A program made the translations under genes and the position numbers. From NCBI GenBank assembly GCA_003209475.1, contig QCQY01000005.1, positions 1 through 64,000 on the forward strand: a DNA stretch of 64,000 bases, read 5' to 3'. Under the pieces are notes generated by a model that saw only the letters and a list, made by a program, of their open reading frames with translations, ran no database searches and had not been told where the DNA came from. How positions within the stretch are numbered: position 1 is the stretch's first letter; each line of letters begins with the position of its first letter. Below, piece after piece: positions 1 to 64,000 of this stretch. This DNA comes from Prochlorococcus sp. AG-459-B06 (GTDB taxonomy: Bacteria > Cyanobacteriota > Cyanobacteriia > PCC-6307 > Cyanobiaceae).

Positions 1-1
1 T

Positions 2-88
2 GGCTGGTTAACTGATGCACAGACAACGAGTAACGGTTATGAAATTGTGTTTAATGTTGACTTTAACAAGAATGGCATTATTGATTAA
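2..88 (+). CDS. C-terminal fragment of a CDS entering from the left edge (…GWLTDAQTTSNGYEIVFNVDFNKNGIID*)
   Basis: Open frame from the window edge to TAA at 86-88; DxNxNGxxD-like end suggests a Ca-binding/secreted repeat protein. Confidence 0.5.
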   Translation, partial: GWLTDAQTTSNGYEIVFNVDFNKNGIID

Positions 89-329
89 TAACTGAGTTTA
101 TATAATATTTTTTTCCTAAATTACTCAAATACATAGCCGACAAATTACAAAAATGATTTTTTAAAAAAAAGCATTTAGTTAAATAATCTTTCTTAATATT
201 TTTTTTAGTCACTTAATAAAAAAGTTAGGAAAATAAATAACTCTGCAATGAATTGTTTATAAATACCTTATAAAACTTTTTATGTATTCATAACTTGTTT
301 TGCCACCTTCTAAACGATAAAAAAAAAAT

Positions 330-773
330 ATGCGCATATTCCTTAAAAAGTTTATTAAAAAAAGTACTAAAGGATTATCTCGGAATAGTATTAAGGGAAG
401 AAAAAATCCAATAAGAAAAAAAGTTCGCTCCAAATCTAGAAAAATAGTAAAAAGGAAAAAAAATTATTCCTTTTCTTCATCTGTTTTCTCTTCATTTATT
501 ATTTTTGCTGGTTTCATAAGCCTTTCATTCACAATATTTTTTCTTATCAGGCAATTACAACCAGTGATCAAAAATGAAAGATTAAAATACTTATGTACCT
601 ATCAACTTGGTGATAAAAAAAGTCAAAGCTATAAAGAATCAAAATTGGAATTAGAAAAGCTTGTTGGAGATAGTGATAAGTATTGCAAGAATTTTCTTCT
701 TCCTAAAGAAAAGTCCAAAAAAGGATTTAGATTATTCCCAATTATGAGGAATATTCTTTTTAGATTTATTTAG
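330..773 (+). CDS. Hypothetical basic protein with one predicted TM segment
   Basis: 147 aa ORF; Lys/Arg-rich N-terminus followed by a hydrophobic stretch. Confidence 0.6.
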   Translation: MRIFLKKFIKKSTKGLSRNSIKGRKNPIRKKVRSKSRKIVKRKKNYSFSSSVFSSFIIFAGFISLSFTIFFLIRQLQPVIKNERLKYLCTYQLGDKKSQSYKESKLELEKLVGDSDKYCKNFLLPKEKSKKGFRLFPIMRNILFRFI

Positions 774-928
774 TATTTCCCCCAAGTGCTTTGGGAGCAA
801 TCGGTAGATTTGTTCCTATCCAATGGACTGACAAAGATAATAAAATTTTGGTTGATAAATAAATACCTTTTTAACCTATTTAGACTTTTTATTTTTTAAG
901 ATATATAAAGAATTAAATTCGTATTAAG

Positions 929-1183
929 ATGAGTAAATTTAAGAATAATTTTTCAAGCGAAAGCTTTTACCCAGATAGTAATTATTATCTTGACCAAGAT
1001 AATGCTCCCAAAGAGGATCCAATTACAGAAGATCAAAAATCCAAGATAGGGGGGAGCTTTGAATGGCCAAATACCTATTGGTTTATTGCTGAAAGAACAA
1101 ATGGAAGGCTTGCGATGATAGGTTTCATGGCCGTCATTATTAACTACACATTATTTGGATGGATAGCTTATCCAATTCTTTAA
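929..1183 (+). CDS. hli: High-light-inducible protein (HLIP, chlorophyll a/b-binding-like)
   Basis: Signature AERTNGRLAMIGF followed by a hydrophobic C-terminus. Confidence 0.9.
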   Translation: MSKFKNNFSSESFYPDSNYYLDQDNAPKEDPITEDQKSKIGGSFEWPNTYWFIAERTNGRLAMIGFMAVIINYTLFGWIAYPIL

Positions 1184-1297
1184 ATTAGTAAATCTAATTT
1201 TGACAACCATGGTTTAGATAAGTCTGGAACAAATTGGCTTCAATATACTGCGTTTGTTGTAACTGCATTTGCTATTTATTTTGGTAAATTAACTTAA
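1184..1297 (+). pseudogene. Protein-like open frame directly after the hli stop, in the same frame, without a start codon
   Basis: Translates as ISKSNFDNHGLDKSGTNWLQYTAFVVTAFAIYFGKLT*; no ATG/GTG/TTG at its start. Confidence 0.4.
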
Positions 1298-1326
1298 ATT
1301 TCCCAAGTACTTTTATTGCCTTTTGA

Positions 1327-2049
1327 TTATTCATATGTTTTTGAGGAGTTTTCGAGTAATCTATTTAATTCCAAGAGTTCTACTTTACTAAGTTCTCTAT
1401 ATTTTCCTATTGGCACGTCTAACTTAATATTCATAATTCTTACACGCTTTAATGATCGGACTCTATATCCAAGGGCTTCACACATTCTTCTGATCTGACG
1501 GTTAAGTCCCTGTGTGAGTATTATTTTAAAATTTCTTGGACCCAATTGTTTTACGAAACAATTTTTAGTTATTGTGTCTAATATTTGAACTCCATTACTC
1601 ATACTTTTGATAAAGTCGCTATTAATCGGACGATTAACTTTTACAATATATTCTTTTTCATGATTATTTCTTGCTCTGAGTATTTTATTTACGATATCTC
1701 CATCATTAGTTAAGAAAATCAATCCCTCACTAAGCTTATCTAATCTTCCGATGGGGAAAATTCTTTTAGGATATTTAATGAAATCTATGACATTATTGGG
1801 TTCTACTTTTCTATCTGTTGTGCAAACAATTCCTACAGGTTTATTAAAGGCTAAGTATATGTTTTTTTGTCTCTTTGATTTTTCTACTCTTTGACCTTTA
1901 ACTTCAACTTGGTCACTAGCTTCTACTTTAGTTCCAATTTCTGGAATTTTGCCATTAATGGTTACCTTTCCCTCTAGGATTAATCTATCTGCTTCTCTTC
2001 TAGAACAATAACCGACTTCACTTAAATATTTATTTATTCTGGTAGCCAT
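1327..2049 (-). CDS. RsuA/RluB-family pseudouridine synthase
   Basis: S4 N-terminus (RINKYLSEVGYCSRREADRLI) and catalytic GRLDKLSEGLIFLTNDGD. Confidence 0.92.
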   Translation of the reverse strand: MATRINKYLSEVGYCSRREADRLILEGKVTINGKIPEIGTKVEASDQVEVKGQRVEKSKRQKNIYLAFNKPVGIVCTTDRKVEPNNVIDFIKYPKRIFPIGRLDKLSEGLIFLTNDGDIVNKILRARNNHEKEYIVKVNRPINSDFIKSMSNGVQILDTITKNCFVKQLGPRNFKIILTQGLNRQIRRMCEALGYRVRSLKRVRIMNIKLDVPIGKYRELSKVELLELNRLLENSSKTYE

Positions 2050-2198
2050 TTTGGATGTTTCATTTTTATCTGCACAAAAAAATAATTTACTAATCTCCTA
2101 ATATTTTAGAATGAATGTCAATTTAAGTTAATATTCTCATTATTGAATTTCAGATTATTTTCATAAGTAATTTATACCCCACAGATCTAACTCTCTTT

Positions 2199-2444
2199 TT
2201 AATTCCAATTTTTTTCAATTTTCCTCCATCCCTTAGAAAGTAATCTTTCATAAATTTCTCTAGCTAAATCTATTTCAACAGAAACTGTATTTGTCATTAC
2301 TGGTGGTTTGTTTCCTAATCCCCCCACTATTTTTCCAGTATCTATAAACATATACTCAAAAACTCCATCAATACTCTTATCGTTTTTCATAAATCTTTTA
2401 ACTTCTGAACTATTTGAATTAATCAACCAATAAGATTTAGCCAT
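2199..2444 (-). CDS. DUF1651-like small protein
   Basis: YWLINSNSSEVKRF … EIYERLLSKGWRKIEKNW pattern. Confidence 0.65.
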   Translation of the reverse strand: MAKSYWLINSNSSEVKRFMKNDKSIDGVFEYMFIDTGKIVGGLGNKPPVMTNTVSVEIDLAREIYERLLSKGWRKIEKNWN

Positions 2445-2476
2445 TAATCTAACCTTGGAATTAGTAAGCGTTCCAT

Positions 2477-3115
2477 TTAAAACAAACTCATTTGATCAGT
2501 TTCTTTTTTCTTTACATCCTCTACTAGCCAACCATCAGGAGACCAACTCATAATGATTGCAAATAATCCTTTTAATTCATCTGCATCTTTAACTTGCTCT
2601 GTCCATTGTTCCTCATATCCATTAGGAACGATCACAGGCATGCGGTCATGTATAGGTTTAATCAAATCATTTGGATCAGTAGTTAAAACGCAGCAACTCT
2701 CAAGTTCTGCTCCATCTGGTGAGGTCCACTTACTCCAAATTCCTCCCAACCAAAAAGTCTCATAATTCGCTTTTCGAATACGATATTTTTTTTCAAAAAA
2801 ACCGCTCGCAGGTATTAGGCACCTTTTATGTTTCCAACTTCCACTAAATAATTTTTTTTCTTCCACCGTTTCTGATCTTGCATTAAATGGTCTTGGTCTC
2901 TCTTTATCAAATGGGTCTCTCGCCCAAGGAGAAATAAAGCCCCATGTCATAAAAGTAGTTTTAATTCTTCCTTCGTTTTTAATCACAAGAACAGGATCAT
3001 GAGGTCTTATTAGATTTTGAGTCTCATATTTAGAATCAAGTCCACTTGGATAGTCTTGTTTCAAAACCGTTGGCAGCTTATCAAATTTAGTTTTTAGCTC
3101 AAATCTTCCGCACAT
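2477..3115 (-). CDS. SOS-response-associated peptidase, YedK/HMCES family
   Basis: MCGRFEL start with catalytic Cys2; NARSETVEEKKLF; RCLIPASGFFEK. Confidence 0.95.
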   Translation of the reverse strand: MCGRFELKTKFDKLPTVLKQDYPSGLDSKYETQNLIRPHDPVLVIKNEGRIKTTFMTWGFISPWARDPFDKERPRPFNARSETVEEKKLFSGSWKHKRCLIPASGFFEKKYRIRKANYETFWLGGIWSKWTSPDGAELESCCVLTTDPNDLIKPIHDRMPVIVPNGYEEQWTEQVKDADELKGLFAIIMSWSPDGWLVEDVKKKETDQMSLF

Positions 3116-3288
3116 TTTTTTTTAAAATATCTTTAAAACTCATTTAAAAAAAACAGTATCTTTATCTTATTTTAGATCTACTTTCAGTTTTCTCAAATAA
3201 AAAACAATTTTTTGATAGTAGAAAGTTTTTTATCTAAAAAATTAAAAGAAAATATAGATATTGAAAAGCTTCCTCAAATTTAATTTGA

Positions 3289-3453
3289 ATGTTTCAAACT
3301 AAAGTTATGACAGACCCTATCCTATACTTGTCTATGATATTGGGACTAGGAGGAGTTTACGTATTAATTTCTTCCTTCCATGATGATGACGATGGTGATG
3401 ATGATGGAGAAAAATATATTTATAATCTCGAACACACTAATTTAGCTAGATAG
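3289..3453 (+). CDS. Small membrane protein with poly-acidic tail (54 aa)
   Basis: MFQTKVMTDPILYLSMILGLGGVYVLISSFHDDDDGDDDGEKYIYNLEHTNLAR*. Confidence 0.5.
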   Translation: MFQTKVMTDPILYLSMILGLGGVYVLISSFHDDDDGDDDGEKYIYNLEHTNLAR

Positions 3454-3703
3454 TTGATGTGTTTATAAAGTCACATTATCTAATTTAGATTTTCTTGAAA
3501 TAAAGGTTAAACCTGAAAATAATTTACTAGGAGAAACGGAAATATTTTCTCTCTTTCAAGTTAATTTCCAAAGTATTATATTTACTTTTGTATTTAGTTG
3601 TTGGTCCTCTATCCGTATATTTTTGTGCCTTAAACCGTACATCCACATTAGTCGGTTGATGAGCATGCCTAGTTAGAACTTAGTGGTATCAGAACTAGAT
3701 TAA

Positions 3704-3889
3704 ATGCCTGCAACACCGATCAAATCTTGTAATAAATATGTGTTGAGTTACAAAGATTCATCAAATAAGACACATGAAGTTGGCTTCTACGCACGCGATG
3801 CATACGATTGCCTAATGCTTGCTAGAGAATTCAACTCTTACGTACATGACAATCCGGGATCTGTAATCAGAATCCAACAAAAATTTTGA
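3704..3889 (+). CDS. Conserved-looking 61 aa hypothetical protein
   Basis: ORF with balanced composition. Confidence 0.55.
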   Translation: MPATPIKSCNKYVLSYKDSSNKTHEVGFYARDAYDCLMLAREFNSYVHDNPGSVIRIQQKF

Positions 3890-3900
3890 GGGAATTAATT

Positions 3901-4065
3901 ATGAATTTAAAAACATCACCATTCGCAATTCAAGATAAAAATGTAAGGGATCTTGATAATGCAAAAGATTATCCAACAATTGCAGATTTAATTAGATATC
4001 AGAAAGTTCCACAAGATCACGGAAATTCAGTTCACCATCGTAGAGATTTAGACTCTCTCGGTTAG
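3901..4065 (+). CDS. 54 aa hypothetical protein
   Basis: MNLKTSPFAIQDKNVRDLDNAKDYPTIADLIRYQKVPQDHGNSVHHRRDLDSLG*, 11 nt after the previous ORF. Confidence 0.5.
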   Translation: MNLKTSPFAIQDKNVRDLDNAKDYPTIADLIRYQKVPQDHGNSVHHRRDLDSLG

Positions 4066-4354
4066 TTTACGAGAATGACTATTTACTCATTTTTAAAAAT
4101 AACAATAATACTGAATACCATTTGCTGTTAATTAATAAGATAATATTTATTTCTGCGAGTTTTTTTTAGCTCTATAGGTATATATTCAACATCATTTTAA
4201 TTGCATTAATGACATGTCTGTACATTTCAGGTTCAGCTAAAAGCATTTTTATTAAATTGTATTTACTTTAAATTTCTTCATATGAAAATTGCCCATACAA
4301 ATAGGTATTACCCTTTTATTTAAATCAAAAGTCAAACATTCAAAAAATTAACTA

Positions 4355-4666
4355 TTAGTTAGAAGCTGCTGCAATTTCTTTATGGACGGAAAGAAATTCT
4401 TTATCCGTTAGAACTGGTGTAACTTCAATTTCTACGCCAAAATTATCGACCCAGATACTACTCCATTTCCATATGTTCTGATGGTTTGAAGATTCAACTA
4501 TTGCCCAACCATTAGCCCCCTCAGGATTTACTACTCGATTAAGAACTTTAAACCCATCAAATTCATCACCTTCGCATCCCCCTTCAACAAAACCCGCAAA
4601 AGCTTCCGCCCCTTGCATATGACTTTCTTGATCTGGAAATTGCCAGTGTACGATGTAAGTTTGCAT
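4355..4666 (-). CDS. DUF3303-like protein
   Basis: MQTYIVHWQFPD…FDGFKVLNRVVNPEGANGWAIVES pattern. Confidence 0.7.
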   Translation of the reverse strand: MQTYIVHWQFPDQESHMQGAEAFAGFVEGGCEGDEFDGFKVLNRVVNPEGANGWAIVESSNHQNIWKWSSIWVDNFGVEIEVTPVLTDKEFLSVHKEIAAASN

Positions 4667-4937
4667 GAATAAAATTATTTTTTTAATTATTAATTATCGA
4701 ATTTAAAAATTAAATAAAAAATCTTTAAACACTAATTTTAAAGGTCTTAATCCTAGAAGGGAAAAATAGCAAAAAAAAAGACTCTTACGAGCCTAGGTGA
4801 TGGGGACTCCTATAATGACAAATTAAAAAGAAACAAACAACCCCATAAATAGGTAAATTTAAATACATACAAACACTATATATAGTGCTAAGCTTTTAAA
4901 AAGCTTGGGTGATGGGGATTACCCCGCTTTTTGATTG

Positions 4938-4961
4938 GGGCGAAGCTAACGCCCTTTTTTT
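4938..4961 (+). terminator. Rho-independent terminator
   Basis: GGGCG-AAGCTAA-CGCCC followed by a T run. Confidence 0.75.
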
Positions 4962-4998
4962 ATGGAAAAATTTACTTTAATCAATAAAGCAAGTTTAG

Positions 4999-5235
4999 GG
5001 ATTTATAAATTTTGAACCTTTTGAAGATAGTTCTAAGAACTCTTCTAGGATTAATGCAATTTTAATCTTTTGTGTTTTTAAGCGATCAAGTAAGCCAGTT
5101 TTGAAAGGCTCTTGTGTTGAATCTATCGAAGAAGCGAGAAACGAATATAAAAAAATAGTAGAAGAAGGGTGGGGTAAAACTTATAGATTCAATAGTTTTT
5201 TAAAAAAAAAAATGGTGAAAAGGTACTTTACCTAA
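4999..5235 (+). pseudogene. 79-codon open frame lacking a start codon; probable gene remnant
   Basis: GFINFEPFEDSSKNSSRINAILIFCVFKRSSKPVLKGSCVESIEEARNEYKKIVEEGWGKTYRFNSFLKKKMVKRYFT*; bounded by an upstream in-frame TAG; A11 homopolymer near the 3' end. Confidence 0.4.
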
Positions 5236-5491
5236 AATTTGACATTATTAAAAATCAATTGCTAGATAAGCTTTAGAATGGAAGATTGAACATGAAAAAA
5301 GACATTTATTCAAATATTAAAGATTCATATGCTTTGGAAAGTTTTTTGAATGTATAACTTCTTGTAGCATCAATAATGAGGGAGTAGATTGCACAACAGC
5401 ATCTTATGTAAAACATTTAGAACCAAACAATATTGATTACCCTTTAAAATTTTCATAAGCAAAGCTTATTGATAATTGTTATATTTCATTG

Positions 5492-5605
5492 ATGTTATTT
5501 CCACCTCCTCAAGTTATTTTTGGACTATTGCTTTTATCTATAGCAGTAGTTCTCATCTGGGATATAAGATACAATCCTTTTGGAGAAGACGAAGACGGAA
5601 TTTAA
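5492..5605 (+). CDS. 37 aa single-TM small protein
   Basis: MLFPPPQVIFGLLLLSIAVVLIWDIRYNPFGEDEDGI*. Confidence 0.45.
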   Translation: MLFPPPQVIFGLLLLSIAVVLIWDIRYNPFGEDEDGI

Positions 5606-5906
5606 TCTTCAACTAGGAAGCTGATTTGTAAGTGTTGCATGAAATAGCCGTTTCTTTCTTTTGAGTCTTTTATAAGCGACTTAAGAGCCCAATAATAACA
5701 ATGTAATAGCTAATGAGTTGATCATATCAAGTATTTTTACGTATATAAAAAAAATATGTTCTAAATATCAATGATTAAAGTTATTTTTTCAAAAAGTAAT
5801 TTATTATGGGCAAATTTTTATTATTTAGCTTTGACATTAGGTACCCAAAACAAACAAGAGAAAATGCTTAACTAACCAAAAGTAATTTCTATGCAATAAG
5901 AATAAA

Positions 5907-6011
5907 TCACTTTTTCTTATTTCTCATTTGATATTGCAGAACAGCTTTTAGGTGTAGTACTTCTTTTTCTAAAGTCTCAATTCTTTTTTCAAGTTCTTCA
6001 TTAGTTGCCAT
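5907..6011 (-). CDS. 34 aa coiled-coil small protein
   Basis: MATNEELEKRIETLEKEVLHLKAVLQYQMRNKKK*. Confidence 0.5.
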   Translation of the reverse strand: MATNEELEKRIETLEKEVLHLKAVLQYQMRNKKK

Positions 6012-6156
6012 ATTTTTGTTAGATAAATTCCTTGATATTTATAATATTAAAAAAGTTGCTTGTTACCCATAGCAAACGTCAAATAAGTATTAGAGCCTAT
6101 TGATGGGCATAATTTCTCTAGATAAATTATGCAGAGTATAAATTTAGGGGGAATTT

Positions 6157-6300
6157 ATGAGTGGAGATTATGAGACACTAGAAATCAATCAACCTAAGAT
6201 TACATATTTTCAGAAAAGATCCCAAAATAATGCAAAATGGTTAGATGAATTAATCAATCAAATTGAAGAAATGAAAAACAATATATCCAAATCTGCTTAA
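6157..6300 (+). CDS. 47 aa small protein
   Basis: Purine-rich SD-like AGGGGG upstream; MSGDYETLEINQPKITYFQKRSQNNAKWLDELINQIEEMKNNISKSA*. Confidence 0.5.
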   Translation: MSGDYETLEINQPKITYFQKRSQNNAKWLDELINQIEEMKNNISKSA

Positions 6301-6409
6301 TGAAAGAAAAAGAGTTGAAGGAATTAGAGAAATTTGCAAAAGAAAATCGATACAATCACTAGCTAAAAGATATATATTTAAGGAAAGTTATTGACAGAAA
6401 AATAAACGA

Positions 6410-6640
6410 ATGAGATCAAATTTTCGACCAAACATTCGACTAGCTACCAACATTCTTTTAGTTATTGCTACTTTTGCAATTGCTTTAAATATTACTCCAA
6501 TAACAGAGGTATATCAGGAAAAAAAGTTATGTATTAAATATTTAAAACATCAAATAGATCGAGACAAACTTATCAATAGACTAAAAATAGTTAAACAAGC
6601 AAATCCATCTAGCATTTGTAATTCTATCCTTAAAAGTTAA
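6410..6640 (+). CDS. Hypothetical small membrane/secreted protein
   Basis: 76 aa ORF with an N-terminal hydrophobic segment. Confidence 0.5.
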   Translation: MRSNFRPNIRLATNILLVIATFAIALNITPITEVYQEKKLCIKYLKHQIDRDKLINRLKIVKQANPSSICNSILKS

Positions 6641-6651
6641 AAAAGTGTATT

Positions 6652-6864
6652 ATGCTTAGAAATTTTAAATTTTTTATTTTCTTATTTTTCTTATCTCTAA
6701 ATTTCAATAGTTATTCGCATGCACATATGAGGGGTACATTTCTCTCTGAAGAGGACGCTGAAAAAAGATCTTTAGAACTTGGTTGCGAAGGAATACATAA
6801 GAATCAAGACAAATGGATGCCATGCAAAAACGAAAAAGAATTACATATATATTTGAGAAAATAG
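6652..6864 (+). CDS. DUF3721-like secreted protein
   Basis: Signal peptide; EEDAEKRSLELGCEGIHKNQDKWMPCKNEKE. Confidence 0.7.
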   Translation: MLRNFKFFIFLFFLSLNFNSYSHAHMRGTFLSEEDAEKRSLELGCEGIHKNQDKWMPCKNEKELHIYLRK

Positions 6865-7125
6865 ATGGAAAGACTAAAAACCAATAAAAGAAAAATTCAC
6901 AGAAAAATAACCGCAATTTCAGCAATCCCTTTACTGATTACTATTGTATCTGGCACTACTTATAGTATTCTTCAACCATTAGGAGTAGATGCTTTTTGGT
7001 TAATCAAATGGCATACAGGTAATTTTGGCATTATTAATTTGCAACCTTATTACTCGATATTTCTTGGCATAGCATCAATAATCTCTGTAATATCTGGCCT
7101 AAGACTATTACAAAAAAAAACTTAG
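6865..7125 (+). CDS. Small PepSY-like membrane protein
   Basis: RKIHRKITAISAIPLLITIVSGTTYSIL; abuts the DUF3721-like gene. Confidence 0.6.
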   Translation: MERLKTNKRKIHRKITAISAIPLLITIVSGTTYSILQPLGVDAFWLIKWHTGNFGIINLQPYYSIFLGIASIISVISGLRLLQKKT

Positions 7126-7154
7126 ATATTTTCTAAGCAAGGCCAAAAATATAA

Positions 7155-7355
7155 TTAATTAATACTATTTGCCCCACCACTACCTAAAAAAATTATAGCT
7201 CCAAGTGCCATGGTAGCTACTCCCATATAAGGATATTTTTTAATTCTAGATTTACTAATTGGAAGCCAAGAAAAATATCTATCAGATTTGTTTATTCCAA
7301 CTACTTTTTGTCTAGGTGGTAAGCCCAATTCTTCTCTTCTCTTAGCTTCACCCAT
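7155..7355 (-). CDS. DUF2839-like protein
   Basis: MGEAKRREELGLPPRQK N-terminus. Confidence 0.75.
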   Translation of the reverse strand: MGEAKRREELGLPPRQKVVGINKSDRYFSWLPISKSRIKKYPYMGVATMALGAIIFLGSGGANSIN

Positions 7356-7458
7356 AATCTTAAATTTATTTATATATCAATAATAAAAATTATGTTCTAC
7401 ACCTGCGAGTTAATTTTATTTAAAAATAGGAGCTTAATAAGGATAAATTATTTAGAAT

Positions 7459-7605
7459 TTATTTAGCCTTCTTTAAATATAGATTCTTTGTATTTGCCTG
7501 ATCTGATGTAAATAACAAAATTAATATAGTTCCAACTAGAAATGAAAAAATCATTGTCAAACCAACAACTTCAACCATCTCATTAGGCAGATAATTTAGA
7601 AACAT
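7459..7605 (-). CDS. 48 aa single-TM small protein
   Basis: MFLNYLPNEMVEVVGLTMIFSFLVGTILILLFTSDQANTKNLYLKKAK*. Confidence 0.5.
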   Translation of the reverse strand: MFLNYLPNEMVEVVGLTMIFSFLVGTILILLFTSDQANTKNLYLKKAK

Positions 7606-7760
7606 AATTAGTAGATCTCTTATTTTAAACTTAGCAATTGTATTTTTTTATGTAAAGTAAGTATCCCATCTTAAATTTCGAAAAGATCATAGTGAGGCTT
7701 TATCATTTTTATTTAATTCTAGTTTCAGTAGAAATCTTGTCATAGTCCATCACTATTTTC

Positions 7761-8051
7761 TTACTTAGCTATTCCTATTTTCTTAAACAATTTCAGGTAA
7801 GGCAAGGCCCAATTACCAAAGGTAAAAGAAATTGTCGTATTTTTTGTAGTTGGTAATAATGTTTTAGAACGTGAAGAGGCTAATTTAGAAAATATCTTAA
7901 TAGTCTCTGCTTCTAGATTATCCATATACAATTTTTTTTGAACACCTCGATCTTTCTTTTGGGGCAAATAATTTTCTATAAACCATAAAACTTGATCTAA
8001 AATTGATTTATTGGGTGAGGTTTTAATTCGTTTATTTTTCTTTTTAAACAT
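7761..8051 (-). CDS. Hypothetical protein
   Basis: 96 aa ORF. Confidence 0.5.
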   Translation of the reverse strand: MFKKKNKRIKTSPNKSILDQVLWFIENYLPQKKDRGVQKKLYMDNLEAETIKIFSKLASSRSKTLLPTTKNTTISFTFGNWALPYLKLFKKIGIAK

Positions 8052-8190
8052 ATTTATTTACTTGTTAATTACTGAATTAAATTTGCCATTTATATAATTT
8101 AAATCAATAGTAAAAGCAACAAAATTATGTTCTTTTTAATAATCGATAATCGAACAAATAAATCAGTAATTACGTTGTATTTATAAAAAT

Positions 8191-8218
8191 AAAAAAAGAG
8201 AGGGATAAAACCCCCTCT
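8191..8218 (-). terminator. Rho-independent terminator for the riboswitch/56 aa ORF unit
   Basis: Minus strand AGAGGG-GGTTTTAT-CCCTCT followed by a T run. Confidence 0.75.
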
Positions 8219-8243
8219 TGATTAATCAGTTTCAAAAAAGAAT

Positions 8244-8414
8244 TTAATTTTTTGAGTCTTTCAATTTCATTTCTTTTTGTGTTTTCCTGATTCTTTCTTC
8301 AAAGAGGGATCTTCTGTATGGAGTAACTTCTCCACTTTTAGTAGCCAAAAGTTGAGCTTCATATAGCCTATTGACTCTTTTGATTTTTTCTCTTATTTGT
8401 AAGAGGTTATTCAT
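8244..8414 (-). CDS. 56 aa peptide downstream of a predicted glutamine-II riboswitch
   Basis: MNNLLQIREKIKRVNRLYEAQLLATKSGEVTPYRRSLFEERIRKTQKEMKLKDSKN*. Confidence 0.7.
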   Translation of the reverse strand: MNNLLQIREKIKRVNRLYEAQLLATKSGEVTPYRRSLFEERIRKTQKEMKLKDSKN

Positions 8415-8429
8415 GGTCTTTTGCAGTTA

Positions 8430-8489
8430 ATGAGAATCCCGTTCCCTATTCCCATTTCATGCGTCCAGAGATATAAACTTGGATGAACG
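8430..8489 (-). promoter_or_regulatory. Predicted glutamine-II (downstream-peptide) riboswitch
   Basis: Minus strand CGTTCATC…TGGA CGCAT GAA ATGGGAAT AGGGAACGGG ATTCTCAT. P1 CGTTC/GAACG; crossing pseudoknot ATGGGAAT/ATTCTCAT; shares CGTTCATC, CGCAT and GGAACGGG with the copy at 28394. Confidence 0.78.
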
Positions 8490-8603
8490 TTAGTGAACAA
8501 TAACATCTTTAGAAAAATTTCGCGAGAGTAATTTTACTAAATTTTTCTCAAAAAAATAAATATTAAAAAAGACCTTATAAATAAGGTTTTACTATTTCCT
8601 AAA

Positions 8604-8879
8604 TTAGGATAAGAAAATTGTTTGCGACCCATCATTATTATCCTGAATTACTATTTTTTTATTAGGGTAAATATCTGATAATATTCTTTTCAAATTTGAA
8701 TTATCTGAAGCAATTTTATTACTCATATTTTTTGAATTAATTTTCCAATTTTCATCTACAAATAGTTCTTTATCATCACCTTTTTCATTCTCCAGTGATG
8801 TCTTATTTAGAATCTTAAGTAACAGTTCTGAATCATAATCTTTAAATTCTTCAGGGCCCTCTTTTAAATTTTCAATCAT
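8604..8879 (-). CDS. Hypothetical acidic protein
   Basis: 91 aa ORF. Confidence 0.5.
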   Translation of the reverse strand: MIENLKEGPEEFKDYDSELLLKILNKTSLENEKGDDKELFVDENWKINSKNMSNKIASDNSNLKRILSDIYPNKKIVIQDNNDGSQTIFLS

Positions 8880-9104
8880 TATTTAGAAATCTAATGTTTC
8901 TAAATCTTGCATAATTAATTTGAAGAATACAAGGTATTAATTACCTAAAAATTTCTCTTAAGATAAAAAATCCGGATGCAATTAAAATAATTTTCATTAA
9001 AAAATTTAATTCCAAAATAGCTAAAGAATGATATTTAAAAAGATTAATTTATCATTTACACCATTTATTTAATTGTTAGGTTGCAATTAAGGGATTCAGA
9101 AAAG

Positions 9105-9236
9105 ATGCCAAGAGTAATTAACAAAAAAGTTAGACTTTTAAGATGGTTAAACTCAGGCATGATACTACCATTTATCATTATGGCTGCATCCTCATCAATC
9201 ATTCTTTATGGTGTTTTATTTATCCTAATAAAATAG
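9105..9236 (+). CDS. 43 aa single-TM small protein
   Basis: MPRVINKKVRLLRWLNSGMILPFIIMAASSSIILYGVLFILIK*. Confidence 0.45.
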   Translation: MPRVINKKVRLLRWLNSGMILPFIIMAASSSIILYGVLFILIK

Positions 9237-9245
9237 TTTTCTAAT

Positions 9246-9380
9246 TTAAGCAGCTAAGTTTTCCTCAGATTTAGATTTGATTATTGCAGCTTTTTTTAAT
9301 AAACTAACTACTTCTTTTCTTCCAACTGCATTATCAGCTTGACGCATTATTTCATCATATTTTTTATTTATTTTTCTCAT
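9246..9380 (-). CDS. 44 aa small protein, paralogue of 29081-29218
   Basis: MRKINKKYDEIMRQADNAVGRKEVVSLLKKAAIIKSKSEENLAA*; shares KKY..I..QA.N..GRKE..SL.K.A with 29081-29218. Confidence 0.65.
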   Translation of the reverse strand: MRKINKKYDEIMRQADNAVGRKEVVSLLKKAAIIKSKSEENLAA

Positions 9381-9560
9381 TAATAGTTTTAATTTAATCT
9401 AAAATTACAACATCATATGATGGTGTCAATTGTAAATAATTCTCATATATTATTTCTTTGATTATTTTTGCACAAAAAAATGGCTCATTTATTATCCTTC
9501 AAGTTTTTTTAATTGATGATGCCAAAAAATCATAAATACCAAAATTAATAATCCTTTTAA

Positions 9561-9803
9561 TTAAGCTATATTGAAGGGTTTGAAAACATATAATAAACCT
9601 CCGATTAAGATCAATATTGCAGCTCCATAAAAAAGAAAAGGGATAATTGGATATTTATACAATGTAGACCTTACTTTTTGTTGTATGGCTTTTTTATCAA
9701 GTTGAGGCAACTTTATATCTTCAGTTTTTTCTCTAGGCGGAATACCTAAATTTTTTCTTCTCTTTGCCTCTCCCAAAATTAATACTGCGGTATTCCCATA
9801 CAT
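9561..9803 (-). CDS. DUF2839-like protein (second copy)
   Basis: LGEAKRRKNLGIPPREK motif; the true start may be internal to the ORF. Confidence 0.7.
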   Translation of the reverse strand: MYGNTAVLILGEAKRRKNLGIPPREKTEDIKLPQLDKKAIQQKVRSTLYKYPIIPFLFYGAAILILIGGLLYVFKPFNIA

Positions 9804-10009
9804 TTTAAATAATTGTTATCAGCTAAATCTAAAATTTGATTCCATTCTTTATGAGATGTTCCCAAATTATTTTTAAAATCATTTTCAAATTTAAGAATAC
9901 ATCTTTTTTCTATATTTTCTGGAGAATTATAATTTCTTAAAAAAGAAACACTCAAATACGATAATGATAAAAAAACTATAATTATTTTAGCAATCCTAAA
10001 ATTATTCAT
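9779..10009 (-). CDS. Hypothetical small secreted/membrane protein
   Basis: 76 aa ORF with an N-terminal hydrophobic segment. Confidence 0.5.
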   Translation of the reverse strand: MNNFRIAKIIIVFLSLSYLSVSFLRNYNSPENIEKRCILKFENDFKNNLGTSHKEWNQILDLADNNYLKCMGIPQY

Positions 10010-10091
10010 ATCCTAGATGATATTGCCTTATAAATAAATAAGGTACTTGTTGGTTTTATAATTAATTTAATTTATTAAAAACAATTATCAA

Positions 10092-10289
10092 ATGATAAAT
10101 TCGGTAAATTTTAACCATTTGCCTATTAAGGATTTGGTTGTTTCAGGGTTAATAATCTTTATAATGTCGACGATTATTGCCAATATTTATGACCCATTAT
10201 TAGGAATAACTTATGCATTTGGGAATATACTTACTCTTGCTTTTTTGAGCTGGTTATACAAAGAGACTTGGAGTGATCCAAGGAAATAA
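10092..10289 (+). CDS. Hypothetical two-TM small protein
   Basis: 65 aa ORF. Confidence 0.5.
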   Translation: MINSVNFNHLPIKDLVVSGLIIFIMSTIIANIYDPLLGITYAFGNILTLAFLSWLYKETWSDPRK

Positions 10290-10562
10290 ATCTAATTAAG
10301 ACAAAAGATAAATAAACAACTACTTCTGTATTTTTAATTTTGAAGAATACTTTGTATTAACAATGTACGTTGCAAGAAGAGAAAGTATCAAAAAAAATAA
10401 TAAACTTTCCAAGGTAGATTGGGGCATAACCATGAGTAGAACCAAAAATTATATATCTTTAAAGAAACGAATTCTGAAAAAAAATCAACCCTTTTATTGT
10501 TTTTTATTCTCAAACTTATAAATTTAATTTGTCTTATAAAATCTCTTAGATTTAGATTGATT

Positions 10563-10919
10563 TTAATTAAAAAAATATTTTTCTGCCCTCCTAAAAGCTT
10601 TTATTGCTCCTTTATAATCAAGATTTTTTAATTTTTCCTTACTTTTTTGTTCTAGCATTTTTACTATTTCATTTCTCTTTATTCTATCAATTTTCAGCTT
10701 ATGATCGAATATAAGATCAAATTTTGAGGAATACAATCTAGATAATTCTTCTATATATTTTTCAATAATTTTTTCATCACAAGATTTGGATTTCAATAAT
10801 GCATTAGCCTTAATTTTGTCATCTATTGCCCCTTTAAAATTTCCTAGCTGAAATTTATTTTCACTTGATCTCGTTAGCTTAATAATATTTCCCAATATCA
10901 ATTCATTAGTATCTTTCAT
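10563..10919 (-). CDS. Hypothetical protein with TPR-like segments
   Basis: Two helical AI-D--I-A-like segments (FKGAIDDKIKANAL, YKGAIKAFRRAEKY). Confidence 0.55.
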   Translation of the reverse strand: MKDTNELILGNIIKLTRSSENKFQLGNFKGAIDDKIKANALLKSKSCDEKIIEKYIEELSRLYSSKFDLIFDHKLKIDRIKRNEIVKMLEQKSKEKLKNLDYKGAIKAFRRAEKYFFN

Positions 10920-10999
10920 TTATAAATCTGACACTTGATTAATGCTATCAGAATAAAGAAAAAACAACTTATTTTTTTATTCATCAAAAAATTAAACAA

Positions 11000-11299
11000 T
11001 TAACCAATAACAAGTCCTTTTTCAAGAAGTAAATCGAAAACCTCCACACTTTTTGTTTTCCCAAATTTAGGTTGCTTGTGTAAATCTAATATTTCAGCAA
11101 GGCACATAATCCAATAAGTATCTTTTTTTAAATTTAGACCTTCGCAAATATGGGTAGGGGCAGATTTAAAACAGCCAAATTCTGTTGATATATTTATATT
11201 CATGATTTGAGTTTCAAGTTCCAGACTTAAAAGTTCTATTTCTTGCTCAGAAAGGGATGTCCCAAAAGAGTATGATTCAATTAAGAGTTGATAATTCAT
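11000..11299 (-). CDS. Small conserved protein, paralogue of 29333-29623
   Basis: Shared layout: EIELLSLELETQIMNIN…CFKSAPTHICEGLNLKKDTYWIMCLAEILD…FGKTKSVEVFDLLLE versus EIDFLEGELWETTQHI…VIKAPKNICKKLGLDEKSCWQLCCAAVLD…HGQNRVDDFKKLIN. Confidence 0.65.
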   Translation of the reverse strand: MNYQLLIESYSFGTSLSEQEIELLSLELETQIMNINISTEFGCFKSAPTHICEGLNLKKDTYWIMCLAEILDLHKQPKFGKTKSVEVFDLLLEKGLVIG

Positions 11300-11315
11300 A
11301 AAAGATTTATTTTTT

Positions 11316-11639
11316 TCAAGAAATCCATCGAGTTATTTTTGTACCCGCATAAATATGCCCTGAAGCTTCAACAATAAGTTTTGTTTCAGGATTCATAAAA
11401 ATATCATTTAGAACATTTTCTGGTCCTTGAAAAATTACAGTTGCCCTTTGAGGATCATCTAACGATTTACCAATATAAAATGTTTTAACCCCCATTTCTT
11501 TAAACATCGACTGCTGTTCCTCAGCATTCATATGAGATTTATATTGTTCAAACGTATTACTTAGTTGAAAATCTAGAATAGTCGTTTCAATAGTCATAGC
11601 AGTAATAAGATGTTTTTTAGATTTTAAATCTATTCCCAA
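11316..11639 (-). CDS. DUF3764-like protein
   Basis: ORF pattern …FEQYKSHMNAEEQQSMFKEMGVKTFYIGKSLDDPQRATVIFQGPEN; start probably at an internal Met. Confidence 0.65.
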   Translation of the reverse strand: MGIDLKSKKHLITAMTIETTILDFQLSNTFEQYKSHMNAEEQQSMFKEMGVKTFYIGKSLDDPQRATVIFQGPENVLNDIFMNPETKLIVEASGHIYAGTKITRWIS

Positions 11640-11737
11640 AAAAAAAAAATTGAATAAAGATTAGTTTTTATTAAGTAATGTATTAACTAATTTTTATTTA
11701 TGGGTTATAAATCAACTATAAAAAACAGATTTTAATT

Positions 11738-13081
11738 TTGGACTCAAAAATTTCTCCAAGAGAACAATGGACTAGTAAGTTGGGATTCATTCTTGCAGCT
11801 GCTGGTAGCGCAGTAGGTCTTGGTAACCTTTGGGGTTTCGCCTACAGAGCCTCTCAAGGTGGAGGTGCTACTTTTGTAATTTTATACATACTAATCGTTT
11901 TAATTGTATGCCTTCCGGTATTTGTTGCTGAAATGGCTTTAGGAAGAAACGCTACTGCCAGCACATTGCTTGCACCAGTAAAGTTAGCTGGAAAAAATTG
12001 GTATCCATTAGGAATTCTTTTCTTTATAGCTCCTTTGGGAATAGCATCATATTATTCAGTCATAATGGGGTGGACCGCAGATACCTTGTTCCATTCATTA
12101 TTTTTTGGATTACCAAAAAACTTAAGTGAAGCAGAAACTTTCTTTGGCTCAATTAGTAGTGGTAGCAGTGTTTTGTTGGGGCACCTATTAAGTCTCGTTC
12201 TTACAGCCATAATAGTTTCATCAGGGATAAAAAAAGGAATCGAAAAGGTAACACGATTCTTTATGCCTATACTTTTTATAATTCTTCTATCTCTAGCAAT
12301 ATGGGCCACTTCTCTTTCAGGCGCATGGGAAGGATATAAAACATTTTTGTTTAAGTTTAACTTTGATGAATTAAGGAACCCTCAAACTATAAGAAATGCT
12401 TTTACGCAAGCTTTCTTTTCTTTAAGTTTAGGAATTGGAGTTATGGTGACCTATGCTTCCTATCTAAATAAAAAGAGTAATCTCCCAAAACTAAGTGTTG
12501 GAGTTGCTTCATTGGATACTTTGGTGGGTCTTATGGCAGGACTTATTACTTTTCCGATTGTTTTAACATTTGGTTTAAGTGATGCTATTTCTGAATCAAC
12601 AGTTGGGGCATTATTTATATCAATTCCTACGGGCCTTGGTTCATATGGAGCGGTTGGAAGAATTGTAGCTGTTGCATTTTTTGCACTAGCTTATATTGCA
12701 GCAATAACATCTTCTGTTTCATTATTGGAAGTTCCAGTTTCCTCTTTAATGGATAAATTTGGTTTTAAAAGAGAAAAATCTGTTTGGCTGATAACTCTTT
12801 TCCTATTCTTAGCAGGCATTCCTTCTGCATTGAACTTAAACATTCTTGGAACTATTGATTCGATTTTTGGAGGTGTATTACTTATCTTTGGTGGATTCTT
12901 GGTTACTTTCTTTATGGGATGGGTAGTACCTGGAAAGTTTAATGAAGAACTTAGTGATTCAAAAGTTGGAATCAAAACGACACGTTATTTGAAATTCATG
13001 ACAAGATGGGTTTCGCCCCCAATTATTGGTTTTGGACTATTTATTAGTGTGTTTGATTTACTCAAAGGCTGGGTAAGTTAG
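11738..13081 (+). CDS. Sodium-dependent (NSS/SNF-family) transporter
   Basis: REQWTSKLGFILAAAGSAVGLGNLWGFAYRASQGGGATFVILY hallmark, multi-TM. Confidence 0.95.
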   Translation: MDSKISPREQWTSKLGFILAAAGSAVGLGNLWGFAYRASQGGGATFVILYILIVLIVCLPVFVAEMALGRNATASTLLAPVKLAGKNWYPLGILFFIAPLGIASYYSVIMGWTADTLFHSLFFGLPKNLSEAETFFGSISSGSSVLLGHLLSLVLTAIIVSSGIKKGIEKVTRFFMPILFIILLSLAIWATSLSGAWEGYKTFLFKFNFDELRNPQTIRNAFTQAFFSLSLGIGVMVTYASYLNKKSNLPKLSVGVASLDTLVGLMAGLITFPIVLTFGLSDAISESTVGALFISIPTGLGSYGAVGRIVAVAFFALAYIAAITSSVSLLEVPVSSLMDKFGFKREKSVWLITLFLFLAGIPSALNLNILGTIDSIFGGVLLIFGGFLVTFFMGWVVPGKFNEELSDSKVGIKTTRYLKFMTRWVSPPIIGFGLFISVFDLLKGWVS

Positions 13082-13448
13082 AAAATTTTTACAATTAATA
13101 TAGTGCGGAAATAAGGGGGGTGGTATAAGTCGATAACCAAATTAAATTGTGAAACTTTTTCACATTATTTTTAAAGCAAGCTTAAAAAAACTCGTCAATA
13201 TATTCGTATTTGCAGTAGTTCTTGTTTCAAAAATTGATGTGTTGGAGAAGTTCTTTTTTTTTAAAAGTCTAAAAATTTTTTCAAAAAAATGTTTTAATGC
13301 GGACCCTTTTTTTAATTAATTATTAAATTTTAACTTATATTTAATCTCAAACGTATCGGCAAAAACCATCCCCAATAGAATCTATATAAGATACATTTAG
13401 GTGTTTAATTTAAAGAAATTAGAACGCCTTCAAGAATAGATAACAAAT

Positions 13449-15155
13449 TTGATGTCAACCAAATCTGATTCATTAAAAGGAAAGCTTACAGAAAATTTTT
13501 CTGAATTTTCTCAACTATCTGACTATTCTTTTATGAATTCTCTTAAAGCAGATCCTCAATCAACAAAAGATGGGAATGATCATAAGCCGCGTTCAGTATA
13601 TTCAGGTCATTACGTACCAGTTGTTCCAACTGCTATTCCAGAGCCAGAATATATTTCCCATAGCAACAAACTTTTTAAAGAACTAAGGCTAAGCTCAGAT
13701 CTTACTAAAGACAAGAATTTTTGTCGTTTTTTCTCAGGTGATATTTCTGTTGCTAATTATCCAATGAGTCCTGTTGGTTGGGCAACAGGTTATGCATTAT
13801 CAATTTATGGAACTGAATATACTCAACAATGTCCCTTTGGTACTGGCAATGGTTATGGCGATGGCAGAGCAATTTCTGTTTTTGAAGGTTTATTCAATGG
13901 GGAAAGAATGGAGATGCAACTTAAAGGAGGAGGTCCAACTCCTTACTGTCGCGGAGCAGATGGTAGGGCTGTCTTAAGGTCTAGCGTTAGAGAATTTCTA
14001 GCACAGGAATTAATGGATGCTTTGAGAATTCCTACCTCAAGGTCTTTCACACTTTTTGTTTCACAATCAGAAAAAGTTAGGAGGCCATGGTATTCCAAAG
14101 GGTCCAGGTATTCTGAACCTGACATCATGATTGATAATCAAGCTGCAATTACTACAAGAGTCGCTCCATCTTTTTTACGAGTTGGACAGCTTGAACTTTT
14201 TGCAAGACGAGTTCGCAATAATGCTTATGGTGAAGCTCTTAGTGAACTAAAGATGATAGTTCAACATCTTATTGATAGAAACTATAAAGATGAAATCGAA
14301 AATGAGATTTCACTTGAAAGTAAGGTAATAAAATTAGCTTGTTTATATAGATCTAGATTGATATCACTTATAGCCAACTGGATGCGAGTTGGTTATTGCC
14401 AGGGTAACTTCAATAGTGATAATTGTGCTGCTGGAGGTTATACCTTGGATTATGGCCCCTTTGGATTCTGTGAATTATTTGATCCAAGATTTCAACCATG
14501 GACAGGTGGAGGAGAACATTTCTCATTTTTTAATCAACCTTCTGCTGCGGCAATCAACTTTAAAACATTCTGTTCCTCTCTTAGTCCGTTACTTTCAGAA
14601 AGCAAACAAGCTCAAGAAAAGTTAGATCAAATCGAAAAGGACTTTTCCGAATTAATGAATAAGGAATTGATGAAAATGTGGGCAAACAAGCTTGGTTTAG
14701 AACATTACAACGAAACTCTAATAAATGAATTTTTTAATCTCATGGTCATTTCAAAAGCAGACTATACAATTTTGTTCCGTAAACTCTCTGAAATACCGGA
14801 TAAATTAGATTCGTTAAAAGACAGTTTTTATTTACCAATTAATGATGAGCATAATAATAGGTGGGAAGTATGGCTTGAAAACTGGCAATCAATCTTGAAG
14901 AAAGAGGGAAATATTAAAGCGAAATCAGCATCAATGAAATCCCTTAATCCAGTTTATACTTGGCGAGAATGGATGGTCGTTCCCGCATATGAAGAAGCTG
15001 AAAAAGGAAATTACAAAAAAATAAAAGAGTTACAGGATGTCTTTAGTAATCCATATATAGAACAACGCTCAGAATTAGATCAAAAATATAATGGACTTAA
15101 GCCAAGCAAGTACTTTAACTATGGAGGCGTATCTCACTACAGCTGCTCTTCATAA
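13449..15155 (+). CDS. selO: SelO/YdiU-family pseudokinase (protein AMPylase)
   Basis: MQLKGGGPTPYCRGADGRAVLRSSVREFL; NDNCAAGGYTLDYGPFGF-like region; C-terminal CSS. Confidence 0.93.
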   Translation: MMSTKSDSLKGKLTENFSEFSQLSDYSFMNSLKADPQSTKDGNDHKPRSVYSGHYVPVVPTAIPEPEYISHSNKLFKELRLSSDLTKDKNFCRFFSGDISVANYPMSPVGWATGYALSIYGTEYTQQCPFGTGNGYGDGRAISVFEGLFNGERMEMQLKGGGPTPYCRGADGRAVLRSSVREFLAQELMDALRIPTSRSFTLFVSQSEKVRRPWYSKGSRYSEPDIMIDNQAAITTRVAPSFLRVGQLELFARRVRNNAYGEALSELKMIVQHLIDRNYKDEIENEISLESKVIKLACLYRSRLISLIANWMRVGYCQGNFNSDNCAAGGYTLDYGPFGFCELFDPRFQPWTGGGEHFSFFNQPSAAAINFKTFCSSLSPLLSESKQAQEKLDQIEKDFSELMNKELMKMWANKLGLEHYNETLINEFFNLMVISKADYTILFRKLSEIPDKLDSLKDSFYLPINDEHNNRWEVWLENWQSILKKEGNIKAKSASMKSLNPVYTWREWMVVPAYEEAEKGNYKKIKELQDVFSNPYIEQRSELDQKYNGLKPSKYFNYGGVSHYSCSS

Positions 15156-15201
15156 AAAGTTAAATCCATAAAATGCAGATTGAATAAATTACAGAAAAAT
15201 A

Positions 15202-15642
15202 TTATTTATTTATGGTCGTAGACATTCCAACTACTGATACAACACCCACATGAAGTATAACCGGCTTCTTTCCAACATTTTTCACATAGTGGGCGCCTCC
15301 ATTATTACTTTCCACAAATGCATCGCCTGCTTTAAAGAAATTAATTTCTTCACCCCTAACGTGCTTTAATCTTCCGCTGGTGACATGAATCAACATTGGG
15401 GCAGGGTGCGTATGGATTGGGGTTTCTATCCCTGCTGGAATCTTCACTTTTAAAAGTCTTAATTCAGGCTTACCTTCTTGATAATTAAAGTTTTTGCCAC
15501 TTAATCCTTTTGAAGTTTGGATAAGGGGTATAACTTCAATCTTTTCTTCAGCAAGAGATGGGTATAGTAAAGCTAAAGTCCCAATAAAAAGGGAGCATAA
15601 TGGAATAAATTTTTTTAATTTCATTAGATATTTAAGTTTCAC
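15202..15642 (-). CDS. Secreted cupin-domain protein
   Basis: Signal peptide; PIHTHPAPMLIHVTSGRL…GDAFVESNNGGAHYVKNVG. Confidence 0.85.
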   Translation of the reverse strand: MKLKYLMKLKKFIPLCSLFIGTLALLYPSLAEEKIEVIPLIQTSKGLSGKNFNYQEGKPELRLLKVKIPAGIETPIHTHPAPMLIHVTSGRLKHVRGEEINFFKAGDAFVESNNGGAHYVKNVGKKPVILHVGVVSVVGMSTTINK

Positions 15643-15677
15643 TAATAATAGGTAGTTTGCAAAAATAATAAACTAAT

Positions 15678-15839
15678 TTATTTTTTATATAACTTTTCTA
15701 ATTGCTTTATTTCCTCTCTTAAATCCTTACCTCTCTTATTTAATTTATTATTCTTAATAACTATTGGGATAATCCACCAAGCTTGAAGACCTAAAAAGAT
15801 AAATACAAGAATCAATAATTCAAAAGTACCAGTCTGCAT
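15678..15839 (-). CDS. 53 aa small membrane protein
   Basis: MQTGTFELLILVFIFLGLQAWWIIPIVIKNNKLNKRGKDLREEIKQLEKLYKK*. Confidence 0.6.
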   Translation of the reverse strand: MQTGTFELLILVFIFLGLQAWWIIPIVIKNNKLNKRGKDLREEIKQLEKLYKK

Positions 15840-15912
15840 TTGATAAATAACCCTTCTTTGTTAGTAACACTATTCTAAAAGCTATTAAATATTGATGAGA
15901 TATTCAATATTT

Positions 15913-16131
15913 CTAGGCTGCTTCTAATTCAATATGAAGTTCAATACCTTTTGATATTATTGCTTCTTTAAAGTCAATCAGTTTGCCAATAATTTTTTGC
16001 TTCTCCTGTTTGGTTTTATAGACAACCCCTACAACCTCCTGTATCGCAAGTGTTACTTTTTGTAGCTTGATTTCTAAATCTTCCCTGTAATTCATAAGCT
16101 CAACTAAATTATCTTTTTTATTAAAAAACAA
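15913..16131 (-). CDS. Hypothetical coiled-coil protein
   Basis: 72 aa ORF. Confidence 0.5.
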   Translation of the reverse strand: MFFNKKDNLVELMNYREDLEIKLQKVTLAIQEVVGVVYKTKQEKQKIIGKLIDFKEAIISKGIELHIELEAA

Positions 16132-16243
16132 AATTATTATTATTAAATTAGTACATTACACTAAAAGGATTGACAGCAAAACAAAAAGAATATAATTTAT
16201 AGTACAAATGTATTAATATTCAAATAGCCTATTAAGGTAAAGC

Positions 16244-16513
16244 ATGAAGCCTAATTACTCATTTGGTTGTAGCACTAGCAAGCCAAGCGGATGTCTACTT
16301 AATCCCGAAGGCAGCAGAATAATCTTTTTCGAAGAATGCAAAGATTCTCCTAAACCTAATTTAAAAATTCATACTCATCTTTTCTTCACAAATCACCTTG
16401 GAGAACCTGGAGGGTACAAATCCTCTGAGAAACTCAACATAGATTCAGCCTGGGAAAAGTGGCACGAACTTCATCAAAAAGGATGGACAGAAGTTGCTCA
16501 TAATTATGGATAA
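16244..16513 (+). CDS. DUF1651-like protein
   Basis: CLLNPEGSRIIFF … AWEKWHELHQKGWTEV. Confidence 0.65.
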   Translation: MKPNYSFGCSTSKPSGCLLNPEGSRIIFFEECKDSPKPNLKIHTHLFFTNHLGEPGGYKSSEKLNIDSAWEKWHELHQKGWTEVAHNYG

Positions 16514-16616
16514 GGACTCTTACCAAGAAAAATCCGTTATGTTTTTATGAGCTTAAGAGTTTCCTAAAATATTGAATTCGGTGTCAAAAATAAATAATCA
16601 ATATTTATTGACATTT

Positions 16617-16630
16617 GTATATGGGGAAAC
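16617..16630 (+). promoter_or_regulatory. NtcA-like half-degenerate box upstream of nirA (GTA-N8-AAC)
   Basis: GTATATGGGGAAAC; one mismatch to GTAN8TAC; 46 nt before the likely nirA ATG at 16677. Confidence 0.35.
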
Positions 16631-16676
16631 ATTAAATTGTCTAAAATCTCATAAGAATAAAAGAATTAAAATCAAT

Positions 16677-18200
16677 ATGCAATATTATTTAAATGATAAA
16701 AAATTAAATAAGATTGAAAAGCAAAAGGCGGAGAAAGATGGTCTGAAAATTTTTGAAGAGTTAGATGATTACGCTCTTAAAGGGTGGGAAGAGATGGATG
16801 AAGTAGATTTGCAAATGCGCTTGAAGTGGTATGGCCTTTTTTGGAGACCAAAAACTCCTGGAAGATTTATGATGAGGCTTAGAGTTCCCAATGGAATTTT
16901 AAACTCTAATCAGTTGAGAGTAATCGCTTCTATAGTTGCTAGATATGGAGAAGATGGTTCTGCAGATATAACAACTAGGCAAAATATTCAATTAAGGGGG
17001 GTTTTGATAAATGATCTACCAGATATCATTAAAAGACTTAGAGAGGTTGATATTACGTCCGTTCAGTCTGGAATGGATAATCCAAGAAATGTTACTGGCA
17101 ATCCACTAGCGGGAATTGATCCTGAAGAAATTATAGATACAAGAAAATATACTTCTGAATTAGAAAATTACTTAACAAATTCTGGTAATGGCAACCCCGA
17201 ATTCTCGAATTTACCGAGGAAGTGGAATACTGCAGTTGCAGGAGCAAAAGATAATTTTCTTCTACATAATGATCTTATCTTTCATCCTGTTTTAAAAAAT
17301 GGAATCTTAGGCTTTGGTGTCTGGGTAGGAGGAATATTGTCAGCAACTTTGAATGCTTATGCTCTACCTCTAGATGTCTGGGTAGAAGAAAAAGATATAT
17401 GCAAAATAACTGGAATTATTTGTTCCCTTTGGCGAGATAATGGAGATAGATTTCTAAGAAATAAAGGAAGATTTAGGTATTATTTAAACTCTATAGGTGT
17501 CGAAAAATTTAGAGAACTTGTAGAAGAAAAATTTGGAGCTTTGTCGAACGATCCAGGCTCAATTTTCAACTCAAAACAAAGAAGTTTATTTGGGATTAAT
17601 AAACAAAAACAAAGCAATCTTTACTTTGCTGGATTACATATTCCTGTAGGAAGATTATTTGTAGAAGACATACAAGAAATTGCAAGACTAAGTGAAAAAT
17701 ATGGACAAAGTGAAGTAAGGCTAACCGAAGATCAAAATCTAATTATTGTTGGCCTAAAAGATAATATTTTAGAAGAATTTGGTGATGAAGAAATTATTAA
17801 TAAATTCAAATTAAATCCATCCCATTTTTCAGCTAGTACCGTTTCATGCACAGGGAGTAGTTATTGTAGCTTTGCTCTTGCAAATACCAAAGATATAGCA
17901 AGGAATATTTCTGAAAAATTAGATCGAGAACTTGAATTATCAGAAGAGGTTAAAATCCATTGGACAGGTTGTCCAAATAATTGTGGACAAGCTCATATGG
18001 GTGGTATTGGCATGACCGGTACAAAGGTAAAAAAAGAGGGAGGTGGAACTGAGGATGGATATAATGTCAGTATTGGAGGGAGGCAAGATCACCTGCAAAC
18101 CTTAGGCGAAACCGAATTTAAAAAAGTTAGTAAACATGAAATTTATAATTTAATCAAAGAAATTTTAATCAACAAGTTTAATGCAAAGTTAAAAACCTAA
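16677..18200 (+). CDS. nirA: Ferredoxin-nitrite reductase
   Basis: TTRQNIQLRGV, HWTGCPNNCGQAHMGGIGMTG siroheme/4Fe-4S motifs. ORF opens at 16572, but MQYYLNDKKLNKIEKQKAEKDGLKIFEELDDYA matches the usual NirA N-terminus. Confidence 0.95.
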   Translation: MQYYLNDKKLNKIEKQKAEKDGLKIFEELDDYALKGWEEMDEVDLQMRLKWYGLFWRPKTPGRFMMRLRVPNGILNSNQLRVIASIVARYGEDGSADITTRQNIQLRGVLINDLPDIIKRLREVDITSVQSGMDNPRNVTGNPLAGIDPEEIIDTRKYTSELENYLTNSGNGNPEFSNLPRKWNTAVAGAKDNFLLHNDLIFHPVLKNGILGFGVWVGGILSATLNAYALPLDVWVEEKDICKITGIICSLWRDNGDRFLRNKGRFRYYLNSIGVEKFRELVEEKFGALSNDPGSIFNSKQRSLFGINKQKQSNLYFAGLHIPVGRLFVEDIQEIARLSEKYGQSEVRLTEDQNLIIVGLKDNILEEFGDEEIINKFKLNPSHFSASTVSCTGSSYCSFALANTKDIARNISEKLDRELELSEEVKIHWTGCPNNCGQAHMGGIGMTGTKVKKEGGGTEDGYNVSIGGRQDHLQTLGETEFKKVSKHEIYNLIKEILINKFNAKLKT

Positions 18201-18209
18201 AATATATTA

Positions 18210-18938
18210 ATGAGCAAAAGTGAATCTGAAATATTAGAAGTTTTAAATGGATTAGGTTCAAAAAAATTAGATCTTGATATTCTTTTTTCCTACTACTCAT
18301 TGGAATTATCTTTTGAGATTCGTAAAGTTATTGCTGAAAAGATAGGTATGCATGAAAGGAAAGGATATTTTTTACTTGAAAAGATGATAAAAAAATTTGG
18401 CCTTAAAGTTGAATTTATTGAGGCCCTTAAATTAACAAATGAAAAAAATGCAAAAGTTCTTTTACTAAAAAATCTTTATCAAAATAGGAAGTTAAATATT
18501 CATATACTTAATGCTTTAGAGCCCTGGGGAGGAGAAATCGAACTTAAATTAATTAGAGAAATATTCGATATTTGCGAAACAGATTTTTGGATTGCAGGCC
18601 TTAATATTCTCCATTTCAAAGCTCATCAATTAACTGATGAAAAATTATTATATTTTATTGATCAAATAAAAATTTACGATAATTTCAAAATCAACTACAA
18701 GATAATCTCTATCTTAAAAAGAAGAGAAAGCGAAATAGTTTGTAAATTGCTCTATAAATATTCTTTAAATAAAGAATTAGAAATCGCTAAATATGCAATA
18801 TTTTCTTTAGGGAGTATTTGGAATGATAATAGTTTTGAACAATTATCAAAATTAGAAAATCAAATAAAAGATCCTTCTCTACTTAAATACATAAAAAATC
18901 AAAAAGTAATCTCAAATCAATTTCTACTAAATAAATAA
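18210..18938 (+). CDS. HEAT/CpcE-like repeat protein linked to nirA
   Basis: Helical repeat-like sequence, 10 nt after nirA. Confidence 0.6.
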   Translation: MSKSESEILEVLNGLGSKKLDLDILFSYYSLELSFEIRKVIAEKIGMHERKGYFLLEKMIKKFGLKVEFIEALKLTNEKNAKVLLLKNLYQNRKLNIHILNALEPWGGEIELKLIREIFDICETDFWIAGLNILHFKAHQLTDEKLLYFIDQIKIYDNFKINYKIISILKRRESEIVCKLLYKYSLNKELEIAKYAIFSLGSIWNDNSFEQLSKLENQIKDPSLLKYIKNQKVISNQFLLNK

Positions 18939-18947
18939 ACTAGAGAA

Positions 18948-19442
18948 TTATTTTTTTAACTTATCAATTAGATTTATTAAATTACAAGGTTTTGTATTTT
19001 CATTAAGTTGACAAGAAATTATATCTTGCCAACCTGTCATCACAGCATCCTTAGATCCAGGCAAAACGAATAAAAACTTACCATTTGCAGACCCCGCAAT
19101 ACACCTACTTTGTAAAGTACTTGTTCCTATCTTTTTAAATGATAAAAATCTAAAAGTTTCCCCAAAACCATCAATCTCTTTATCTAATAAAGGTCTAACA
19201 GCTTCAGGAGTAACGTCCCTAGCTGTAATTCCTGTACCACCTGTTGTAATAATCACATCAATATTTGGATCTGAGATCCAATCGCTTATATATTTTCTAA
19301 TTAAATAAATATCATCTTTGCAAATTATCTTATTAAAGATATTGTGTCCTGATTTCTCAGCCTCTTGAAGTAGATAATTTCCACTCTCATCATTTTTTGT
19401 GTTACGAGTATCAGAAACAGTAAGCAAAGCTATAGAAACCAC
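18948..19442 (-). CDS. moaB: Molybdenum cofactor biosynthesis protein MoaB
   Basis: TVSDTRNTKNDESG…DVIITTGGTGITARDVTPEAV…LPGSKDAV. Confidence 0.93.
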   Translation of the reverse strand: MVSIALLTVSDTRNTKNDESGNYLLQEAEKSGHNIFNKIICKDDIYLIRKYISDWISDPNIDVIITTGGTGITARDVTPEAVRPLLDKEIDGFGETFRFLSFKKIGTSTLQSRCIAGSANGKFLFVLPGSKDAVMTGWQDIISCQLNENTKPCNLINLIDKLKK

Positions 19443-19477
19443 TTAAAATTAAACCATTAGTTACTAGATCACTATAG

Positions 19478-19729
19478 ATGGAAAGTGAAAAATCTAACAA
19501 AATTAAGGTGGTTTTATTATCTAGTATCGCTGAAGATCTAGGATGGAATGAAAAATTTCTTACAATTGAAAGCTCTCAAATGAAGGTTTTTTCTGTATGG
19601 AAATTAATTAATTCTAATTTACCTCAAGATAATATTATCGTTTCTATTAATCAAGAAATTACAGATATGGATGCGAAGATTAATCCAGATGATGAGGTGG
19701 CATTTATGCCAATGTTTACCGGTGGATAA
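19478..19729 (+). CDS. moaD: Molybdopterin synthase small subunit MoaD
   Basis: Ubiquitin-like protein ending VAFMPMFTGG (C-terminal GG). Confidence 0.92.
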   Translation: MESEKSNKIKVVLLSSIAEDLGWNEKFLTIESSQMKVFSVWKLINSNLPQDNIIVSINQEITDMDAKINPDDEVAFMPMFTGG

Positions 19730-20174
19730 TTTAAAAATACAATTTAAAATCCTAGAAGAAACTTTTAATCCTTATAAAGAATTCGAACTTTGGGAGAAGG
19801 TCAATAAGAATTCAGCAAACTCACTTTTTATTGGAAGAGTAAGGCCTTTTGATCAATTTGGAAATGTTTTAAAGAAACTAGAAATTGTTCATTATAAAGG
19901 TATGACTGAAAATTATATTAAAAGATATTTAATGAAAATTTCTGAAAAACAGGATGATTTATGTATTTTTCTCTTACACAGGATAGGTTTCATTTACCCT
20001 AACGAACCTATTATTTTAATAGCAGTAAGTGCAAATCATAGAGGCATTGCAAATAAATATCTCCAAGAAATACTTGAATTTACAAAATACAAAGTTCCTT
20101 TTTGGAAAAAAGAATGGACTTTCCAAGGATCCTCATGGGTAAAAAAGAATACTAAATTAGGCTTTGAATTATAA
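19722..20174 (+). CDS. moaE: Molybdopterin synthase large subunit MoaE
   Basis: GTG start overlapping the moaD stop; HYKGMTE, AVSANHRG, PFWKKEW motifs. Confidence 0.92.
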   Translation: MDNLKIQFKILEETFNPYKEFELWEKVNKNSANSLFIGRVRPFDQFGNVLKKLEIVHYKGMTENYIKRYLMKISEKQDDLCIFLLHRIGFIYPNEPIILIAVSANHRGIANKYLQEILEFTKYKVPFWKKEWTFQGSSWVKKNTKLGFEL

Positions 20175-21428
20175 AAAATTATTTTTTAAAAGTTGTGCCC
20201 ATAATAAATTTCCTTTTTGACAAAAATCAATTTCAGAAGGTATTTCTATTAATAAATCTGAATTAGATATTGAACTAATCTTTGATGAGGATTGTTCTTC
20301 AGAAATATCTGCAATTAATTCACCTTCTTCATTAACGATAAGTTTTCCTCTAAGCAATTCAGGTCTCCCTTTTCTTCTTTTTAAATCAGAATTCAGCTTA
20401 ACCTTAAGCCTAAGAGGGAATTCAATATTAGTAATTCCTTCAAGTTTCTGAAGTGCGGGCCAAACAAGTTGGATAAAAGTAATAGCTGCTGAAACGGGAT
20501 TCCCAGGTAATCCAAAATAAGGAATTTTTTTGTTTATCAATCCAAAAGCAAAGGGTTTTCCTGGCTTTAAAAATAGTTTCCAAAATTTAATCTCTCCTAT
20601 CTCGTTAATAATATCTTTTAAAAAATCTTTTTTACCCACTGATATCCCACCAACTGAAATAACCACATCATTAAATTCAGAAATATTTCTAAGAGAATTT
20701 TTTATATTTTGATAATTATCTTTTTCTATATGAATTTCATTAATTTCAAATCCAAGATTTTTTGCAATTGATTTTATCAAAATACTATTACTTTCCCATA
20801 TTTCTCCTTTCTTTCTTGCAGTCCCTGATTTGATAAGTTCATCTCCAGTAATAAGTAAACCTAATTTAGAAATTTTACTAACTTTTATAGTTTTTATCCC
20901 ACAACTTGCTAATTTACTTAAAATCCCAGGTGTAATCTTTACCCCCTTCTTGATTAATATTTCACCTTTAAATACTTGATCATTTTTTTCTCTAATCCAA
21001 GAGTTATTAGATGATGTTTCTTTTTTAATATACTCATTTCCTTTTAAAAATTCTAAAGAAACTTGTTCTTGAGGTATCACAGAAAAACAATTATCTGGCA
21101 CAAATGAACCTGTGCTAATAGTCACAGCTTCACCTTTTTTAAGAAGATCATTAAATGGCTTTCCTGGAAAAGACTCTCCGACAATTTTCCATTTATTCCC
21201 TTTAGTTGATTCTCCTAACGCATATCCATCCATAACTGATGATCTATAACCTGGCATATCTTCCTCAGATAAGATTTCCTCCATAGAAACTTTTCCAAGT
21301 GCTTTGTCTAAATTGATCTCTTCCTTATGTAAAATTTCATTATTCACTATTAAAGTATCCATCTCTTCCAAGATTTTTTTAATAGCATCATTTAAATAAA
21401 GACCCTGATTATTGATATCAATTCCCAT
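20169..21428 (-). CDS. moeA: Molybdopterin molybdenumtransferase MoeA
   Basis: MDGYALG, TGDELI, SVGGISVGKKDF, FGLPGNPVSA. Confidence 0.94.
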   Translation of the reverse strand: MGIDINNQGLYLNDAIKKILEEMDTLIVNNEILHKEEINLDKALGKVSMEEILSEEDMPGYRSSVMDGYALGESTKGNKWKIVGESFPGKPFNDLLKKGEAVTISTGSFVPDNCFSVIPQEQVSLEFLKGNEYIKKETSSNNSWIREKNDQVFKGEILIKKGVKITPGILSKLASCGIKTIKVSKISKLGLLITGDELIKSGTARKKGEIWESNSILIKSIAKNLGFEINEIHIEKDNYQNIKNSLRNISEFNDVVISVGGISVGKKDFLKDIINEIGEIKFWKLFLKPGKPFAFGLINKKIPYFGLPGNPVSAAITFIQLVWPALQKLEGITNIEFPLRLKVKLNSDLKRRKGRPELLRGKLIVNEEGELIADISEEQSSSKISSISNSDLLIEIPSEIDFCQKGNLLWAQLLKNNFL

Positions 21429-21440
21429 TATTGTAAGTAC

Positions 21441-21920
21441 TTAACTTCTTTTTAATATTCCATTTTTACCACCTTTTTTTTCTAAAAGGCGAATATTATC
21501 AATAGTCATAAAAGGATCTAAAGCTTTGAGCATGTCATATAGAGTGAGAAGGCCAATTGAAACTGATGTAAGAGCCTCCATCTCAACACCTGTTTTAGAA
21601 TGAGATTTGCAAAAAGCAATAATTTTAATAGCTTTCATTGATTCACAAATTTCAAAATCAATTGTGATTTTATTCAATGATAAATTATGACAGAGAGGAA
21701 TAAGTTCTGAGGTTTTTTTTGCACCATTTATTGCAGAAAATCTAGCCGCTGCAAAAATATCACCTTTTTTAATTTTTTTATTTTTTATTTTTTCTAATAT
21801 TTCTTTGTTTAAATTAATATATCCTTCTGCTAAAGCCTCTCTTTTAGTTTCTACTTTATCTGAAATATCAACTATGTTCATTTCTCCCCTTTCATTAATA
21901 TGAGTTAAAGATTTATCCAT
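21441..21920 (-). CDS. moaC: Cyclic pyranopterin monophosphate synthase MoaC
   Basis: MNIVDISDKVETKREALAEG; AAKKTSELIPLCHNL-like; TGVEMEALTSVSIGLLTLYDM. Confidence 0.94.
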   Translation of the reverse strand: MDKSLTHINERGEMNIVDISDKVETKREALAEGYINLNKEILEKIKNKKIKKGDIFAAARFSAINGAKKTSELIPLCHNLSLNKITIDFEICESMKAIKIIAFCKSHSKTGVEMEALTSVSIGLLTLYDMLKALDPFMTIDNIRLLEKKGGKNGILKRS

Positions 21921-22027
21921 TTCTATTTAGCAATTTATTCAATAATACAAAAAATAAAATTTTTAATAAAGCTAATATCAATTTTTTATACTTAGCATTA
22001 ATTTATTAATAAAATATCAATTTAATT

Positions 22028-22489
22028 TTGGTTAACTGTCAATCAAATCATTATTTTAATTTCGAGGATGATTTTATTAAAGACTTAAGATGCATTCCTT
22101 TATGTGTAAGAAGGAAACTTGATTTAATTGGAATAAAATTAAAACTTACTCATTGGCAAGATTTTAATTTAATTGAAAAAAATAAAATAGTAGATTGGCC
22201 AGATTCAAAAAACGATCTCATTGATTTAAAAACTTTTTTAAAAGAAATTACATCTAATTCAAAATATGGAGAAGCAAAAGAAATAGAAATTTCAATTAAT
22301 CAACCTTGGCAAAATAAAAATAAAGTTCCTGACCAAGTTTTAAAATCGGCACTAGTAAGGGGAATTAATATTTCAGTTGAAAAATGGAGAAATTTAAACG
22401 AATTAGATAGATTTGCTTTTTGCAAATTAGTTAGACCAAGTCATGAACACAACAATTTGGATAGAGCATTTGATGAGATTCTGAAATGA
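22028..22489 (+). CDS. narM: Nitrate-reductase-associated protein NarM
   Basis: CIPLCVRRKLDLIGIKLKLTHWQDF; adjacent to narB. Confidence 0.85.
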   Translation: MVNCQSNHYFNFEDDFIKDLRCIPLCVRRKLDLIGIKLKLTHWQDFNLIEKNKIVDWPDSKNDLIDLKTFLKEITSNSKYGEAKEIEISINQPWQNKNKVPDQVLKSALVRGINISVEKWRNLNELDRFAFCKLVRPSHEHNNLDRAFDEILK

Positions 22490-22498
22490 GATTATTGC

Positions 22499-24610
22499 CT
22501 AGTTTGGAACAATTATTACTGAGCATGCTTTTAATTCCGGTTGTTTTGATATCGGACATGACTTTTCATGCATCAAAGAGTTTACTTCACACATATTTTT
22601 TTGACTAAAACCCCAATGCATCGGTAAAAAAACTGTACCTGCTTTAATTTTGTCAGTAATCAGAACTTTTGCTTGAACTTCCCCTCTTTTGGATTTAATT
22701 TTTACTATTACATCATTTTTGATTTTTAAAGATAAAGCATCTTTAGAATTAATTTCCAATAACGGTTCTGGATTCTTTTTTGTAAGTTTTTGAACTTTAG
22801 AAGTTCTTGTCATTGTATGCCATTGACTTAGATATCTTCCAATTGTCAAAATTAGTGGGTACTCATCTGAAGGGGGTTCAGCCAACCCAATAGGATCATC
22901 AATACAAAAATTTGCTTTGCCAGTCTCAGTTGGGAAATAACCATCTTCATATAATCTTTTTGAAGATGTACTAGGTACGCTGCCTTTAGGATAAGGCCAT
23001 TGTTGAGGTCCATGATTTTTTAATAATTGATATGATAATCCGCTCATATCGCATAATCTTTTTGTAGTAGTTTTTAAAAATTCATCATAAACTTCCGATG
23101 AAGATTCATATTCAAATTGTTTGAAATAGCCTATCTTCTGTCCTAATTCAGCAAATATTTGCCAATCTGGTTTTGAATTTTTATTCGATTCTCTGAAAGA
23201 TGGGCAAAGTGTTACTCTTCTTTCTGAATTTGTCATAACACCATCTTTTTCGCTCCATTGAGCTGCGGGCAATACTAGATGAGCATATTTAATTGATTCA
23301 CTTTGTTCATAAGATTCGTTTAGGATAATTAAAGGACATTTTAAAAGTGCTTTTTTTACAAAGTTTAAATTAGGCATGCTAACCAAAGGGTTCGTAGCTG
23401 CAATCCACCAAATTTTCACAGATCCTTTTTTTATAGCTTCTATTTGTTCAAATGCAGATAGACCATTTTTTGCAGATATCTTTCCCTCAGGGAACCCCCA
23501 TATTTTTTCAATTTCATTCCTATCAATTTTATTTTTTACAAACCTATATCCTGGAAGAAGGTGCGATAGTCCTCCTGCTTCTCTACCACCCATAGCGTTT
23601 GGTTGGCCAGTTAAGGAAAAAGGACCAGAACCTTCTTTGCCTATTTGGCCGGTCATTAAATGAAGATTTATTAGCCCATTTACTGCTGCTGTACCCTCTT
23701 GCCTTTGATTTAAACCCATCGACCAAAGACTTAGAACATTTTTGCTTTCTCCCCATAATTTTGCAATATCGATAATTGTTTTCTCGGATATATTGCAAAT
23801 TTCACTTATTTTTTTTAAATCCCATTTTTGTATATGTTTTACAAAATCAAAATAGCTTTCGGTCGACTTATCAATGAAATTTTGATCAGTTAATTGATTC
23901 TTATAAAGATAATTCGCAATCCCAATAAATAAAAATAGATCTGTTCCAGAAGAAATTTGCAAGTAAAAATCTGCTATGGATGAAGTTTCTGTTTCTCTTG
24001 GATCGATTACTATTACTTTTAAATTATCATTTACGTTTCTTTTACGTTTCTTAATTCGATCAAAAAGAACGGGATGACATTCTGCAGTATTTGTCCCTAT
24101 TAATAAAATTAAAGAGCAATGATCAATATCTTCATAACAACAAGGTGGGCCATCAGAGCCAAAACTCCTGTTATAGCCAGCTACTGCTGAGCTCATACAT
24201 AGTCTTGAATTAGCATCAAAATTATTTGTGCCTATTGCTCCCTTGAGAAGCTTCTGGGCTACGTAATAATCTTCAGTATGAAATTGACCTGAGCCATACA
24301 TAGCTATTGAATCAGGTCCATAATTTTTTATAGAACTCAGAATATTCTCTTTCAGAATTTCGTATGATTCGTCCCAGGAAATTTCTTTAAATTCTTCATT
24401 TAAATTTTCCCTATAAAGTGGTTTTTTTAATCTCCCACCTTTTAAAGTCTCACATACTGTTGCTCCTTTTACGCATAATTTACCATGAGTTGAAGGACTA
24501 TCCCTGTCTCCACTTACTAACCATTTATCGTCAGAAACCGCACTTTTGGGCCTCATTTTTAACCCACAGCCAACACCGCAATATGGGCATTGACTTTTAG
24601 TAAAATTCAT
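22499..24610 (-). CDS. narB: Assimilatory ferredoxin-nitrate reductase
   Basis: CPYCGVGCGL 4Fe-4S motif, molybdopterin oxidoreductase architecture. Confidence 0.96.
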   Translation of the reverse strand: MNFTKSQCPYCGVGCGLKMRPKSAVSDDKWLVSGDRDSPSTHGKLCVKGATVCETLKGGRLKKPLYRENLNEEFKEISWDESYEILKENILSSIKNYGPDSIAMYGSGQFHTEDYYVAQKLLKGAIGTNNFDANSRLCMSSAVAGYNRSFGSDGPPCCYEDIDHCSLILLIGTNTAECHPVLFDRIKKRKRNVNDNLKVIVIDPRETETSSIADFYLQISSGTDLFLFIGIANYLYKNQLTDQNFIDKSTESYFDFVKHIQKWDLKKISEICNISEKTIIDIAKLWGESKNVLSLWSMGLNQRQEGTAAVNGLINLHLMTGQIGKEGSGPFSLTGQPNAMGGREAGGLSHLLPGYRFVKNKIDRNEIEKIWGFPEGKISAKNGLSAFEQIEAIKKGSVKIWWIAATNPLVSMPNLNFVKKALLKCPLIILNESYEQSESIKYAHLVLPAAQWSEKDGVMTNSERRVTLCPSFRESNKNSKPDWQIFAELGQKIGYFKQFEYESSSEVYDEFLKTTTKRLCDMSGLSYQLLKNHGPQQWPYPKGSVPSTSSKRLYEDGYFPTETGKANFCIDDPIGLAEPPSDEYPLILTIGRYLSQWHTMTRTSKVQKLTKKNPEPLLEINSKDALSLKIKNDVIVKIKSKRGEVQAKVLITDKIKAGTVFLPMHWGFSQKNMCEVNSLMHEKSCPISKQPELKACSVIIVPN

Positions 24611-24649
24611 AAAATTTCTTTTATAAATAAATATCTACATAGTTGTTGG

Positions 24650-26233
24650 TTAAACGTAATTTTCAGCTTTTTCCCCTTCATAAGCATCCGCGAATGATCC
24701 TTGAGGCTCCTTTAAAAAGAAATAACAGAAGAATCCAACTATTAATCCTGCTATACCTAAAACTTGGAAGAACGCACTATTTGAAGCAGCAATTATTTCT
24801 GGAGAAGGATCTTTACCTCCACCCATCCATAAAGGTAAGAGGCTATAAATATTTAGATAAGTTACCGCTCCAACATTTCCATAAGCCCCAACCAATCCAG
24901 CTATTTGTCCTGTTACTCTTTTTTTAACTAAGGGAACTAAAGCAAAAGTTGAGCCTTCTCCTGATTGAACAAAAAATGAACAAAGCATAGTTAAAAATAC
25001 AGCCATAAGAATTCCGGCTGATCCAGTAAAAGTTCCAGGTTTTATTAAAGACATCAATAGATATCCAAATCCTAATCCCATAGTTAGGAATCCCATTGTA
25101 TTTTTTCTATTGCCTGTTCTGTCAGATATCAATCCTCCCGCAGGTCTAGCTATTAAATTCACAAATGCATAACATGATGCAAGAATTCCGGCAACAGCTT
25201 TAGGTAAATCAAATGTAAATTCAAAGAAACTAGGAAGCATAGAAACTACTGCCAATTCTGATCCAAAATTTACAATGTAAGTTAATTCCAAAATAGCTAC
25301 TTGTTTGAATTCATATTTATCTTCTTTAGGATAAATTTTAGTTCCATTTAATAATTCAATATTCGTTCTTACAATTCCCCAAGTTTGGAAAATAAACCAA
25401 GCTAAAACTGCGAGTAAGGCTATTGGATAAGTGGATGAAGTAAGGAAACCTACTTTTTGAAGTCTCCAACATAGGACTGAAAGAATTGCTGCGAATGGAA
25501 CATTCATTCCAATTAAACCCCAGAAATCTCTTATACTGGTTACTTCTAAACCAGCTGTTTTTGCAGGCCTTTGATAAGGTTTTCCTGGAGGTGTATCAGT
25601 TACACTAAAGAAATAGATAATTCCATAAACGAAAGAAATAATCCCTGTAAGAGCAATAGCCCCCCTCCAGTTAAGTACAGCTCCAGTTGGCAACTCAAAT
25701 CCTCCTGAAAAAGACAAGAAGCCAGCTACGGCAACAAGAGAAAGAGCAGAAAAAGCAGATCCAAAATTTCCCCATCCTCCATATATTCCTTCAGCCAAAC
25801 CAATTTCTTTGGGAGGGAACCACTCAGATACCATTCTTATTCCGATAACAAAACCTGCGCCTACTATTGATAAAAGCAATCTCGCAATAACTAGTTGATT
25901 GAAGTCTTGCGCACTAGCAAATAATAAACATGGGACTACAGAAAATATCAAGATTGTTGAATAAGTTTTTCTTGGGCCAAATTTATCCAATAACATTCCA
26001 ATCAAAACCCTTGCTGGAATAGTTAAAGCAACATTACATATTGCTACTGTCCTAATTTGAGCAACAGATAAACCTAAATCAGCTTTAACAGTAGTTGCAA
26101 GAGGTGCGAGGTTGAACCAGACAACAAAAGTAAGGAAAAAAGCAAACCAGGTGAGGTGAAGAGTTCTGTATCTGCCATTTAAAGACCAAACATCACTTAA
26201 CATAAAAATTTTCTTCAGATTAATTTTTAGCAA
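24650..26233 (-). CDS. nrtP: Nitrate/nitrite MFS transporter (NrtP/NapA type)
   Basis: MFS NNP signature GNFGSAFSALSL; linkage to narB. Confidence 0.95.
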   Translation of the reverse strand: MLKINLKKIFMLSDVWSLNGRYRTLHLTWFAFFLTFVVWFNLAPLATTVKADLGLSVAQIRTVAICNVALTIPARVLIGMLLDKFGPRKTYSTILIFSVVPCLLFASAQDFNQLVIARLLLSIVGAGFVIGIRMVSEWFPPKEIGLAEGIYGGWGNFGSAFSALSLVAVAGFLSFSGGFELPTGAVLNWRGAIALTGIISFVYGIIYFFSVTDTPPGKPYQRPAKTAGLEVTSIRDFWGLIGMNVPFAAILSVLCWRLQKVGFLTSSTYPIALLAVLAWFIFQTWGIVRTNIELLNGTKIYPKEDKYEFKQVAILELTYIVNFGSELAVVSMLPSFFEFTFDLPKAVAGILASCYAFVNLIARPAGGLISDRTGNRKNTMGFLTMGLGFGYLLMSLIKPGTFTGSAGILMAVFLTMLCSFFVQSGEGSTFALVPLVKKRVTGQIAGLVGAYGNVGAVTYLNIYSLLPLWMGGGKDPSPEIIAASNSAFFQVLGIAGLIVGFFCYFFLKEPQGSFADAYEGEKAENYV

Positions 26234-26375
26234 TTTAGATTTCGTTCAATGCATCCATTTGTATTATTTAATACGAAATCTGGATTTTAAGAAATGCAAC
26301 TTTTTTTAAAGACTAGAATTAATAGCCAGCACTAATAAAATCAAAATTGGGGAAAAATAAGTAATTTATTTATTG

Positions 26376-26389
26376 GTATTATTCGATAC
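26376..26389. promoter_or_regulatory. NtcA-binding box (GTAN8TAC, perfect consensus)
   Basis: GTATTATTCGATAC in the divergent nrtP/mobA intergenic region. Confidence 0.65.
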
Positions 26390-26422
26390 ATATAATACTC
26401 GTGGAAAAATATTACCTAAGTT

Positions 26423-27028
26423 ATGGAAATAAAACATAAAAAATTTAAAGCATTTATTTTGGCTGGTGGCAAGAGTTCAAGAATGGGATTTGATAAAGCT
26501 CTAATTAAACATCATGAAGGCGGAAATTGGCTGTCTCATAAAATAAAAATATTAAATAACCTTAATTTAGAGACTTATGTAATAACAAATTATATTTCTC
26601 ATTTAAAAGAAATAAATAAAAGTAATAATGTTGGCTTTATTTCAGATGTCCGACCCTTTGATGGTCCCTTAACTTGTATCGAACAAATTTTTTCATCTTT
26701 TAAAAAAACCACTAAAAATATCCTAATTATCCCAATCGATATGCCAAATTTGAATACAAAATTAATCTATTCACTTTTTAAATCATGGGAAGAAAATCAA
26801 AATTTTGCGGTAATATCCCACGATGGAATTTTTGCACAGCCATTATTCGGTATTTATCCCATCAATGAAGAAAATCATTTTATATTAAAAAAAAAGTTAT
26901 CCTCTGGGAAGAAAAATTTTCTCGGTTGGGTTGATCAAATTCCTCATAAATATTTCTATGCAAATTATGGAGATTTAATTAATATAAATTCGAAGAAAGA
27001 ATTTTTAAATATGAATAATGGAACTTAA
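26423..27028 (+). CDS. mobA: Molybdenum cofactor guanylyltransferase MobA
   Basis: FILAGGKSSRMGFDKALI; FDGPLTCIEQ. Confidence 0.92.
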   Translation: MEIKHKKFKAFILAGGKSSRMGFDKALIKHHEGGNWLSHKIKILNNLNLETYVITNYISHLKEINKSNNVGFISDVRPFDGPLTCIEQIFSSFKKTTKNILIIPIDMPNLNTKLIYSLFKSWEENQNFAVISHDGIFAQPLFGIYPINEENHFILKKKLSSGKKNFLGWVDQIPHKYFYANYGDLININSKKEFLNMNNGT

Positions 27029-28079
27029 GCAATTGGAGGATAATAGAAAAAGAAAGTTAAAAGTTTTAAGGTTATCTCTTAAACAAAATTGCAATTTTTC
27101 TTGTATTTATTGTAAGCCGGAGAATTATGGTTTGGATGTGTTAAATATTGAACAATTTAAAAAATTAATTTTAGTCAGTTGTCGATTAGGGGTAAATTCT
27201 TTAAGAATTACTGGAGGTGAACCTTTATTGAGTTCTCAATTAGATGAACTTCTTTATGAAATTAAATCGCAAAGAATAGAAGAATTAAATCCAATAGCTA
27301 ATTTACAGGATATTTCTCTAACCACCAATGGATATTTGCTTTCTAAAAAAAAAGCTAATGATCTTTTTAAAAATGGTTTAGACCGCATAACAGTAAGTTT
27401 AGATGCGATTGATCCTGATATTTTTACAAACATGATTGGAGAAGAAAATAAAATTATTGGCAAAGAAAAATTATTTACTGTCCTTGAAGGAATAGATCAT
27501 GCAATAAATGCTGGATTTAATCCAAAGGCGGGAAAATTAAAAATAAATGCAGTCATAAAAAAAGAGATAAATGATAATCAAATTTTTGAATTAGTTGATT
27601 TTGCAAAAAAAAGGTCAATAGAAATTCGTTTCATTGAATATATGGACGTAGGCACATCTAATAATTGGCGGCCATCAGATGTTTTTTTCTCTGAAAGAAT
27701 TATTAGGTTATTAAAGAAGAAGCATCGATTAAAAGACTACGGTAGAAAGGAGGGACAAACTGCTAATAGGTGGTACATGAGTGATTCAAAAAGTTTTATA
27801 AGTACAATCTCTTCAATAAGTAATCCTTTTTGTTCAGATTGTAATAGATTGAGGATAACTAGCGATGGTTATGCTTATACATGTCTCTTTTCTAGTGAAG
27901 GTATAAATTTAAACCCATGGTTGTCCCTACCAATAAATCTTCATGAACTGGAAAATAAAATCAAGAGCATTTGGGAAGCTAGAGAAGATAACTATAGTGA
28001 AGATCGATTTAAAGTATTAGAGAAAACAACTGACAAAAATCAAAAAATGCACCCATCAATGTCATATCTTGGAGGATAA
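27018..28079 (+). CDS. moaA: GTP 3',8-cyclase MoaA (radical SAM)
   Basis: NCNFSCIYCKPE CxxxCxxC; RITGGEPLL; C-terminal FCSDCNRLRITSDG. Confidence 0.95.
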   Translation: MELKQLEDNRKRKLKVLRLSLKQNCNFSCIYCKPENYGLDVLNIEQFKKLILVSCRLGVNSLRITGGEPLLSSQLDELLYEIKSQRIEELNPIANLQDISLTTNGYLLSKKKANDLFKNGLDRITVSLDAIDPDIFTNMIGEENKIIGKEKLFTVLEGIDHAINAGFNPKAGKLKINAVIKKEINDNQIFELVDFAKKRSIEIRFIEYMDVGTSNNWRPSDVFFSERIIRLLKKKHRLKDYGRKEGQTANRWYMSDSKSFISTISSISNPFCSDCNRLRITSDGYAYTCLFSSEGINLNPWLSLPINLHELENKIKSIWEAREDNYSEDRFKVLEKTTDKNQKMHPSMSYLGG

Positions 28080-28154
28080 AAAATTATTTAGTATAAATAA
28101 CAACATCATATATTCTTAATTCGAGGGAAATTAACATCAAATTTGTGTTATTGG

Positions 28155-28295
28155 ATGCGTTTAGCTATTTTACTTGGTTTTATTTTTGGAGTAACTCATG
28201 GAACTGTTGTTTCCCAAAGTTATTCTGCAAACTATCATGAAAATAATCAATTATTTTTTACTCAAAAAAATTCAAATATATTTTCTTCACTTTAA
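28155..28295 (+). CDS. 46 aa putative secreted small protein
   Basis: MRLAILLGFIFGVTHGTVVSQSYSANYHENNQLFFTQKNSNIFSSL*. Confidence 0.45.
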   Translation: MRLAILLGFIFGVTHGTVVSQSYSANYHENNQLFFTQKNSNIFSSL

Positions 28296-28326
28296 AATTA
28301 AAATTTCTTTTTTTTAATAAGTTTTT

Positions 28327-28368
28327 GTATTGCCATTAACATCTTGTAAATTAAATTGTCATTATAGT
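28327..28368 (+). promoter_or_regulatory. Putative NtcA-activated promoter (GTA-N8-AAC, 22 nt, TATAGT)
   Basis: GTATTGCCATTAAC at 28327-28340; TATAGT (-10) at 28363-28368; spacing exactly 22 nt. Confidence 0.55.
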
Positions 28369-28393
28369 TAAAATGTAGCGTAGACTACATAAA

Positions 28394-28452
28394 CGTTCAT
28401 CTCGTTCTACGAGCCGCATTAAGATTGAAGCCAAGGAACGGGGACTTCAATC
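28394..28452 (+). promoter_or_regulatory. Predicted glutamine-II (downstream-peptide) riboswitch
   Basis: P1 CGTTC (28394-28398)/GAACG (28436-28440); P2 CTCGT-TCT-ACGAG (28401-28413); crossing pseudoknot GATTGAAG (28423-28430)/CTTCAATC (28445-28452); ATG at 28457. Confidence 0.85.
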
Positions 28453-28456
28453 AAAA

Positions 28457-28786
28457 ATGAAATTTAGTCACATAACTATTATGTCCAGTAACGTATCTAC
28501 CTCAATAAGTAGTAATAATATTACTGCTATATTTGCAGGTTTTCTTGGAGCATTTATTGTTGGCTCTCTTGGAGTTCAACTTGTAAGAACTCAAAAGCCT
28601 TCTTTTCAATCTCAACCATTAAAAGTTCAACCAGTTCTAGCTCATCAATCAACTTTATGGGCAGCTTTAGGAGCACAAGATACTCCTATTGTTAAAAATA
28701 AAGTTTCTAATACTAAAACAACAGGAGTAGTCCCTGTTATAAGTTCTGAAGCAACTCTTTGGGCTCCACTAGGTTCAGGTAATTAG
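28457..28786 (+). CDS. 109 aa riboswitch-controlled protein with one TM segment and duplicated TLWAxLG motif
   Basis: …HQSTLWAALGAQD…SEATLWAPLGSGN*; starts 4 nt after the riboswitch pseudoknot. Confidence 0.8.
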   Translation: MKFSHITIMSSNVSTSISSNNITAIFAGFLGAFIVGSLGVQLVRTQKPSFQSQPLKVQPVLAHQSTLWAALGAQDTPIVKNKVSNTKTTGVVPVISSEATLWAPLGSGN

Positions 28787-28812
28787 TAAATTAGGTCTTT
28801 TAATAAACCGAG

Positions 28813-28833
28813 GGGGGCTAACCCCCTTTTTTT
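28813..28833 (+). terminator. Rho-independent terminator
   Basis: GGGGG-CTAA-CCCCC-TTTTTTT. Confidence 0.9.
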
Positions 28834-29080
28834 AATTGAATTAATAAATTATTTGAAAATTTTTAATCCTATTCTTAGATAACTATAAATTAAATCAGGG
28901 TTTGAAAACAATGTAATCTTGAATACCAACAGCTTTTTTATTAGTTGAGTATAAATTTAAATATGAGTTAACCCGTTCCAATTTGTTAACTTTAAGGTTT
29001 TAAGTGTTGATTCCTTATCTACTTCTAGACATGACTCACTAGTTGAAAGATTCAAAAAAAGTATTGATGTATCTTAAATC

Positions 29081-29218
29081 ATGGAAAAAAAAATCGCAAA
29101 GAAATACGCCGATCTTATAGTCCAGGCTAATAATTCAACTGGCAGAAAAGAAACTTTGTCATTAATTAAACAAGCAACAAAATTAAAAACCAAACTTGAT
29201 CAATACGAAATAATGTAG
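29081..29218 (+). CDS. 45 aa small protein, paralogue of 9246-9380
   Basis: MEKKIAKKYADLIVQANNSTGRKETLSLIKQATKLKTKLDQYEIM*. Confidence 0.65.
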   Translation: MEKKIAKKYADLIVQANNSTGRKETLSLIKQATKLKTKLDQYEIM

Positions 29219-29332
29219 TTTCTTAATGATCGATAGGCGATTCAAGATGAGGTGAAAACTAGCTCCTTTTTTTTTATCTTGCTATACAAATACTAAGAGA
29301 TGATTTAACTTCTTCTGTTTCATTAAAATATT

Positions 29333-29623
29333 GTGGAATTAACTGAGCTAATCGAGGATTACGTTGCTACAGAACTATTATCTAGTATTGAAATTGACTT
29401 TCTTGAAGGAGAATTATGGGAAACTACTCAACATATCGCAGAAATAAATACAGTTATCAAAGCTCCAAAAAATATATGTAAGAAATTAGGACTAGATGAA
29501 AAATCTTGTTGGCAATTATGTTGTGCAGCCGTTCTTGACTCCTCAAGACCATTAAAACATGGACAAAATAGAGTTGATGATTTTAAAAAATTAATTAATC
29601 GATATGAGATTAGTTACATATAA
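29333..29623 (+). CDS. Small conserved protein, paralogue of 11000-11299
   Basis: See 11000-11299; 96 aa. Confidence 0.65.
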   Translation: MELTELIEDYVATELLSSIEIDFLEGELWETTQHIAEINTVIKAPKNICKKLGLDEKSCWQLCCAAVLDSSRPLKHGQNRVDDFKKLINRYEISYI

Positions 29624-29634
29624 AAAAAGACGCA

Positions 29635-29931
29635 ATGATACGTTTACTTATTGCATCAATTCTTTTTTTTATTCCACTAGGAGGTTTTGCTGATGAAAAG
29701 CAAAGAGAAATTGAGAATGAAGCTATAAATCTTGTTATTAAAAAATATGGAAAAGGCTTAGAAAATAGATTAAAAGGAACGGGAGTAACTCCCAGTTATC
29801 GGAGTTGGTATGAAAATGATTGTTTTGTAAGTATTGCAGCAGGTACATACGAAGAAAATACTTGGTCGGCAATGAAGTGGTTTAGCGTTAATGTTTGTTC
29901 TGAATCAGCTGAAATAATGGAAAGTGAATGA
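29635..29931 (+). CDS. Secreted hypothetical protein
   Basis: N-terminal signal peptide MIRLLIASILFFIPLGGFADE. Confidence 0.6.
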   Translation: MIRLLIASILFFIPLGGFADEKQREIENEAINLVIKKYGKGLENRLKGTGVTPSYRSWYENDCFVSIAAGTYEENTWSAMKWFSVNVCSESAEIMESE

Positions 29932-30665
29932 AGAAAATAAGACGCCTATTAGTTTTGCAGCATTTAGAAATAGAGGGGCCAGGTCTTTTTGAACAATTTG
30001 CTGAAGAAAGAGATTTAAAAATCGAAATTATTCGTTTAGATAATAAAAATGCTTTACCGCAAACAAAAAAAGGTGACTTAATTTTAATTATGGGTGGACC
30101 AATGGGAGTTAAAGATATTGGAAGCGACAGATATCCATGGCTTAAGTTAGAAAGAGATTTTATAAAAAAAGAATTAGAAAATGAGAGGCCTATAATCGGT
30201 ATTTGCTTGGGTGCTCAGTTGCTTGCGAGTGCTGCTGGAGGAGATGTAGAAATTCTTAAATATGGATCACCTCCAAAAGCATTAGCAGAAATTGGATGGT
30301 CTCAGATTTTTATAGACAAATCGAATAAAGATTTTAAAGAACTTCTTGAAGAGCCTTTTCATGTTCTGCATTGGCATGGAGACAGGATTTTATTACCCAA
30401 TAAGGCAGTACTCATAGCTAGTAGCATGCGTTGTAAGGAACAGTTTTTTAAAATTGATGAATTTGCTTACGGGTTACAATTCCATATAGAGACAACCGGG
30501 GCAATGATAGATAAGTGGATTAAAGAAGATAAAGAATTTGTCTTTAAAGGATTGGGCTCAAATGGTCAGGAAATTTTAAGAGAAGAGAATAAAAAATATA
30601 TTGATAAAACTTTTTTTAAAAGAAAGCTTCTTATAAGTAAACTATTTGAATTATTAGATAATTAA
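29928..30665 (+). CDS. Type 1 glutamine amidotransferase-like protein
   Basis: IMGGPMGVKD; GICLGAQLLASAAGG nucleophile elbow; HWHGDR; FHIE. Confidence 0.92.
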   Translation: MKKIRRLLVLQHLEIEGPGLFEQFAEERDLKIEIIRLDNKNALPQTKKGDLILIMGGPMGVKDIGSDRYPWLKLERDFIKKELENERPIIGICLGAQLLASAAGGDVEILKYGSPPKALAEIGWSQIFIDKSNKDFKELLEEPFHVLHWHGDRILLPNKAVLIASSMRCKEQFFKIDEFAYGLQFHIETTGAMIDKWIKEDKEFVFKGLGSNGQEILREENKKYIDKTFFKRKLLISKLFELLDN

Positions 30666-30684
30666 AAAGGGAATATTGAATCAG

Positions 30685-30708
30685 AAAAAAAGGGCTAGAT
30701 AAAGCCCT
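30685..30708 (-). terminator. Rho-independent terminator downstream of the minus-strand hli
   Basis: Minus strand AGGGCT-TTATCT-AGCCCT-TTTTTT. Confidence 0.75.
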
Positions 30709-30733
30709 GAAAAAAATATAAAAAGGGTTTTTA

Positions 30734-30862
30734 TTAGAATATTCCAGGAACAATTTGACCTGTAAAATAGTAAGCCCCTATAAGAGCAAACATTCCAAGC
30801 ATTGCAGCTTTACCGTTGAGCTTTTCAGCTTTTTCGGTCATGAATTTTTTTGCGAATTCCAT
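30734..30862 (-). CDS. hli: High-light-inducible protein (42 aa)
   Basis: MEFAKKFMTEKAEKLNGKAAMLGMFALIGAYYFTGQIVPGIF*. Confidence 0.9.
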   Translation of the reverse strand: MEFAKKFMTEKAEKLNGKAAMLGMFALIGAYYFTGQIVPGIF

Positions 30863-31017
30863 AATTATTCGAAATAGATTTATATCCTTAAATTAATTAT
30901 TCCTGATAGGTAATTGATGTAGTGCAATATACTTAAATGACCTTTTTTCTAAGAATTTTATTTTTAATTTATATTTAATTTATATTTAATTTATTTTTCA
31001 TTAATAATATTAGAAAT

Positions 31018-32319
31018 TTAAGAACCCAAAAGAGCTTTGCACTCAAGCATTTCTTTAGTAGCAGCTGATTTATTTGATCTCAATGAAATAATATCCGCTA
31101 AAAAGTTTGCATCATCTTTTACTCCACAAAAACGTCCTGAGCCCCATGTATAAAGCCAAGGCAAACCAAGAAAATACAACCCAGGAGATTGAGTAACGCC
31201 TCTTTCATGAACTGGGATACCAGTTCCGTCAAAAACTGAGATATCTACCCAACTAAAATCACTTTTATAACCTGTACACCAAATAACTACTGCTAAGTTT
31301 TTGCATTCAAGTTGAGTACCTTTGACATCTTCTTTTGGTTCCCAACATGGAGCATATATTTCTTCTTTAGGAGCATCTATATTATTTTTTGAAATCCACT
31401 CATCAATACTATTTCTTATTCTGCAGTAAACAGAATCTGCTCCAGCAAGATTTTTAGAAAGATCATTTGAAAATTGAATATTATCAATATTTAACTCTTT
31501 AAGTCGCCCATGAAGATTCATCCCTTCTTTTGCTCTTTTTCTAAGATCTATTTCTCTTCCGTTATCTCTTCCAGTCAAATAATGATTAGTTTTATTCCTT
31601 ACACTTTTAGGATCGTCGTGTTCACCAATAGGCATTGAATAATAACCCATTCTGTCAAGCCAATCTACAACATCTCTTCCTCTGTACCTTCTGGGAGATC
31701 TTGGAGCACTCCCAACACTTAGATGAACTTTTCTTTTTTCAAAAAAAAGATCTTCAGCTATTTGACAACCTGATTGACCACTGCCAACAACTAGGACAGA
31801 TCCTTCTGGTAATGAATTTGCATTTTTATATTCTCTCGCATCAATTTGCAGGATATTAGTTGGTAATCTCTCAGAAAGAGGATGTCGGTTCGGAACATGA
31901 TAAGCTCCAGTTGCTATAACAACTTGATCAGCTTCAAAATTTCCACGATTAGTTGAAATAAAAAACTTTTCATTTTTTTTAACTAAATGTTTTACTTCAA
32001 TCCCTTCAAGAATATCAGCCTTTACAAATTCAGAATATTTTTTTAAATACTTAACTATATTTTCTTTATCCATAAACCCATTAGGGTCTTTACCAGAATA
32101 TTGATAATCAGGAAGTGTGCATTGCCAATTTGGAGTAACAAGGCAGAAAGAATCCCAACGTTGTTCTTTCCAAGAAAACCCAACATAATTTTTTTCTAAG
32201 ATAAGAGGCTTTATCCCTTTTTTTTGTAGTGAATGTGCAATAGACAACCCTGCTTGTCCCGCGCCAATTATAATGACAGAACATTTAGCAGAAATTTGAT
32301 TTAAAAATTCTTCAGCCAT
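31018..32319 (-). CDS. FAD-dependent oxidoreductase / flavin monooxygenase of the Nit1C cluster
   Basis: VIIGAGQAGLSIAHSLQKKGI; VVGSGQSGCQIAEDL; divergent from the nitrilase operon. Confidence 0.9.
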   Translation of the reverse strand: MAEEFLNQISAKCSVIIIGAGQAGLSIAHSLQKKGIKPLILEKNYVGFSWKEQRWDSFCLVTPNWQCTLPDYQYSGKDPNGFMDKENIVKYLKKYSEFVKADILEGIEVKHLVKKNEKFFISTNRGNFEADQVVIATGAYHVPNRHPLSERLPTNILQIDAREYKNANSLPEGSVLVVGSGQSGCQIAEDLFFEKRKVHLSVGSAPRSPRRYRGRDVVDWLDRMGYYSMPIGEHDDPKSVRNKTNHYLTGRDNGREIDLRKRAKEGMNLHGRLKELNIDNIQFSNDLSKNLAGADSVYCRIRNSIDEWISKNNIDAPKEEIYAPCWEPKEDVKGTQLECKNLAVVIWCTGYKSDFSWVDISVFDGTGIPVHERGVTQSPGLYFLGLPWLYTWGSGRFCGVKDDANFLADIISLRSNKSAATKEMLECKALLGS

Positions 32320-32422
32320 CTTTTTATTTATTAGTAAAATTTTGTCATATTTATGAGATTTAATTTGTTATCAAACTCACCAAAAAAATTTTTTGCTCTG
32401 AAATCTTAAGTTAACTAATTTG

Positions 32423-32436
32423 GTGATATCGGTTAC
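32423..32436 (+). promoter_or_regulatory. NtcA-like box upstream of the Nit1C operon
   Basis: GTGATATCGGTTAC; one mismatch to GTAN8TAC; 50 nt before the ATG. Confidence 0.35.
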
Positions 32437-32486
32437 ATTCTTTTTGAAAATCAAGTCAGAAAATAATCAAAGTTTTAAAAAATTTC

Positions 32487-32969
32487 ATGCCATCCGTAAC
32501 TCGTCCCGCGAATCAGCCTGGAGAATTCTTAGTTGATTATGAAGAAAAAGTATTCCCAGATGTTAAAGCCGAACCAGGTGAGAAAGCCTTACTAACTTTT
32601 CATACTGTCGCTTTTGAGGGATCTATTGGTCTTGTTAATCTTTTGCAAGCTAGTCGTCTTATAAACAAGGGATTTGAAACTTCAATATTGCTATATGGTC
32701 CTGGAGTGACTTTAGGTCTACAAAGAGGCTTTCCAAAGCTTGGAGATGCAGCATTTGATGGTCATTTAAATTTTAATGCTCGCTTAGAAAAATTTATGGG
32801 TCAAGGCGGTAAAGTTTATGCCTGTCGATTTGCATTACAAGCTTTGTACGGACATGGAGAAGGAGCTCTTACTCCGGGGATAAAACCAATCAGTCCTTTA
32901 GATGTTCTCGATATCGTTTTAATGCATCGTAAAGAAGGGGCATTTATTTTAGATACTTGGACTCTGTAA
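32487..32969 (+). CDS. MSMEG_0572/Sll0783-family Nit1C protein
   Basis: Position immediately upstream of the nitrilase; [29 protein letters not shown]. Confidence 0.85.
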
Positions 32970-32987
32970 GACATAAGATCCAAGAAA

Positions 32988-33980
32988 ATGACTAAAACAT
33001 TTAAAGTGGCTGCTGCTCAAGTCAGACCTGTACTTTTTGACTTAAATGGCTCATTGAATAAAGTTCTTTTAAAGATTCAAGAGGCAGCTACAAAAGATGT
33101 AAAGTTGATAGTCTTTCCCGAAACTTTTCTTCCTTACTACCCATATTTTTCATTTGTAGAGCCGCCAGTTCTCATGGGTAAATCTCATATGAAGCTATAT
33201 GAGCAAGCAGTAGAAATCCCTGGTCCAGTTACAGACATAGTTGGGAAATCAGCTAAAAAAAATAAAATCCAAGTTCTTTTAGGAGTTAATGAACTTGATG
33301 GTGGAAGTTTGTACAATACTCAAATTCTTTTCAACGAAAAAGGTGAAATTATTCTAAAAAGAAGAAAAATAACTCCTACGTTTCACGAAAGAATGATTTG
33401 GGGTCAAGGTGATGGTTCTGGCTTAGAAGTTGTAGATACTCAACTTGGCAAGATAGGATCTTTGGCTTGTTGGGAGCACTATAACCCTTTAGCTAGGTTT
33501 GCTCTTATGGCTAAAGGGGAACAAATACATTGTGCTCAATTTCCTGGTTCATTGGTTGGTCCAATATTTACCGAGCAAACTGCAGTTACAATGAGACATC
33601 ACGCTTTAGAGGCTGGCTGTTTTGTGATTTGCTCAACAGGATGGTTAGATCCAGAAGATTATGAAAAGATAACGTCCGAAACCAATCTTCACAAAGCATT
33701 TCAGGGAGGATGTCATACAGCAATTATCAGTCCAGAAGGCAAATATTTAGCAGGACCACTTGATGAAGGAGAAGGATTAGTAATAGCAGAAATTAATTTA
33801 TCACTTATTACTAAAAGGAAAAGAATGATGGATAGTGTTGGTCACTACAGTCGTCCAGATCTTCTTTCTCTAAAACTAAATACATCCCCTAACAAAGTAT
33901 TTGAGATGACAAATAAGAAAAATATCATACCAAAAGATCTAACTGCAAAAGACTATTTAGAGGAAATCAATCATGTCTGA
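32988..33980 (+). CDS. Nitrilase (Nit1 family)
   Basis: VFPETFLPYYPYF; KRRKITPTFHERMIWGQGDG; GSLACWEHYNPL (Glu-Lys-Cys triad). Confidence 0.96.
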   Translation: MTKTFKVAAAQVRPVLFDLNGSLNKVLLKIQEAATKDVKLIVFPETFLPYYPYFSFVEPPVLMGKSHMKLYEQAVEIPGPVTDIVGKSAKKNKIQVLLGVNELDGGSLYNTQILFNEKGEIILKRRKITPTFHERMIWGQGDGSGLEVVDTQLGKIGSLACWEHYNPLARFALMAKGEQIHCAQFPGSLVGPIFTEQTAVTMRHHALEAGCFVICSTGWLDPEDYEKITSETNLHKAFQGGCHTAIISPEGKYLAGPLDEGEGLVIAEINLSLITKRKRMMDSVGHYSRPDLLSLKLNTSPNKVFEMTNKKNIIPKDLTAKDYLEEINHV

Positions 33981-35061
33981 AATAGGTAAAATTATTACTG
34001 AGTTGCAAGTTAATGGGATAAGTTCCACTCCTAAAAAGGGCAACAGGGGTAGGAAAGGAGGAGCTGGTCCATCTGATCATAGAGCTTTAACAATTGAAGG
34101 GAAAACTGTGATGGTACCCGTTTATAATCACGTATCTAAGAAATCTAATTATCAACTTTCAGAGAAGCCTGACGGACAATTTATTCTCCAAAATAATCAA
34201 GATTCAAACATTAAGGAATTATCTACCACAAAAGAACCAAATTTTTATTCTTTAAAAACAAAAGACGGTATATCTTATAAATCGATTGCTCTTCTTCATA
34301 GCAAGGATGTATTAGCTACAACTATTCTTCAAAAATGTATTCGTTTCAGAAATAGAGAAGAATCTTGCCAGTTTTGTGCAATAGAGCAATCTTTGGAGAA
34401 CGCACAAACCATTGTAAGAAAAACTCCAGATCAAATAGCTGAAGTTGCAGAAGCAGCTGTAAGACTTGATGGAATAAAGCAATTAGTAATGACAACAGGG
34501 ACCCCTAACAGTAGCGATAGGGGAGCGAGAATAATGGCAGAAGCAGCTAAGGCTGTTAAGGCTAAAGTTGATATTCCAATCCAAGGTCAATGCGAACCGC
34601 CTGATGATCCTATTTGGTTTAAAAAAATGAAAGACTCAGGTGTAGATAGCTTAGGCATGCATTTAGAGGTTGTAGAGGAGGAGATAAGAAAAAAAATTCT
34701 TCCTGGCAAATCTGAAATTTCTCTTGAAAGATACTATAAATCCTTCGAAGAAAGTGTCGCAATATTTGGAAGAGGAGAAGTTTCTACATATTTATTAGCC
34801 GGATTAGGTGATAGCAAAGAATCTCTAATAAATTGCAGTAAAAAATTGATATCTATAGGAGTTTATCCTTTTATAGTTCCATTTGTGCCAATAGCAGGAA
34901 CTCCTCTAGAACATCATCCCTCCCCAAGTACTGATTTCATGATTGATATTTATCAATCAGTCTCGCATTTACTAAATGAAGGCAACATAAAATCTGATGA
35001 AATGTCAGCTGGTTGTGCCAAATGCGGAGCCTGCTCAGCTTTATCCCTATTTGAGAGTTAA
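33973..35061 (+). CDS. Nit1C radical SAM protein (MSMEG_0568 type)
   Basis: RFRNREESCQFCAIEQS; TTGTPNSSDRGA; C-terminal CAKCGACS. Confidence 0.92.
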   Translation: MSEIGKIITELQVNGISSTPKKGNRGRKGGAGPSDHRALTIEGKTVMVPVYNHVSKKSNYQLSEKPDGQFILQNNQDSNIKELSTTKEPNFYSLKTKDGISYKSIALLHSKDVLATTILQKCIRFRNREESCQFCAIEQSLENAQTIVRKTPDQIAEVAEAAVRLDGIKQLVMTTGTPNSSDRGARIMAEAAKAVKAKVDIPIQGQCEPPDDPIWFKKMKDSGVDSLGMHLEVVEEEIRKKILPGKSEISLERYYKSFEESVAIFGRGEVSTYLLAGLGDSKESLINCSKKLISIGVYPFIVPFVPIAGTPLEHHPSPSTDFMIDIYQSVSHLLNEGNIKSDEMSAGCAKCGACSALSLFES

Positions 35062-35067
35062 AAAATT

Positions 35068-35706
35068 ATGTTTTTTATTGACCCCTCAAGTCAGGATATA
35101 GGCAGAAGCTTTAGCTCTGCACCTTTCTATTTCACACCCTCTGTAAGATCAGGTATTGGGATTGAAGAAGAAGATTTCATGCTATCTCCAAATTCAAATT
35201 CTGAAAACTTTTCATTTCATTTGCTTGAAGAGAATTCTCCCCTTATCAAAGACTACTGGGGATTACGAAAGAGAATATTTTGCGAAGAACAAAATATTTT
35301 TGCTGAATCAGATATTGATGAAATTGATCAAGTTGCGTACCCAATAGTTTCTTTGAATTATGGATATGGCACAAAAGAGAGAGTCGTTGGCGTAGTGAGA
35401 ATTTACGAAACAGAAAAAAGACAATGGTACGGCGGGAGACTAGGTGTAGATTCCACTTTTCGCAAATTCAACCAAATAGGAAAAGGATTGATCTGGAAAG
35501 CAGTAACTACAGCAAATGGATGGGGATGCGATCAATTTTTAGCAACCGTTCAGATACAAAATGTAAGATTTTTTAGACGACTTAAATGGAATTCAATTAA
35601 ACAAATTGAAATCAAAGGAATAAAACATCACTTAATGGAGGCTGACTTAAATTATTACAAGCCTTCAAAATTAAGCAGACCAGGCTCATATTTAGTGGGA
35701 AAGTGA
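35068..35706 (+). CDS. Nit1C GNAT N-acetyltransferase (MSMEG_0567 N-domain type)
   Basis: LRKRIFCEEQNIF; GVVRIYETEKRQWYGGRLGVD. Confidence 0.9.
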   Translation: MFFIDPSSQDIGRSFSSAPFYFTPSVRSGIGIEEEDFMLSPNSNSENFSFHLLEENSPLIKDYWGLRKRIFCEEQNIFAESDIDEIDQVAYPIVSLNYGYGTKERVVGVVRIYETEKRQWYGGRLGVDSTFRKFNQIGKGLIWKAVTTANGWGCDQFLATVQIQNVRFFRRLKWNSIKQIEIKGIKHHLMEADLNYYKPSKLSRPGSYLVGK

Positions 35707-35715
35707 CCACAAAAA

Positions 35716-36696
35716 ATGTTAGATAAACTTATCAAAAAATTGCAGACACATAGTGGTATTGAATCTAAAAAAGATATTCAAAGTGCTGCAAAAACTTTCT
35801 CACATAGCCCGTTCAGTGAACTTGGCAAATCTGCAATGCTTGGAGATGATGCTGCAGTAATCCCTAAACAATCAGGTTTGTTATTAATGGCGAGTGAAGG
35901 AATTAGCCCAAGCTTAGTAGAAAAAGAGCCTTGGTTCGCAGGCTGGAGCAGTGTATTGGTAAATATCAGTGACATCGCTGCGATGGGCGGTAAACCTTTA
36001 GCTTTAGTTAACAGTATTTGGAGTGACATAAATGATTTAGAAAAACATAATCAAATTCTTTCTGGCATGAATTTTGCCTGTGAAAAATTTAATGTACCAA
36101 TGGTTGGTGGTCACTCAAATCAAAAAAGTCCTTATTCTGCTTTATCAGTATCAATTCTTGGATTGGTAGATGGTCCTATTCTTTCTTCAAGATTCGCAGA
36201 GTCTGAAGATGAATTATGGATAATAGCAAACAAAGATGGATGCTTTTTTAAAGATTATCCCTTTTGGGATGCGGCTACGAAAGCATCTGCAACTTTACTT
36301 AGAAAACATTTTTCTTTGATACCATTTCTTGCAAAAAAAAATATCATTCATGCAGCCAAAGACATAAGCATGGGCGGTATAACAGGTACTGCAGTTATGT
36401 TTGCTGAATCTTCTGGAAAAACAATTGTAATTGATCTTGAGAAAATTCAACGCCCTAAAGGAGTTAAAGAATTCGACTGGCTTACTTGTTTCCCCAGCTA
36501 TGGATTTCTTTGTGCTATTAAGCCATCTAAAGCTTATTTTTTAAAGGAAGCTTTAGGAGCATATGAAGAACTAATTTGCTGTCATGTCGGCAACTTTAAA
36601 AATGGGAATAGCAGTGTTTATATCAAAAACTCAAATGGAGCAAAATTGCTTTGGGAAGAAGATACTCCTCTCACTGGATTTAATAATGCAAATTAA
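35716..36696 (+). CDS. Nit1C AIR-synthase-related protein (Sll0787 type)
   Basis: GDDAAVIP; NISDIAAMGGKPLALVNS; DISMGGITGTAVMFAESS. Confidence 0.93.
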   Translation: MLDKLIKKLQTHSGIESKKDIQSAAKTFSHSPFSELGKSAMLGDDAAVIPKQSGLLLMASEGISPSLVEKEPWFAGWSSVLVNISDIAAMGGKPLALVNSIWSDINDLEKHNQILSGMNFACEKFNVPMVGGHSNQKSPYSALSVSILGLVDGPILSSRFAESEDELWIIANKDGCFFKDYPFWDAATKASATLLRKHFSLIPFLAKKNIIHAAKDISMGGITGTAVMFAESSGKTIVIDLEKIQRPKGVKEFDWLTCFPSYGFLCAIKPSKAYFLKEALGAYEELICCHVGNFKNGNSSVYIKNSNGAKLLWEEDTPLTGFNNAN

Positions 36697-36755
36697 ATCA
36701 ATAATGTTCCAATCAATTAAAATTTTCATATAAAACAAAGGATACTAATTTAAAA

Positions 36756-37031
36756 ATGCCTGAAATTAATTTTCAAATAAATTTACCTGACGGTAAACAA
36801 ACATCTCTATATTCACCTTCTACAGTAATTTTAGAATATTTGAAACCTGGAGATTCCTTAAAAATTTCAGATTTTAAGTCTATTGCTATTCAAGCTTTGC
36901 ATAAAGCTTCTGAAAAAGTGAGAGCAAAATATGGTTTTGCGTGTACTAAAACATTAGAAGAAGAAGAAAAAATACTAAGTTGGATTTCTAATTATGATCC
37001 TGACCAACTTATTTCAATATCAAAAGAATAA
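36756..37031 (+). CDS. MSMEG_0570-family nitrogen-starvation-response-like protein
   Basis: PEINFQINLPDGKQTSLYSPSTVILEYLKPGD; last gene of the Nit1C cluster. Confidence 0.85.
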   Translation: MPEINFQINLPDGKQTSLYSPSTVILEYLKPGDSLKISDFKSIAIQALHKASEKVRAKYGFACTKTLEEEEKILSWISNYDPDQLISISKE

Positions 37032-37221
37032 GCTATTCAGAATTAGATCCACTTAAGAAAATAGAAGCCTAAATCAAGCATTTCCTAGTAAGACGTATAT
37101 TTAAAACTTTTAAAAAAGTATTTTTTTCACATCTTTTATACAAAATTGCTCTGCTTATGATGCCAAGGAAATAAAAAAGCAATCCCAAAAAACAACTATT
37201 TGATAGTATATGTTACGTTTA

Positions 37222-37239
37222 CGCTACAGTTATGTAGCG
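37222..37239 (+). promoter_or_regulatory. Perfect 7-bp hairpin in the hli leader region
   Basis: CGCTACA-GTTA-TGTAGCG. Confidence 0.5.
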
Positions 37240-37325
37240 AATATCTTGAAAATGACTTAATTTCAGCTCAATACTTTACATTTGTTAATAGTAGTGTTAC
37301 ATTAATTAACAATTACACAACTTCA

Positions 37326-37532
37326 ATGGCTAATTCAAACGTTACTACTGAATCAGGCGGCAGACAGAATATGTTTCCTACTGAGACACGTCCCTACATA
37401 GATGAGTCTGTTTCATACGACAGCTACCCACAAAATGCAGAAAAAGTTAATGGTCGTTGGGCAATGATTGGGCTTGTTGCATTAGTTGGTGCTTACGTTT
37501 CAACTGGACAAATAATTCCTGGCATTTTTTAA
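37326..37532 (+). CDS. hli: High-light-inducible protein
   Basis: Probable ATG at 37326 (MANSNVTTESGG…); AEKVNGRWAMIGLVALVGAYVSTGQIIPGIF. Confidence 0.9.
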   Translation: MANSNVTTESGGRQNMFPTETRPYIDESVSYDSYPQNAEKVNGRWAMIGLVALVGAYVSTGQIIPGIF

Positions 37533-37786
37533 TGAGTCCACTTTCAGGTTTTTTAGCCGTAATTGTGTTCGTTACAGCCATCCTCGTTGCTTATTTAACC
37601 AAGCAATTTCAAAACGAAAATTTAAACTATTCATCTCTTAATCAAATGAAAAACACAAAAAACAAAACAATCGAAAAAGAAAAGGTTATTGCTGAAACTC
37701 TTAATGGCAGATTCGCAATGCTTGGACTAATTGCTGCTGTTGGAGCATATCTAACAACAGGTCAAATAATTCCTGGTTTCGTTTAA
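37532..37786 (+). CDS. hli: High-light-inducible protein with an extra N-terminal TM segment
   Basis: TAATG overlap with the previous gene; MSPLSGFLAVIVFVTAILVAYL…AETLNGRFAMLGLIAAVGAYLTTGQIIPGFV. Confidence 0.88.
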   Translation: MSPLSGFLAVIVFVTAILVAYLTKQFQNENLNYSSLNQMKNTKNKTIEKEKVIAETLNGRFAMLGLIAAVGAYLTTGQIIPGFV

Positions 37787-37820
37787 AACTAACTATTTAA
37801 TAAACCTAAAACTCAAAAAA

Positions 37821-37949
37821 ATGGAAAATTCAAAAACAAATTATTGGCAATACGCCGAGAGAACCAATGGAAGAATGGCAATGATGGGCTTATTTGCATT
37901 AGTTGTAAATTATGGCTTATTCGGCTGGATAATTCCAGGAATTTTTTAA
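37821..37949 (+). CDS. hli: High-light-inducible protein (42 aa)
   Basis: MENSKTNYWQYAERTNGRMAMMGLFALVVNYGLFGWIIPGIF*. Confidence 0.92.
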   Translation: MENSKTNYWQYAERTNGRMAMMGLFALVVNYGLFGWIIPGIF

Positions 37950-37950
37950 A

Positions 37951-38130
37951 ATGAATTTAGGCTTACTTTTTCTTAAAGTAAATACTTTAGGAGTTATAAC
38001 CCTTTCTGAACTCGATTGGATAACTATCCATCAAGCTGAATTCTCAAGGTTAGATATGGCTTTAGTTATTAAAATAGGTCGTCTTATGGATTCTGGCGTG
38101 GTTGAAATTGATAATAGATTATCTGTTTAA
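37951..38130 (+). CDS. 59 aa small protein at the end of the hli array
   Basis: MNLGLLFLKVNTLGVITLSELDWITIHQAEFSRLDMALVIKIGRLMDSGVVEIDNRLSV*; 1 nt after hli. Confidence 0.7.
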   Translation: MNLGLLFLKVNTLGVITLSELDWITIHQAEFSRLDMALVIKIGRLMDSGVVEIDNRLSV

Positions 38131-38335
38131 TTTTAAATTGATCGTCATGAGTGTTTGTCAATAGGGATACTGTCAAGCACTTTTTTATTAGAAAAAATAT
38201 TTGAAAAAAAAAGAGATTGTTTCTTAGCTAATAACAATCTCTCAATTACCTAATTCTTACATGAAAAATTTCAAGTAAGTAAAAGACTTTAACTGATTTA
38301 TTTTTATAGTAAAAACGTAAAAATGCTTTTATTAT

Positions 38336-38551
38336 TTACCTTTTTAAACCACCTCTTTTTATCCATAGGAACCATGTAACCCAAATAGGAGGGAGAAATT
38401 TTATTAAATAAGAAATTTTATATATATAAAATGGGGCATTTTCACTTTGAAATAAATTTATCAAAAAAGAAGATATAGTTACCCAGAGTAAAATTATTAC
38501 TACATTTGCTCCCAACAAAGCGAACTTATTTTGTTTGAATATTTTTGGCAT
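38336..38551 (-). CDS. Hypothetical membrane protein
   Basis: 71 aa ORF with hydrophobic segments. Confidence 0.5.
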   Translation of the reverse strand: MPKIFKQNKFALLGANVVIILLWVTISSFLINLFQSENAPFYIYKISYLIKFLPPIWVTWFLWIKRGGLKR

Positions 38552-38609
38552 AAGGTAAATTTTTTATATTCTTAATTTTAAATTATCTCGGGAAATTAAT
38601 TATACATTT

Positions 38610-38861
38610 TCAAAAAAACTTTAAATTTAAAATCCATATCCAAATAAAAAAAATACTAAATTTTAATCCCTCTCCAAATAATATTCCAAAAGCAATAGGA
38701 AGCGAAAATATTAAAAAAAGAATAGAGAATAAACTAAATAAAGCAAATGATCCTCTTAAAAAAAAATTCTTTCTTTTTGTCCGTCTTAGATTTTTTAAGG
38801 TATTCCACTCCCATTCGATAAACCTGTAAAACTTTTCCGATAATAAAAATAAATACTTCAT
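38610..38861 (-). CDS. Hypothetical membrane protein
   Basis: 83 aa ORF with hydrophobic segments. Confidence 0.45.
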   Translation of the reverse strand: MKYLFLLSEKFYRFIEWEWNTLKNLRRTKRKNFFLRGSFALFSLFSILFLIFSLPIAFGILFGEGLKFSIFFIWIWILNLKFF

Positions 38862-38916
38862 TTTATTATTATTAATTTCTATCGGCTTTTCCTATTTATA
38901 AAATTAATTTCTCCTG

Positions 38917-39207
38917 TTAGCAATAAACTTTATCTCCTTGTTCAGAAAGATAGTAAATTCTATTTTCTGAACTTACAAAGAAAGTTAATCCCTTATATTG
39001 TGATCTCCTAAATTTATTTAATCTAAGTTTGTGTAAATCCCAATTATTTGTACTTATATCAGGATTAAATTCTTGTTCTTTTAAAAAAGGTATATTTGGT
39101 ACATTAATTTTCGTTTTTTTTACTGAATTATTGTTTCGTTTTAAATAAAAAAATAATAAAAATAAAAGTACAAAAAAAATAATTAATAATATATTTGTCA
39201 TTGTCAA
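38917..39207 (-). CDS. Hypothetical membrane-anchored protein
   Basis: 96 aa ORF with N-terminal TM. Confidence 0.55.
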   Translation of the reverse strand: MTMTNILLIIFFVLLFLLFFYLKRNNNSVKKTKINVPNIPFLKEQEFNPDISTNNWDLHKLRLNKFRRSQYKGLTFFVSSENRIYYLSEQGDKVYC

Positions 39208-39363
39208 ATTTCCTAATTTGAAAAAACTTTATTGTGGAGAGTCAAGAACTTTTTACAATAAATTTTTTAGTAAGTAAAAAATCCTATTTTTATATTCTTG
39301 TATTTTTGAATACTTATCAAGGGTGTATTTTAATCAGATTATAAATTTAGTCGCATTTTCAAC

Positions 39364-39507
39364 ATGACTCAAAATTCCATGAATACTCCCTATGCAAAAA
39401 GAGTAGCTGAAAAATTTAGAGAGGCTCAAAACTATTTAAAAACTAACGGTTTTAGTAGATCAACTAAACATTTACTTGAAGATATTGAAAATTCTGTTGA
39501 AAAATAA
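39364..39507 (+). CDS. 47 aa small protein
   Basis: MTQNSMNTPYAKRVAEKFREAQNYLKTNGFSRSTKHLLEDIENSVEK*. Confidence 0.55.
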   Translation: MTQNSMNTPYAKRVAEKFREAQNYLKTNGFSRSTKHLLEDIENSVEK

Positions 39508-39509
39508 TA

Positions 39510-39668
39510 ATGCCAATACCCCCTCACTTACCACAATTACAATACGGCTACGATGATGGCTTTACAACTATTATTTTTGGGTTATTAGGAAGTTTTTTGG
39601 GATGTATTTTAATTTTATTAATTTCATTTTTTGAATTTAAATTCAAAAAGCAAAATGGTAAGCCTTAA
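39510..39668 (+). CDS. 52 aa small membrane protein
   Basis: MPIPPHLPQLQYGYDDGFTTIIFGLLGSFLGCILILLISFFEFKFKKQNGKP*. Confidence 0.5.
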   Translation: MPIPPHLPQLQYGYDDGFTTIIFGLLGSFLGCILILLISFFEFKFKKQNGKP

Positions 39669-39676
39669 AAGACTAA

Positions 39677-40768
39677 CTAAACATTAAATAAGAACTCCAT
39701 TACATCTCCTTCGTTTACAACATATTCCTTACCTTCACTTCTTAATAAACCTTTAGTTTTTGCATTTGCTATTGAACCAGAATCAATTAAATTTTGATAT
39801 GAAATGGTTTGAGCTCTGATAAATCCCTTTTCAAAATCAGTATGAATGACTCCTGCTGCTTGTGGCGCAGTCATTCCATCTTTTATAGTCCAGGCTTTTG
39901 TCTCCTTTTCTCCTGTAGTGAAATAAGTTTTTAATCCCAGTAATTTATATGTTGATCTAATTAAAGAACTTAATCCCCCTTCTTTTACTCCTAAACCCAT
40001 AAGGTAGTCTTTTTTATCTTCTGGTTCTAACTCTATTAATTCAGATTCGACTTGCGCTGATATTTTTATGCATTCTGTATTTTCACTAGTTGCAAAACTC
40101 TGAACTTTTGATGAGAAATCATTCCCTTCAGCTAAATCATTTTCATTCAAATTTGTTGCGTAAATAATTGGTTTTGCGGTAAGGAAGCATAATTGCTTAA
40201 TTATTAAATTTTCTTCTTCGCTGAGAGATATTGATCTAACTGAAAGTCCTTTCTGTAGCTCTTCTTCAATTCTTTCTAGTAAAGAATCTTCTTTTGCTGC
40301 CTCTTTACTAGTTTTAACCTGTTTTTTAATTCTTTCTCTTCTTTTTTGGAGTTGGGTTAAATCAGCTAAATTCAATTCCAAATTAATTATCTCAATGTCA
40401 TCCAAAGGATCTACTTTCCCGGAAACATGAATTACTTCACCATCTTCAAAGCACCTTACAACATGAACTATTGCATCAACTTCGCGAATATTTGATAAAA
40501 ATTTATTCCCCAAACCTTCTCCTTTACTAGCTCCTTTAACAAGGCCTGCGATATCTACAAATTCAAATTTTGTAGGGATAATATTTTGACTGGAACTTAA
40601 ATCACCTAACTCTTGCAACCTTTGATCTGGGACAGATACTATACCTTTATTAGGTTCTATAGTACAAAAGGGGAAATTAGCCGCTTGTGCTTTAGCATTT
40701 TCTACAAGTGCATTAAATAAAGTTGATTTTCCAACATTTGGTAATCCAATAATACCTGCTTTTAACAT
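39677..40768 (-). CDS. ychF: Redox-regulated ATPase YchF
   Basis: [52 protein letters not shown]. Confidence 0.97.
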
Positions 40769-40836
40769 TTGAAAAAATTTATGGAAAAATTATCAAGAAA
40801 ACATCTTCTAGTAAGATAGTATTTACTTAACCAATC

Positions 40837-41973
40837 TTGGATAAGTTAATTATAATCGACTTGATTATTTATTTAGTTCCCAAATATCCTCAATTACTGT
40901 TTTCAAAAGAAATGCTTGATTTAATAAAAAAAAATATAAATCTAAGAAGTGGAATTATTTTGCTTTCTTTAGCTATTTTTTTCGTTTTTATAACCAATTC
41001 CTTCAAGAAAAATAAGTCAAAAGATATTTCTGATTTTGTCGTTCAAGTTGAAAAAGGAATCCTCTCAGATTCAATTAATACTAGTGGTGAAGTAAAAGCA
41101 ATCAGGACGAGCAATATTGGTCCTAGGAAGCAAGGTGTAATAAAAGAAATTAAAGTAGAGGAGGGCGATCTTGTAAAAAAAGATCAGGTTTTAGCTTCTC
41201 TGGATGATGAAGATTTTATTTATAAAATTGAAGAACTTGAATTAAATTTAGAAAAACAAAAATCTGAATTTTTAAGAAGAGAATATTTATATCAAGAAGG
41301 TGCAGTAAGCAAAGAAGATTATGAAAGTTATAAAAATAACTATAACATTAGTAGCGCCAAACTTAATGATGCAAAAGCTGAAAAAAGTTTTTATTTAATT
41401 AAAGCTCCTTATAGAGGAAAGATAACTGCAAAATATGCCGAGATAGGATCTTATGTCACCCCAAGTACAAATTTAAGTTCAGACTCTAAAACTAAAAACT
41501 TTATTTTTGAACTATCAGAAGGCCTTGAAATTGTTGCCAAAGTTCCTGAAAGTGACATTGGCAGAATAAAAATAGGTCAAGAAGCTTCTGTAAGAATTGA
41601 GGCTTATCCATCAAAAAAATATAGTGCCATAGTTAAAAAAATAGCTACAAGAGCTGTAAAAGATAATAATGTAACTTCATTCGAAGTAACTTTAAATTTT
41701 AAAGATATTTTTGAAGAAATAAAAATTGGAATGACTGCTGATCTTGAATTTAGTGTTGAAGGTAATGAAGAAAAAATCCTAGTACCAACAGTTTCTATTG
41801 TCACTGAAAAAGGTGAAAAGGGAATTTTGAAAGTTGATAAAAACAATTCTCCCAAATTTGAAAAAATTGAAATTGGTATTAGCAGTGGAAATAAAACTTC
41901 AGTAATTGATGGATTAGAACCTGGAGAGCAAATCTTCATTGATATTCCACCTTGGGCTAAGAAGAGAAAATGA
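40837..41973 (+). CDS. HlyD/RND-type efflux periplasmic adaptor
   Basis: GPRKQGVIKEIKVEEGDLVKKDQVLASLD lipoyl motif; start may be ATG at 40912 rather than TTG at 40837. Confidence 0.88.
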   Translation: MDKLIIIDLIIYLVPKYPQLLFSKEMLDLIKKNINLRSGIILLSLAIFFVFITNSFKKNKSKDISDFVVQVEKGILSDSINTSGEVKAIRTSNIGPRKQGVIKEIKVEEGDLVKKDQVLASLDDEDFIYKIEELELNLEKQKSEFLRREYLYQEGAVSKEDYESYKNNYNISSAKLNDAKAEKSFYLIKAPYRGKITAKYAEIGSYVTPSTNLSSDSKTKNFIFELSEGLEIVAKVPESDIGRIKIGQEASVRIEAYPSKKYSAIVKKIATRAVKDNNVTSFEVTLNFKDIFEEIKIGMTADLEFSVEGNEEKILVPTVSIVTEKGEKGILKVDKNNSPKFEKIEIGISSGNKTSVIDGLEPGEQIFIDIPPWAKKRK

Positions 41974-44900
41974 GTTTAAAATCTGAAAACTCTAAGAAAC
42001 CAATTTTACTTTTAGTCGATGGCCATTCTCTTGCTTTTAGAAGCTTCTATGCATTTAGTAAAGGGATTGATGGAGGTTTAACTACCAAAGAGGGATTCCC
42101 AACAAGTGTTACTTATGGATTTCTAAAAAGCCTTCTGGATAATTGCAAAAATATTAGTCCTGAGGGTGTTTGTATTACATTTGATACCGAGAAGCCTACT
42201 TTCAGGCATGAATTAGATCCAAATTACAAGGCCAATCGAGATGTAGCACCTGATGTTTTTTTTCAAGATATTGAACAACTAGAAATCATCTTAGAGGAAA
42301 GTCTTAATTTACCAATTTTTAAATTTCCAGGTTACGAAGCAGATGATCTCCTAGGCACAATTGCAAATGATGCTTCTTCTAAAGGATGGTGCGTGAATAT
42401 TCTTTCTGGAGACAGAGACTTATTTCAATTAGTAGATGATCAAAAAGATATTTATGTACTTTATATGGGTGGTGGTCCATATGCAAAAAGTGGCAATCCA
42501 GCCCTTATGAATGAAAATGGAGTAAAAGAAAAATTAGGAGTTGCTCCAGAAAGAGTAGTTGATCTAAAAGCTTTAACTGGTGATAGTTCTGATAATATTC
42601 CTGGAATTAAAGGGGTAGGTCCAAAAACTGCAATTAATCTACTAAAAGAAAACGATACACTTGATGGAATTTATCATGCTTTGGAAAAGATTCAGCAGAA
42701 CAATGATAAAAAATATAAAGGATTCATAAAAGGTTCAGTTATAGAAAAGCTCAGAAATGATAAACATAATGCTTTTCTTTCCAGAGATTTAGCAAAAATA
42801 AATACTGAAGTGCCTTTGATTTTAAGTAATGGTTATGAATTAAAAAATATAAATCAAGAACTACTTACAGAGTCACTACAAAAACTAGAACTATCAACAT
42901 TACTTAGACAAATTGATATTTTCAATTCAACTTTCAGCAAAGGTGGTTTTGACAAAAATAATGTATCTAAAGAGGAGGAGAAGGCACCAAAAGCCTCAGG
43001 TAATAATGAATTAGAAAATAGTGAAAATAAAATCCCGAAAATCAACGTAACTGTTGTAAATGATTTCGAATTACTTGATAAATTAATTCAAAGATTAGAC
43101 AAAACTAATCAAATAGTTTCTTTAGATACAGAGACCAATAGTTTGAATCCAATCGATGCGGAACTTGTTGGGATAGGGTTATGTCTTGGAGAAGAAAATG
43201 ATGATTTATTTTATATACCTCTTGGTCATCAAACAAAAAAGGAGGCCTCCAATCAATTATCAATTGAAGATGTTTTCTCAAAGCTAAGAAATTGGATAGA
43301 AGATCCAAAAAAAGAAAAGGCACTCCAAAATTCTAAATTTGATAGGCAAATATTTTTTAATCATGGACTTGATCTTAAAGGCGTAACCTTTGACACCTTG
43401 TTAGCAGACTACCTTCTACATAATCAGGAGAAACATGGGTTAAGTGAAATTAGTTTTAGATTATTTGGATTTAAGCCTCCTTCATTTAAGGAGACAGTTG
43501 GGAAAAATAAAGACTTTTCATTTGTTGATATTGATGAAGCAAGTATTTACTGCGGTTATGATGTTTTTCTAACTTTTAAGATTGTCAAAATTTTTAAAGA
43601 AGGTTTTTCAAAGGAGAAAGATGAATTAATCAAATTGTTCGAAGAAATCGAGCTGCCTTTAGAACCGGTATTATCCCAAATGGAAATGAATGGCATAACC
43701 ATCGACATCCCTTACTTGGATAAACTCTCAAAAGAATTAAAAAGTACCTTAGAAGATATTGAAAGTAAAGTTTATGAGTTAGCAGAGGAGAGTTTCAATC
43801 TTTCTTCACCAAAACAACTTGGTGAGATCTTGTTTGAAAAATTTAATTTGGATAAGAAAAAATCACGGAAAACAAAAACAGGATGGAGTACAGATGCAGT
43901 AGTTCTGGAAAGATTAGTCGACGAACATGAAATAATCCAACATTTAATAAAACATAGAACTCTTAGCAAATTACTTAGCACCTATATTGATGCTCTTCCA
44001 AATCTTATTAACGAAAAGACAGGAAGAGTTCATACAAACTTTAATCAAGCTGCTACAGCGACTGGGAGACTAAGTAGTAGCAATCCTAATCTTCAAAATA
44101 TCCCGGTTAGGACTGAATTTAGTAGGAGAATCAGAAAAGCATTCTTGCCTGAAAAAAATTGGAAACTTTTATCAGCTGATTATTCTCAGATCGAATTAAG
44201 AATACTCGCTCACTTAGCGGATGAAGAAATACTAATAAATGCATTTCATAAAAATGATGACATTCATTCTTTGACTGCAAGATTAATTTTTGAGAAAGAA
44301 GAAATTTCTTCTGATGAGAGAAGAGTTGGGAAAACAATAAATTTCGGAGTTATCTATGGTATGGGGATAAAAAAGTTTGCACGTTCTACAGGAGTAAGTA
44401 CTCCAGAAGCAAAAGAATTCCTAATAAAATACAAAGAAAGATATTCAAAAATTTTCAAATTTCTTGAACTTCAAGAAAGGCTTGCCTTATCCAAAGGTTA
44501 TGTAAAAACAATTTTTGGTAGAAAGAGAGAATTTAAGTTTGATAAAAACGGACTTGGAAGACTAATAGGAAAAGATCCTTACGAAATTGACTTGCAGTCC
44601 GCAAGAAGAGCTGGCATGGAAGCACAGTCACTAAGAGCCGCAGCCAATGCCCCAATTCAGGGTTCAAGTGCAGATATTATTAAAATTGCAATGGTTCAAC
44701 TAAATAAGAAATTCATAGAAATGAATGTTCCAGCAAAAATGCTTTTACAAGTACATGATGAATTATTGTTTGAAGTTGAACCAGATTCTTTGGAAATTAC
44801 GACGAAATTAGTAAAGAAGACTATGGAAGATTGTGTAAAATTAAATGTGCCTCTTTTAGTTGATATTGGAATTGGAGACAATTGGATGGAGACAAAATAA
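41970..44900 (+). CDS. polA: DNA polymerase I
   Basis: 5'-nuclease, 3'-5' exo-like and polymerase motifs (DYSQIELRILAHLA, QVHDELLFEV). Confidence 0.98.
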   Translation: MSLKSENSKKPILLLVDGHSLAFRSFYAFSKGIDGGLTTKEGFPTSVTYGFLKSLLDNCKNISPEGVCITFDTEKPTFRHELDPNYKANRDVAPDVFFQDIEQLEIILEESLNLPIFKFPGYEADDLLGTIANDASSKGWCVNILSGDRDLFQLVDDQKDIYVLYMGGGPYAKSGNPALMNENGVKEKLGVAPERVVDLKALTGDSSDNIPGIKGVGPKTAINLLKENDTLDGIYHALEKIQQNNDKKYKGFIKGSVIEKLRNDKHNAFLSRDLAKINTEVPLILSNGYELKNINQELLTESLQKLELSTLLRQIDIFNSTFSKGGFDKNNVSKEEEKAPKASGNNELENSENKIPKINVTVVNDFELLDKLIQRLDKTNQIVSLDTETNSLNPIDAELVGIGLCLGEENDDLFYIPLGHQTKKEASNQLSIEDVFSKLRNWIEDPKKEKALQNSKFDRQIFFNHGLDLKGVTFDTLLADYLLHNQEKHGLSEISFRLFGFKPPSFKETVGKNKDFSFVDIDEASIYCGYDVFLTFKIVKIFKEGFSKEKDELIKLFEEIELPLEPVLSQMEMNGITIDIPYLDKLSKELKSTLEDIESKVYELAEESFNLSSPKQLGEILFEKFNLDKKKSRKTKTGWSTDAVVLERLVDEHEIIQHLIKHRTLSKLLSTYIDALPNLINEKTGRVHTNFNQAATATGRLSSSNPNLQNIPVRTEFSRRIRKAFLPEKNWKLLSADYSQIELRILAHLADEEILINAFHKNDDIHSLTARLIFEKEEISSDERRVGKTINFGVIYGMGIKKFARSTGVSTPEAKEFLIKYKERYSKIFKFLELQERLALSKGYVKTIFGRKREFKFDKNGLGRLIGKDPYEIDLQSARRAGMEAQSLRAAANAPIQGSSADIIKIAMVQLNKKFIEMNVPAKMLLQVHDELLFEVEPDSLEITTKLVKKTMEDCVKLNVPLLVDIGIGDNWMETK

Positions 44901-44924
44901 ACCTTATGAAATACTTATTTTAAG

Positions 44925-46394
44925 ATGATCAAACTTTTTAATACTTTAAGCAAAAAAGTTGAGGTTTTTAAGCCTATTGATGATGTAGTAAAAATTTATT
45001 GTTGTGGGGTAACTGTTTATGATTTATGTCATCTTGGCCATGCCAGAAGTTATATCGCTTGGGATGTATTGAGAAGATTTTTAATTTACAGTGATTTCAA
45101 AGTGAAGTATGTTCAAAATTTTACAGATATTGATGACAAGATCTTAAAAAGAGCGAAAGAAGAGGGCAGTTCAATGAAGGAAGTATCTGAAAAGAATATC
45201 ATTGAATTTCATAAAGATATGGATTCTTTAGGGATAATGCGTCCGGATAGCATGCCAAGAGCAACGAATCATATATGCAATATCTGCTCCTTCATAACAA
45301 TCCTTGAGGACAAAGGTTATGCATACTCTAGGGATGGAGACGTTTATTATTCTGTTTTCAAAAATAAAAATTATGGAAAGCTAAGTAATCAAAATTTACA
45401 AGAACAAAATATCAATCAGCAAGGAAGAATGGTTAATGAGGAAAAAAGTAAAAAACTTAATCCGCAAGATTTTGCGCTATGGAAAAAGGCCAAAGATGAT
45501 GAACCATTTTTTGATTCGCCATGGGGTAAAGGTAGGCCAGGATGGCATATTGAATGTTCGGCGATGGTTAAAGATGAATTAGGAGATACTATCGATATTC
45601 ATTTAGGTGGTTCTGATTTGATTTTTCCACATCATGAGAATGAAATTGCTCAATCAGAAGCAGCCAATGGGAAAAAGCTAGCAAACTATTGGTTACACAA
45701 TGGGATGGTCAATGTAAATGGACAAAAGATGAGTAAATCACTTAAAAATTTTACAACTATCAGAGAGCTAATTAAGTCAGGTATAAGCCCTATGACTTTG
45801 CGATATTTTGTTATGACTGTGAATTATAGAAAACCACTTGATTTTACTGAAGAAGCTTTAAGGAGTGCTTCAGAAGCTTGGAAAAATATTAATGTAGCCC
45901 TTTCTTTTATGGACCTTACAAAAGGTTCTTTTAGATCTATTGATAAAAACGAATCTATCGAAGAAGAATATAAAGAGAAAATAAGTTTTGAATTATCTCA
46001 AAAAAAGCTAAATTTTTCTGATGCTCTGGGAAATGACCTTAATACAGCAGGTGCTATTGCAATTATTTACGATTTAGCGAAACCATTAAAAAACTTTTTA
46101 AACCAATTTCAAAGAGTTGAAAGTTTTAAAATAGATCTAAATGAAAAATTCTTTCTACTTGAGAATTTTAAAACTCTTGAAAAGTTGACTGAGGTACTTG
46201 GTCTTAAAAAAGAAGTTTTAGTAAAAGAAAGTAAAATAACAGAAGAAGAAATATCATCGCTTATTAATGAAAGATTGAAAGCAAAAAAGGAAACTAATTA
46301 TTCGAAGGCCGATGAAATCAGGAATTTGTTAAAAGAAAAAGGTATTGAACTTATTGATCAATCAAAAGAAATAACAACATGGATAAGGGTCTAA
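44925..46394 (+). CDS. cysS: Cysteinyl-tRNA synthetase
   Basis: CCGVTVYDLCHLGHARSY; GWHIECSAM; KMSKSL. Confidence 0.98.
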   Translation: MIKLFNTLSKKVEVFKPIDDVVKIYCCGVTVYDLCHLGHARSYIAWDVLRRFLIYSDFKVKYVQNFTDIDDKILKRAKEEGSSMKEVSEKNIIEFHKDMDSLGIMRPDSMPRATNHICNICSFITILEDKGYAYSRDGDVYYSVFKNKNYGKLSNQNLQEQNINQQGRMVNEEKSKKLNPQDFALWKKAKDDEPFFDSPWGKGRPGWHIECSAMVKDELGDTIDIHLGGSDLIFPHHENEIAQSEAANGKKLANYWLHNGMVNVNGQKMSKSLKNFTTIRELIKSGISPMTLRYFVMTVNYRKPLDFTEEALRSASEAWKNINVALSFMDLTKGSFRSIDKNESIEEEYKEKISFELSQKKLNFSDALGNDLNTAGAIAIIYDLAKPLKNFLNQFQRVESFKIDLNEKFFLLENFKTLEKLTEVLGLKKEVLVKESKITEEEISSLINERLKAKKETNYSKADEIRNLLKEKGIELIDQSKEITTWIRV

Positions 46395-46476
46395 ATTTTA
46401 AGAAAAAAACCAATTTGCAATTTTTGTTTTTTAAATACACCTTTAAATGGGAAGATATTAGAAATATCAGAGAAAA

Positions 46477-47706
46477 TTGAAATACATTACTGTGCTGGGT
46501 TCTACTGGGTCAATAGGGACTCAAACTCTCGAAATAGCTAATGAGCAGCCTGATAAGTTTAAAGCGGTAGCTCTCTCGGCAGGAAGAAATATTAATTTGT
46601 TAACTGAACAAGTTAAAACACATAAACCAGAAGTAGTTGCAATTGAAGATAAAAATCTCATAGAAGATTTAAAAGATAATATTAATAACTTAGATTTAGA
46701 TAGTGCTCCCTTGGTTTTGGGTGGAAAGGAGGGAATTAACACAGTTGCAGCTTGGGATAAGGCAGATACTGTGGTAACAGGGATAGTAGGCTGTGCAGGC
46801 TTAATTCCAACAATGTCAGCAATTAATGCGGGGAAAAATATTGCACTTGCTAACAAAGAAACTTTAATTGCGGCTGGGCCAATTGTTATTCCTGCATTAA
46901 AGAAAAATAATAGTAGGCTTTTACCTGCTGATTCAGAACACTCTGCTATCTTTCAATGTTTACAAGGATTACCCAATTATGAAAATGCAGATTTTTCAAC
47001 AGGAGTTATGCCTAAGGGTTTAAAAGCCATACATTTAACAGCTTCTGGTGGTGCTTTCAGAGATTGGTCCCTTGAGGATTTAAAGCATGTCACAGTGGAA
47101 GATGCGACTTCACATCCTAATTGGGATATGGGGAAAAAAATAACTGTAGATTCTGCAACTCTTATGAATAAAGGATTAGAAGTTATAGAAGCTCATTATT
47201 TATTTGGGACCTCTTACGAAAATATCGAAATAGTTATTCACCCTCAAAGTATTATTCATTCAATGATTGAGATGGAAGATTCTTCAGTATTAGCTCAATT
47301 AGGTTGGCCAGATATGAAGCTACCTATTCTATATGCGATGAGTTGGCCTGAAAGATTTAAAACAAATTGGAAAAGATTAAACCTGAGTGAAATTGGAAAA
47401 TTAACTTTTAAAGAGCCAGACGAGTTTAAATATCCATGCATGGGACTTGCCTATGCCGCAGGAAAATCTTCTGGGACTATGCCTGCAGTCTTAAATGCTG
47501 CGAATGAAATGGCTGTTGAACAATTCCTTAAAGAAAAAATTTCTTTTCAAGAAATTCCAACATTTATAAGTAAAGCTTGTGAATCACATATGGATAATTT
47601 GAATTTGAGTCCCGAATTGGAGGATATTCTTGAAGTAGACAATTGGGCCAGACTTTTTGTTAAGCAAGAAATTAAAAAAGGGAAAAAATACGTAAGTATT
47701 GGCTAA
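46477..47706 (+). CDS. dxr: 1-deoxy-D-xylulose 5-phosphate reductoisomerase (TTG start)
   Basis: [60 protein letters not shown]. Confidence 0.97.
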
Positions 47707-47708
47707 AA

Positions 47709-48053
47709 GTGAATATAAAAAAGCATCTTCTACTATGCGCAACACCCACAAAACAGAAATGCTTTAAAGGCAATGAAGGTCAAGAAACATGGAATTGTCT
47801 GAAAAAGACTTTAAAAAAATTTGAGAATGATCCCTCTACAAAAAACATTCAAATATTAAGATCAAAAGCTGACTGTTTAAGGATATGTAAGAACGGCCCA
47901 ATTCTTCTTGTTTGGCCTGATGGTATTTGGTACGAGAAAGTTTCTCCAGAAAAAATTTCAGAAATTTTTACCTCACATATTATTAACGGTAAGCCAATAG
48001 AAAAATGGATTTTTAAAAAAACACCATTTTTAAATAGTCCTAGATACTCATAA
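47709..48053 (+). CDS. Thioredoxin-like (2Fe-2S) ferredoxin
   Basis: HLLLCATPTKQKCF…KADCLRICKNGPILLVWPDGIWY. Confidence 0.85.
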   Translation: MNIKKHLLLCATPTKQKCFKGNEGQETWNCLKKTLKKFENDPSTKNIQILRSKADCLRICKNGPILLVWPDGIWYEKVSPEKISEIFTSHIINGKPIEKWIFKKTPFLNSPRYS

Positions 48054-49125
48054 ACCAGTTCTTTACGACTTCGTCTGACCAGCAGCCATTAATCGAATGG
48101 AAACCATTATGACCTCCTTTTTCAGTTATAAAAATAGTAAATTTATCAATAGATTCTTTTCTTAAATTCAAAGTATCCTTATATGGAACCCAAGGATCAT
48201 CCTTGGCATGAATAAAAAGCATTGGAGGTAATTTTTTTATTGAGTTTTGGATTCTAAATATTGGAGAAGCTTTTACATAATAATCTTCTAAAGAATTAAA
48301 TCCCCAGCTAGGAGCTGTAAATTTCTGATCAAATTCCCTTATACTTTTTAAACTTCTAATTTTTTTTCTTAATTTCTTGTTATTAAGAATTTTGCCTTCA
48401 TCGTTAAATCCGTCCCGTAACTGATTTTTTAAGCGGTGAAGTAACCATTTTTGGTAGATATAATTTCTAGATTTTTCAATACAGAGACTGCATGATGATA
48501 AATCTAAAGGGCTACTAACGCAGGCTAGGCCATTTAAAAGTTTTTCTCCATTGCTTTCATCGTAATCTAAGCAGGCATTTAAAAGAATTGTTCCGCCCAA
48601 AGATAATCCAACTCCGTAAATTGGAAGATTATTCATCTTAATGAGATCTTTAGACTCTAAATTAATAAATTTTTTAAAATAATTAATAGCTGAAATAACA
48701 TCACTGGAACATCTAGCACAATAATTTCCTCTAGCTAAATATCTCGCAGATCCAGATCCTCTTAGATTTAATTTAAGAACTCCAAAACCATTATTTACTA
48801 ATTTCCTAGAGATTCTTCTTAAACCAAACCGTTTAGTTGATCCCCCTAAACCATGTGTAACGATTACAAAACCCCTAAGAGAGTTTAAGTTTTTAGGTAA
48901 TTCTAAAAATCCTAGAAGATAATCACATTCAAATTTTTTAGAAAGAATTTTATTAATCGGAAAGAATATTTTTTTATTTTTTTGTGATTTACCAAAATCA
49001 ATAACAAAAGTATCTCTCAAAGTTTGTAAGTCGCCACCTATCCAAGGTAAGACTTCTCGAAATGGCTTATTTTTTAAGTAATCTGAAAAACTAAAAGATA
49101 TACTATTATTTCTCCCCAACTCCAA
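48040..49125 (-). CDS. YheT-family alpha/beta hydrolase
   Basis: VTHGLGGSTKRFGLRRISRKLV; YGVGLSLGGTILLN. Confidence 0.88.
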   Translation of the reverse strand: MELGRNNSISFSFSDYLKNKPFREVLPWIGGDLQTLRDTFVIDFGKSQKNKKIFFPINKILSKKFECDYLLGFLELPKNLNSLRGFVIVTHGLGGSTKRFGLRRISRKLVNNGFGVLKLNLRGSGSARYLARGNYCARCSSDVISAINYFKKFINLESKDLIKMNNLPIYGVGLSLGGTILLNACLDYDESNGEKLLNGLACVSSPLDLSSCSLCIEKSRNYIYQKWLLHRLKNQLRDGFNDEGKILNNKKLRKKIRSLKSIREFDQKFTAPSWGFNSLEDYYVKASPIFRIQNSIKKLPPMLFIHAKDDPWVPYKDTLNLRKESIDKFTIFITEKGGHNGFHSINGCWSDEVVKNWFMSI

Positions 49126-50545
49126 GATCCTTTAATTCTCCAATTAAATCATTCAGTACCTTTTTTGCATCACCAAAGACCATAGAGGTATTTGGCAGAT
49201 CAAATAAATCATTTTTTATTCCGGAGTAACCTGCACTCATACCTCGTTTAATTACAAATACCGTTCTTGCTTCCTGCACATCAAGAACTGGCATACCATA
49301 TAAAGGAGAAGAGCTATCATTTTTAGCTTGCGGATTAACCACATCATTTGCTCCTAAAACTAACACAACATCCGTTGCAGGAAAATCAGGATTTACAACG
49401 TCCATCTCTTTAAGTTGTTCGTAAGGAACATCTGCTTCTGCTAAAAGTACATTCATATGTCCAGGCATCCTCCCAGCTACAGGATGTATTGCATAAACAA
49501 CTTCAATACCATTTTGTTCTAGTTTTTTTGTCACTTCCCTTAAAGTATGTTGAGCTTGAGCTACTGCAAGACCATAGCCAGGAACAATTATTACCTTATT
49601 AGCTGCTTCTAAAGTCAATGCACATTCTTCAACACTGCAAGAAGTTATATTTGTATATTCTCCTGATCCAGAAGAGGCCGTACTTTGAGCAGACAAAGAT
49701 CCTCCAAAAAGAACTGAGACCAATGATCTATTCATCCCCTTACACATTACTTGAGTAAGTATTAGACCTGCTGCTCCAACCATTGCCCCTGCCACTATCA
49801 AAAGCTGACTATCTACAACGAAACCTGCTGCTGCTGCTGCAATCCCTGAATAGCTATTTAATAAAGATATAACAACTGGCATATCGGCTCCACCAATTGG
49901 CAAAGTAACTCCTATACCTAATAAAGAAGAAACTATAACTAAAAGCCAAATTGAACTTATATTGCCGTTTATCAAATCAAAGAAGGCTATTAAGGAAGCA
50001 ACTGCAAAAACAATATTTACAAAATGTCTAAATTTGCTCTGAGTCCATCCTGGGGTTGACAACCAACCCTGTAACTTTGCCATAGCCACAATTGAACCTG
50101 TGAAAGTTATGGCACCTACAAATATAGAAACAGATATAGAAACTTCGTTAATCAGTGACTTAAAAAAATCAAAATTTTCTTGTCCACCAGATATAGGAAA
50201 AATAGCTACTCCTAAGGCCACTAAAAGTGATGACATTCCTCCACAACCATTGAACAATGCCACTGTCTCAGGCATGGAAGTCATAGGTACTTTTTTTGCA
50301 AGTATTGCTCCGAATAAACTTCCTATGATTGATCCAATTATTATCCAAATCCAAGACTGAATAGCAATTCCAGAAGTACCCAAATAATAAGAAAGTAATC
50401 CTACTACTGATAGCGACATTGCAAATGCAGCTAATCTATTAGCTTCCCTTGCTGATTTTACTTTTGACAAACCTTTTATTCCCAAAGCCAGTAAAAATAC
50501 AGCTAGAAGGTCAATAACGAATTTAATGATTGCAGGTGGATTCAT
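49106..50545 (-). CDS. pntB: NAD(P) transhydrogenase beta subunit
   Basis: VIIVPGYGLAVAQAQHTLRE; HPVAGRMPGHMNVLLAEA. Confidence 0.97.
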   Translation of the reverse strand: MNPPAIIKFVIDLLAVFLLALGIKGLSKVKSAREANRLAAFAMSLSVVGLLSYYLGTSGIAIQSWIWIIIGSIIGSLFGAILAKKVPMTSMPETVALFNGCGGMSSLLVALGVAIFPISGGQENFDFFKSLINEVSISVSIFVGAITFTGSIVAMAKLQGWLSTPGWTQSKFRHFVNIVFAVASLIAFFDLINGNISSIWLLVIVSSLLGIGVTLPIGGADMPVVISLLNSYSGIAAAAAGFVVDSQLLIVAGAMVGAAGLILTQVMCKGMNRSLVSVLFGGSLSAQSTASSGSGEYTNITSCSVEECALTLEAANKVIIVPGYGLAVAQAQHTLREVTKKLEQNGIEVVYAIHPVAGRMPGHMNVLLAEADVPYEQLKEMDVVNPDFPATDVVLVLGANDVVNPQAKNDSSSPLYGMPVLDVQEARTVFVIKRGMSAGYSGIKNDLFDLPNTSMVFGDAKKVLNDLIGELKDLGVGEK

Positions 50546-50554
50546 GTTTAAAAA

Positions 50555-50848
50555 TTACTTCTTATTTGATGGTTTACGACTAAACATCGCAAGCATTCGA
50601 TCAGTTACAAAGAAACCGCCTACAACGTTGAAAAGAGCAAATCCAAGAGAAATTGAACCAATTATTAAAAGTGGTACATTACCTTCTGCTTTTACAATTA
50701 AAGTTAATGCTGCCAGCATTGTTATTCCTGAAATTGCATTTGCTCCGCTCATTAAAGGTGTGTGAAGAGTAGGAGGAACTTTTCCAATTAACTCGAGGCC
50801 TAATAAACTACCAAGTAAAAGAACCCAAAGAAGACTTATAAAAGACAT
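50555..50848 (-). CDS. pntA-2: NAD(P) transhydrogenase alpha-2 (membrane) subunit
   Basis: VPPTLHTPLMSGANAISGI. Confidence 0.96.
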   Translation of the reverse strand: MSFISLLWVLLLGSLLGLELIGKVPPTLHTPLMSGANAISGITMLAALTLIVKAEGNVPLLIIGSISLGFALFNVVGGFFVTDRMLAMFSRKPSNKK

Positions 50849-50860
50849 AATTTTAAAACC

Positions 50861-51991
50861 TCAATTTTCAAAAACTTTATTTTGAAGAACAACTCCTTCA
50901 TCGCTTAATAAACATCCAGAAATGAGTTCATCCTCTTTATCTAATTTAATTACACCATCTTTTATAAATGGTGTAATCAAAGATGTTAAGTTCTTAGCAT
51001 AAAGTGAACTTGCATCATAAGGAACTGATGAAGGTAATTCTCCCGCTCCTATAAGTTTTACCCCATCTTTTATAATAGTTTCATTTGATTTTGTTCCTTC
51101 GCAGTTACCTCCTTGCGAAACTGCCAAATCAATCACTACTGCACCAGGCCTCATTTTTTCAATCATGGGAGAGTCTATTAAAACAGGAGACTTTTTACCC
51201 AAAACTTGCGCTGTGCAGATAGCTACATCTGCTTCAGATAAATATTTAGTTAAAGTAGCCTTCTGTTTTGAAAGGAATTCGGGTGTTACAGCTTTTGCAT
51301 AACCTCCGGCCTCTCCAGGTTTTTCGTCAACTTCAGGAAGTTCTATAAATCTTGCTCCGAGGGACTCTACTTGTTCCTTAACAGCAGGTCTAATATCTGA
51401 TACAAAAACTATTGCACCAAGTCTTTTTGCTGTGGCAACAGCCTGCAATCCTGCAACGCCTCCACCAAGAACCACTACTTTGGCAGGCTGGACGGTGCCT
51501 GCTGCAGTCATAAGCATTGGGAAATATCTATCCAACTCACTTGCAGCTAAAAGAACTGCTTTGTATCCTGCGATATTGGCCTGTGAAGAAAGAACATCAG
51601 AAGATTGAGCTCTACTAATCCTCGGAAGCAACTCTAGTGATAAAGCTGAAATCTTATTACTTTTTATAATCCTAAAAAGTTCTTTATTACCATATGGGTT
51701 AAGAAGACCAAGAAGAACAGCCCCTTTCTTTAATTTAGTTAATTTAACCTCTGATGGAGTATGAACACAAAATATTAAGTCTGCCTCACCCCAAATGTTT
51801 TGATTTAAGTCATTGATTATTGTGCCACCAGACCCTTCATATGATAAGTCACTAAATCCTGATAATTTCCCAGCTGAACTTTCAATATAAACATCACATC
51901 CAAGGTTTTTTAATTTTTTTACAGTCTCTGGGGTAGCTGAAACTCTCCTTTCACCAGAGTTTGTTTCAGAAGGAATAAGTATCTTTGTCAA
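50861..51991 (-). CDS. pntA-1: NAD(P) transhydrogenase alpha-1 subunit
   Basis: PSETNSGERRVSATPETV; VVLGGGVAGLQAVATAKRLGA. Confidence 0.97.
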   Translation of the reverse strand: MTKILIPSETNSGERRVSATPETVKKLKNLGCDVYIESSAGKLSGFSDLSYEGSGGTIINDLNQNIWGEADLIFCVHTPSEVKLTKLKKGAVLLGLLNPYGNKELFRIIKSNKISALSLELLPRISRAQSSDVLSSQANIAGYKAVLLAASELDRYFPMLMTAAGTVQPAKVVVLGGGVAGLQAVATAKRLGAIVFVSDIRPAVKEQVESLGARFIELPEVDEKPGEAGGYAKAVTPEFLSKQKATLTKYLSEADVAICTAQVLGKKSPVLIDSPMIEKMRPGAVVIDLAVSQGGNCEGTKSNETIIKDGVKLIGAGELPSSVPYDASSLYAKNLTSLITPFIKDGVIKLDKEDELISGCLLSDEGVVLQNKVFEN

Positions 51992-52117
51992 TTTATTTAT
52001 TTTTTTAACATACTAAATATAAATTGAAGAAAGTCAAAAGTCTTGGATTTTTGTTAAAAATATATTTTCTTTTCTATAAAAAATAGCTATCTAGAATATA
52101 TAAGTACCAATAATCTA

Positions 52118-52696
52118 ATGAGTTTAAAAGCAATCGAATGTCCTGATGGGGTATGTCATAGTCATCATGGTGGTCATGCTGTTCCCAGACAAGCTATGAA
52201 GAAAAATCTAGAAAAGCATGGTAAAGACTGGTGCGAGAAATTAGCAGAAAGGATTTATGAAATGTCAGTTGATACGTATTCACAGACAGTCATGCCCAGC
52301 CTCCACTCAGCAGGTTGGCAAAGAAGACATTTAGATTGGGAATTCAAGCTAGCAGAAAATGATTCTGAACCTGATGAGACTCTTGTTGAGGGTATTATCA
52401 ATGCCACAGAAAGCTTCTTAAGAAGTAGTGAGGTGCATCGATTATTTATTCAAGAATTAGTTCAGGGTACATTTGAAGAAGCAAATGACAAAAAAATAAT
52501 TTCTAAAGCAATAAAATCTATTATTGAAGAAGAAATTGTTATTACACTAAGAGAAAAGAGGGAAACTCTTTTGAAGAAAATTTCTGCAAAATTAGTATCA
52601 GAAGAAAAAGTTAGCGAGGAACTTGCAATAAATTCAGCCAAAGAGGGCTTCGAGGAAGTTGAAAGACTACTTGCGAATCACAGCGAAGCTGTTTAA
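52118..52696 (+). CDS. Conserved hypothetical protein
   Basis: 192 aa ORF with N-terminal CPDGVCHSHHGGH. Confidence 0.7.
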   Translation: MSLKAIECPDGVCHSHHGGHAVPRQAMKKNLEKHGKDWCEKLAERIYEMSVDTYSQTVMPSLHSAGWQRRHLDWEFKLAENDSEPDETLVEGIINATESFLRSSEVHRLFIQELVQGTFEEANDKKIISKAIKSIIEEEIVITLREKRETLLKKISAKLVSEEKVSEELAINSAKEGFEEVERLLANHSEAV

Positions 52697-52848
52697 CTCT
52701 AATTCTTTATGTTTTCTTTAATATTGGCGCAAAAATCCTCTCAAATATAAATTAAACATTAAATTATTGTTTGGAAGTACAAAGTTGTAACTTATTAGAC
52801 AATTATTATGTTCCTTAATATGTTTACCTATAATGAACATCTTAAATC

Positions 52849-53076
52849 TTGATGGAAAATTTCATTAGAAAAAGGATCGATATTGCGACCTGTTGGGCCA
52901 CCAATAGAATTTCTGTAATGGATACTTTAGAAAAATATGAGGATAGTTATGCTATCGCTGAAGAATTTAGAGAGTGGATATTACATATTGGAGAAAAAAA
53001 CGAAAATTTAAGAGATTCTGTTTTAAATTTTCCAAAGGAACTAAAAGAATTATTAGACTCAAAAGTTAACGATTAA
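52849..53076 (+). CDS. Hypothetical protein
   Basis: 75 aa ORF. Confidence 0.6.
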   Translation: MMENFIRKRIDIATCWATNRISVMDTLEKYEDSYAIAEEFREWILHIGEKNENLRDSVLNFPKELKELLDSKVND

Positions 53077-53155
53077 ATAATAAATTCATCGTGTAAAACC
53101 CGACCTTCAATGTTTAGGTTTATTTATTATTATTGATAATGACATATATAGATAA

Positions 53156-54532
53156 ATGGTAAATAAAGAGAAAACTTCAAAAGTAGAAAATCTTGTAATT
53201 ATAGGTTCTGGACCTGCAGGTTACACAGCTGCTATATATGCAGCACGAGCAAATCTTCAGCCTTTGCTTGTAACAGGATTTAATTCCGGTGGCATTCCTG
53301 GTGGGCAATTAATGACCACAACATTTGTTGAAAATTATCCAGGCTTCCCCGATGGTGTACTAGGTCCTGAATTAATGGACCTAATGAAGGCTCAAGCAGA
53401 AAGATGGGGTACAAATCTATATGAAAGTGATGTTGTCTCAATTAATACTGATTTACATCCATTTGAATTAAAAACTCTAGAAGGGACTATAAAAGCAAAC
53501 TCAATTATTATTGCGACTGGAGCAAGTGCAAATAGATTAGGCGTAATAAATGAAGATAAATTCTGGAGTAAAGGAATAAGCGCTTGTGCAATTTGTGATG
53601 GGGCAACTCCACAATTCAGAAATGAAGAATTAGCTGTTATAGGAGGTGGGGACTCTGCATGTGAAGAAGCAGCATACCTAACAAAATATGGTAGCAAAGT
53701 GCACTTGATTGTTAGATCAGAGAAATTAAGAGCCAGCGCAGCAATGGTTGATAGAGTAAAAGCTAATCCAAAAATAGAAATCCACTGGAATACAAAAGTA
53801 GAACAAGCTGATGGCTCTGAATGGCTTGAGAAGATAGAAACTATACACTCTCAAGAGGGTAAAGGGGAGATCGATATTAAGGGTCTTTTTTATGCAATAG
53901 GACATACACCTAATACAAAGTTTTTAGGTGAAAAAATTGATTTAGATAATAAAGGATATATTGCTTGCAAATCAGGTCGACCAGAGACATCTGTTGAAGG
54001 CATTTTCGCAGCAGGTGACGTTGTTGATTCAGAGTGGAGACAAGGAGTTACTGCTGCAGGAACAGGCTGCATGGCAGCATTAGCTGCTGAAAGGTGGCTA
54101 GCTGAGAAAAACTTAGCAAAAACTATAGTCAGAGAAACGCCCGAACCAGAAAAAAAACTTAATTCTTCAAATTTTAATGAAGATGAAGTTAATGAAGAAA
54201 CCTTTGATTTAAACGCTGAATGGCAAAAAGGCAGTTATGCATTAAGGAAACTTTATCACGAGAGCAAAAAACCCTTATTAGTTATTTTTAGCTCCCCAAG
54301 CTGCGGCCCATGTCATGTTTTGAAACCTCAATTAAAAAGAATAATTAGAGAACTTGACGGTGCAGTGCTCGGGGTTGAAATAGATATTGATAAAAATCAA
54401 GATATTGCAAAACAAGCTGGCATTAAGGGCACACCAACAGTTCAACTTTTTAAAGAAAAATTATTAAAAAAACAATGGCAAGGTGTTAAACAAAGAAGTG
54501 AGTTTAAAGAAGCGATAAAAAATATTATTTAA
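53156..54532 (+). CDS. trxB: Thioredoxin reductase fused to C-terminal thioredoxin domain (NTRC-like)
   Basis: [23 protein letters not shown] active site; C-terminal [18 protein letters not shown]. Confidence 0.96.
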
Positions 54533-54541
54533 AGTAACTTT

Positions 54542-54808
54542 TTATTTATTATTTCTCTTAGGATTATTTTTATTAGTAGTAGGTCTAGCATTACCTGCAT
54601 TTCTCTCTCTATAAGTTATCCTCCCTCTAGAGAGATCATAAGGACTTATCTCAACTAACACTTTATCTCCAGCTAATAGTTTAATTCTAAATTTAGTCAA
54701 TTTACCTGCAGCTCTGCATAAACATTTATGACCTTCAGGTTGTTCTAAGGTAACCAAATAAAAGCCATTCCCTTGCTCTTTTTCTATTACACCTGAAGTT
54801 TCAATCAT
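54542..54808 (-). CDS. infA: Translation initiation factor IF-1
   Basis: S1-fold KFRIKLLAGDKVLVEISPYDLSRGRITYR. Confidence 0.9.
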   Translation of the reverse strand: MIETSGVIEKEQGNGFYLVTLEQPEGHKCLCRAAGKLTKFRIKLLAGDKVLVEISPYDLSRGRITYRERNAGNARPTTNKNNPKRNNK

Positions 54809-54901
54809 TAATTAATCTTTTTACTAAGTTAATATTATCAGAAAAAGATTGGCCAAAATTGATTTAAGAAAAATTACATACGTATAAATATGAAATTCAA
54901 T

Positions 54902-55114
54902 TCAAATTGAAAATTTAATTTCATTTATTATTTGAAGTTGACCATAGTAAAAATTTGCTTTCGCAACTTTTTCAGAATCTTCTAATTGATCAAAAAAAAC
55001 AAAGCCAAGGCTTTCCCATAATGAAGATCCGCAAACATTATTCAGTTCATTTTTTGCTTCTTTTGCAAAAATATCTAATTTTCTTTCAAGATTTTTAGAT
55101 TTAGAAACAGACAT
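54902..55114 (-). CDS. Hypothetical protein
   Basis: 70 aa ORF. Confidence 0.55.
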   Translation of the reverse strand: MSVSKSKNLERKLDIFAKEAKNELNNVCGSSLWESLGFVFFDQLEDSEKVAKANFYYGQLQIINEIKFSI

Positions 55115-55168
55115 GATTGGAAATATTAATATAGTACAAATATACTATAAAAGTCTAAAATCGCAATA

Positions 55169-56131
55169 TTAAAAAGGTAATCTCTTTTTTTCTTCAATAT
55201 TTAGATCAGCTTCCATTTCCCTTAATCTTTTAAGTATTTGTTGGTAGTATTCTTTTATATAGCTCTCTAATGATGTCATATTTTCTTTTTTTAGTTCCAA
55301 TATTTCGTAAGTTTTGCTCATGTCAGCATCTAATGAAACACCACTACTAGTCACTTCAGCAAAAGACAATCTTTCAGCAACATTTAAAGAATCTTGGAAA
55401 AAGGAAACTACTTTTTGAGTGAGACTAATTAGGAAGGGGGAAACTCTAAAAATTTTAGCCTTCTTTTCACTATATTTTTCACATAAAGATATAACTTCGT
55501 TTGAATCCCATGCTTTGGGACCTACTAATGGCAATGATGCTCTGTGAGTTTTTGGATTATTTACTGCTGCTACTACAACTTTCGCCATATCTTGAGTATT
55601 CATATAAGAAATTTTAGTTGGCGTCCCACTCATCCATACTGCTTGACTGTCCAAGATTGGTATAGCAAATTGACCAATAACTCCTTGCATAAAAGCTGCA
55701 CATTTGAAGATTGTATAGTCTAAGTCAGATTTCTCAAGAAGTTTTTCAGTGCAAAATTTAATGTCCATCAAAGGAACATTTCTAAACTTTTCTGTTAGAA
55801 GAATGGAAAGGAATATTACCCTTTTTACATTTAAAGATTCGCAAGCATTAAATAAGTTAAGTTTTCCATCCCAATCTATTTCATAAATACTTTTAGGATC
55901 ATCTGGCCTGCTAGTCGCTGCATCAATAACTACTTCAATATCTTGCAATGCATATTCAATATCAGAAGGATTTATTAAATTACCTTTTGTTAGTTCACAA
56001 CCCCATTCTTGTAGAAAAGAAGCTTTTCTTGGGTTTCTTACAAAACATCTTACTTCATGTCCATCATCTATAGCTTGCTTTGCTATTTGTCTACCAAGAG
56101 TCCCAGTTGCTCCTACTAAAAGAATCTTCAT
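55169..56131 (-). CDS. ycf39: NmrA/Ycf39-family NAD-dependent epimerase-like protein
   Basis: MKILLVGATGTLGRQIAKQAIDDGHEVRCFVRNPRKA. Confidence 0.88.
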   Translation of the reverse strand: MKILLVGATGTLGRQIAKQAIDDGHEVRCFVRNPRKASFLQEWGCELTKGNLINPSDIEYALQDIEVVIDAATSRPDDPKSIYEIDWDGKLNLFNACESLNVKRVIFLSILLTEKFRNVPLMDIKFCTEKLLEKSDLDYTIFKCAAFMQGVIGQFAIPILDSQAVWMSGTPTKISYMNTQDMAKVVVAAVNNPKTHRASLPLVGPKAWDSNEVISLCEKYSEKKAKIFRVSPFLISLTQKVVSFFQDSLNVAERLSFAEVTSSGVSLDADMSKTYEILELKKENMTSLESYIKEYYQQILKRLREMEADLNIEEKKRLPF

Positions 56132-56188
56132 ATTTAAGATTTACTTAACTTTTAGACCATAACTCAAATTGTAATGTATTCGTGAGAA

Positions 56189-56287
56189 TCAATCTCCCTG
56201 AAACTTCAATAACAAAGCACCACCAACCAATCCTATTGGTATGAGAATCCAAAAAACTGCTGCAATACTAAAAATTTCTTTAGCCAT
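56189..56287 (-). CDS. petM: Cytochrome b6f complex subunit PetM
   Basis: [32 protein letters not shown]; next to ycf39-like gene. Confidence 0.92.
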
Positions 56288-56379
56288 AGTAAAATCTAAT
56301 AATTACTATAATTTACATTTAATATACATTTATTTGTTAAAAAAGTAGATAATGCAAATATCTTGAAAATTTTTAATAT

Positions 56380-57321
56380 ATGAATAATAATTTTAAGGAA
56401 AATATAAACATACCTAATTACTGGAATTGGAATGGTTTTAAAATTTGTTGGAGTGTTATAGGCGAAGATAATGAAATCCCAATCATCTTTCTCCATGGAT
56501 TTGGCGCTAGTCGAAAACATTGGAGAAACAATTTAGAATATTTTGCGAAAAGGAATTGTGCCTCCTATTCTTTGGACTTAATAGGATTTGGTGACTCAGA
56601 TCAACCGGGGATAAGACAAATTGGAAGATTAAATAATGAGATTTGGTGTGATCAAGTGAAAGACTTTATTTCACAGGTGATAAGACCGAAGAATTCGGGG
56701 AAAGTCATTCTTATTGGAAATTCCTTAGGTTCACTAGTCGCTTTAACATGTGCTGTTACATTAGAGGACCAGATTGCAACGGTGATTGCATCGCCTCTGC
56801 CAGATCAAATTCAAGAAAATAAAAAGTCGATCACAAAAAAATCATTATTTAAAAAATTTAAAAATGAATTTATAAGAGTATTTTTTATTTTTTTCCCTCT
56901 AGAAATTATTTTATTTTTCATAACCAAATTAGGAGTAATAAACTTTGGTCTAAATTCTGCCTATTTTAAAAAAGATAATATTGATCCTGAACTAATAGAT
57001 TTGGTAACAAAACCAGTGTTAAGGAGAACTTCAGCTAGATCATTAAGAGCAATGTGTATTGGAATGTCTTCAAGAGATGAAACTTTTCAAGCTTCTTACC
57101 TTTTGAGAAAACTTAGCACCTCAAAAAAAGTTCCTTTTTTATTGATTTGGGGAGAAAAAGATAATTTCATTCCTTTGTTTGTTGGTAAAAAGATTGCAAA
57201 TTTTCATAGATGGGTAAAACTAAAAATAGTATCCAATTCAGGGCATTGTATCCATGATGAAGACCCTTCAGTATTTAATAGAATTTCTTATGAATGGATT
57301 AGAGATTTAAAAACCTATTAA
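56380..57321 (+). CDS. Alpha/beta hydrolase
   Basis: IIFLHGFGASRKHWRNN; LIGNSLGSLVAL; SGHCIHDEDP. Confidence 0.92.
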   Translation: MNNNFKENINIPNYWNWNGFKICWSVIGEDNEIPIIFLHGFGASRKHWRNNLEYFAKRNCASYSLDLIGFGDSDQPGIRQIGRLNNEIWCDQVKDFISQVIRPKNSGKVILIGNSLGSLVALTCAVTLEDQIATVIASPLPDQIQENKKSITKKSLFKKFKNEFIRVFFIFFPLEIILFFITKLGVINFGLNSAYFKKDNIDPELIDLVTKPVLRRTSARSLRAMCIGMSSRDETFQASYLLRKLSTSKKVPFLLIWGEKDNFIPLFVGKKIANFHRWVKLKIVSNSGHCIHDEDPSVFNRISYEWIRDLKTY

Positions 57322-57324
57322 AAT

Positions 57325-57849
57325 ATGAAACATACATTATCAGTTCTTGTAGAAGATGAATCTGGAGCCTTGAGTAGAATCTCAGGTCTCTTTGCTAGAA
57401 GGGGGTTCAACATAGATAGCCTTGCTGTAGGGCCTGCAGAATCTAAAGGGATTTCAAGGTTGACAATGGTAGTAGAAGGTGATGATGAAACTCTTCAACA
57501 AATGACTAAGCAACTTAATAAGTTATTTAATGTTCTGGGAGTTGTAGATTTTACTAGTCTCGCAGCTGTTGAGAGGGAATTGATGTTACTAAAAGTTTCA
57601 TCTAAAGAAGATACCAGGAGTAATATCCTTGATATAGTACAGATTTTCCGTGCAAAAGTTGTTGATGTATCAGATATGGCCTTGACTCTTGAGGTAGTTG
57701 GAGATCCTGGTAAGTTAGTTGCTTTAGAGAAATTACTCGAGCCATATGGCATCCTTGAAATAGCGAGGACTGGTAAGGTAGCTCTTAAACGCTCTTCGGG
57801 AGTTAATACAGAAATGTTGAAAATAAATAAATATTCTCTAGAAATTTAA
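57325..57849 (+). CDS. ilvH: Acetolactate synthase small subunit
   Basis: [37 protein letters not shown]. Confidence 0.97.
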
Positions 57850-58457
57850 TTAGTTATCTGGACTGCCTTGATGTAGTCTTCTTTATTGATTTTTTTGAGT
57901 ACATCTAATCCTTTAATAATCTTTCCAAAAATCGAATATCTTCCATCTAGTTCTGGGATCTTACTAGTTACAAAAAAGAATTCAGTAGATGAAGACATAT
58001 TCTTACCGCTCTTAACCATAGCGATTGAACCACTTTCAAAAGTATTAACTAAATTTTCAGTTTCATTAGGATTTTTTATCTGATAATTATATCTTGGTTT
58101 ATTTTCTTCTATGAATGTTATTTCTAGAGGTATTGATGGACTTATCTTATTTAGGTTTTGTTTTCGTTCAATATAAAGTTTATTTCCTGAATAAACACCG
58201 CCATGTATAAAACTTATTTGGGGATAATTTATTATTTTATAAAATTTTTGATTTGCGTAAATATTATTATCTATGTTTTCCAGAAAGTTTGATACTGTGA
58301 CTGGGTTATGTTTACCAAATAATAAAACCTCAAAATTACCTTTTGAAGTTATGAAATTGACTACTTTATTACTCTGAATACAACTAAATTTAAGTTTTTT
58401 GCAGTAATAATTTGAATCAAACTGTTTTTTATAACTACAAGCTTGCATCAAAAACAA
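57846..58457 (-). CDS. Cyclophilin-type peptidyl-prolyl isomerase
   Basis: [44 protein letters not shown]. Confidence 0.88.
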
Positions 58458-58498
58458 AACCTGTACAAAAGATAATATTCTTAAAAAATATTTTTTTT

Positions 58499-59056
58499 TT
58501 ATTTTAAACCCTCCAAATTAACATCCAAAAATTTGGCCAGACGAGCTCCTTCTTCTTCAACTTGCAGCAGTGGTTTTAGTTCACCTGCTCCGCTTAAGGG
58601 GAGAGGTTTTTTTCTACCTTTTAGTACTAGGGCAATTCTTCTTCTGGGATTAAATCCCTCACTTATATCCAACTTAACCGATTTAATCTCATCGAAATTT
58701 AATTTAACTTCAATATCTTTGAGTAATCCTTTTCTTTTTATTTCTACAGATTTTGATGATTTATCAAAATAATTACTTCCTGAACCGAAGTTTATGTAAA
58801 CCAAATACCACAAGTAAAAATTAAGTAAATTGGCTATTACTCCATATGCTCCCATTATTATCCCTTGAGGGATAAATAATAAAGTTGAAGGATTTCCTAA
58901 AGGTAATAAATCCTTCCCTGTGTAGCTGGATATAGAAGCTAAAAGAAAACCAATACCTCCTATCGTTAGCATTCCTCCAATGATATAATTTGAAATTTTT
59001 CTTGATCCACCAATTTTTTGTTCGATTTTATCGAAAGACGTGAGGTCTGAATTCAT
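58499..59056 (-). CDS. ycf4: Photosystem I assembly protein Ycf4
   Basis: GGSRKISNYIIGGMLTIGGIGFLLASISSY; FIPQGIIMGAYG. Confidence 0.95.
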   Translation of the reverse strand: MNSDLTSFDKIEQKIGGSRKISNYIIGGMLTIGGIGFLLASISSYTGKDLLPLGNPSTLLFIPQGIIMGAYGVIANLLNFYLWYLVYINFGSGSNYFDKSSKSVEIKRKGLLKDIEVKLNFDEIKSVKLDISEGFNPRRRIALVLKGRKKPLPLSGAGELKPLLQVEEEGARLAKFLDVNLEGLK

Positions 59057-59238
59057 TTTTATCCTTTTTAAAGCCTAATTCAGATAATTTAACAAACTTA
59101 GGGAGTATTCTTACCTAATTTTTAATAAAAAAGTCAGGAAAGCTTTACAAGGCATTTCAGATATACAAATATTTCCCCACATTACTCTCAATCTTTGTTA
59201 CAGTCACTGCGTATCCCGAAGCTAAAAAACGATTTCTC

Positions 59239-60315
59239 ATGACGATCGCAGTTGGTAGCGCCCCACAAAGAGGATGGTTTGATATCCTCGATGATTGGTT
59301 GAAGCGCGACCGCTTTGTATTTATTGGTTGGTCCGGACTACTTCTACTTCCTTGTGCATATCTTGCTATAGGCGGTTGGTTCGTTGGAACAACATTTGTT
59401 ACCTCTTGGTACACACACGGAGTTGCAAGCTCATACCTTGAAGGTTGTAACTTTTTAACAGCAGCTGTAAGTACCCCTGGTGATGCCATGGGACACAGTC
59501 TTCTATTTTTATGGGGTCCTGAAGCCCAAGGTAGTTTCGTAAGATGGCTACAACTTGGTGGCCTTTGGAATTTCGTTGCATTACATGGAGTATTTGGCCT
59601 AATTGGTTTTATGCTTCGTCAGTTTGAAATTGCTGGCCTTGTTGGAATTAGACCATACAATGCACTAGCTTTCTCAGCAGTAATTGCAGTTTTCACAAGC
59701 ATTTTCCTCATTTATCCTTTAGGACAGCATAGTTGGTTCTTCGCACCTTCATTCGGTGTTGCTGCAATCTTCCGTTACATCCTGTTCATTCAAGGTTTTC
59801 ACAATATCACTTTAAACCCATTCCATATGATGGGAGTAGCTGGAATTCTTGGTGGTGCTCTACTTTGCGCTATTCATGGAGCTACAGTACAGAACACTTT
59901 GTATGAAGATACAAGTATTTATACAGATGGTAAGGTTCAAAGTTCAACATTCAGAGCTTTCGACCCAACACAAGAAGAAGAAACTTATTCGATGATTACA
60001 GCGAATAGATTCTGGAGTCAAATCTTCGGTATTGCTTTCTCAAACAAGCGTTTCTTACACTTCTTGATGTTATTTGTACCTGTTATGGGTATGTGGACAT
60101 CTTCAATTGGTATAGTCGGTTTAGCACTAAACTTAAGAGCTTATGATTTCGTAAGCCAAGAAATTCGTGCAGCTGAAGATCCAGAATTTGAAACTTTCTA
60201 TACAAAAAATATACTTTTGAACGAAGGTATGCGAGCATGGATGTCTTCTGTGGATCAACCACACGAAAACTTTGTATTCCCTGAGGAGGTTCTACCACGT
60301 GGAAACGCCCTTTAA
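59239..60315 (+). CDS. psbD: Photosystem II D2 protein
   Basis: [33 protein letters not shown]. Confidence 0.99.
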
Positions 60316-61681
60316 TAGTTTACTTAGAGCCCCTAACCAGAGTATTGAAGAAACTGGTTATGCTTGGTATGTAGGTAACGCCAGATTAATTAATTTATCT
60401 GGCCGTTTACTTGGAGCTCATATTGCACACACTGGTCTTATTGTTTTCTGGGCCGGTGCAATGATGTTATTCGAAGTAAGTCATTTCACATTCGATAAAC
60501 CGATGTGGGAACAAGGCTTAATTTGTATGCCTCATGTTGCAATGTTTGGATTTGGAATAGGTCCTGGAGGAGAAGTTACTGATGTGTACCCATTCTTTGT
60601 GGCTGGTGTGATGCATTTAATTTCTTCTGCAGTCTTAGGATTTGGCGGTATCTACCATTCCTTAGCAGGTCCAGAAAAACTTGAACAAGATTTTCCTTTC
60701 TTTTCAACAGATTGGAGAGATAAGAATCAAATGACTAATATATTGGGTTATCACTTAATAGTATTAGGCGTTGGTGCATTATTTTTCGTTTTTGATTGGA
60801 TGTTCATTGGAGGCGCTTATGATACATGGGCACCTGGTGGTGGAGAAGTTAGGTTAGTTAGTCCTACATTAGATCCAAGAGTAATACTTGGTTACCTATT
60901 TAGATCTCCTTGGGGGGGCGCTGGTTCAATAATCGGTGTTAACTCAATAGAAGACATAGTTGGTGGTCACGTATATGTTGGAATTACTGCGATAATTGGT
61001 GGTCTTTTCCATATCTTTACCAAACCTTTTGGATGGGCAAGAAGAGCATTCATCTGGAATGGTGAAGGACTATTAAGTTACGCTCTTGGTGGAATTTGTG
61101 TAGCAAGTTTTATTGCTTCAACATTCATCTGGTTTAACAACACTGCTTACCCTTCAGAATTTTATGGCCCAACAAATGCTGAAGCTTCACAGGCTCAAAG
61201 CTTTACTTTCCTAGTGAGAGATCAAAGAATTGGAGCTAACGTAGGTTCAACAATGGGACCAACTGGTTTAGGTAAGTATCTCATGAGATCTCCTACTGGT
61301 GAAATTATATTTGGTGGTGAAACAATGAGATTTTGGGACTTCAGAGGTCCATGGTTAGAGCCTTTAAGAGGACCTAACGGATTAAGCCTTGAGAAAATCC
61401 AAAATGATATTCAGCCTTGGCAGGTTAGAAGAGCCGCTGAATATATGACTCATGCTCCTAACGCTTCTATCAACTCTGTTGGTGGTATCATTACAGAGCC
61501 TAATGCTGTTAACTTCGTTAATTTAAGACAATGGTTAGCTGCAGCTCAATTCTTCCTAGGATGGTTTACATTCATTGGTCACCTTTGGCATGCTGGACGT
61601 GCTAGAGCAGCCGCTGCTGGTTTCGAAAAAGGAATCGACAGAAAGAGTGAGCCAGCTCTTGAAATGCCTGATTTAGATTAA
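60299..61681 (+). CDS. psbC: Photosystem II CP43 protein
   Basis: GTG start at 60299 overlapping psbD by 17 nt: [44 protein letters not shown]. Confidence 0.98.
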
Positions 61682-61702
61682 TTTCTAACTCAACTAAAAA
61701 AG

Positions 61703-61729
61703 CCCTATCTTTAGATAGGGTTTTTTTTT
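61703..61729 (+). terminator. Rho-independent terminator after psbDC
   Basis: CCCTATC-TTTA-GATAGGG-T9. Confidence 0.95.
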
Positions 61730-61740
61730 GCTCAATTTTC

Positions 61741-62352
61741 TTATCTAAGTAAATTTTCTCTGAGCCATGGCAAACTTAAACCCATTACATTACTGAAACA
61801 ACCTTCTATTTTTTCTATATATTTACCGCCTATACCTTCCAAGGCAAATCCTCCTGCGCAATATAAAGGTTCATTTGTATCTACATAACTCTTGATTTCC
61901 CAATCTTCCAAATTAGAAAAATAAACTCTTGAACTTACTGTTTTTTTTATTATTTCAGTGCTTTTAAAAATTTTGGAAGTTGAATCAAAATCCCCAATTA
62001 TTAGAGTATGGCCAGTATGCAAAAATCCAAATTCTCCAGACATTTTTTTCCATCTAATAAATGCTTCCTCTTTATTAGTTGGTTTTCCATAAGCTTCTCC
62101 TTTAAATTCAAAAATTGAATCGCAGCCAAGTATTTCCAAAGGACCATAATTAAATTCTTCGGGCAATGATATGTTTTGAATATTTTCAGATAAACTATTA
62201 GCCTTTTGAAAAGATAATTCCAAAGCTAAATTAAATATATTCTTTTCTTGAATAGTAGTTTCATCAAAGTCACTTGATATTTGGATAAATTCGATTTGAC
62301 AATTTTCTAGTAATTTCTTTCTAGATTGAGAAGCAGAGGCTAGAATTAACAC
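61741..62352 (-). CDS. maf: Maf-family nucleotide pyrophosphatase
   Basis: [63 protein letters not shown]. Confidence 0.93.
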
Positions 62353-62418
62353 AAATTTTTTACCAAATTATAATTCAATTTAATAATTAATAAATTTTAA
62401 AATTAATATAAGTTACTA

Positions 62419-63948
62419 ATGGAGTCAGAAGCAAAATTACATGAAATAAGGAAACCAATAATGGTCCTAGGCACTTCCAGTGGAGCAGGGAAATCGTTAA
62501 CGGTTACTGCTATTTGTAGGATTCTTAAAAATTTAGGAGAAGAACCAATACCTTTTAAAGGACAAAATATGAGTAACAACGCTTGGGTTGATTGGGAAGG
62601 TGGAGAGATGGCATATTCACAAGCACTTCAAGCTTTTGCTTGTGGTATTAACCCCTCTGCAGAGATGAATCCCATTTTATTAAAACCACAAGGAAACTCA
62701 ATAAGTGAGGTGATTCACCTTGGCAAAAGCATAGGGACCACAACCGCAAAAAATTACTATAAAGATTGGTTTATTCCAGGCTGGGAAGTAATTAAAAAAA
62801 GTTTAAAGTCTATTTATGAACGGAATCCTAATTGTCGTTTAATTATCGAAGGGGCTGGAAGTCCTGTAGAGATGAATTTGATTCATAGAGATCTGACTAA
62901 TTTAAGAGTTGCTACATATTTAAATGCAAATTGCATTTTGGTTACTGATATTGAAAGGGGAGGCGTATTTGCACAAATAATTGGTACTCTTGAATTAATG
63001 AAGCCTGAAGAAAAGAAGCTTATTAAGGGAATTATTATAAATAGATTCAGAGGAGACCTCTCATTATTTGAAGATGGGAAAAAATGGATAGAGAATAAGA
63101 CTCAAATCCCTGTTATTGGAATTATTCCATGGTTAAATGATTCATTTCCTCCAGAGGATTCTTTAGATTTAATAGAAAAAAAATCACTTTATAAAAACCC
63201 TGAAATCAAAGTTGGAATTATAAAATTGCCATCTATTAGTAACTTCTCGGATTTTGATCCACTAGAGAATGAAGAAACAATATTAATTGAATGGATTAGA
63301 AAATCACAAAACCTAACTAAGTATGACTTCATTATTCTGCCGGGTAGTAAACAAACTATAAAAGATCAAATATTTCTTGAAAATTCTGGCTTATCTCAAG
63401 ATATTAGGGACTATTCAAATAACGATGGAAATATTATTGGAATATGTGGAGGTTTACAAATGTTAGGTACTACACTTGAAGATCCTTATTTTAAAGAGGG
63501 CTCCAAAAATTATTCTGAACAAAAAATTAAAGGTATTGGATTATTACCATTAAAAACGACTTTCTTTAAAAAAAAATTAACACGTCAAATCAACTCTAAA
63601 TCTATATGGCCATGCCAATCAGAAATTAATGGATTTGAAATTCATAATGGTCAAACTGTATTAGATGGCATACAAAGTTCATTAAAGATTAATCCTATTT
63701 TTGAAGATTCAGATCTTGGTTGGTACAAAGAAAATAATAAAGGCGGAACTATTGCAGGAACATACATTCATGGGATTTTTGAAAATGACAGTTGGAGAGC
63801 GCAATATATTAATTTAATAAGGAAGAGTAAAAATCTACCAATATTAAATAAAAAATCAATATCTTATAAAGAGAAGAGACAATCCATTATTGATAATCTT
63901 GCGAATGAATTTCTCAAACATTTAAATCTCAAATCATTTTTAATTTGA
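62419..63948 (+). CDS. cobQ: Cobyric acid synthase
   Basis: VLGTSSGAGKSLTVTAICRIL; FKGQNMSNNAWV; GICGGLQML. Confidence 0.97.
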   Translation: MESEAKLHEIRKPIMVLGTSSGAGKSLTVTAICRILKNLGEEPIPFKGQNMSNNAWVDWEGGEMAYSQALQAFACGINPSAEMNPILLKPQGNSISEVIHLGKSIGTTTAKNYYKDWFIPGWEVIKKSLKSIYERNPNCRLIIEGAGSPVEMNLIHRDLTNLRVATYLNANCILVTDIERGGVFAQIIGTLELMKPEEKKLIKGIIINRFRGDLSLFEDGKKWIENKTQIPVIGIIPWLNDSFPPEDSLDLIEKKSLYKNPEIKVGIIKLPSISNFSDFDPLENEETILIEWIRKSQNLTKYDFIILPGSKQTIKDQIFLENSGLSQDIRDYSNNDGNIIGICGGLQMLGTTLEDPYFKEGSKNYSEQKIKGIGLLPLKTTFFKKKLTRQINSKSIWPCQSEINGFEIHNGQTVLDGIQSSLKINPIFEDSDLGWYKENNKGGTIAGTYIHGIFENDSWRAQYINLIRKSKNLPILNKKSISYKEKRQSIIDNLANEFLKHLNLKSFLI

Positions 63949-64000
63949 AAGAAACAAAAAATATAAAAGTAATATGGCCAAATAATAAAGAAACATTTGT
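63944..64000 (+). CDS. Start of a CDS running off the right edge
   Basis: TTG start overlapping the cobQ stop: (M)KETKNIKVIWPNNKETF…. Confidence 0.4.

Follow-up and report, generated by a model that had tools for sequence, protein, structure and literature searches.

Cyanobacteria use distinct RNA elements to sense glutamine, and these can precede genes for small proteins. The downstream-peptide motif was named after its short-ORF context (Weinberg 2010, PMC2864571), and the initial account of Yfr6 presented it as a functional RNA about 244 nt long that contains a 33-aa reading frame (Axmann 2005, PMC1242208). The wild-type RNA in the glutamine-II crystal-structure paper comes from Prochlorococcus sp. 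RS01 (Huang et al. 2019, PMC6698751); the crystallized form has a shortened P1 and was solved with glutamine bound, and L-glutamine binding was demonstrated for this P1-shortened RNA, which is nearly identical to the element described here. According to the published view, P1 and P2 are already present in the ligand-free RNA, and glutamine stabilizes the pseudoknot (PK), which the authors suppose competes with a structure hiding the ribosome binding site. A review states that a type 2 switch of Prochlorococcus turns expression on when glutamine is present (PMC6316151).

We analyzed a window of 64,000 nucleotides from Prochlorococcus sp. AG-459-B06 (the whole stretch, positions 1 to 64,000 of contig QCQY01000005.1), whose minus strand carries a compact unit made of a leader, a basic 56-aa ORF and a terminator. 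A sequence-only reading of positions 8191-8489 had proposed such a unit, and the sequences and coordinates that it quoted are all present on that strand. Our main reading, to which we assign a probability of about 0.85, is that a riboswitch and a coding gene would here be joined under glutamine-ON control, the direction being taken from published work on this class. The unit comprises the following features.

8500-8529, minus strand: promoter-like region, ACTCTCGC-N16-TGTTAT, conserved across Prochlorococcus 56-aa units, which have it instead of an NtcA box
8430-8489, minus strand: glutamine-II aptamer, 60 nt
8485-8489, minus strand: 5' strand of the PK helix, CGUUC, partner of GAACG at 8440-8444
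8480-8483, minus strand: 5' side of the P1 hairpin, UCCA, partner of UGGA at 8464-8467
8464-8467, minus strand: 3' side of the P1 hairpin, UGGA
8448-8455, minus strand: 5' strand of P2, AUGGGAAU, containing 8449, the sole base unlike the crystallized RNA
8440-8444, minus strand: 3' strand of the PK helix, GAACG, whose last two residues are C39 and G40 (crystal numbering), both glutamine contacts
8430-8437, minus strand: 3' strand of P2, AUUCUCAU
8409-8414, minus strand: AUGAAU, start codon and codon 2, with GUUCAU (8483-8488) as predicted partner when the PK is unformed (putative OFF state)
8244-8414, minus strand: 56-aa ORF
8196-8219, minus strand: strong intrinsic terminator, hairpin of -14 kcal/mol, z -3.5

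Rfam model RF01704 matches positions 8430-8492 of the minus strand with 47.0 bits, above the curated gathering cutoff of 33 (E = 2.8e-8), and the element is part of the 5' UTR that precedes a short ORF in a marine picocyanobacterium, with the start codon 15 nt past P2. Covariation backs all three helices. Among the leaders of 84 unique relatives, the PK is paired in 420/420 cells, and three deep members show a swap from C-G to G-C; both sides of P2 vary, with several two-sided changes, yet 96.7% of its cells are paired; and P1 is paired in 97.0%. Folded alone as a single strand, the 60-mer is not significantly stable (z 0.26), as expected, because nearest-neighbor folding is blind to a pseudoknot. 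By its Rfam score and this covariation, 8430-8489 is a genuine glutamine-II (downstream-peptide) riboswitch, its glutamine binding being deduced from that of the near-identical RNA. The same two lines of evidence led us to rule out a chance hairpin. That AT-rich intergenic sequence came to resemble a riboswitch by accident has negligible probability and is refuted by the E value within the window, by the conserved pairing and by an identity of 59/60 nucleotides to the published RNA.

The covariation-like support that the sequence-only reading had drawn from two elements is thus real among relatives, and its view of their common topology stands, but the helices need renaming: its P1, CGTTC/GAACG, is the PK of the literature, its pseudoknot, ATGGGAAT/ATTCTCAT, is P2, and the P1 hairpin, TCCA/TGGA, which is the third helix, had been missed. 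Likewise, what it called the second glutamine-II riboswitch is indeed one, but is one of four in the genome. The others are the sister copy at 28391-28450 on the plus strand of the window (RF01704, 64.9 bits), which serves a 109-aa unit; a copy before a 33-aa DUF4278 peptide, MTLTYRGQKYVQN..., of the Yfr6 type (PMC1242208); and one before a peptide with an LTYRG motif. The 56-aa and 109-aa proteins show no resemblance, as had been claimed. The fourth genomic copy lies on the minus strand (L003, C4:62998-63060) and has the variant strand CGTCC; the peptide that follows reads MVNMYFNGKSFVYCRKQEEKIIKLTYRGSIYSK by eye. Other Rfam matches in the window are IsrR (antisense to isiA) and the Yfr19 small RNA, at 60713-60896 and 38198-38280, both on the minus strand.

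Of its 60 positions, the window RNA departs from the published wild-type RNA at one, a G-to-A change at 8449 that turns a G-U wobble of P2 into an A-U pair. The RS01 RNA shares with ours the three helices and the ligand-contacting nucleotides; the differences are this pair and the shortened P1 of the crystal construct. All of C1, G2, G18, C19, C39, G40 and G41 (crystal numbering), which make the ligand and triple contacts, are unchanged in the window. Furthermore, the exact published RNA precedes the 56-aa ORF in 46 of the 115 nonredundant Prochlorococcus units that we collected. Therefore, on these sequence comparisons, the crystallized RNA and the window element are orthologues. The riboswitch itself is thus already known, nearly to the base, and so is the context of a short ORF behind a glutamine-II aptamer (PMC2864571).

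The cargo sets this unit apart from its described relatives. Like the downstream-peptide motif and Yfr6 (PMC2864571 and PMC1242208), it joins a short ORF to a glutamine-II aptamer in its 5' UTR, but Yfr6 comes with an NtcA box and a 33-aa DUF4278 peptide, whereas the 56-aa unit encodes a different protein and, in Prochlorococcus, lacks that box. With the type 2 switch before PMM1846 (PMC6316151), it shares the aptamer class and a small basic protein downstream; PMM1846, however, is a DUF4278 protein, and the window protein has no DUF4278 match. The glutamine-I (glnA) riboswitch of gifB/IF17 has the same ligand, ON direction and kind of cargo, a small protein (PMC6316151), but folds as a three-way junction rather than a pseudoknot and controls another gene; Rfam gave no glutamine-I match in the window.

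The 56-aa protein is small (6.8 kDa) and basic (pI 10.3), and its AlphaFold model, from single-sequence input, is a two-helix hairpin with a mean pLDDT of 89. Since Yfr6, the RNA of a sister unit, entered the literature as a functional RNA (PMC1242208), the RNA of the present unit could likewise be what functions, with the ORF incidental. We consider this very improbable: dN/dS among orthologues is about 0.20, with third codon positions varying most, most differences in ORF length amount to a few codons at the C-terminal end, and amino acid conservation extends to other genera. In an alignment of 19 diverse family members, 15 columns are invariant. Judged by these substitution patterns, the 56-aa ORF is a real gene under purifying selection.

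Throughout Prochlorococcus, and in related genera as well, aptamer and ORF are retained as a pair. Neither outcome named as refuting the sequence-only reading, a lack of covariance-model support or a lack of conservation in related genomes, was observed. The protein occurs in 113 of 151 sampled Prochlorococcus genomes, often with a second copy that is about 75% identical. Among 90 close relatives, a strict pattern places the aptamer directly upstream in 87, and the three exceptions have visibly point-mutated aptamers. Diverged copies retain the aptamer, their start codon lying 30 to 33 nt after the beginning of GGAACGG; at two of the diverged loci the aptamer has decayed. A family profile search found remote relatives in 19 of 40 sampled Cyanobiaceae genera. 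At 19 of the 20 remote loci fetched, a glutamine-II match, in some cases scoring just under the gathering cutoff, lies immediately upstream; at the remaining locus the copy is mutated. Three relatives of the unit, L065, L097 and L106, carry point mutations in the core of the aptamer; L106 has lost its start codon as well (ATT), and these loci form a natural decay series. In Synechococcus-type relatives (L411 to L420), the protein has 59 aa and contains RLHxAQL twice, as if the N-terminal helix had been duplicated. A phage origin was considered and dropped, no relative having been found in a phage collection or in viral contigs; an aptamer-pattern scan of the viral contigs was set aside, as the pattern has two long gaps and many chance matches are expected.

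Searches of Pfam, NCBIfam and the PDB returned no significant match for the 56-aa protein, and the Pfam profile of DUF4278 (PF14105) did not match it. In most other glutamine-II units, the product is a DUF4278 protein with LTYRG motifs, and the window protein might itself be a divergent DUF4278 protein or an IF17-like glutamine synthetase inactivating factor. It is small and basic and stands behind the same riboswitch as the DUF4278 genes, and PMM1846, a glutamine-II-controlled protein of Prochlorococcus, has IF-like traits (PMC6316151). Moreover, in two remote relatives, L382 and L375, the N-terminal helix of the 56-aa family is joined to YKG/YRG motifs, and L375 matches DUF4278 with an E value of 2e-4. 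Against this, the window protein has no Pfam match, profile comparison (hhalign) of its family with DUF4278 proteins gave a probability of 20%, and inhibition of glutamine synthetase by such proteins is unproven in picocyanobacteria (PMC6316151). The inactivating factors IF7 and IF17 bind and inhibit glutamine synthetase, and the 56-aa protein resembles them in its small size and basic charge. On balance, we judge membership in either group unlikely, and since the direct profile comparison is weak, the window protein is not classed as DUF4278. The two chimeric relatives hint that the 56-aa family was derived from, or fused to, DUF4278 proteins, and they are a possible evolutionary link between the two types of cargo. 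Both are glutamine-II controlled; L382 lies on the reverse strand, with an ATG near position 383.

The promoter region also distinguishes the 56-aa units. A perfect NtcA box (GTAN8TAC) is present in 54/57 and in 43/47 DUF4278 units and in all four 109-aa units, and usually ends 3 to 7 nt ahead of the aptamer. In the window, one such box, GTAGCGTAGACTAC, at 28375-28388 of the plus strand, lies just upstream of the glutamine-II element of the 109-aa unit; the same box precedes two other genomic glutamine-II copies but not the 56-aa unit. GTAN8TAC was not found at the latter, in a search of the perfect consensus only, by which a degenerate site would be missed. Among Prochlorococcus 56-aa units, 1 of 102 has a perfect box, about the chance level. 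In remote members of the family, an NtcA box is found in 15 of 24, mostly 10 nt away. Instead of an NtcA box, Prochlorococcus 56-aa units carry a box, CTCTC[AG][CT], whose end lies 32 nt ahead of the aptamer in 90 of 103 units; in 87 units, a spacer of 16 nt separates it from TGTTA or a close variant. Because the perfect NtcA box is absent and this other conserved box is present, the 56-aa unit seems, from its upstream sequence, to lie outside direct NtcA control, while glutamine sensing by RNA is kept. The absence of the NtcA box and the alternative promoter box of the Prochlorococcus 56-aa units are new points. A wider set of genes sharing the ACTCTCGC promoter box was considered and rejected: the exact arrangement of ACTCTCGC, spacer and TGTTAT occurs once in this genome, and relaxed matches numbered 6 against 4 in the control.

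These features outline how the unit may work. It would be a self-contained glutamine-responsive gene, with its promoter, an aptamer at or near the 5' end of the mRNA, the 56-aa ORF and its terminator. Glutamine would withdraw the CGUUC strand from a competing helix that covers the start of translation, allowing the small basic protein to be made, and low glutamine would mean less translation. In the folded leader of the window (computed without pseudoknots), GUUCAU pairs with AUGAAU in both the minimum free energy and the centroid structures, with a probability of 0.59. Across the Prochlorococcus family, this start-codon helix has a mean probability of 0.36, compared with 0.08 when the flanks are shuffled. 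We propose tentatively, at somewhat less than even odds and for this leader, that the masked site may be the start codon itself.

Control could equally be exerted at another step, through masking of the Shine-Dalgarno (SD) sequence by a hairpin in the early ORF, through mRNA stability or through premature termination. We regard this as a serious possibility, if short of an even chance. The start-codon helix is not favored in remote relatives (mean probability 0.03), and in several of these the SD sequence pairs with early ORF sequence instead; on the other hand, the AUG is masked in the predicted fold of the window leader, and the minus-strand stretch from aptamer to ORF yielded no terminator-like site, which favors translational control. 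Both sides of the start-codon helix are nearly invariant, so covariation provides no proof of it, and the compensated PK swap disrupts it in the three deep members that have this swap. A change of codon 2 from AAT to AAC accompanied by A to G at aptamer nucleotide 6 was rejected as proof of covariation, because a change at nucleotide 6 also goes along with one in its partner within the aptamer (A-C to G-U). Start-codon masking as a rule for all glutamine-II units was likewise rejected: outside the 56-aa family, strand-swap and shuffle tests showed weak differences only, and the helix is not favored in remote members.

Beyond the switch itself, the genomic context allows a guess at what a glutamine-ON unit of this kind would do. 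As proposed for other cargo of glutamine-II switches, the 56-aa protein may be a small effector that, under nitrogen-rich conditions, damps the assimilation of nitrogen, a role that we consider plausible, if less likely than not. A broader conjecture, which we hold to be rather improbable, is that the 56-aa family could form a second, as yet undescribed, branch of small regulators gated by glutamine in picocyanobacteria, with its riboswitch kept across the Cyanobiaceae and, in Prochlorococcus, no NtcA operator, such that nitrogen status would be read by RNA only.

Our analysis links the RNA of a solved structure to a specific conserved gene for a small basic helical protein, a gene under purifying selection and coupled to glutamine sensing across the Cyanobiaceae. 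The absence of the NtcA box separates transcriptional sensing of 2-oxoglutarate from RNA sensing of glutamine within one family of units, so that the two inputs can be compared. The regulation of glutamine synthetase in marine picocyanobacteria has been called unclear (PMC6316151), and the 56-aa protein is a concrete and cheaply testable candidate for a part in it. If the conjecture of a second branch were true, the 56-aa family might supply the small inhibitor that is missing for glutamine synthetase or for some other nitrogen enzyme.

Follow-up and report, generated by a model that had tools for sequence, protein, structure and literature searches.

A Glutamine-II riboswitch at the end of the Prochlorococcus nitrate cluster precedes a small, predicted membrane protein associated with the NapA/NrtP permease

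A leader RNA with the features of a glutamine sensor follows the nitrate assimilation genes of Prochlorococcus sp. AG-459-B06, which raises the questions of what it controls, in which direction, and what the controlled protein has to do with nitrate. We examined the locus in a 64,000-nt stretch of contig QCQY01000005.1 (hereafter, the window), whose source genome is a 1.18-Mb draft that is 76 per cent complete. Judged by genes and RNAs, it belongs to a high-light (HL) Prochlorococcus. The nitrate/nitrite assimilation cluster extends from nirA (16572) to moaA (28079). On the 3' side of moaA there follow, in order, a 46-aa open reading frame (ORF), a GC-richer leader, a 109-codon ORF (28457–28786, beginning approximately 380 nt from moaA; hereafter, P109), and a terminator-like hairpin. 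The clade labels HL and LLI used throughout are assignments deduced partly from gene order and the literature. The genes and ORFs of the locus that matter here are:

22028..22489, + strand: narM, nitrate reductase maturation protein, within the nitrate cluster (TIGR02664, 146.8 bits)
24650..26233, − strand: napA/nrtP, NarK-family MFS nitrate/nitrite permease (TIGR00886, 365.8 bits)
28155..28295, + strand: smORF1, 46 aa (MRLAILLGFIFGVTHG...), with a hydrophobic N-terminus, conserved upstream of P109 across Cyanobiaceae
28457..28786, + strand: P109, 109 codons, with a transmembrane helix at residues 22–45 and W-motifs at residues 62–71 and 96–105 (from alignment and AlphaFold)
approximately 28812..28833, + strand: terminator-like hairpin of a G-run and a C-run, then a T-run, which closes the P109 unit and is seen after P109 in HL loci

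The first-pass annotation of the window had read the leader as a glutamine-II (downstream-peptide) RNA, and covariance models bear this out. The Rfam Glutamine-II model (RF01704) matches at 64.9 bits, against a gathering threshold of 33 (E-value = 2.1e-13 over the window), and the glnA-type model of type-1 glutamine riboswitches (RF01739) reaches 20 bits where 35 are required. The helices and the pseudoknot topology are present where they had first been placed, although their published names differ: CGUUC/GAACG is the PK helix and CUCGU/ACGAG is P1, which the annotation had called P1 and P2, respectively.

28391..28450, + strand: Glutamine-II riboswitch aptamer (RF01704)
28394..28398, + strand: 5' strand of the PK helix, CGUUC, pairing with GAACG at 28436–28440
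28401..28413, + strand: P1 hairpin, CUCGU-UCU-ACGAG (28401–28405 with 28409–28413), with compensated forms in other leaders
28423..28430, + strand: 5' strand of P2, GAUUGAAG, pairing with 28445–28452
28436..28440, + strand: 3' strand of the PK helix, GAACG, pairing with 28394–28398
28445..28452, + strand: 3' strand of P2, CUUCAAUC, ending 4 nt before the ATG at 28457

Across 31 distinct leaders (those of P109 together with paralogues), compensatory changes occur in all three helices. Specifically, P1 takes the forms CTCGT/ACGAG, CTTGC/GCAAG, CTCGC/GCGAG, and CCTGC/GCAGG; P2 appears as GATTGAAG/CTTCAATC, CTTAAG/CTTAAG, and CTCAAG/CTTGAG; and the PK helix changes from CGTTC/GAACG to CGTCC/GGACG in a paralogous leader. 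Among 42 P109 leaders of HL Prochlorococcus, the aptamer is almost invariant and the sequence upstream of it is variable. Plain minimum free energy (MFE) folding by itself gave no clear signal for a riboswitch (z about −1.5). A pairing of the 5' end of the leader with the second start codon, seen in MFE folds, was considered as an expression platform and set aside, as it is broken and uncompensated in four diverged HL leaders. We conclude that the leader at 28391–28450 is a Glutamine-II riboswitch, which would bind glutamine, judging by its likeness to RNAs of this class that have been tested (PMC6698751, PMC6316151).

Riboswitches of this class are common in the clade: HL genomes carry from 1 to 7, with at least one in 88 of 88 genomes (all at least 90 per cent complete except the window's own), and the genome studied here has four. 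The first-pass annotation had passed over one of these within the window, as it had the NtcA-type site, the 46-aa ORF, and the wider P109 family described below.

8430..8492, − strand: second Glutamine-II riboswitch (47 bits), with another target, a 56-aa ORF (8244–8414, − strand)

Only one base separates this aptamer from the Prochlorococcus RS01 RNA whose crystal structure was solved, and RS01 thus probably controls members of the 56-aa ORF's family in nature. The ORF is without DUF4278, and an NtcA-type site is absent before its riboswitch.

Upstream of the P109 aptamer, comparison of leaders revealed a candidate promoter:

28363..28374, + strand: candidate −10 elements TATAGT and TAAAAT (TAN3T), just 5' of the NtcA-type site
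28375..28388, + strand: putative NtcA-type site, GTAGCGTAGACTAC, palindromic, fitting the NtcA consensus GTA-N8-TAC

An NtcA-type site is found at −19/−18 from CGTTC in 52 of 52 distinct Glutamine-II leaders (25/25 of P109 and 27/27 of DUF4278 genes), and its eight inner bases vary (GCGTAGAC, GTGAAGAC, GTCATTAC, GCAACCGC, and others). The window as a whole contains 11 such sites, compared to 6.4 expected. An NtcA motif was noted previously at the DUF4278 gene PMM1846 (PMC6316151). In 50 of 59 distinct leaders, TAN3T occurs at most 14 nt 5' of the box, which says little on its own because AT-rich sequence makes chance TAN3T common; the activator layout, with TAN3T 20–24 nt 3' of the box, occurs in none of the 59. 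Such a layout is present at the napA promoter (GTATTAAATAATAC-N23-TAAATT, with the NtcA site at 26274–26261 on the − strand). In the related leader yfr6, transcription starts approximately 20 nt before the aptamer (PMC2864571), so the NtcA-type site would overlap the P109 transcription start. From this arrangement, we infer that NtcA would bind the putative site at P109 and act there as a repressor. Given the activator geometry at napA and none at P109, opposite control by NtcA is predicted, with napA activated and P109 repressed. The box could instead work as a short 5' RNA hairpin.

The ORF behind this leader had been proposed to be controlled by the riboswitch and to encode a possible membrane effector, and both proposals are supported, the latter by a single conserved transmembrane helix. 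In an alignment of 32 family members, a single hydrophobic helix is seen, in which F29, F33, L38, V40, and Q41 are invariant. The tail motif [AS]-[TAS]-[LM]-W-x-x-[LF] (A-T-L-W-x-x-L) is single in some members of the family and doubled in Prochlorococcus and many Synechococcus-type members. The AlphaFold model of P109, built with 32 homologues, has a helix at residues 22–45 and is otherwise mostly disordered (mean pLDDT of 58.5); a weak charge bias suggests that the tail lies on the cytoplasmic side. The W-motifs are the part under the strongest purifying selection, with pN/pS of 0.17–0.18 compared with 0.35 for the protein as a whole. These values replace an earlier dN/dS of 0.53, which was inflated by indel-bearing sequences. 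P109 has no relatives at cut-off in Pfam or NCBIfam (no Pfam family up to an E-value of 1), none among PDB structures, and none in the viral contigs searched. A match to CbtB (NCBIfam, E-value = 0.027) was set aside as membrane-helix resemblance. DUF4278 (PF14105, LTYRGxxY) does not match P109, whereas it does match the L001 peptide (33.1 bits). The neighboring smORF1 is probably a real, unannotated gene: its dN/dS is approximately 0.21 across 36 distinct alleles of HL Prochlorococcus, indicating purifying selection, and in Synechococcus it lies directly 5' of P109, where the pair looks like a bicistron.

The tie to nitrate assimilation suggested by the position of P109 was borne out and turned out to be stronger than claimed, since within Cyanobiaceae P109 occurs only with NapA/NrtP. 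Among 301 Cyanobiaceae genomes, napA and narB are both present in all 82 with a clear P109, and P109 is found in none of the 80 that have narB and no napA. Conversely, the 97 genomes with napA comprise 82 with a clear and 6 with a weak P109 match (88 in total) and 9 with no hit, one of which has the locus cut by a contig end. Fisher's test within narB-positive genomes (P-value = 7e-36) ignores phylogeny and joint transfer, so we place more weight on the repetition of the pattern: in six mixed genera (g6, g10, g23, g30, g35, and g45), P109 is present in 16/16 genomes with napA and in 0/58 with narB and no napA. NrtC/D-type ABC subunits were detected in all 16 tested genomes that have narB and lack napA. 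Within the genus (151 genomes), full-length P109 is found in 32 genomes, narB in 33, and both in 30; narB occurs alone in three, each time at a contig end, and P109 alone in two, once at a contig end and once, in G093, as an orphan. P109 is kept in the cluster across three gene orders (HL Prochlorococcus, LLI Prochlorococcus, and Synechococcus), and in G050, where the cluster is duplicated, each copy has its P109. Class-level matches outside Cyanobiaceae that lie away from nar genes (e.g. G624, G592, and G609) were not counted as members of the family. P109 thus belongs to the NapA/NrtP nitrate-permease module, an assignment that is well supported; their co-distribution may come partly from joint transfer of adjacent genes.

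Two kinds of P109 sequence lie outside this pattern. The intact orphan in G093 (L039 6907–7233, − strand; an 80 per cent complete genome with narB absent from the assembly) is far from nar genes, and its leader has neither a Glutamine-II aptamer nor an NtcA-type site. Four narB-less Prochlorococcus genomes retain C-terminal fragments of P109 at the position normally taken by the nar cluster (L035 2942–3034, − strand; L036 3000–3092; L037 1753–1926, − strand; L038 2937–3135). The fragments are remnants of a lost nitrate cluster and mark its former site.

What, then, would glutamine do to P109? According to the review PMC6316151, glutamine binding to the type-2 riboswitch in a strain of Prochlorococcus turns expression up, and the authors of the crystal structure have argued that the ligand makes the ribosome-binding site available (PMC6698751). 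If the direction can be carried over from that other Prochlorococcus leader, the P109 leader is probably an ON switch with glutamine. We hypothesize, with a probability of roughly 0.5, that a glutamine-ON riboswitch and an NtcA-repressed promoter together cause P109 to be made when the cell is nitrogen replete, and that P109 binds NapA and restrains nitrate/nitrite import. At low nitrogen, NtcA with 2-oxoglutarate would activate napA and block P109, and scarce glutamine would keep the leader OFF. When nitrogen is plentiful, 2-oxoglutarate would be low and NtcA would leave its site; high glutamine would stabilize the pseudoknot and turn the leader ON, and the P109 made would enter the membrane, bind NapA, and hold back nitrate/nitrite import. 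In this scheme, control of P109 by glutamine is well supported, and we infer the sign of the effect of P109 on nitrate uptake. P109 in Prochlorococcus would answer to two signals of nitrogen status, glutamine and presumably also 2-oxoglutarate, which suggests a way to adjust nitrate use to the nitrogen already in the cell. More tentatively, P109 and smORF1 might together form an undescribed two-protein regulator of NapA/NrtP in marine picocyanobacteria, brought under glutamine control in Prochlorococcus through a captured cassette of NtcA-type site and Glutamine-II riboswitch. If so, glutamine would feed back on nitrate import itself, with no involvement of PII or NrtC.

The chief uncertainty concerns the role of P109, a brake on the permease or a partner that the permease needs. 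A homologue of 70 aa in another cyanobacterial family occupies the place X, between nirA and napA, of a nirA-X-napA-narB operon. It would be expressed along with the permease, so a subunit or an assembly factor fits this arrangement as well as a brake does; the operon favors a partner, whereas the control in Prochlorococcus favors a brake. Also counting against the proposed scheme are the lack of a riboswitch before Synechococcus P109, the G093 orphan with its different leader, and the nine napA-positive genomes in which P109 gave no hit. If P109 were a small subunit or assembly factor that NapA cannot do without, its amount only tuned by the riboswitch in Prochlorococcus, this would agree with the near one-to-one presence of P109 with napA and with the single transmembrane helix. 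A precedent exists in plants and algae, where NAR2/NRT3 is a small one-helix partner of the NRT2/NarK-type nitrate permease. P109 is likewise small, one-helix, and tied to a NarK-type permease, but the likeness is an analogy only: P109 is smaller, the two have no detectable sequence relation, and neither P109, which has no Pfam match at all, nor its Synechococcus homologue has a Pfam match resembling NAR2. Moreover, a needed subunit is expected to be made alongside its permease, whereas a glutamine-ON leader and an NtcA-type site placed for repression would lead to expression at opposite times, and 9 of the 97 napA-positive genomes are without P109. We therefore regard an obligatory subunit as unlikely, although it is the alternative that fares best.

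Considerably less probable is that P109 acts elsewhere, for example as a membrane anchor of NarB/NarM or a modulator of NirA there, and that its tie to NapA comes from genes that move together. The location of Synechococcus P109 next to narM, narB, and moaC would suit such a role, as would a weak homologue in genus g9 that is near nirA and away from napA. Yet P109 is wholly absent from the 80 narB-positive genomes with other transporters, and its link to napA persists as its position in the cluster shifts.

The first-pass annotation had favored the opposite direction of the switch, in which ligand binding hides the ribosome-binding region, because the aptamer ends 4 nt before the ATG at 28457. 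Glutamine would then turn P109 OFF, and P109 would be made in nitrogen starvation and aid nitrate assimilation. Only 4–6 nt separate the end of the aptamer from the first ATG, and a stable pseudoknot could block that start. However, for a Prochlorococcus strain this class of riboswitch is reported to turn expression ON (PMC6316151), glutamine is argued to free the ribosome-binding site (PMC6698751), the P109 promoter is without activator geometry, and the conserved start probably lies 24 nt downstream of the first ATG:

28481..28483, + strand: alternative P109 start codon (codon 9), aligning with the start in LLI Prochlorococcus and Synechococcus

Based on this alignment, 28481 appears to be a likelier start than 28457, and P109 may have 101 residues; the ORF does have the 109 codons originally reported, but the protein is possibly shorter. 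A start at 28481 leaves approximately 28 nt between the aptamer and the start codon. The hiding of the ribosome-binding region is thus probably wrong, and we consider a glutamine-OFF switch improbable.

The remaining question, how a glutamine riboswitch came to stand before P109, has a likely answer in the comparison of leaders. The riboswitch precedes P109 only in Prochlorococcus, in both HL and LLI, between smORF1 and P109; none was detected upstream of Synechococcus P109, either at the gathering threshold or at an E-value of 0.5. P109 leaders resemble DUF4278 leaders over their full length, including the NtcA-type site, and the nitrate cluster of LLI Prochlorococcus contains an additional DUF4278 gene (L120 8366–8547) between smORF1 and the P109 riboswitch. 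These two features suggest capture of a DUF4278 promoter–riboswitch cassette, which would have taken place before HL and LLI separated. That the leader is merely such a copied cassette of little regulatory importance, in front of a slowly decaying accessory gene, would be in keeping with its strong likeness to DUF4278 leaders, the remnants in narB-less genomes, and the orphan copy without a cassette, but it is very improbable given the nearly invariant aptamer between variable flanks in the 42 HL leaders, the purifying selection on P109, and the tracking of intact nar clusters by intact P109 copies.

The P109 leader RNA itself is typical of RF01704, matching the class in sequence, in the topology of the pseudoknot, and in every conserved block. 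The regulatory unit, by contrast, departs from those described. Described targets of type-2 riboswitches in sequenced genomes are DUF4278 proteins (PMC6316151), whereas the target here is a NapA-linked membrane protein. P109 therefore widens the range of targets beyond DUF4278 peptides. The closest counterpart in logic is gifB, which encodes a small inhibitor of glutamine synthetase, is repressed by NtcA, and is controlled by a glutamine riboswitch (PMC6316151). The P109 unit shares with gifB (IF17) of Synechocystis a predicted scheme of NtcA repression and glutamine activation of a small restrainer of nitrogen assimilation. The two differ in that gifB has a type-1 aptamer and acts on glutamine synthetase, whereas P109 has a type-2 aptamer, is a membrane protein, and is without the DUF4278 domain of IF17. 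For nitrate uptake itself, the known shut-off of the ABC nitrate transporter NrtABCD consists of PII and the regulatory domain of NrtC. P109 would meet the same need, namely stopping nitrate uptake when ammonium is present, but through a different protein and in genomes that use an unrelated MFS permease. For the shut-off of nitrate import through the MFS permease under ammonium, we found no explanation in the accessible literature, and the consulted portions of two genomic studies of the nitrate cluster (PMC6370341, PMC9430850) make no mention of P109 or of a riboswitch there.

Three further features of the window lie outside this locus. Adjoining the nitrate cluster, positions 31018–36696 hold flavin monooxygenase-, nitrilase-, radical-SAM-, acetyltransferase-, and AIR-synthase-like genes, a group that, judged by eye, looks like a nitrilase (Nit1) cluster. 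Two RNAs are encoded on the − strand: Yfr19 (38198–38280; RF02366, 90 bits) and IsrR, the antisense RNA of isiA (60713–60896; RF01419, 156.8 bits).
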